Source: a virus. Taken from it: a stretch of DNA of 23,344 bases. A program made the translations under genes and the position numbers. Of the stretch, positions 1 to 23,344 are shown piece by piece. The number at the start of each line of letters is the position of its first letter. Position 1 is the first letter of the stretch. The notes beneath the pieces were generated by a model. The model saw only the letters and a list, made by a program, of their open reading frames with translations, did not search any database and was not told the origin of the DNA. The DNA is taken from positions 1 through 23,344 of the IMG/VR virus record IMGVR_UViG_3300006735_000270; one strand, given 5' to 3'.

Positions 1-737
1 AACACGCACGCAACGGGCAACCCTGTCGCCTCATAAACGCTTGCACCTGTCGCCATACCTTCGACCACAACCAACGAATCAATCTTCTCTAATGATTTAA
101 AGTCTGTGCCGATTAAAAATAGATTACCTTTAACTTCTCCAGCAGAAACGAAACGCTTTTGACCGTCCTCTTGTATGTATTGCAACGACCTGAGATCGCC
201 TTGTGTGTTGTAAATAGGAACAACTAATGCTTTATTGTGTAGCTTTAAAGAATAACTTTTGATTTGTTTAGATTCTAGATAAGTATGCTTGATAACCTCT
301 GAATAAGATTGAAACCTTTGTTCACAATCCTTTGCAACTTCCTCATATCTGGTTTGTTTTTCTTTCCTTGCCTCTTCTTGGGCTTGCTTTATTTTGGCTT
401 GTAAATCTTGTCTTTGATCTGGTGTAAGTTTGTTGACCGCAGCTGAACTCCATTTAAACTCCTCCCCCGTTCTCCAATTTCCGTAATTTGCGAATATGTG
501 ATTATCGACAACATTAATAACATACCAACCCGATTTTTCATTGCCTTTGTCTGGTCTAACTCCTGAAGTAGCTGTAACGGAAACTCGAACTAAGTCCCCT
601 GTTGTGTTTAAGAAACCAACATTTAAACCTATCGCTTGCATTTCTGCAATAAGGTCTTGTTCATTTCCTCTGTTTTTTTCTAAATAATTATTGTCTTTTA
701 CTAATCCGTATCGTTCTTTATATTTCTTGAGATCCAT
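1..737 (-). CDS. Toprim-domain DNA primase (P4/TraC-like), 3' end beyond window
   Basis: The reading frame opens at ATG 735-737 and stays open to the window edge, so 245 residues are visible and the C-terminus is missing. Residues 69-97 carry the SGWYVIN...NYGNWRTGEEFKW pattern seen upstream of the Toprim domain in phage/plasmid P4-alpha-type primases. Residues 105-142 are a charged helical linker. Residues 153-210 match the YLESK...LVVPIYNTQGDLRSLQYI...KRFVSAGEVKGN pattern of the Toprim core, and VVVEGMATG contains the Toprim catalytic glutamate at E226. The role is synthesis of primers for phage DNA replication; a C-terminal helicase domain is possible but lies outside the window. An AAGGAA Shine-Dalgarno 8 bases upstream supports the start. 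The gene overlaps the preceding one by 20 bases and is last visible in the replication operon. Confidence 0.85.
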   Translation of the reverse strand, partial: MDLKKYKERYGLVKDNNYLEKNRGNEQDLIAEMQAIGLNVGFLNTTGDLVRVSVTATSGVRPDKGNEKSGWYVINVVDNHIFANYGNWRTGEEFKWSSAAVNKLTPDQRQDLQAKIKQAQEEARKEKQTRYEEVAKDCEQRFQSYSEVIKHTYLESKQIKSYSLKLHNKALVVPIYNTQGDLRSLQYIQEDGQKRFVSAGEVKGNLFLIGTDFKSLEKIDSLVVVEGMATGASVYEATGLPVACV

Positions 738-1092
738 CTACCCCGTTCCTTGCTTGCTCATTTGCATAATTAAGATACTCACGAATTATCTTATTAAAAA
801 AATTCATGCGATCTTCCTCTGTCCAATCACGCAACGCCCAGCTTTTATTATCTTTAGATATTTCTATATACCTATCCCTTGATTGTGCTTTTGCATACGC
901 AACACCTTTCTGAGAAACTTGAGCAATGTTTTTTAATTTATTACCTTTGACTATTTCTTTTTGATGTTCCACGCAACAAGCTCCGTACCATTTATCCTCA
1001 AACTTTGTAAGTAGGCCGCCTACGGGGTTAAAACAATAACCACATAGGGAAGGCCTATCTACACTTAAAAAATTAAAATGGGATGTTTTCAT
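718..1092 (-). CDS. Hypothetical protein with a zinc-ribbon-like CxxC/CxxH motif
   Basis: I do not recognise the family of this 124-residue protein. It has C17-x2-C20 followed about 19 residues later by C40-x2-H43 (C39 adjoins), a spacing suggestive of a small zinc-binding site. The rest is basic and helical (KGNKLKNIAQVSQKG, then an aromatic/charged C-terminus). It starts 20 bases inside the SSB-like gene and ends 20 bases inside the primase gene, so it is co-translated with both. By position it could be a replication accessory or primase partner, but this is inference from context only. Confidence 0.6.
   Translation of the reverse strand: MKTSHFNFLSVDRPSLCGYCFNPVGGLLTKFEDKWYGACCVEHQKEIVKGNKLKNIAQVSQKGVAYAKAQSRDRYIEISKDNKSWALRDWTEEDRMNFFNKIIREYLNYANEQARNGVDGSQEI
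746..751 (-). promoter_or_regulatory. Ribosome binding site for the primase gene
   Basis: AAGGAA on the minus strand lies 8 bases before the primase ATG at 737. It sits inside the end of the upstream gene, which fixes the primase start within that overlap. Confidence 0.6.
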
Positions 1093-1537
1093 CGCCTGAT
1101 TCTTTTTTAGTTTCAGGTTCAGCTTTCTTTTCCGATTTTACTGACTTAGATTTAGGTTCTAGCCAACCTTTACCTTTACCGTCATCAATAGCTGGATAAC
1201 CCTTGTCATCAATAATGACATTGGCCCTAACTCTTGATCCCACTAGATCACTACTGTCATCGGGTAAACCATCTGGAAACCCACAAACCTTTGCGAGTTT
1301 ATCAAGCGATTGTAAACCGATCTCAATAGCGGAAGTGCTTGTTGAATGGTCAACGGTAAAAGTATGACCAACCAAGAAGTTAGGCTTATCAACCACTCTA
1401 AATAAAACTTTTAGAGCAACCCAACCATTTCTACCTGTGATCTCTTCATCCTGTGTGTATTCTAAGTCATACACACTTGGCTCAAGAGTTTCTAGGCTTG
1501 ATTCGTCAACTTGCGATTTATATTTACTTAAATCCAT
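1073..1537 (-). CDS. DUF669-type single-stranded DNA-binding protein
   Basis: This 154-residue protein resembles the DUF669 family of phage proteins. Its core has a substituted TGRNGWVALKVLFRVVD strand region, then VDHSTSTSAIEIGLQSLDKLAKVCGF, then LVGSRVRANVIIDDKG. The C-terminus is a lysine/glutamate-rich low-complexity linker (about 125-148) ending in DENIPF, an acidic IPF tip like that of bacterial SSBs, which recruits partner proteins. The expected role is coating ssDNA during replication and recombination. The start is supported by AGGAGA 4 bases upstream (1542-1547). The gene follows the Sak4-like ATPase and a small gene, and overlaps the next gene by 20 bases. Confidence 0.75.
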   Translation of the reverse strand: MDLSKYKSQVDESSLETLEPSVYDLEYTQDEEITGRNGWVALKVLFRVVDKPNFLVGHTFTVDHSTSTSAIEIGLQSLDKLAKVCGFPDGLPDDSSDLVGSRVRANVIIDDKGYPAIDDGKGKGWLEPKSKSVKSEKKAEPETKKESGDENIPF

Positions 1538-1545
1538 ATTTTCTC

Positions 1546-1746
1546 CTATCCTGGATCATAACTGTGGTAATCATTAAGGTAGTTAATGAGATCCTTGCAG
1601 TCTTGGTTAATAGCAATGAGATGATGAAGACCATCTATCGGAAGATCATTATTATCAGGATTTATAGTGTCTATAAGTGTAGATAATAATACATCTATCG
1701 TTGTCAAAGCACCTTTGCTTCTAGTGACATCATCAACTCTACTCAT
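1546..1746 (-). CDS. Small hypothetical protein in the replication operon
   Basis: This 66-residue protein is of unknown family, predicted to be mainly helical, with a hydrophobic middle (IDVLLSTLIDTINP). The ATG lies 8 bases inside the end of the ATPase gene, and the stop is 8 bases before the SSB start, so the gene fits the operon exactly. The packing is the main reason to call it real. No function can be assigned. Confidence 0.55.
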   Translation of the reverse strand: MSRVDDVTRSKGALTTIDVLLSTLIDTINPDNNDLPIDGLHHLIAINQDCKDLINYLNDYHSYDPG

Positions 1747-2482
1747 CTTTACCGCCTATCATGGCTGATCGAATCTCCTTCCAATCAAACGGTAAAGTAT
1801 CTGGAAGTGCATATCTATTCTTCGCAAGAAACGCAGGTTTCTCACGACAATAGGCTATAACATCTCCAGCTACGGCTTTTGTTGTCATCGTGCCACCTTT
1901 ACCTTGGACTTTAACAGTACCAAGTTTATAGTTGGCAAAGAAACAACAATCGCTGTTCTCTAAAACTAAATCCGCAGCCTTACGGTGCAGTTTTAATTCA
2001 TGGCGATCAAATGCCTCAATCTCGGGCGATTCAAACCTTTTGATTTGATTATGAGCAATCTGCAAAGTAATCATGCCTTTATCCTCTCTAAGAGTGTTAA
2101 GCAAATCTAAATATTGTCGCCAATACTTTAATACTTCTACATAACCTTTACCATAACCAGGTTGCTCAATGGATCTCCAACCATTGTCTTGACAGGCTTG
2201 ATCCCATATTAGTGGCTCTAACCAATCAAGTGAATCTACAACAACGGTTTTGTAATCGTGATCTTCCTCTACCAAATCTTTTAGATAACCCATAGCATCT
2301 TCAAAAGATTTACATAAAGGAAACTGAGGTGCTTCAATCGTACCCATACCATCTTCTGTAAGTATGAAGATAGGTTTAGGCATTGTTGATCCAAAGGTTG
2401 TTTTACCAATACCAGCACCACCATAGACAACAAGTCTTGGCGGTTTCTGTTTTGATTTAGTTCTAATATCAGCTAGGCTCAT
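1739..2482 (-). CDS. AAA_24 / Sak4-like RecA-fold ATPase (single-strand annealing type)
   Basis: This 247-residue P-loop ATPase has a Walker A GGAGIGKTT (G21-T29, with K27 and T28) and a Walker B-like VVVDSLDWLE with D83. The layout matches the AAA_24 phage family to which the Sak4 recombinases belong: short N-terminus, Walker A near residue 25, LTEDG strand at about 41-45, Walker B near 83, and a basic C-terminal half. These proteins act in strand annealing and exchange on ssDNA, usually with a phage SSB. The gene order here (nuclease, ATPase, SSB) supports that reading. It starts 4 bases inside the previous gene (ATGA overlap) and overlaps the next by 8 bases. A plain replicative role is the main alternative. 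Confidence 0.8.
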   Translation of the reverse strand: MSLADIRTKSKQKPPRLVVYGGAGIGKTTFGSTMPKPIFILTEDGMGTIEAPQFPLCKSFEDAMGYLKDLVEEDHDYKTVVVDSLDWLEPLIWDQACQDNGWRSIEQPGYGKGYVEVLKYWRQYLDLLNTLREDKGMITLQIAHNQIKRFESPEIEAFDRHELKLHRKAADLVLENSDCCFFANYKLGTVKVQGKGGTMTTKAVAGDVIAYCREKPAFLAKNRYALPDTLPFDWKEIRSAMIGGKDE

Positions 2483-2727
2483 TTGACCACCTCAACCTTT
2501 TTATCATCACCTTCTACAGCTTCTTTAAGTAGATCGCTGTAATGTTTTGCAAGAATGTCTAGCTTCTCAACCTCAAAGTTTGCATTGCTAACAATCTCAT
2601 TCTTTTGTCTATTGATTAACATAACCTTGTTATAAATAAGTTTATGTTCATCAGACAAATCATCTACCTTGTACTCTTTGCCGTCATCGGAAAAGCTAAA
2701 GGTAAGTTCTTCATTATTATCGGACAT
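2479..2727 (-). CDS. Small acidic/helical phage protein (DUF6447-like pattern)
   Basis: This 82-residue protein begins with an acidic segment leading to FSDDGKEYKVDDLSDEHKLI, a pattern I associate with small phage proteins of the DUF6447 kind. A long helix follows (about 30-72, LINRQKNEIVSNANFEVEKL). The function is unknown. Its ATG overlaps the nuclease stop by one base (TAATG), and its stop overlaps the ATPase start (ATGA). It may be an adaptor between the nuclease and the ATPase, but this is only a guess from position. Confidence 0.6.
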   Translation of the reverse strand: MSDNNEELTFSFSDDGKEYKVDDLSDEHKLIYNKVMLINRQKNEIVSNANFEVEKLDILAKHYSDLLKEAVEGDDKKVEVVK

Positions 2728-3464
2728 TATTTTTCTCCCATATTTAATTTATAAGTTTCACAAAGACTGCGTCCATTGCAGAATTTGCAATGATCCCCGA
2801 ATACATATCCAGGGCTTTCCTCAAAACAGGCTTCCGCCCGTGGTTTTAAGAAATCGTATCCCCAATTCACAAGGTTTTCTGCTGTGGTTTCCCATGTCTT
2901 AACAGCCTTTTCCTTCTTAACGCCTCGTGGTTGGACTATTGTTAGTTCAATCTTGGTGTCTGTATCTCCGTATCTGGACAACGCACCAAGCCCATAAATC
3001 ATTAGCTGATAATTGTTTTCAGGCTTTACAGGCCATTTGCCAGACTTTAAATCAATGACACATATCTTATCTTTAGCCAAGATAATCGCATCTGCTGTTC
3101 CCCAACAACTATCTGTAATTTCATCTATTGATACTTGTTCTTCAATCAATAGTTTGCCGTCAAGCTCTTTTGCTTTTGCTTGCACATACTCTGTATAGGT
3201 TCTAGCACAATCAATCATTTCTTGATCTATCTCAATCTCGAAATCTTCAACACTCTCTACTTTACCAAGCCAATAATCCTCTAATGTTATGTCACCATCT
3301 AGTCTATCCTTCATTATGATCTCACTTATTTGGTGGACCAATGTACCTGTAACTGCTGGTATAGATACCTGATAGGGTACTTGTGCAGCTAACTTAGGCA
3401 TACCTGGACATCTCGTCCACTTGTCCGAAGCTGATGGTGATAATAAAGCGTGTTTACTAGGCAT
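2727..3464 (-). CDS. Cas4/AddB-like PD-(D/E)XK nuclease with Fe-S cysteines (DUF2800-type)
   Basis: This 245-residue protein fits the DUF2800 group of the PD-(D/E)XK superfamily. Nuclease signatures in order are H44 in GTLVHQ, D125 in GTADAI, D138-L-K140 in VIDLKSGK, and Q153 in NNYQLMIYGLGAL. Four cysteines are spaced as in AddB/Cas4 iron-sulfur nucleases: C19 near the N-terminus, then C226-x2-C229-x5-C235 near the C-terminus. The likely activity is a metal-dependent ssDNA exonuclease that resects ends for the neighbouring Sak4-like ATPase and SSB. A CRISPR role is not suggested, since no cas genes or repeats are present. The start overlaps the HTH gene by 8 bases and the stop overlaps the next ATG by 1. 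Confidence 0.85.
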   Translation of the reverse strand: MPSKHALLSPSASDKWTRCPGMPKLAAQVPYQVSIPAVTGTLVHQISEIIMKDRLDGDITLEDYWLGKVESVEDFEIEIDQEMIDCARTYTEYVQAKAKELDGKLLIEEQVSIDEITDSCWGTADAIILAKDKICVIDLKSGKWPVKPENNYQLMIYGLGALSRYGDTDTKIELTIVQPRGVKKEKAVKTWETTAENLVNWGYDFLKPRAEACFEESPGYVFGDHCKFCNGRSLCETYKLNMGEK

Positions 3465-3669
3465 TACTGGAAATGTAAGACTCTTTTTCGTAATTTATAA
3501 CATCATCAAGGTCATAGTAAATCTTGCCTGTAATCTTCCAATGATTAGGCCTCTCACCTTTGAGCCTTCTGTTATCAATAGTTTTCTTAGTTACACCCCA
3601 CCTTTTAGCGAGTTCTTCCGCATCTATCGTGTTTGATATGTCAAAATCTTTTTGGTCTTTTATTTCCAT
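3457..3669 (-). CDS. MerR/excisionase-type helix-turn-helix DNA-binding protein
   Basis: In this 70-residue protein, residues 16-54 read as a winged HTH of the excisionase/HTH_17 type: IDAEELAKRWGVTKKTIDNR is the helix-turn-helix, and KITGKIYYDLDDVINY is the wing that ends the fold. It is the first gene of the replication operon and overlaps the nuclease by 8 bases. A regulator of the adjacent divergent intergenic region (3670-3757) is the simplest role. No integrase is visible, so an excision function has no support here. Confidence 0.75.
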   Translation of the reverse strand: MEIKDQKDFDISNTIDAEELAKRWGVTKKTIDNRRLKGERPNHWKITGKIYYDLDDVINYEKESYISSNA

Positions 3670-3757
3670 TGAATTCCCTTTTTTCGTAATTAATGCTTAT
3701 AATACATCAAGAATACCTAGAATGGTATAAATTTATTAATTTAATATAGGAGATTTA
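3670..3757. promoter_or_regulatory. Divergent intergenic region between the replication operon and the plus-strand island
   Basis: These 88 AT-rich bases separate the HTH gene (leftward) from the DUF3310 gene (rightward). A perfect TATAAT at 3698-3703 on the plus strand could be the -10 of a rightward promoter, although no convincing -35 lies 16-18 bases upstream. An inverted repeat, ATACC (3713-3717) and GGTAT (3724-3728) with a 6-base spacer, follows it and could be an operator for the HTH protein. The leftward promoter must also lie here but I see no clean motif. An AGGAG at 3748-3752 serves the plus-strand gene. Confidence 0.5.
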
Positions 3758-4090
3758 ATGTCGATTGATAATGCTACAAAAAGGGAATGGGATGAAGCCA
3801 GAAAGGGTACAGAGTGGGATCAAGAGATTGATATGCTTGCCTCAAGAAACCAAGTAGGTGGCGATCATTACAATAGAAGAACCAAAATACAGCCGATTGA
3901 ATATATATTGGCTAACAATATTGGTTGGTGTCTAGGTAATGTTATAAAACTTATTACCAGAGATAAGGAAAATAATGTTCAAGACTTGTTAAAGGCCAAA
4001 CATTATATTGAACTTGAGCTAGAGATGGTTCATGGGTGTGATAAAAACGGTAACAAGTTAGGTAAGTACACCAAGGAAATCTCCATATAG
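3758..4090 (+). CDS. DUF3310 family protein
   Basis: This 110-residue protein has residues 31-88 following the DUF3310 pattern of phage proteins: VGGDHY, then IQPIEYILANNIGWCLGNVIKLITR, then a basic stretch and VQDLLKAKHYIELELE. The family is widespread in phages and is sometimes labelled nucleotide kinase, but its function is not established. The gene is on the plus strand, opposite to nearly all others, and starts with AGGAG 5 bases upstream. It is probably expressed early from the divergent region. Confidence 0.8.
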   Translation: MSIDNATKREWDEARKGTEWDQEIDMLASRNQVGGDHYNRRTKIQPIEYILANNIGWCLGNVIKLITRDKENNVQDLLKAKHYIELELEMVHGCDKNGNKLGKYTKEISI

Positions 4091-4098
4091 GAGTAATT

Positions 4099-4317
4099 AT
4101 GAGCAACTTTTTTGACTTTGACGATAGTATCGAAAACGAAAGAAAGAACGGGCAAGCTCTGTACTTAAACAAGTATCTTGTTCATTCTTTGAAAGACTTT
4201 GCTAAGTCAACCAAGAAAGATCCTCGTGTGTTGGCGGAGTATTTTTTATCTCTAGGGATAAACTCCGCTAAACATTATGAAGATCAAAAGATTAGATTTG
4301 ATATAAAAAATTTATAA
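4099..4317 (+). CDS. Small hypothetical protein, second gene of the plus-strand island
   Basis: This 72-residue protein has an acidic N-terminus (FFDFDDSIENE) and a helical middle (YLNKYLVHSLKDFAKSTKK...LAEYFLSLGI) that could be a small DNA- or protein-binding helical fold; I do not recognise it. An AGGAG at 4089-4093, overlapping the TAG of the upstream gene, gives a strong ribosome binding site and couples the two genes. Its TAA is immediately adjacent (no spacer) to the stop codon of the convergent nuclease gene. Confidence 0.65.
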   Translation: MSNFFDFDDSIENERKNGQALYLNKYLVHSLKDFAKSTKKDPRVLAEYFLSLGINSAKHYEDQKIRFDIKNL

Positions 4318-4713
4318 TTAAATATTATCTAATATGTCCTTAAGGTTCTTAACAGGATCGTTGTTCTTCATGTGTTCATCGGCTATGGTTAATTGGTTCT
4401 GATCCATAGGTTTTATAAAAACTACATTTCTATGAGGCAAAGAAGCTAAAGCAAAGATATCTACAGCTTGTTCTTTGTAGTTTCTATTTTTAGTATTTGC
4501 GCCTCTACGCATATCAAAACGCCAATTTTTTCTACTTTTTTCTATCTTTGATTGAGTTTTAACTTGGACTTTGTAGAGTTTGTTATTGTGTTCAAAAACT
4601 AAATCAGCCTCAGATCCATGAGGTACAACCATGACAGTATCGGAAACCAAAGAGATGAGTGCTGCCGTGAGGTATTCACCTGATCGACCAACTCTTTCTG
4701 TGGCCCTTGGCAT
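4318..4713 (-). CDS. PD-(D/E)XK nuclease, resolvase/PDDEXK_5-like
   Basis: This 131-residue protein has the compact nuclease core: E13 in GRSGEYLTAAL, D37 in GSEADLVF, and Q50-V-K52 in YKVQVKTQ. This is the E...D...(E/Q)xK order of PD-(D/E)XK enzymes such as archaeal-type Holliday junction resolvases and the group I intron endonuclease-like PDDEXK_5 family. D85 in EQAVDIFAL is also typical. Probable roles are resolving branched DNA before packaging or another virion- or replication-linked cleavage. It begins 4 bases after the stop of the 1394-residue virion protein, so it appears to be expressed late with the structural genes rather than with the replication operon. The ribosome binding site is weak. 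Confidence 0.75.
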   Translation of the reverse strand: MPRATERVGRSGEYLTAALISLVSDTVMVVPHGSEADLVFEHNNKLYKVQVKTQSKIEKSRKNWRFDMRRGANTKNRNYKEQAVDIFALASLPHRNVVFIKPMDQNQLTIADEHMKNNDPVKNLKDILDNI

Positions 4714-4717
4714 AATT

Positions 4718-7700
4718 CTATTCTTCTAGTTTTGCTTGTTGTATTAGTTCTATTTTTTCTTGAAGTTCTGGATATCTTGACCAAGTTTCAAATCTAGCAA
4801 TTTCATTGTTGCCTTCTATTATCCTTTTAATCATTTTTTTCTTTTGGTATTTAGGCAGTTCTTTGTATCCTGGTGAAAGAATTTCATCCAGTATTTGTTG
4901 TTTTGTCCTTTGTAAAACATGCTGTGCCATCATATATTCGTATTGGTCTGAGTTTAAATCTACTCCCTGAATGGTCCTTCTTGGCATGCTTGGATAATAT
5001 TCAATATCTAAAAGCTCATTAAAGACAATATCGTTAGTTATTTGTTCTTTTCTTGCTGGTGAAAATACTTCTCCGAATCTTCCAAGAGCTTCTGGTGCTG
5101 CTCCAGGAGTGTACTTTATCGGTTCTCCAAATATATTTCTTCTTGTAGGAAGATTTACTGATATACCTGGAATTTTGTTCATAAGTGCATCAGTTAAACC
5201 TCTTACATCTCTAACATAAGGATCATCCATTCTTCTTATGTAGCCAGATACATTTGGAATCGGACTAGACAAGAAGTTATTCAAATATGTTGGGCCATAT
5301 CTTTCAGGATCATCTATTGCCTTAATAACATCGGAAACACCTCTAAGGTAAGTTTTATTTGTAATATTATCTGCAAATGAAGCTATTAGATATGCTCCTA
5401 CTTTACTTAATTCCTCTTGCAACTCTGTGTCTTGTGATTTTTGTTCTTCTCCCTCAGACACTAATACATTATCTCCAATCATTTGACTTGCAGTTACAAA
5501 GTCTGCTGTAAGGCCAAGCAAAATACCAAAAGGCTCAAACCTTTGATATGAAATATATTCATCACCAACTTTAATTGAATATTCTTGCCACCCCGTTTCT
5601 CTTAATACTGCCCTCTCTCTAACATCTTCAGGTCCTCTTCCTGTAATTAAGCCTTGCGAAGCATATAAACCAAGAACCGACATGACTCCACCAGTAAATG
5701 CTATTTTTGCTTTTGCTATATCTGCCTCTGCTCCACCAGCCTCAATAGCATCTTTGTACCTTTTAAAAATAAATCCTAGTGGTGTTCTTTCTCCAGCATA
5801 TTTAACAATATTGACTGGTGTTCTAATAAATGGAGCTATAAACCTTAATACTTTAAAATGTGGTTCTGATAATTGATTTTGTAACGATTGACCAAATTTT
5901 CCTAATGGATTTGTGTAAGTTTGATATCTTGCATAATCAGTAGCTTTTAAATCCAAGTCTGGAAGTTCGTCCATTGGGTTATCTAAAATCTCTTTTACTC
6001 TTTGCCTAACAGCATTTAATCCTTGTTTACCTTCTTTGATGGCTTGTCTAGTAGCTAACCCCATCACATCTTGTCTGTAATTTATTGCCTTAAAAAACAA
6101 ATCTTCTGCTGCTAATGCTCTAGTTGGTATTCTAACAATTTTTCCTGTTATACCGCCTATAGCTCGTTGCCTTGCAAGTTCAACTTTTAAAAATGGATCG
6201 GTAATATATTCTTCGTCAATAAGTGCTTTTGCTCCAGCTTTTAAACCATCTGCAAAACCAAGAATGTTGCCTATCATTCTTGCTCCTAGCTCCTTAAAAG
6301 TTAATCTATCAGCCTCTTTTGCACCTCTTAATAAACCAAATATTGCTGCTGTTCCTTGCTCACCAACAGACAATAAAATATTACTTGCATTACCAACCAT
6401 ATTAACAATGTGTGTTGGTGGTGCAGAAAGCAAAGCATTAATCCAGGCTTCTTGTATTTTGTCTAAAGTTGAAGGCTTCCAGGCCTCTTTTAAAAATTTA
6501 CTTACTTGTTGTGGATCATCTAATTTAGAAATAGCATCAGCCATAACATCTAAAATATCGGAACGGCCTTTATTTTCTTTGAAATATTTAGTAATTAATT
6601 TTGTTTTTCTGCCATCTTCAGCCTTAACTGGAACATCAAATGATTTTAAAACTCTACCAGCTTCAGCAGCTTGACCAACAAGTTTTTCTAAAATGCCAAC
6701 ATATCTTGTGATTGCTACATCAAACTCATATTTAAGTTCTGGTGTTGCTTTCGATGTATCTTTCATGGCCGCAGTTAAATCTGTTACCTCTTTAAGAGCT
6801 TCTGCATGAGCAACCCTAAGTCTATACATATTAACTGGATCTAATACTTTCCCCACTTCACCTTTTAATAATTGTTCTAAAGGTAATCCAGTTTCTTCAG
6901 CTAGTGCTTTTAAGTTTTCACCATTAGAGCCAAATTTAGTTACATTTCTTGCAACCTCAAGAGGTTCTTCATATTCTTCAGCTATCTTTTCTAAGGTTTT
7001 TCTTTCCGGAATACTTGCATCCAACCTATTCATGTTTACATTGATAATATATTTAGATTTCTTTTCAGGTTGTCTGCCTGGTGCTGTGGGTGGCACAACT
7101 TCCTCTGTAAATTTATTATCAATATCTACATCTTTTACATAATCCTCAAACTCTGTTCTTACTCTTGGAATAACATCTGCAAGATCTCTTTCCGACATCG
7201 GTGTTGATTGTATTTCAGGATCTTTAAAATCTTTAAGACTAGGCAAGCCAACATTTCCTTCTCGAATGTCTTGTTCAATTAATCTTGCTCTTTTTGTTTC
7301 TGAGTCAGATATTTTTGCCTCTAGTTCTAAAGCCTCTGTGCGTTGCTCAACAGATTTTAAAAGTTTTTCTACTTCTTCATCTGTAGTTCTATCAGGTCTA
7401 ATACCAAAAGATTCTGTTAAAAGTTTTCTTTTTTGTTCTATATCATCATTTATTTTTCTTGCTTGTTGTAAAGGCACTTGATCGTTAATGTGTACGCTAT
7501 TGTTATATAAGGCCTCTATAACTTCTTCTGTAATGTCCTCTTGTGGTCTGCCTTCAAGTGTTGCTCTTTCAAGTTGACCAAGGCCAAAAAATTGATCTTC
7601 GTCCATGGCTTCTGCTATCTCATCAAAGTCCATAGCACCACCTTTTCTTAAATAGCTAAGTGGTATTTTCCCGCCCAAGGCATCTGCTAACTCTGATTTT

Positions 7701-8902
7701 CTTTTAAAATTAGGATCAATAGTCCTAAAGATATAATCTCTAGCCCTTCTTACCTTTGGCTCTGGAACATCTCTTAAAGATTTTGGCAATTTACTTGGTC
7801 TTTCTTCTTCAACTACAAATCGTTTTGCTTGATCTATGTTAGTAAAGGTTTTTTCAAACGGTAGCATTTGTGTTCTTTTCTTTAACTCTTCTACTGTTAA
7901 TTCACCATCAAATCTTTTGTCTTGCTCTATAAGATCATCTATTTGCTGTGGTGTTAAAGGCTCTGATTTAAAAACTCTAAATTGACCAGCAGATTCTCTG
8001 ATTTCGTAATCATTCTTTTTAATTTTAGCTTTATAGGTGTTTGTATCACGATCATAAGTAAAAGGTGTTTTCGTAACCTTCTTTCTTTGTTCTTGTACTT
8101 GCTCTACTGTTAATGTTGGATCTTCGGGTTCTGTTCTTGGTATAACCTTTTCAATATTTTTATCAGCTTCATCTGCTTTTTTAATTGCCTCTTCACTTGT
8201 TTCAACCATTTCTTCAGATGGTTTTTTCTTTCTAACATTTTTAAGGCCTCTCACACCAGCAAATATTAATTCAAAAAGTCCAGCAAAAGCAGTTCCCTCA
8301 ATAGCCATTTTTAATCTACCAAGTGCTTCTGTATCATTTTCTTCAGCTTCTAAAAAGTCTGTAAGTGGGTTTTGTAAGGCTGGAACAGATTGTATAAGGT
8401 TTGATAATCTTTCTTCTGTAGGAGAAAAAGCAAATTGTTCTGCGGCAGATCCAGCGACAGTTGCATTAATACCCTTTTGCAACAAAGAAGTGCTACCTCT
8501 AACTGCCTGTACTGTTTTTACAGCAGGTGTGTAAGGTATTGCAAATCCAGCTATATCTCTTGTGATTCCGCCAATAATAGATGTTGGCTCTTCAACTTCA
8601 GGAAGGTCTGGAGTTGCATCAATAATTTGTGATAAGCGTTGTTTTACTGGACTGTACTTACCTTGCGTGCGTAAGAGAAAAGCAGTTGCATCTTTAGTGG
8701 CTTGTGCTGTATCTCTTATAGCACCACCACCAATTCTATAAATACTTTCTAATGCTCCAACCTCTTCTTTTTTGGTTAGATCAACTTCAGATAATTTTTT
8801 AGTTCCGTATTCAGATAACTTTATGGGTTGCGAGCTAGTATCAGGTTGAGGCGTTTCTTGTAAATATTCGCTGAGTTTTATTGATTTGTCTTGCTCTGCC
8901 AT
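4718..8902 (-). CDS. Giant internal virion / DNA-ejection protein (1394 aa)
   Basis: This is the largest gene in the window. The N-terminus contains IKLSEY twice (residues 8-13 and 27-32), a motif I associate with large internal proteins of marine podovirus-like phages. Residues about 45-230 are alternating helical and hydrophobic. About 230-620 is highly charged, lysine/glutamate-rich and probably coiled coil. About 820-835 has NALLSAPPTHIVNMVGNAS, and 1020-1048 has PFIRTPVNIVKYAGERTP, patterns recurring in phage ejection and polyvalent proteins. A hydrophobic segment at about 1064-1087 (GGVMSVLGLYASQGLITG) may insert in membrane. The expected role is to leave the capsid with the DNA and help form a channel across the envelope, as T7 gp16 does. 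I see no lysozyme domain. It starts 8 bases after the previous gene. Confidence 0.75.
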   Translation of the reverse strand: MAEQDKSIKLSEYLQETPQPDTSSQPIKLSEYGTKKLSEVDLTKKEEVGALESIYRIGGGAIRDTAQATKDATAFLLRTQGKYSPVKQRLSQIIDATPDLPEVEEPTSIIGGITRDIAGFAIPYTPAVKTVQAVRGSTSLLQKGINATVAGSAAEQFAFSPTEERLSNLIQSVPALQNPLTDFLEAEENDTEALGRLKMAIEGTAFAGLFELIFAGVRGLKNVRKKKPSEEMVETSEEAIKKADEADKNIEKVIPRTEPEDPTLTVEQVQEQRKKVTKTPFTYDRDTNTYKAKIKKNDYEIRESAGQFRVFKSEPLTPQQIDDLIEQDKRFDGELTVEELKKRTQMLPFEKTFTNIDQAKRFVVEEERPSKLPKSLRDVPEPKVRRARDYIFRTIDPNFKRKSELADALGGKIPLSYLRKGGAMDFDEIAEAMDEDQFFGLGQLERATLEGRPQEDITEEVIEALYNNSVHINDQVPLQQARKINDDIEQKRKLLTESFGIRPDRTTDEEVEKLLKSVEQRTEALELEAKISDSETKRARLIEQDIREGNVGLPSLKDFKDPEIQSTPMSERDLADVIPRVRTEFEDYVKDVDIDNKFTEEVVPPTAPGRQPEKKSKYIINVNMNRLDASIPERKTLEKIAEEYEEPLEVARNVTKFGSNGENLKALAEETGLPLEQLLKGEVGKVLDPVNMYRLRVAHAEALKEVTDLTAAMKDTSKATPELKYEFDVAITRYVGILEKLVGQAAEAGRVLKSFDVPVKAEDGRKTKLITKYFKENKGRSDILDVMADAISKLDDPQQVSKFLKEAWKPSTLDKIQEAWINALLSAPPTHIVNMVGNASNILLSVGEQGTAAIFGLLRGAKEADRLTFKELGARMIGNILGFADGLKAGAKALIDEEYITDPFLKVELARQRAIGGITGKIVRIPTRALAAEDLFFKAINYRQDVMGLATRQAIKEGKQGLNAVRQRVKEILDNPMDELPDLDLKATDYARYQTYTNPLGKFGQSLQNQLSEPHFKVLRFIAPFIRTPVNIVKYAGERTPLGFIFKRYKDAIEAGGAEADIAKAKIAFTGGVMSVLGLYASQGLITGRGPEDVRERAVLRETGWQEYSIKVGDEYISYQRFEPFGILLGLTADFVTASQMIGDNVLVSEGEEQKSQDTELQEELSKVGAYLIASFADNITNKTYLRGVSDVIKAIDDPERYGPTYLNNFLSSPIPNVSGYIRRMDDPYVRDVRGLTDALMNKIPGISVNLPTRRNIFGEPIKYTPGAAPEALGRFGEVFSPARKEQITNDIVFNELLDIEYYPSMPRRTIQGVDLNSDQYEYMMAQHVLQRTKQQILDEILSPGYKELPKYQKKKMIKRIIEGNNEIARFETWSRYPELQEKIELIQQAKLEE

Positions 8903-8910
8903 AATTCATT

Positions 8911-9450
8911 TTAATCCACTTCGATTTTTGTGCCTTGATACATAAGTTCTGTACCTTTTGGATATGTTGCTCTAATATCTTCTATTGATAGGTTAGATAC
9001 ATCGGGAAGCTCTTGTTGTATTTGTCCTCCCCTTGGGGGTATGCCTCTTGTTCGTCTTTCATAGACATCTAGGTTTTGTAGATATGCTTCTAATTGTAAG
9101 TCTTGTGGACTAAGCTCCTCTCCCTTTGCTATTTTCTCAGCAAGATAGGCCTTATAATCAGCCACAGTCATTTCTTTAGGTTGATCTGCTTTATACCTTT
9201 CTAATAAAAGAGTATCAAGTTTTTCTGGACCCATAATTTTTGCTAAATCTTTAAAAGATCCTTCAGGTAGAGTTGCAAGAAAATCTTGATATTTTTTCTT
9301 TTTAGCCTCTTGCTTTTCCTTGCCTTCCTTCATTTCTTGAAGAGCTAAAGTATTTTGCACAAAGTTTTTATCACCTTTTAATGCTCCACCAAGAGCATAT
9401 AACATAAAGGCCAATCTTTCGTTTTTATCTTTGTTTTCAACCTGTGCCAT
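8911..9450 (-). CDS. Putative internal virion protein (179 aa)
   Basis: The N-terminal half of this lysine/glutamate-rich, helical protein (FMLYALGGALKGDKNFVQ, then MKEGKEKQEAKKKKYQDF) looks like a small internal virion or ejection protein. The C-terminal part is polar with IPPRGGQIQQELPD, ending in a short strand-rich segment (YPKGTELMYQGTKIEVD). The start follows the previous stop directly, with AGGAGG (9455-9460) 4 bases before the ATG. Its place between the glutamine-rich protein and the giant ejection protein is the main evidence for the role. Confidence 0.6.
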   Translation of the reverse strand: MAQVENKDKNERLAFMLYALGGALKGDKNFVQNTLALQEMKEGKEKQEAKKKKYQDFLATLPEGSFKDLAKIMGPEKLDTLLLERYKADQPKEMTVADYKAYLAEKIAKGEELSPQDLQLEAYLQNLDVYERRTRGIPPRGGQIQQELPDVSNLSIEDIRATYPKGTELMYQGTKIEVD

Positions 9451-10278
9451 TTAGCCTCCTGGTCGCATAAAATATAAACCTGCTAACTGAGCAGCAGTTC
9501 CTAATACATCGCCTAAACCAGTTTTTTGTTTTGTTGTAGTAATCGGTGTCGTTGTTCCAAGACCAGCTTGTAATAAGCCAAGCTGTTGAGGGCCATAAGC
9601 CAATGCTCTTTGGAACTCTTGATAAGGAACTTGAAGTGCTTGTTGTTGTAGCATTTGTTGTTGTCTGCCGATATCTCCAAGCATACCAAGTCTTTGCATT
9701 TGCTCTTGTTGTAATCCACCTAATAAGCCAGCTTGAAATCTTCTGCCTTCCATTTCTCTAGCAATATCAGCCTCGGCTGCTCTTTTTGCTTGCTCAAATC
9801 CTGTTTGTCTTAAACCCGCAGAAGTCCTAGCCATTTGCTCAACAAATGGTCTTTGTGATTCTGCTTCTAAAATGGCTGATCGTGAACCACCAAAAGCACC
9901 TGCGCCAATAGCTTGAGCTTGTGCCTGTTGTCGTGCTATATCTGCTCTGCGCTGAATATCACCAAGAGAAGTTTCTATAACTTGTTCTTGAAATGGTGAT
10001 TGATATGCACCAATGTCAGCACCTAAAAGGCTTGGTGTTGGAGCTTGTGCAAGCTCTCTAATGCCAGTAATAGGATCAAATTCCATACCCGTTTCAAACA
10101 ACCCACGAGTTGCCTCAAATTGTCTTAATTGATCGGGTGAGAATCCTGCAACCAATGGGCCTGTATATGGCACAAAAGGTTGACCAGCTAACCCTCTAGC
10201 AGATTGAAAAACTTCCTGCTGTTGTCGTTGCTGATATTCTGGTAATGATACTGATTGTGTTGTTTTGCCTTTACTCAT
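9451..10278 (-). CDS. Glutamine/alanine-rich internal virion protein (275 aa)
   Basis: The N-terminus reads SLPEYQQRQQQEVFQSAR, followed by PFVPYTGPLVAGFSPDQLRQF, a pattern I know from putative internal or injection proteins of marine phages. Residues about 95-225 are a long Q/A/R-rich helical region (RADIARQQAQAQAIGAGAFG, then EQMQRLGMLGDIGRQQQMLQ). The C-terminus is glycine-rich with a hydrophobic end (LGTAAQLAGLYFMRPGG). The probable role is ejection with the DNA alongside the giant protein. It shares an ATGA overlap with the preceding gene. Confidence 0.65.
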   Translation of the reverse strand: MSKGKTTQSVSLPEYQQRQQQEVFQSARGLAGQPFVPYTGPLVAGFSPDQLRQFEATRGLFETGMEFDPITGIRELAQAPTPSLLGADIGAYQSPFQEQVIETSLGDIQRRADIARQQAQAQAIGAGAFGGSRSAILEAESQRPFVEQMARTSAGLRQTGFEQAKRAAEADIAREMEGRRFQAGLLGGLQQEQMQRLGMLGDIGRQQQMLQQQALQVPYQEFQRALAYGPQQLGLLQAGLGTTTPITTTKQKTGLGDVLGTAAQLAGLYFMRPGG

Positions 10279-10673
10279 AAATCTTTTCTTATCATATATT
10301 CTGGCTCAAAGCCTAAATGTTTTAGTTTTCTTAACCATCCTTTTCGACCACCGCCATATAATCTTTTACATCCTGCGGTTTTTGCAAATGCCTCTATAGA
10401 TGGCAACATTTCTTCTAATTCTTTGTAATCTCCACCACAAAATAACAAGTTTAATGCTGTATTCTGTGGGAATACTACAAATTCTGTAACCATTGCAGAT
10501 CTCTCTGCGGGCCACAAATGGAATAATCCATGCCTTATTTTATCTTCAATATCGTCTAATGTATAGGAATCTTGGTGTTTGATAGCCTTCGCAATCCAAT
10601 GTTTACAGCGATTCCACTCAATCTCCCAAGCATCTTTCTTGGGAAACTCAACAATATTAGTCGCCTTTTCCAT
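10275..10673 (-). CDS. GNAT-like protein resembling T7 gp13 internal core protein
   Basis: I chose ATG at 10671-10673 (132 residues). A frame-extended TTG at 10677-10679 exists but ATG is more likely. The fold cues are GNAT-like: IRHGLFHLWPAERSAMVTEF, VVFPQNTALNLLFCGG (48-81), an acidic helix, then GCKRLYGGGRKGWLRKLKHLGFE (101-123), whose GR-x-GW...G ending recurs in T7 gp13/DUF2833-type proteins. In T7 that protein is needed for virion morphogenesis. True acetyltransferase activity is not shown. It overlaps the upstream gene and shares ATGA with the downstream one, inside the ejection block. Confidence 0.65.
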   Translation of the reverse strand: MEKATNIVEFPKKDAWEIEWNRCKHWIAKAIKHQDSYTLDDIEDKIRHGLFHLWPAERSAMVTEFVVFPQNTALNLLFCGGDYKELEEMLPSIEAFAKTAGCKRLYGGGRKGWLRKLKHLGFEPEYMIRKDL

Positions 10674-11022
10674 ATTCAATAATACTTAAAACCAAGTCAA
10701 TGTTTGCATGGTTGACTTGTGCTTTGATGATTTCCCCTTGCAGTAGAATTATCCCTGCGTTAGTTTGTAATTCTTCAGTAGCGTGTGCTGTTATGTTTTT
10801 TTGTTTATAGATAAAAAACTCATTTGAGCTAGTATCAGTGATTGATACATCTAAATTAGTTTGCTGATTACCATGATCGCAAGCTAGAAAACCTTTGACA
10901 ATCGCAAAATCAAAGTCACCACCCGTAGGTGCTGTATATATGGTTTGCTGTGTGGTAGCTGCAAAAGAATATTTAACATTGATAGCACGCTGTATGTACT
11001 GTCGTTGTGAGGATACATCCAT
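10657..11022 (-). CDS. Small beta-rich structural protein (121 aa)
   Basis: The strand-rich sequence (INVKYSFAATTQQTIYTAPTG, then NLDVSITDTSSNEFFIYKQK, then HANIDLVLSIIEYGKGD) looks like a jelly-roll-like decoration, tail or collar protein. No family is recognised with confidence. The gene starts one base inside the stop of the P22 gp10-like gene (TAATG), which implies coupled synthesis with that tail component. Confidence 0.55.
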   Translation of the reverse strand: MDVSSQRQYIQRAINVKYSFAATTQQTIYTAPTGGDFDFAIVKGFLACDHGNQQTNLDVSITDTSSNEFFIYKQKNITAHATEELQTNAGIILLQGEIIKAQVNHANIDLVLSIIEYGKGD

Positions 11023-12536
11023 TATCTTCTGCCTCTATTCTTTACATCTAAGCGTATATCACCGACTTGGAAGTCTTGAGTTGTGCTTCCTGTGACTGTC
11101 ATTTCTACTTGGCGTGCGGTAAACCTAGCATCGGTATAACCATCACCTGAAGAATCAAAAGTAAAGCTACCAAAGTCCGTTTCAGGGCCTAAAGGAGTAA
11201 ATTTACCTTTAAAACTTAGGGTTACACCAGGTAAAGAGCTTGCTTCTTCGTCTGGAATGATTTGATTACATTGCACATATCTATCACCTTGACCAATCTG
11301 TATTGGCCCTGTTGTGCAAAAAGGCGATCTACCATTAAGATTAGGTGAATTACCAAGTAAAGTTGATTCGTGTTCGTAAACAAATCCGCTTGAATCAGCA
11401 GAGATAGGATAATTAAACACGCCTTGGTCGATCCAACATCCTCTATCAAGTTCACCGATTGACCATACATTTTGTGCATAGTTCCAAATTACATATTTAT
11501 TGGGTGTGTATTGAGTATCACCGCTTGGGAATCCCCACCATATCTCATTGAAGTTAGAGTTATGTCCACCCCAACAAGCACCTTTGCCTGGTACGTTGAG
11601 ATTATCAAAAACATAATCATGCACATCGCAAGGTATTTCTCTAACTGTACCATCATAGATATAGAAAGCATTTTCACCCATCCATGCAAGGAAATTGCCT
11701 GTAGGCACAATTACTCTTCTGCCTACTGCTTTACAATTTGTACCTGCATCAGCAATACCATAAACAAAAGGTGAGCCAGAATAAAACATTCTGTTAATGC
11801 CTGTATCACTAAAAATGATAATGTCAGACCTAAACTTAACAGCGTATAAAGCTCTACCACCTGTAGGGATTTGTAAATCACCTGCGGTGTTGGTTGCTTT
11901 TGATGTCCAAGTATTACGATCTTCTCTGGTTGACCATGCTACTTTTCTTGGATCACTTGCTGAACCAATCGCAACTAAATGTCTTTCATTAGTAACAATG
12001 GTTGCTTGGTTGCCTACGGGTGCGCCTGTGACTGCGGTTGCTATGGTATCAGCAGTACCGCCTGAGTTTGGCGACCATTTATAAATCTTGCCATCGCCTG
12101 AGAAACAGAAAATTAAATCTTCACCCCAATTACTGAATGAGAAATGGCCTGTTTTTAAGGGTAGTCCAGACTGACTTCTAGCATCGCCATAATCTTCTGA
12201 ACCATAAGTATATGCACCAAATCCTAAAGGATCATTACTTGCATCATTGACAAAGCCTGTGGGTGTAATATCTGTCCATGTATTGTCATACAAAACAAAA
12301 ACTTTTTGTCTTGTACCAACTGCTAAAACAGGATCACCAGCATTATCTGAATAGGCGTACATCCCAATGGGTGCGCCTGTAAGTGCTGTGTTTCTAAGTT
12401 TTTCCCAGCCACCAATAGGTTTTAGGTAGCCATTTTCAAAGCGAACTAAATCCCCGTCAACCCAACGACCTTTATTACCATAGTCAGTTCCGTTCTTGAC
12501 TATGCCTGCGGGTGGAGTAACTGGAATGAGTGCCAT
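11022..12536 (-). CDS. P22 gp10-like tail / packaged-DNA stabilization protein
   Basis: This 504-residue protein starts with MALIPVTPPAGIVKNGTDYG, followed by GRWVDGDLVRFENGYLKPIGGWEK. This resembles the N-terminus of proteins annotated as P22-type DNA stabilization or tail hub/nozzle proteins. The body has repeated WxT, VAVGT, HLVAIGS and IWWGFPSGDTQY patterns consistent with a beta-propeller. The length is close to P22 gp10 (about 470). The role is to extend the portal/adaptor tube and hold the fibre. It follows the tail fibre gene by about 50 bases, which contain a tiny truncated ORF. Confidence 0.7.
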   Translation of the reverse strand: MALIPVTPPAGIVKNGTDYGNKGRWVDGDLVRFENGYLKPIGGWEKLRNTALTGAPIGMYAYSDNAGDPVLAVGTRQKVFVLYDNTWTDITPTGFVNDASNDPLGFGAYTYGSEDYGDARSQSGLPLKTGHFSFSNWGEDLIFCFSGDGKIYKWSPNSGGTADTIATAVTGAPVGNQATIVTNERHLVAIGSASDPRKVAWSTREDRNTWTSKATNTAGDLQIPTGGRALYAVKFRSDIIIFSDTGINRMFYSGSPFVYGIADAGTNCKAVGRRVIVPTGNFLAWMGENAFYIYDGTVREIPCDVHDYVFDNLNVPGKGACWGGHNSNFNEIWWGFPSGDTQYTPNKYVIWNYAQNVWSIGELDRGCWIDQGVFNYPISADSSGFVYEHESTLLGNSPNLNGRSPFCTTGPIQIGQGDRYVQCNQIIPDEEASSLPGVTLSFKGKFTPLGPETDFGSFTFDSSGDGYTDARFTARQVEMTVTGSTTQDFQVGDIRLDVKNRGRR

Positions 12537-12540
12537 TCAC

Positions 12541-12591
12541 TTATGATCCTATAATTTTAGTTTTTACATCCCAAGTATATGAGATTGCCAT
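12541..12591 (-). pseudogene. Tiny ORF or remnant with a MAI(S/T)YTW-type N-terminus
   Basis: The ATG overlaps the tail fibre stop codon (TAATG) and encodes only 16 residues, [16 protein letters not shown], before a TAA. The first seven residues match the N-terminus of small tail-associated proteins found after fibre genes in marine phages (MAITYTW..., normally about 100 residues). It may be a decayed copy or a leader peptide coupling fibre and gp10-like synthesis. The family match rests on only a few residues. Confidence 0.35.
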
Positions 12592-14210
12592 TATGCGTTT
12601 TCCAATGTTTCTATTCTAGTTTCTAGTGCTTCTATTTTAGTTATCGCTTCTTGTAATGCACCTGTTAAAAGTGGTACAAGTTTTGCTTGGTCGATACCTT
12701 GATAAACAGGGAAAGTATGTGAAGCTGTCCAAGTACTATCAGAAGGGAACTTAGGATTTTCTCCTGTTTTACCTTCTGTCCATTCATCTTCTGTAACACC
12801 ATCAGCAAAAACACTTCCATCGGATGAAAGTACTGCATTTTCTGCTGTTTTAGTTTCGTTATGAGTTCCTGTTACTGCTTCAGGTACAACTGTACTTGCC
12901 TCATGTGCAATAAATCCATCAACCAAAGTATTTGTTTCATCTTCAATCCAATTAAACCTTCGAGGTTGTAGTTCTTTTACTCTAGTAATTGCACCAGTCA
13001 TATCTACAACATTTTCTTTTAATCTATGATCTGAAGATGTGTTAAAAGATGTAGAACTAGCATTGTTTGTTATAGTGCCAACAACTGAACCACTTGAATT
13101 TTGAAATGCCATAGGGATACCGTTTGTATTTAACCCTTTAATAACAAAACCATGATTAGTTGATATGTTATGTTGCATAAACATTTGAGCATAGTAATTG
13201 GTTGAGCCTACAGCATAATCACCGTTTATATAAACACCACCATTAGTAGCTACAGTTGTTTTAGATGTCATACCAAAGAAAAGACCACCTGTTGAATCTA
13301 GCCTCATGCGTTCTGAATTAGAGCCACCAGTAGCTTGAGTAAAGAACTGCATGTCGGCAGCATCATTATTGCCACCTACTCTACTTGCTCTGATCATGGC
13401 AACACTATCACTAGCGTTTTCAAAAATAATACTACCTACTGCACCATTAGATGATTTATTACCATTTAGTTTTAAATCAACCCCTGTATCTGAAGCTGAA
13501 GTTGCTATTTCTAAATCTACATCTGGACTTGAAGTTCCAATACCTACTTTTCCTGCACCTGTAACTCTAAGCCTTGATATACCGCCAGAATCTAAAACTT
13601 GCAAAGCGTGGTCTGTTGCATTTGTTCCAGCTCGTATTTCCAAACCATAGTTTACGCCTGTTCCTGCTGTATTTCTTATAAATGCAGTATTTTCATTTGA
13701 AGTAGAAGATTCAACATGAAGAGGGTTAGATGGACTTGTACTGCCTATACCAACCTGCTCTGACGAATTTATGGTGATTGCTGTTGCATCAGCATTGTCA
13801 TCAATACCCCTTGAGGTAAAGTTTGTAGAAACAGTTAAATCTTGTGTAATCGTTACATCTTGGTTTTCATCAATTGTAATCGCAGGAGTTGTACCAACTG
13901 CTGATCCTGAACCAATAATTAAATCATCGGCACTATCGTCTAAACCAATATAGAAGTCTTGAGCATTACCATCAAAGACAAGTTTAGTATCTTCAGCACC
14001 GCCATCACCTATTGTTAAACTTGGGTTAGTCCCTTTAAGAACAACTGCGCCACCGAAGTCAACTTGGCCCATATCAACCGCAGTTCCAGATAAACTGAAA
14101 ATGCCATCGACTGTATCCAAGTCATTATTAATCTTTGTACCCCAGGTATCGGTGGATGCACCGACCTCTGGTTTGGTTAGGTTTAAGTTAGTAGTAAATG
14201 TATCTGCCAT
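12591..14210 (-). CDS. Tail fibre/spike with C-terminal Peptidase_S74 chaperone domain
   Basis: The N-terminus of this 539-residue protein ([20 protein letters not shown]) is the usual virion-attachment start of such fibres. Residues about 45-380 are low-complexity beta repeats ([65 protein letters not shown]) typical of trimeric fibres. The intramolecular chaperone begins at [11 protein letters not shown]393 in SDHRLK is the expected autocleavage serine, with R396 and K398. [15 protein letters not shown] and VDGFIAHEA complete the S74 signature, and a coiled coil (about 515-537) ends it. The domain trimerises the fibre and is then clipped off. AAGGAAAG precedes the ATG. Confidence 0.88.
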
Positions 14211-14221
14211 AAATCTTTCCT

Positions 14222-15064
14222 TTAAGCTGCTTCTTGTTTATCTTTCTCTGTCCATGATGTTGACGGATTCGATACATCCGTCCAAGTTGTTGTGACTGTT
14301 TGATCTGTCCATGTATCAGAGGGAACAACAATATCAGTCCATTTTAAACTACCAATCGCAGAAAAACTACTTGTTTGTGCTAGTGTCGATGATCCTCTGT
14401 CGATTTGTCTGCCGATTGCAGTAAAGTCAGAGGTTTGAGCAAAAATCGCATTGCCTGTAACTGTAAATCTGCCTGTAGCAGTCATGTTTGATATTACAGG
14501 GCCAATGGATGCACCTTTATCGATCTGAGTTCCTGTAGCGGTCATGCTAGAAACACCAGCGATGGTTGCAGATCCTAGGTCAATTTGAACCCCTGTAGCA
14601 GTCATACTGCTTGTTCCTGCAATAGTAGATGCGCCTCTATCTATTTGAGTACCAACCGCAGACATACTGCTGACACCTGCGATTGTGGCTGTACCACGAT
14701 CAATCTGTCTGCCTGTTGCAGTTGCACTAGATGTTTGAGCTATAGTCGCTGATCCACGATCTATTTGTCGACCTATAGCTGAAGCACTAGAAACTGCTGA
14801 TATGGTTGATGCGCCAAGACTTATTACATGACCAACCGAGGTAAATCCTGAAGTTTGAGCAGATGTTCCTGCTCCAAGTTTGATAACTACTCCAGCAGAA
14901 GTAAATCCTGAAGAAGCAGCAATGGTAGAACTACCGAATCTCTTTACAGAAGATTCAGCAGTAAAACCAGAAGTTTGCGATGCGGTAGCCGCACCTTCGT
15001 GATAAACGGGAGTTCCATAATGGGACTTCCCGTAGGTATATTGACCGTAGCCTACTGAGGCCAT
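14222..15064 (-). CDS. Tandem 20-residue repeat protein, putative tail/fibre component
   Basis: In this 280-residue protein, residues 1-23 are Tyr/Gly-rich ([14 protein letters not shown]). Residues 24-243 are eleven ungapped 20-residue repeats with consensus G-[AS]-x-T-I-A-x-x-S-S-x-[ST]-A-x-G-x-Q-I-D-x, which would suit a beta-solenoid or fibrous shaft. Residues 242-273 contain four WT(D/E) motifs at W242, W252, W261 and W271. There is no catalytic motif. It lies between the 130-residue structural protein and the S74 fibre and is probably a fibre-associated or adhesin-like virion protein. Its gene holds 11 x 60 bp repeats and so may change in length by recombination. Confidence 0.7.
14336..14995 (-). 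repeat. Eleven 60-bp tandem coding repeats
   Basis: The 660 bases are exactly 11 units of 60 bases in frame, each encoding 20 residues. Units 4-8 are most alike (QID[RLK] at the boundary and TIAxxSS in the core). The first three and last two are diverged, and the ninth ([20 protein letters not shown]) lacks the T-I-A core. The DNA copies differ at many positions, so duplication is not very recent. Confidence 0.85.
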
Positions 15065-15068
15065 TGTC

Positions 15069-15461
15069 TTATGCTAATGTGATATCTAAATCGCCAGCAT
15101 CAAATCTGAATACGTCTCCACTAGATACAGTTTTGTTAGCAGTCAAACTTGCATAAGCAAGTAAGTTACCAGAACTTGAGGCATCCATGATGCCTACAGC
15201 TACAACTGTTCCATAGTCTGCGGTTGCAGTTGGATATTCAATCGCGGCAGCATTTGTCGCTGTTGTGGGATTTGTACCTGATACATTGAATGTAGCAGTT
15301 TGTCTTGCATAAGCTCCACCTGAAACTTCAGTACCGCCACCAGTATCAGTTGGTGCTACAGTAAATAAAGCCACATATAATGTTGTTGGTGCAGTATAAG
15401 CAGTTCCGCCAAATACATGATCTAATACTTTGTCTTCTAAATAATCGCTAAATCCAGCCAT
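15069..15461 (-). CDS. Putative minor structural (tail/fibre-like) protein, 130 aa
   Basis: It starts with AGFSDYLEDKVLDHVFGGTAYTAPTTLYVALFT and continues as a beta-rich domain with GGAYARQTATF and GIMDASSSGNLLAYASLTANKTV. This pattern recurs in small phage structural proteins annotated as tail fibre-like or minor virion proteins, especially the TLYVALFT strand. Its exact role is not established. AGGAG at 15467-15471, 5 bases before the ATG, is strong and suggests high expression. It sits between the adaptor and the repeat protein. Confidence 0.65.
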   Translation of the reverse strand: MAGFSDYLEDKVLDHVFGGTAYTAPTTLYVALFTVAPTDTGGGTEVSGGAYARQTATFNVSGTNPTTATNAAAIEYPTATADYGTVVAVGIMDASSSGNLLAYASLTANKTVSSGDVFRFDAGDLDITLA

Positions 15462-15469
15462 TTTTACTC

Positions 15470-16120
15470 CTAGTTATTATTCCAATAGTGTATGTTTTTA
15501 CGAGATTTACCATAAGTTCTTCTTCTTTGAACCAATGATCCTTTACCAAACTCAGCCTTTTCTTGTTGTAATCTCATTTCTTCAAGAGATTTTTCATACT
15601 GAGCATTGAACAAAGGCGCTCTCTCGTCTTCCATCAAAAAAACTGATGCGTGTTTTAGTGATCCATATAAGTAAACATCTGGATGTGTATTAGACACAAA
15701 GTTAGATGTATTAGAATCAGAAAGTGCATCTATCTTTCCGAAGTATGTTAATTGTAATGTATAACTGCTGTCAGGGGTAGGTGCAAGTTCGATTGTATCG
15801 TCAACTAATGCGTAATAGATTGGTTGACCAGTTTTGTTATTAATTGATTTTCTATACACATCAAGTGATTCAATAGACATTTGCATCAATGGTCTAAAGT
15901 CATTGGATGTAATTTCAATATTGATGGCCTCTAGCCAATCAGAAGGTACTGATAAATACTGTCCGTCTGCTGTAGCGGTTGCTCGCTTAATCATCTCTTT
16001 AACTCTAAGTTTACGATTAAGTTCAGCTTCAGTATTATCAATAAATATATCTATTTCAGAAGTTAAATCTGATCTGTTTAGATAATTAGCTATGTTAGTT
16101 TTAAGCTCTGCGTATGTCAT
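15470..16120 (-). CDS. Head-tail adaptor protein (SU10-type)
   Basis: The N-terminus of this 216-residue protein (YAELKTNIANYLNRSDLTSEIDIFIDNTEAELNRKLRVKEM) is the helical opening of SU10-type phage adaptors. It is followed by YLSVPSDWLEAINIEI, GQPIYYALVDDTIELAPTPD and YTLQLTYFGKIDALSD, and ends with a helix and basic tail (VQRRRTYGKSRKN). Adaptors bind the underside of the portal dodecamer and connect it to the tail nozzle. The pairing with an SU10-type capsid protein 0.4 kb upstream is consistent. It shares an ATGA overlap with the preceding gene. Confidence 0.8.
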   Translation of the reverse strand: MTYAELKTNIANYLNRSDLTSEIDIFIDNTEAELNRKLRVKEMIKRATATADGQYLSVPSDWLEAINIEITSNDFRPLMQMSIESLDVYRKSINNKTGQPIYYALVDDTIELAPTPDSSYTLQLTYFGKIDALSDSNTSNFVSNTHPDVYLYGSLKHASVFLMEDERAPLFNAQYEKSLEEMRLQQEKAEFGKGSLVQRRRTYGKSRKNIHYWNNN

Positions 16121-16407
16121 AGTTTACCTTGCCATGTTCTAAAGACTTTATTATCTGAGTGATTTAACCACTTTCTCCATTGTTTCATGTCATTCGCCCA
16201 GCCTTCTCTACAGGCTTTTTGGTACACCACTAAGGGTACTTCTGCGACATGGCGTAAATCTTTGCCTGGCTTATTCTCTGCTAATGCTTTGCAATGCTCT
16301 ATAACAGGCGCAACATCTTGGGTGGTGTGATAAATAACTTTATTATCTTCCGTAGCAAATTCATTGGTAAAACCAGTCTTGTGATCGATAATTGTTCGTC
16401 TTGCCAT
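16117..16407 (-). CDS. Conserved hypothetical protein between capsid and adaptor genes
   Basis: The 96 residues (MARRTIIDHKTGFTNEF, then VAPVIEHCKALAE, RHVAEVPLVVYQKACREGWA, MKQWRKWLNHSDNKVFRTW) match a family I have seen beside capsid genes in podovirus-like phages. The ...WLN-x2-DN-x2-FRT-W-x-G ending is characteristic. Its function is unknown; position suggests head completion. It lies just downstream of the capsid terminator, so it needs read-through or its own promoter, and I find no clear promoter motif in the 54 bases between. Confidence 0.6.
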   Translation of the reverse strand: MARRTIIDHKTGFTNEFATEDNKVIYHTTQDVAPVIEHCKALAENKPGKDLRHVAEVPLVVYQKACREGWANDMKQWRKWLNHSDNKVFRTWQGKL

Positions 16408-16460
16408 ATTGTCTATAATTTTATCATTGACTTAGGCTTTTAGGGAAATAACTTGTAGAT

Positions 16461-16498
16461 AAAAAAATGGGAGTCAATGCAAATGCACTAACTCCCAT
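16461..16498 (-). terminator. Rho-independent terminator after the major capsid gene
   Basis: On the minus strand, just past the capsid stop, two 15-base arms (ATGGGAGTTAGTGCA and TGCATTGACTCCCAT) flank TT. With the innermost pair open they form a 14-bp stem with two G-U pairs and a 4-base loop. Seven T residues follow (16467-16461). It is oriented for minus-strand transcripts only, because the other side of the stem has no T tract. Confidence 0.88.
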
Positions 16499-16511
16499 CC
16501 GTCCCAGATAA

Positions 16512-17447
16512 TTAGGATGTGCTTAAGTCTGCAACAACACCATGAGCAGCTTCGTTGGACACTTCTAGTCCATACTCAACTACGATCATTTTTGTTTCTG
16601 CATCACCAATAGTAGCGATATCTACTGTTTGGAAATTTCTTAAGTAAGCAACTTTAGCAAATTCTGGATCTACTAAAAGAAGCGATCTTTCTCTTGATCT
16701 GTTTGATGGAACGATTTTGAGTTCACCAAAGTCAGATGAATAGATAGATACTGAAGCCTCTACAGTATTTTGATCCACAAATTGTCTAGCTTGTGATCTA
16801 CCTGTGAAACCACTAATAACTTGTTTGTTATGTGGGCCACAAATAGCCAATGATGGTTCACCACCATTTGTGAAAGCTAACTCAAGTGTATCTTTGAGTA
16901 GAGTTTCAGTTAAAGCTCTTTGAGTTCCGTCAGTTGGAGCAGCACCACTTCCTGTAGAAGCACCATTAGTACCTCTAGAATCGTTTGAAGTGATCCAAGA
17001 TTCAAAACCACCAGTTACACGAGCAGTTGTCGCATTACCAGTTGTTTTAGCGCCTTTTTGACAGAGAGCTTGTTCCATATCTCTTTTAAGAGCTTTAGAC
17101 ATAATAGCAAGTTGATGAGCCATTTCTGACCTTTTACCTGCTGGGTCTGAACTCTCTTGAGATCCTGTTACAGTTGCATCTCTTTTTGAGATCATACATA
17201 CATTGCTTGCTCTTACAGTAGCAGTTGAAGCTGCTCTTGAAAGTTCAAAGCCTTCTAATTCTCCACTTGCACTTGGTGTAGGTAGAGATTCTGTTTGCCA
17301 ATCAAACACCACATTGCTCACATTTCGTGATCCGATTGAGGACATGAACGGAGTTTGCATAGGAGAGATGTTGTAAATGATATTACTTAAATCTTCTCTA
17401 TCAGCAGTTGCGGTGTAAGTATCAAAAGCGTTAGTTACTTTTGCCAT
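16512..17447 (-). CDS. Major capsid protein (SU10-type, DUF5309, HK97 fold)
   Basis: This 311-residue protein has an N-terminal DREDLSNIIYNISPMQTPFMSSIG, followed by VVFDWQTESLPTPS. This is the signature of DUF5309/SU10-family capsid proteins. Further cues are NVCMISKRDATVTGSQES, RDMEQALCQKGAKTTGN, GGEPSLAICGPHNKQVISGF, then strands EASVSIYSSDFGELKIVPSN and LLLVDPEFAKVAYLRNFQTV. It builds the icosahedral shell. The gene follows the scaffold gene by 18 bases and has AAGGAG 7 bases before its ATG. An intrinsic terminator closes it, as expected for the most abundant product. Confidence 0.9.
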   Translation of the reverse strand: MAKVTNAFDTYTATADREDLSNIIYNISPMQTPFMSSIGSRNVSNVVFDWQTESLPTPSASGELEGFELSRAASTATVRASNVCMISKRDATVTGSQESSDPAGKRSEMAHQLAIMSKALKRDMEQALCQKGAKTTGNATTARVTGGFESWITSNDSRGTNGASTGSGAAPTDGTQRALTETLLKDTLELAFTNGGEPSLAICGPHNKQVISGFTGRSQARQFVDQNTVEASVSIYSSDFGELKIVPSNRSRERSLLLVDPEFAKVAYLRNFQTVDIATIGDAETKMIVVEYGLEVSNEAAHGVVADLSTS

Positions 17448-17454
17448 AATATTA

Positions 17455-17460
17455 CTCCTT
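17455..17460 (-). promoter_or_regulatory. Strong ribosome binding site for the major capsid gene
   Basis: AAGGAG on the minus strand with a 7-base spacer to ATG 17447. It is close to ideal spacing, consistent with very high translation of the capsid protein. Confidence 0.7.
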
Positions 17461-17465
17461 GTAAA

Positions 17466-18476
17466 TTACTTTAATAATTGTTCAAAAACTTTAGCTGCAT
17501 CTGAGGGTTTCCCAGTTTTAGCTAACCTTTGTTTTGCTTTCTTCACAGGAGCTACTGATCTTGGTCGGTTCGTAGTACCAGGTCTTGCAACCCTAGCCTT
17601 TGCTTTTTCCGTTGGTTTTTTCTTAGTTGCTTTAACAGTTTTGCTTTGCAACCAAGCATTTCTTAAACCAAGTAAGGCTCGGTAGTCATACACAGCATCC
17701 ATCTCTTGAGGTGAGTAACCTAAGACATTGATTCCATATTCTCGAATCGCTAGCTTATCCTTTGTTGCAACTTCAGGATCTTGCCATTCTGGTATAAGTT
17801 CAAGTAGCTTTTGCTGACCTTCTTGCACCATTTGTGCAATTTGCTCTTGCTGTTTTTGCGCTGCTTCTTGTTGAAGCCTTTGCTGTTCAGCTTGAGTGGC
17901 CTGCAACTTCTCTTTCTTCTCATCCCAGAGTTGCTTTTCTCGAACATAGCCAACGGGATCATCCTCGTATAACTTGTTCCAATCTGGCTCGCCTGCCAAT
18001 TCGCCCTTTAGTTGGGCTTCCAATTTCGGTAACAACTGCGAATAAATCGCATCTCTTTGCGCTAACTCTTGTTGCTGTTGGTCAATGGTTTTCCGTTGAT
18101 TTGACAACTCTTGAGTTTTACGCGTGTAATCTTGCTGACGGGAATATCCGCTTTGGAGTTCCTCAAGCGTGACCTCTACCTCTTCTCCGTCTATTCTGAC
18201 TTTGTAGTAGGTGGGTTGCTCTTGTTCGTCCTCAACCTCAGTTTGTTCTTCGTCATCAATTTCATCATCAAAATCGGATTCTTCATCTTCAACCATCTCT
18301 TCTTCAAGTTCGGCTGCTTCTGGTAATTCATCCTCTTCAATGACTTCCTCTTCTACTTCATTTGTGACTGCCTCTTCAACTTTTTCCTCTTCTTGAGGAG
18401 TTAAGAAACTTTCAAACGCTGAAGTAGCTAGTTCTCCTTCAGTTTGTAAAGCAGTCGGCTTTCCGTTATTGCTCAT
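17466..18476 (-). CDS. Capsid scaffolding protein
   Basis: Residues about 22-90 of this 336-residue protein are extremely acidic (EEEKVEEAVTNEVEEEVIEE and similar). Residues 90-120 match the scaffold pattern KVRIDGEEVEVTLEELQSGYSRQQDYTRKT. About 120-225 is glutamine-rich coiled coil, and the C-terminus is strongly basic (ATKKKPTEKAKARVARP, then RSVAPVKKAKQR), the part that usually contacts the capsid protein. It directs procapsid assembly and is removed before packaging. It lies immediately upstream of the capsid gene and has AAGGAG (18482-18487) 5 bases before ATG. Confidence 0.85.
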   Translation of the reverse strand: MSNNGKPTALQTEGELATSAFESFLTPQEEEKVEEAVTNEVEEEVIEEDELPEAAELEEEMVEDEESDFDDEIDDEEQTEVEDEQEQPTYYKVRIDGEEVEVTLEELQSGYSRQQDYTRKTQELSNQRKTIDQQQQELAQRDAIYSQLLPKLEAQLKGELAGEPDWNKLYEDDPVGYVREKQLWDEKKEKLQATQAEQQRLQQEAAQKQQEQIAQMVQEGQQKLLELIPEWQDPEVATKDKLAIREYGINVLGYSPQEMDAVYDYRALLGLRNAWLQSKTVKATKKKPTEKAKARVARPGTTNRPRSVAPVKKAKQRLAKTGKPSDAAKVFEQLLK

Positions 18477-18539
18477 AAATACTCCTTATGTGTATTTATA
18501 AGTATTTTATATGAATTTTTTTAAAAAAGGAAAGATTTT
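18477..18539 (-). promoter_or_regulatory. AT-rich leader before the scaffold-capsid pair
   Basis: These 63 noncoding bases are almost all A/T, with two TATAAA-like hexamers in minus orientation (in CATATAAAATAC and CTTATAAATAC) and the scaffold AAGGAG at 18482-18487. It could hold a late promoter for the scaffold-capsid unit that ends at the 16461-16498 terminator. No good -35 element is visible, so the promoter call is weak. Confidence 0.3.
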
Positions 18540-18803
18540 TTAGCCTACGCTACGAATCTTATTGATATGTGTTTTGGTGAGTTTGCCTTTCTCTGCAATG
18601 ATTCTGATATGTTTTTCTATTTCAGGTATTAATAAAATTGATCTATGTAAGTCCTCTCTGATATTCACATCTTTTATATCACGAGAGTTTAACCAAAAGT
18701 TGATGTATTCGTTTTTAAGGTTTTCTAAAACTTCCTTAAATACTTCTGAGTTTAATATTTGTTCGGCTTGTTCAGCCTTGACGACTTCTTCGTGTGTTGG
18801 CAT
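18540..18803 (-). CDS. Small helical protein upstream of the scaffold
   Basis: The sequence of this 87-residue protein (EQAEQILNSEVFKEVLENLK, then NEYINFWLNSRD, then REDLHRSILLIPEIEKHIRII) is an all-helical, charged fold. It resembles small phage proteins, often encoded near capsid genes, with an EALL...F...L......W pattern. The function is unknown; a head-assembly role is inferred from position only. It starts 4 bases after the previous stop with no clear Shine-Dalgarno, so translation is likely coupled. Confidence 0.55.
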   Translation of the reverse strand: MPTHEEVVKAEQAEQILNSEVFKEVLENLKNEYINFWLNSRDIKDVNIREDLHRSILLIPEIEKHIRIIAEKGKLTKTHINKIRSVG

Positions 18804-18807
18804 TTAT

Positions 18808-19644
18808 TTATGGTGTTGGGCCAAACCCAAATAGGGATGGCTGTACTCTTCCTCTTTGTATGGGTGAAACAATTTCTTCTATTTGTGGTAATTGAAATTG
18901 TGGTAAACCAGTTAAGCTGGTTGGTATTACAGGTGTTGTAACAGGTTGAGTTACAGGTATAACAGGTTGCTGTAATAAACTTGGAGCAGATGGCATGACT
19001 GGAGCTTGTGTTGGCTGTGGCTCAAGTAATGATACAGGCTCTAAAGGTTGTTGTGGTTCAAAGAAATCTTTTACTATAAATGGATCTCTTGGCTCATAAA
19101 TAGGTGTATCTGTAGGCATATCAGGTAGGTCTAATTTATCAACATCTATTTTAGCCAACTCTTCAGGATCAACTCCCGATAATATTGCTTCTACATCTAA
19201 ATCAAATTTCTTTGGAACAGCCACATCACCTGTATAAAGCTCAGGTGCAAAAGTTGTATCAAAAACTAAATCTTCTACAGCTACATCTTGAGGTAAAGTT
19301 AAACTTTGTAAGAATGGAAAGAATCCTTTGTATTCTTCTTTTGGGACTAAGACTTCAGGTTGTGGTGTACCAGTAGGTGCGTATGGCATCATTGGTTCAG
19401 AGGGTTGTACTGGTATTCCTATAGTTGGAGCTGTAGGCATAACAGGAACTTGTCCACCTGACATCATGTCTAATTGTGCTTGGGTGTAACCCATTGGCAT
19501 ATCAGGAGAAAAACTTAGACCAGGTGCTACGACTTGTTCAAAAGGAATCCCACCAGCAATTTGCTGTGCATATTGTTGACCTGTAGCAACTGGCCCTGTG
19601 CCTGCTGTTACTTGTACTTGTCCGCCTGGTATTCCTATTGCCAT
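18808..19644 (-). CDS. Proline/glutamine/valine-rich virion-associated protein, unknown family
   Basis: The 278 residues are mostly low-complexity P/Q/V/T segments (QVPVMPTAPTIGIPVQPSEP, then PVSLLEPQPTQAPVMPSAPS and PVIPVTQPVTTPVIPTSLTG). A more ordered acidic middle sits at about 100-165 (DVAVEDLVFDTTFAPEL, VEAILSGVDPEELAKIDV). No domain is recognised. The composition suggests an extended, largely disordered protein. Its place between the lysis and capsid modules makes a minor capsid or assembly role plausible but unproven. It starts one base after the previous stop. Confidence 0.55.
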   Translation of the reverse strand: MAIGIPGGQVQVTAGTGPVATGQQYAQQIAGGIPFEQVVAPGLSFSPDMPMGYTQAQLDMMSGGQVPVMPTAPTIGIPVQPSEPMMPYAPTGTPQPEVLVPKEEYKGFFPFLQSLTLPQDVAVEDLVFDTTFAPELYTGDVAVPKKFDLDVEAILSGVDPEELAKIDVDKLDLPDMPTDTPIYEPRDPFIVKDFFEPQQPLEPVSLLEPQPTQAPVMPSAPSLLQQPVIPVTQPVTTPVIPTSLTGLPQFQLPQIEEIVSPIQRGRVQPSLFGFGPTP

Positions 19645-19645
19645 A

Positions 19646-19885
19646 TTAAGTTGTAATTAGTTTATCTATTTTAGCATCAAGTTTGTCTATTTTGTCTATT
19701 AATCTTTGAAACTCGATTGTGTGTTCATTTCTTGTTAGATAATCTCTTGCCACTTCTTCTCTAGTTTTATTGAGCAAAATATCAACACGCTTAACTTCAG
19801 CTTCATTTTTTCTTATGCCATAGACCAAAGGTGCTAAGACCAAAGTAACTATGATATTCCAAACGATGTAGCCTGAAATCTCCAT
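19646..19885 (-). CDS. Small membrane protein with coiled coil (lysis accessory candidate)
   Basis: This 79-residue protein has one membrane segment at residues 5-24 (GYIVWNIIVTLVLAPLVYGI), followed by a charged helical tail ending in a coiled coil (FQRLIDKIDKLDAKIDKLIT). This layout resembles inner-membrane spanin-like or haemolysin-XhlA-like lysis accessories. It is encoded 11 bases after the M15 peptidase and holin, so a lysis role is likely. The family is not identified. Confidence 0.6.
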   Translation of the reverse strand: MEISGYIVWNIIVTLVLAPLVYGIRKNEAEVKRVDILLNKTREEVARDYLTRNEHTIEFQRLIDKIDKLDAKIDKLITT

Positions 19886-19896
19886 ATCAATAAAAG

Positions 19897-20271
19897 TCAG
19901 TAGCTCCAGATGTGAGGGCGTGGGCTATAATTTTCCACTTCTGCGATATCCAAATGTATAAATCGTCCATTACCTTTTTGATTAACTCCTATGCCTGTAA
20001 AACCATGTGCTATACCTTTGTATAACACCTCTAATGCTTTTTGGTGACTAACAGCTATATCGACTGCTAGACCTAATGCGTGTGTACCTGGCTTGCTTTT
20101 CTTAGCTTCTATAGGATGTTCGGGACATCTATAGCCAGATGATATAACTAGGGGGAATCCTAGGTCATCACGCAATGTTTGTAGTTTATCAACTAATTTA
20201 TGATTTATCTCGTTTTTACCACAATGTTTGCACTTGAATTCATCAAGTTTAAAGTTTTTCCACTCACTCAT
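19897..20271 (-). CDS. Endolysin, M15-family D-Ala peptidase
   Basis: This 124-residue protein is a compact Peptidase_M15 domain. It has C14 and C17 (CKHC), then LQTLRDDLGFPLVISSGYRCPEH (31-52). Zinc ligands are H64 and D71 in GTHALGLAVDIA, plus H106 in FIHLDIA. The reaction is cleavage of peptidoglycan cross-link or stem peptides at cell lysis. It has no signal peptide, so it depends on the holin encoded just upstream, with which it shares an ATGA overlap. The 100-130 residue length is usual for phage M15 endolysins. Confidence 0.9.
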   Translation of the reverse strand: MSEWKNFKLDEFKCKHCGKNEINHKLVDKLQTLRDDLGFPLVISSGYRCPEHPIEAKKSKPGTHALGLAVDIAVSHQKALEVLYKGIAHGFTGIGVNQKGNGRFIHLDIAEVENYSPRPHIWSY

Positions 20272-20744
20272 TTTTTTTCCTTGTTACTTGATCCGAAGTA
20301 AAAAGATATAACTGCTGAAGCTATACCTGATAGATAACCAAGAATAAGCATAACGATATCGTCTGAACTGTCATCTATTGGATAGGCTGTAATCATAAAG
20401 ATATAACCAATAAAACCAACTAAGGTTAATGATCCTAAGAACTTAGGTGTCCAATCACCACTAAACTTTTCTCTAGCGTGTTGAGTGTCTTGAGTTTCTA
20501 AAGAATAAATATCTATCTCAAACTGTTTCATTTGTAATTGAAAGTCTTTTTCTGCTTTTTTAAGTTCAAGCATTTGCTCGGCTGTAAGATTATTGATCGC
20601 TTTTTCTATTTCTACAGGAGAGTTTTTTACACCTAAGACTTGAGATAGTATTTGACCAGCCTGACCACCTAAAGGGCCACCAATCGCTGCACCGAGTGTA
20701 GGTGCTAGGCTAGTTACTAGATTCTTTATTTTGTTTAGTTTCAT
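20268..20744 (-). CDS. Holin of the GTA_holin_3TM type
   Basis: In this 158-residue protein, residues 8-38 are a glycine-rich amphipathic/hydrophobic helix (APTLGAAIGGPLGGQAGQIL). Residues 45-95 are a charged helical region with QDTQHAREKFSGDWTP, a pattern I know from gene-transfer-agent-type 3TM holins. Membrane segments follow at about 102-123 and 130-151, with a short lysine tail. The role is to permeabilise the inner membrane so the M15 enzyme reaches the wall. It precedes the endolysin with an ATGA overlap. Confidence 0.82.
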   Translation of the reverse strand: MKLNKIKNLVTSLAPTLGAAIGGPLGGQAGQILSQVLGVKNSPVEIEKAINNLTAEQMLELKKAEKDFQLQMKQFEIDIYSLETQDTQHAREKFSGDWTPKFLGSLTLVGFIGYIFMITAYPIDDSSDDIVMLILGYLSGIASAVISFYFGSSNKEKK

Positions 20745-20853
20745 TTTCTTTTAATCTTCTTTCCTGCATTAACAGTTTTAATTCATGCCAACGATAAAAT
20801 GTTTTATTGACATGATCCCAAAATAAGCCTTTATTTTCTTTTGGCTTTTCCAT
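20710..20853 (-). CDS. Tiny gene, 47 aa, overlapping the holin start
   Basis: ATG at 20851-20853 and TAG at 20710-20712 give 47 residues: KPKENKGLFWDHVNKTFYRW, then a helix (HELKLLMQERRLKENE) and a polar end. It overlaps the holin start by 35 bases and the preceding tiny gene by 23. The aromatic-then-helix composition is unlike random AT-rich sequence and the packing fits the cluster, but the family and function are unknown. Confidence 0.45.
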   Translation of the reverse strand: MEKPKENKGLFWDHVNKTFYRWHELKLLMQERRLKENETKQNKESSN

Positions 20854-20950
20854 TCTTGCTTTTAGCTTTTTGCCTTTTAGTATTTTCTTCCATAAACTTG
20901 CTTAATTCAGCAAAGGTTTCAAATCTAATTTTTTTTTCAGGCTTACTCAC
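20831..20950 (-). CDS. Tiny lysine-rich gene, 39 aa, GTG start
   Basis: GTG at 20948-20950 overlaps the TGA of the preceding gene (GTGA). The product begins SKPEKKIRFETFAELSKFME and ends in a very basic tail (QKAKSKNGKAKRK). No other start gives a better fit. The function is unknown; the basic tail suggests nucleic-acid contact. Confidence 0.45.
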   Translation of the reverse strand: MSKPEKKIRFETFAELSKFMEENTKRQKAKSKNGKAKRK

Positions 20951-21093
20951 TTGTGCTTGGTTATAACTTCAAACTCAGCAGAAGTTGATGCTCCTTTGTG
21001 CGGTACAAACTTACCTTTATTTTTCATCAGCCGATAACCTTTACCAACTTTCATAAAATGATAACCTTTTGGTGCTTTTACTTTCTTTTTCAT
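20947..21093 (-). CDS. Tiny basic conserved phage protein, 48 aa
   Basis: The product reads KKKVKAPKGYHFMKVGKGYR, followed by KNKGKFVPHKGAS and a short C-terminus. I recognise this pattern (KAPKGYH-x-MK-x-GKGYKLM...KFVPHKGAS) from small proteins of marine and cyanobacterial phages near portal and capsid genes. The start overlaps the previous stop by 4 bases (ATGA). Its function is unknown. The strong basic charge would allow DNA or scaffold contact. Confidence 0.65.
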   Translation of the reverse strand: MKKKVKAPKGYHFMKVGKGYRLMKNKGKFVPHKGASTSAEFEVITKHK

Positions 21094-21209
21094 TTTCTTT
21101 TCCTTTTAGACATTTTAAGTTTTTTAAAGTCAGCACCAGTTATTTTATTCCTTGGTTTTGCTACTCGTGCAAGTTTCTTTTGTTTGGGTGAATATTTTTT
21201 AAATGGCAT
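21090..21209 (-). CDS. Tiny basic conserved phage protein, 39 aa (MPFKKYSPKQ type)
   Basis: The product starts MPFKKYSPKQKKLARVAKPR, followed by NKITGADFKKL and a basic end. The KKYSPKQKK-x-AR-x2-x-PRNKITGADFK pattern is one I know from marine phage genomes. The ATG shares one base with the previous stop (TAATG), and the stop shares four with the next start. Its function is unknown. Confidence 0.68.
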   Translation of the reverse strand: MPFKKYSPKQKKLARVAKPRNKITGADFKKLKMSKRKRK

Positions 21210-21301
21210 TACTTCTTACCACTTTTATATTTTTTTTTCATAGGTTTCTTCTTAGACGGTCTACCTACTTTAGATCCGTATGTTCCTTTACCTTTTGGCA
21301 T
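21209..21301 (-). CDS. Tiny basic phage protein, 30 aa (MPKGKGTYGS type)
   Basis: The product begins MPKGKGTYGSKVGRPSKKKP and ends in a lysine-rich tail. An AAGGAG at 21308-21313, 6 bases before ATG and overlapping the stop of the upstream gene, is strong. The MPKGKGTYG-x-K-x-GRP pattern recurs in marine phages. The function is unknown, though the small size and charge resemble head-associated or protease-removed core peptides. Confidence 0.65.
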   Translation of the reverse strand: MPKGKGTYGSKVGRPSKKKPMKKKYKSGKK

Positions 21302-21303
21302 AA

Positions 21304-21543
21304 TTAGCTCCTTTTTTTAGATTTTTTTGGTCTTAATAAATCTGCATCTGCTTTTCTTGCACCGCCTTTACCTGTTGCAAAACTGCGAACACGACCAGCA
21401 GCCCATTGATGAGCAGATACGCCTGGGCGAGAACCTGAACTGTAGTAAGCTCCTAGTCCACGCTTATAAACTTTAGATAGGGTGCTTTTAGAAATACCAC
21501 TTGATTTAGAATATTTGTCGATGGTTGCTTGTTTACTTGCCAC
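21304..21543 (-). CDS. DUF5824-type small phage protein, GTG start
   Basis: Residues about 24-70 of this 79-residue protein match the DUF5824 pattern: KVYKRGLGAYYSSGSRPGVS, then HQWAAGRVRSFATG and GGARKADADLL. The start codon is GTG (21541-21543), because there is no ATG in frame before the conserved part. The GTG is preceded by a GAGG and overlaps the upstream gene by 11 bases. The function is unknown. Confidence 0.75.
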   Translation of the reverse strand: MASKQATIDKYSKSSGISKSTLSKVYKRGLGAYYSSGSRPGVSAHQWAAGRVRSFATGKGGARKADADLLRPKKSKKRS

Positions 21544-21721
21544 TTCTAGCCCTCATTTTAGATATTCGGTTCATCATTGCTGGTGTTAATTTACCAGCCT
21601 TGTATAACCTTCTAGTTCGTTTGATTTCAGCTTCAGTTTTTTTAGGATTCTTTGAGCCTTTGACATATTTCTTTGGAACACCTCCTTTTGTCTTAGGCAC
21701 TTTCCTGAACTTACGCTTCAT
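21533..21721 (-). CDS. Small basic protein, 62 aa
   Basis: I chose ATG 21719-21721 (product MKRKFRKVPKTKGGVPKKYV...), which makes an ATGA overlap with the preceding 33-residue gene. An ATG two codons earlier (21725-21727) is the alternative. The sequence is lysine/arginine-rich with TEAEIKRTRRLYKAGKLTPA and MMNRISKMRARSGK. It resembles small phage proteins of unknown role encoded with DUF5824 proteins. It may bind nucleic acid. Confidence 0.6.
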   Translation of the reverse strand: MKRKFRKVPKTKGGVPKKYVKGSKNPKKTEAEIKRTRRLYKAGKLTPAMMNRISKMRARSGK

Positions 21722-21819
21722 AACCATTGATCTATTTTATCTTTGATGTAATCTCTGTGTTTGTCGTAGATTAGATAACCTACAAGTCCCACGAGTAAAA
21801 GTATTGTTATTATTTCCAT
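21718..21819 (-). CDS. Tiny single-pass membrane protein, 33 aa
   Basis: ATG at 21817-21819 and TGA at 21718-21720. Residues 3-18 are a membrane helix (IITILLLVGLVGYLIY), followed by a charged amphipathic tail (DKHRDYIKDKIDQWL). The stop overlaps the next start by ATGA. The compact TM plus charged tail suits a small membrane modulator, perhaps with a lysis or infection-related role, but the family is unknown. Confidence 0.55.
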   Translation of the reverse strand: MEIITILLLVGLVGYLIYDKHRDYIKDKIDQWL

Positions 21820-21832
21820 AGTAGGATTATAC

Positions 21833-22084
21833 CTACCATTTCTTACAAGACCAATATCTAGGGGTTAGCTTATCTGGGGGATTGGTATCGCACTTGTGTC
21901 TAGCACGAAAGGATTTTCTTCTTTTGGGTTGATCTTTTTTGATTGTCATTTTGGGATCACCAAAGCGAACAAGTTTTACTTTGTCACCTTTCTTTGCAAG
22001 TACGGCAAACTTCTTACGCTTGCCTGGTGTTCTTTTAGGTTTGTTATAACCGCTAAATCTTTCGCCTCTGTATGTGATTGCCAT
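21833..22084 (-). CDS. DUF6321-like small basic protein with CxC-W end
   Basis: This 83-residue protein has KKFAVLAKKGDKVKLVRFGD, then MTIKKDQPKRRKSFRARHKC and a C-terminal PRYWSCKKW. This is the recurrent phage pattern with RRKSFRARH-x-C...YW-x-C-x2-W. C65 and C80 with H63 may bind metal. In other phages this domain is found near capsid/portal genes and in fusion with prohead core proteins. It starts one base inside the previous stop (TAATG). Confidence 0.75.
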   Translation of the reverse strand: MAITYRGERFSGYNKPKRTPGKRKKFAVLAKKGDKVKLVRFGDPKMTIKKDQPKRRKSFRARHKCDTNPPDKLTPRYWSCKKW

Positions 22085-22254
22085 TAGTGTAAAGTTTTTT
22101 CCTCAAAACTTATGATTTCAGAATGTTCGGTTACTTGACCACCTGACATAAGTATCATTATTTGAAGTGCATGATCTTTATTTTTAGCCTTGATCTCAGA
22201 ACCTTTATAGACCATATCTCCTTCCATTACTTCAATGTCAAATATTTTGTGGGA
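22084..22254 (-). CDS. Small hypothetical protein overlapping the portal end, 56 aa
   Basis: I chose ATG 22252-22254 (MSHKIFDIEVMEGDMVYKGS) over the longer frame at 22332, which would overlap the portal gene by 95 bases. The chosen start still overlaps by 17 bases and has only a short-spaced AGGA. A later ATG at 22215 with AAGGAG close by is an alternative. The product has a strand-rich start and helix (KNKDHALQIMILMSGG). The function is unknown. Confidence 0.55.
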   Translation of the reverse strand, partial: SHKIFDIEVMEGDMVYKGSEIKAKNKDHALQIMILMSGGQVTEHSEIISFEEKTLH

Positions 22255-23344
22255 CATTTCCTGTAAATAGTCCTTGAGCTTGGTCTTTTGCAGTTTGCCT
22301 GATATTTTCTCGGTCACGCTCCATGATAGCATTTATTTCTGCTATGTTGACCTGAGTTCCATATTTAGCTAACAATTCTGCTGCTTTCAATCTAATCTGT
22401 GCTTCTTCAATGTCTCTGTTTCTGTCATCGTCCATGATAATCTTCATGCGATCTGTTTCTGCATCAATGATGGCTTTCTGAGCTTGAACTTGAGCCTTCT
22501 GTGCTTCTGCTTGTGCCAATAGTTCTGCTGCATCAGGTTTAGTTTCCTGTGGCATAGGTGGCATTGGCGGTACTTCAGTATTGATAAATGATTCAGGATC
22601 TTTAAATCCAGCCATCTCGATCATTCTGCTAAGTGTGTTTGCGTATTGTTGTAGAGAAACCATAGGGTTACTTGGCCCTAGGGTTGAAAGTATTTGCTCT
22701 TGCTTACCTGCAAATTGCCCTAAGATTGCAAACTTTTCTTCATCGGATGATTTAGAGATTGCAACATTAACCACTAAGTCTTTATCGGTATTCCAATATC
22801 TAGGATCAACAGGAACAAACTTACCATTAAGTCTAAAGACATCTTGTGCATTTTGATGTTTGATAACCAAGTTGTTAATCAAGGTAAATAAATCTTTCAT
22901 TCCGCCTTCGGCAAAGTGTCTACAAATTAATTCGATACGACCTTGTGCGCCAGACATGGTTGCTGCTACCGCAGCTTTGGTGCTTGATTGTAAAGCATCA
23001 GCATTTAAACCTGCTGAAGCCTTAGATACACCTGTTCTATTTTCTTTACTTTCATCTAAGTAACCAAGAACAGGGAACGCTTCCTTGCCAACAAAAGGGA
23101 CTGAGAAGGGTTGTACCATTCCTGGCGCACGCACACGAATTGGCTGTCCAATGTCTGTGTTTAAGACATCATCGATGTTGACTTGTCCTTCGACAACAGC
23201 CATTCGTGGGAAAATAGAATGCCCTAACGAATCTAGTGTATCTCGCATAATTTGAGATTTTGCTGCTTGGATAGGTTTGAGGTAATCCGCAGGGCATGAT
23301 CCGATTGCAGTATGCGGTTCAGGATCAGGGCAAAACATGACAAT
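22238..23344 (-). CDS. Portal protein (P22-like), C-terminal part, 5' end outside window
   Basis: The 368 visible residues start inside the gene: the ATG at 23338 is an internal methionine and the frame is open to the edge. The pattern FCPDPEPHTAIGSCPADYLK, then IQAAKSQIMRDTLDSLGHS, then MRVR-like loops (IGQPIRVRAPGMVQPFSVPF) and DALQSSTKAAVAATMSGAQG, matches P22-type portals of short-tailed phages. The C-terminus is a long coiled coil rich in QAQAEAQ repeats (about 265-350), corresponding to the portal barrel or a DNA-contacting extension. It forms the ring through which DNA is packaged and ejected. Confidence 0.8.
   Translation of the reverse strand: MVMFCPDPEPHTAIGSCPADYLKPIQAAKSQIMRDTLDSLGHSIFPRMAVVEGQVNIDDVLNTDIGQPIRVRAPGMVQPFSVPFVGKEAFPVLGYLDESKENRTGVSKASAGLNADALQSSTKAAVAATMSGAQGRIELICRHFAEGGMKDLFTLINNLVIKHQNAQDVFRLNGKFVPVDPRYWNTDKDLVVNVAISKSSDEEKFAILGQFAGKQEQILSTLGPSNPMVSLQQYANTLSRMIEMAGFKDPESFINTEVPPMPPMPQETKPDAAELLAQAEAQKAQVQAQKAIIDAETDRMKIIMDDDRNRDIEEAQIRLKAAELLAKYGTQVNIAEINAIMERDRENIRQTAKDQAQGLFTGNVPQNI

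Follow-up and report, generated by a model that had tools for sequence, protein, structure and literature searches.

A small gene exchanged gene for gene between the nuclease and Sak4 genes of a phage recombination operon

Gene content of the operon

The stretch of DNA analysed here (the window; 23,344 nt of the IMG/VR record IMGVR_UViG_3300006735_000270) encodes on its minus strand a compact run of recombination genes (Table 1). Their order, read along that strand, is a helix–turn–helix (HTH) protein, a DUF2800 nuclease, a small protein (sm1), an AAA_24/Sak4 ATPase, a second small protein (sm2), a single-stranded DNA-binding protein (SSB), a CxxC/CxxxH protein (Cys protein) and a TOPRIM-helicase. 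The gene ends overlap or almost touch, a pattern typical of translationally coupled genes. Because this order and coupling recur in 80 related IMG/VR viral contigs and both small open reading frames (ORFs) evolve as genes, the arrangement is not due to chance.

Table 1 Features of the recombination-gene run in the window
Feature	Position	Strand	Evidence
TOPRIM primase-helicase, truncated at the window end (N-terminal part)	1..737	-	Full-length relative in L001: Toprim_3 2.2e-10, AAA_25 3.5e-33
Cys protein, 124 aa, with CxxC...CxxxH; probably binds zinc	718..1092	-	C17, C20, C39 and H43 invariant in 17/17 rows
DUF669-like OB-fold single-strand DNA-binding protein (SSB), 154 aa	1073..1537	-	DUF669/SSB PHROG matches of relatives; OB-fold model
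Codons for the C-terminal tail DENIPF of SSB	1076..1093	-	[I/L/V]PF end in relatives
sm2, 66 aa; dispensable slot in the sak4–ssb interval	1546..1746	-	Present in 39/75 loci with a readable slot
Sak4-like RecA-core ATPase/annealase (AAA_24), 247 aa	1739..2482	-	PF13479 1e-45; phrog_124 (Sak4-like annealing protein) 1.2e-38
sm1, 82 aa, swappable gene between nuclease and Sak4	2479..2727	-	Family profile, AF2 model, gene-exact replacement
DUF2800 PD-(D/E)XK nuclease, 245 aa	2727..3464	-	PF10926 2.8e-53; PDDEXK_1 1.5e-09
HTH (excisionase/MerR-like) protein, 70 aa, first gene of the run	3457..3669	-	phrog_66 2.9e-07; homologue precedes nuclease in relatives

An earlier sequence-only reading of this DNA had placed the nuclease, Sak4, SSB and both small ORFs at the positions listed in Table 1, and its description of a compact recombination cassette is supported by profiles, invariant residues and the tail: the nuclease has Cas4-type cysteines, the ATPase is Sak4-like and the SSB is IPF-tipped. 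Its span of 1073–3464 holds these five ORFs, whereas the ‘zinc-finger’ protein and the primase, which it had also counted in, lie just outside.

The nuclease carries the catalytic motif G-T-x-D ... D-x-K, in which D125 and D138-L-K140 are invariant in all 16 aligned rows, as are C19 near the N terminus and C226, C229 and C235 near the C terminus. One N-terminal and three C-terminal cysteines form what we take to be the pattern of Cas4/AddB-type iron–sulphur nucleases, and a 4Fe–4S cluster is predicted from these four cysteines only. A sequence search found no solved relative of the nuclease. The PF13479 match of Sak4 covers residues 14–224 (profile positions 2–195 of 195), and its Walker-A G26-K27 and D83-S84 are invariant in 18 of 18 rows; among solved structures, a single weak sequence match was obtained (ORF016, 3e-4).

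The SSB of the window itself matched no Pfam or PHROG model. Among the 19 aligned rows of its relatives, DUF669 was matched by 11 (best 2.5e-4), phrog_6015 (SSB) by 11 and phrog_378 (SSB) by 7. Its AF2 model (pLDDT 76) has an OB fold that is nearest to PrgE (Z 8.8 and 8.4), with Z values of about 5 for several further OB proteins; no solved relative was found by sequence. The profile matches of the relatives, together with the modelled fold, point to an SSB. All 73 complete SSBs of related loci end in an acidic tail with terminal [I/L/V]PF, in 24 distinct versions, and this ending occurs in only 3 of 95 SSBs of remoter Sak4 loci. The sequence-only reading had suggested that the DENIPF tail may recruit one of the small proteins. 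In phage HK620, however, an excerpt of the published work states that the last six SSB residues are required for Sak4 loading and for the stimulation of annealing, and that no third protein takes part when the tail acts on Sak4 (PMC5928155). By this precedent, Sak4 is the likelier target of the tail.

Constant place and changing sequence of sm1

The family profile of sm1 was matched in 144 of 151 loci, a count that includes some contigs twice: L086–L151 repeat, by contig name, 31 contigs of L001–L080, so these loci are not all independent. It is immediately flanked by nuclease and sak4 in 139 of the 144 matched loci, and 4 more are contig edges. Within the clade it holds its place in 78 of 80 loci; the exceptions are a contig that starts inside the region (L060) and a locus with a longer, unlike ORF there (L063). 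In L066, the nuclease ends at 4758 and a ‘not adjacent’ flag was caused by an over-extended sm1 ORF.

The AF2 model of sm1 (pLDDT 87) consists of a short β-hairpin and one long helix of coiled-coil type, and across the sm1 classes only this general shape is kept (hairpin, DLS-type turn and long helix). For the window protein, no Pfam match was found at E values up to 10. DUF6447 (PF20045) was matched weakly by 5 of 11 class-D sm1 proteins (best 2.7e-05) and by 1 of 17 mixed rows (best 1.2e-4), and the family is not named in the literature searched. phrog_21153, of unknown function, was matched by 9 of 17 sm1 rows (best 7.4e-06); scattered single weak Pfam and PHROG matches were taken for chance. 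A fold search of the viral library with the sm1 model returned no match at E 0.001 or better.

We compared loci pairwise within L001–L080, of which 73 of 80 passed; loci had been left out beforehand if the nuclease or sm1 was absent, if no complete sak4 was present or if the nuclease lay at a contig edge. In 132 pairs the DNA of nuclease and sak4 is at least 95% identical. Of these close pairs, 40 have sm1 proteins that are less than 50% identical, and none of the six other genes falls below 80% identity. The corresponding counts of pairs under 50% are 0/132 for HTH, nuclease and Sak4, 0/96 for sm2 and 0/99 for SSB and the Cys protein. Different sm1 classes that lie beside such near-identical flanks share about 34% protein identity. 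On a tree of the flanks (92 distinct rows of 135) the sm1 class changes 12 times, compared with a minimum of 3, and in seven profiled pairs sequence identity drops at the ends of the sm1 gene itself. The replacement of sm1 is precise and extends from one boundary of the gene to the other; it takes place among four sequence classes, and recombination in the conserved flanks is its presumed mechanism. An assembly artefact is an unlikely source of these swaps, because every swapped class was recovered in several contigs that come from different metagenomes, with the border at the gene ends.

Within classes, dN/dS of sm1 is below 1 (0.17 for A (pooled), 0.23 for D and 0.44 for B). Judged from the sequences, this purifying selection and the near-constant presence of the gene mean that sm1 matters. 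Among 20 rows, an alternative SSB allele accompanies class A alone (6 of 11 class A, 0 of 8 class B and 0 of 1 class C rows); as supported branches supply just 3 independent pairs, there is no power to test its linkage to sm1 class.

The neighbouring small gene behaves differently: of 75 loci with a readable slot, 36 lack sm2 or have something else in its place, and the slot can be empty or carry unrelated small proteins, which makes sm2 dispensable. Its pooled dN/dS is 0.24 in class A loci. The seemingly empty slot of L068 contains a CxxC-type ORF, and the slots of L069–L071 were taken to be like it from their equal coordinates.

Readings of the exchange

We consider it probable, as a judgement on the whole of the following explanation taken jointly, that these genes form an operon for recombination and replication in a marine podovirus-like phage; every biochemical activity in it is assigned by analogy with relatives. 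The DUF2800 nuclease, with its Cas4-type cysteines, would trim DNA ends; the single strands left by this would be coated by the DUF669-like SSB, whose acidic [I/L/V]PF tail would load the Sak4 ATPase. Sak4 would then anneal complementary strands, giving concatemers or primed forks for the downstream TOPRIM-helicase. In this scheme sm1 would be an exchangeable accessory with a constant place in the clade between nuclease and sak4, and neither sm1 nor sm2 a fixed adaptor. The swaps between near-identical flanks suggest such an accessory rather than a fixed connector, perhaps one aimed at the host, although any target that we could name would be a guess.

The sequence-only reading had instead proposed both small genes as possible adaptors, with their absence from otherwise identical cassettes as an observation that would count against it. 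This is what we found for sm2, for which we reject an adaptor role, whereas sm1 keeps its place in the clade. For sm1 the idea is weakened by the swaps and by two remoter cassettes (L186 and L269), which have neither small gene yet keep the nuclease, Sak4, SSB and the Cys protein. We regard as unlikely the fuller version, in which nuclease, Sak4 and SSB are joined in one complex by dedicated adaptors, one of which is bound by the SSB tail. The fixed position of sm1, the touching gene ends and the predicted coiled-coil type, a common adaptor shape, are in its favour, and a structural adaptor, if tolerant of change, could still work at 34% identity; such divergence beside enzymes that barely change, and the direct action of the HK620 tail on Sak4 described above, argue against it.

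A host-directed sm1, for example an inhibitor of a host nuclease that degrades DNA ends or of a defence responding to recombination intermediates, would turn the class swaps into the trace of an arms race and would sit where other phages keep Gam-like genes. The gene-exact swapping fits this proposal, as do excerpts of published work that report Sak4 as an abortive infection target and Mu gam-like genes as upstream neighbours of sak4 in Firmicutes phages (PMC8093625), and that describe Abc2, a RecBCD modifier, adjoining sak4 in HK620 (PMC5928155). However, no homology of sm1 to any known inhibitor, Gam and Abc2 included, was found, and within-class dN/dS is below 1, and we hold the proposal to be possible but rather doubtful. 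Its more specific form, in which sm1 occupies a dedicated exchange slot for host-directed accessories of at least four classes, traded whole via the nuclease and sak4 flanks while the machinery stays unchanged, is an improbable, speculative extension. Alternatively, sm1 may be under low constraint, as a spacer or mild regulator of operon translation, and its swaps the neutral hitchhiking of recombination. Phage genomes are mosaic, and the retention of only a general shape across classes would fit; but the other small genes of the operon (HTH, sm2 and the Cys protein) show no such swaps in the same pairs and sm1 is under purifying selection within classes, which leaves this account, too, somewhat doubtful.

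The contigs offer a clean natural experiment, in which a nearly constant nuclease and annealase operate with widely differing forms of a single small neighbour. Should sm1 act on the host, its classes would make up a compact family of marine phage proteins that are candidates for an anti-host or anti-defence role; should it be an adaptor, it would reveal the extent to which a protein of this kind can diverge beside unchanged enzymes. The 24 tails also provide a conserved test set for phage SSB tips that may load Sak4.

Comparison with known systems

Phage recombination modules that combine a Sak4 annealase with a nuclease and an SSB are of a known type; the new result is the gene-exact swapping of sm1. 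In line with the proposed operon, replication of phage phi11 needs both sak4 and ssb, according to an excerpt (PMC5499656). The fold that is closest to the SSB model among solved structures, PrgE of plasmid pCF10, belongs to a plasmid protein with 10 to 13% sequence identity and is related by fold only.

In the duf2800-gp2.5-polA module, as excerpted (PMC8093625), a DUF2800 PD-(D/E)XK nuclease shares an operon with an OB-fold protein, as it does here. That module is defined by DUF2815 (gp2.5) next to DUF2800; here, none of the ten window proteins scanned matched DUF2815, and the nuclease is grouped instead with Sak4 and a DUF669-like SSB and has the HTH protein and sm1 as direct neighbours. 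The sak4–DUF669 pairs of Firmicutes phages comprise the same two families in the same order, but their upstream neighbours in the excerpted account are gam-like, DUF1351 or DUF2483 genes, in contrast to DUF2800 and sm1 (PMC8093625).

The HK620 module (Hutinet et al. 2018, PMC5928155) likewise has Sak4 beside an SSB whose acidic tail ends in Pro-Phe and, in HK620, serves Sak4 loading. Within the excerpted description, Abc2 turns host RecBCD into the end-processing nuclease of HK620, whereas the operon described here encodes its own DUF2800 nuclease, ends its SSB in [I/L/V]PF and carries different small genes.

Gene order in the recombination cassette

On the minus strand of the 23,344-base IMG/VR virus record the recombination genes form a compact series with ends that overlap or almost touch. 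Pfam and PHROG scans (DUF2800, AAA_24 and Sak4-like annealing protein) bear out how the sequence-only reading had named the recombination genes.

Genes of the recombination cassette and other annotated genes of the window
Gene	Position	Strand	Match or remark
HTH protein	3457-3669	-	
DUF2800 nuclease	2727-3464	-	Pfam DUF2800, 2.8e-53
sm1 (82-residue ORF, slot 1)	2479-2727	-	
Sak4	1739-2482	-	Pfam AAA_24, 1e-45; PHROG Sak4-like annealing protein, 1.2e-38
sm2 (66-residue ORF, slot 2)	1546-1746	-	
SSB	1073-1537	-	
Cys protein (CxxC/CxxxH)	718-1092	-	
Primase-helicase, cut by window edge	737 to 1	-	Toprim_3 and AAA_25 domains in the full-length L001 relative
DUF3310 protein	3758-4090	+	2.1e-10; divergent from the recombination operon
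Second small PD-(D/E)XK nuclease-like gene	4318-4713	-	PDDEXK_5, 1.9e-07; adjoins large internal virion protein
Tail-fibre-like protein	12591-14210	-	Peptidase_S74 chaperone domain close to its end
DUF5309-type capsid	16512-17447	-	Nearest, Microcystis phage MJing1, 52.7%
SU10-type portal	22238-23338	-	6.6e-91

A search with the window Sak4 returned 80 IMG/VR loci, in which the order HTH–nuclease–slot 1–sak4–slot 2–SSB–Cys protein–primase is kept on every contig of sufficient length. An ORF of the sm1 family occupies slot 1 in 78 of the 80; one exception is cut (L060) and the other has a longer, unlike ORF (L063). Searches with sm1 classes, limited in reach to close relatives, found the family nowhere but in slot 1. 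With classes A, C and D (151 loci, 144 with a match), sm1 lies directly between nuclease and sak4 in 139, at a contig edge in four and, in the same place, within an over-extended ORF in one (L066); with class B, seven of eight loci have both neighbours and one is cut after sm1.

Both sak4 and SSB are present in 75 loci; of these, slot 2 carries sm2 in 39 and lacks it in 36, and sm2 is therefore dispensable. By a count of the printed rows, the 36 have a CxxC...CxxC ORF (18), another CxxC-type ORF (10; L068 was read and L069–L071 were assumed to be alike), a helical-looking ORF of 66–79 residues (4) or an empty slot (4; L073–L075 and L080). Pooled dN/dS in class A loci, from pairs that are not independent, is 0.17 for sm1 and 0.24 for sm2, compared with 0.09 (sak4) and 0.14 (nuclease); the first two values indicate that both small ORFs are real genes. 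For sm1, class D gives 0.23 and class B 0.44, again from non-independent pairs.

The PD-(D/E)XK residues D125, D138 and K140 and the cysteines C19, C226, C229 and C235 are invariant in 16 aligned nucleases; we take this four-cysteine pattern to be that of the Cas4/AddB iron–sulphur nucleases. An alignment of 17 Cys proteins likewise shows C17, C20, C39 and H43 to be invariant.

Whole-gene exchange of sm1

We compared 73 of the 80 loci pairwise, and defined close pairs as those with at least 95% DNA identity over the final 600 bases of the nuclease gene and the final 660 bases of sak4. In 40 of the 132 close pairs the sm1 proteins are less than 50% identical, a divergence reached by no other gene (HTH, nuclease and Sak4, 0/132; sm2, 0/96; SSB and Cys protein, 0/99), the lowest non-sm1 identity being 81%, for SSB. 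In seven pairs scored in 30-column blocks, identity drops almost as soon as sm1 begins and recovers at the sak4 start. The sharpest borders are those of L015/L017, L034/L037 and L018/L013. In L031/L032 and L145/L110 the sak4 side also shows greater divergence, and L010 carries an insertion on that side. All 143 scored sm1 sequences fall into four classes (A–D). A tree built from 92 distinct flanks (nuclease and sak4 joined) requires 12 class changes, where 3 would suffice. The pair counts are firmer than this tree, because nuclease and sak4 can themselves be mosaic. In L003 a diverged nuclease meets, at its border with sm1, a downstream part like that of the window; L010 carries a foreign sm1, and a sak4 that has an insertion, inside an otherwise window-like cassette.

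Profile comparison links class A strongly to B (probability 97) and moderately to D (82); A–C (41) and B–D (26) are weak. Most classes share a G-x-x-Y-like turn and a D-L-S or D-L-D motif, followed by a long stretch with a conserved leucine. The model of the window sm1 (pLDDT 87), a two-strand hairpin and a single 47-residue helix, suggests a coiled coil. Class D weakly matches DUF6447 (5/11, best 2.7e-05), a family for which a search of the available literature found no paper.

These data bear unequally on the proposal that the small genes are adaptors between the recombination proteins. It fails for sm2, given the 36 loci without it, the kind of absence that the sequence-only reading had named as counting against it. 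sm1 is translated between nuclease and Sak4 and is nearly constant in place within the clade but, as the 40 discordant pairs attest, unlinked to particular alleles of either neighbour, so a co-evolved adaptor is unlikely; a tolerant adaptor is possible. Alternatively, sm1 may be an accessory protein directed against a variable target, possibly a nuclease or defence system of the host. Its swapping fits such a target, and its position fits that of Gam-like genes, which in other phages lie upstream of sak4 (PMC8093625, in part); no sequence similarity backs this host-directed role, which we consider a minority possibility.

The SSB tail and a putative annealing pathway

The window SSB itself matches no Pfam or PHROG model, but 11 of 19 aligned SSB rows match DUF669, and two SSB PHROGs are matched by 11 and 7 of the 19. 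Structure prediction gives the window SSB an OB fold (pLDDT 76) that most resembles PrgE from plasmid pCF10 (Z 8.8 and 8.4), the structure of which was solved in complex with DNA. A second SSB allele, approximately 80% identical to the usual one, occurs in near-identical cassettes (L015, L019, L021, L022, L027, L028, L034, L035, L038 and L041).

SSB was matched in 75 loci, 73 of which include its end, and all 73 complete proteins have an acidic stretch followed by a terminal [I/L/V]PF; their 14-residue tails take 24 different forms. A PF ending is found in only 3 of 95 SSB genes from remoter Sak4 loci and four isolate phages. In the remoter loci (L155–L268), several of the DUF669-like SSBs encoded next to Sak4 have basic tips, such as PPWKR, rather than an acidic IPF tip. 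In the accessible portion of PMC5928155, the last six SSB residues of phage HK620, NDYPPF, are required for Sak4 binding to SSB-covered DNA and for annealing stimulation, and replication of staphylococcal phage phi11 requires both sak4 and ssb (PMC5499656, in part). On these precedents Sak4 itself is the best-supported candidate target of the DENIPF tail, rather than a small gene product, which the sequence-only reading had raised as a possible target. Judging from the protein families and the HK620 work, the most likely series is that the nuclease would resect DNA ends, SSB would coat the resected strands and load Sak4 through its tip, Sak4 would anneal them and the primase-helicase would extend the product.

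Remote cassettes and known modules

We used profiles to examine 121 remote loci: 117 from two Sak4 searches (relatives of approximately 39–71% identity in bacterial genome contigs, and cyanophage Sak4 relatives in other viruses) and four isolate phages. SSB occurs in 95, the nuclease in only 4 and sm1 in 2. L152 and L153, which have nuclease and sm1, are both members of the window clade. Because the nuclease is near Sak4 only in these two and L186, the fourth match has to come from L085, a locus that has no Sak4 row and belongs to a Ruegeria phage included on account of its DUF2800 gene. Cassettes without the small genes include L186 (HTH, PDDEXK_15 gene, nuclease, Sak4, SSB ending in DDEIPWAT, and Cys protein) and its viral relative L269, with the same gene order; both lack sm1 and sm2. 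Judged by gene content, the recombination core thus persists without them. The small PDDEXK_15-type gene of L186, directly before the nuclease, differs from the PDDEXK_5 gene of the window. In Microcystis phage MJing1 a DUF2800 gene stands two genes ahead of a DNA polymerase, not beside an annotated Sak4.

Sak4–SSB pairs and DUF2800 modules have both been published (PMC5928155 and PMC8093625, each in the part available); PMC8093625, the only paper found with both DUF2800 and AAA_24, places them there in different modules. Set against these accounts, the DUF2800–sm1–Sak4–SSB arrangement is a variant of known modules. Its SSB ends in DENIPF where that of HK620 ends in NDYPPF, and sm1 takes the place upstream of sak4 that Gam-like genes hold in other phages. 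The part that may be new is the swapping of sm1 as a whole gene.
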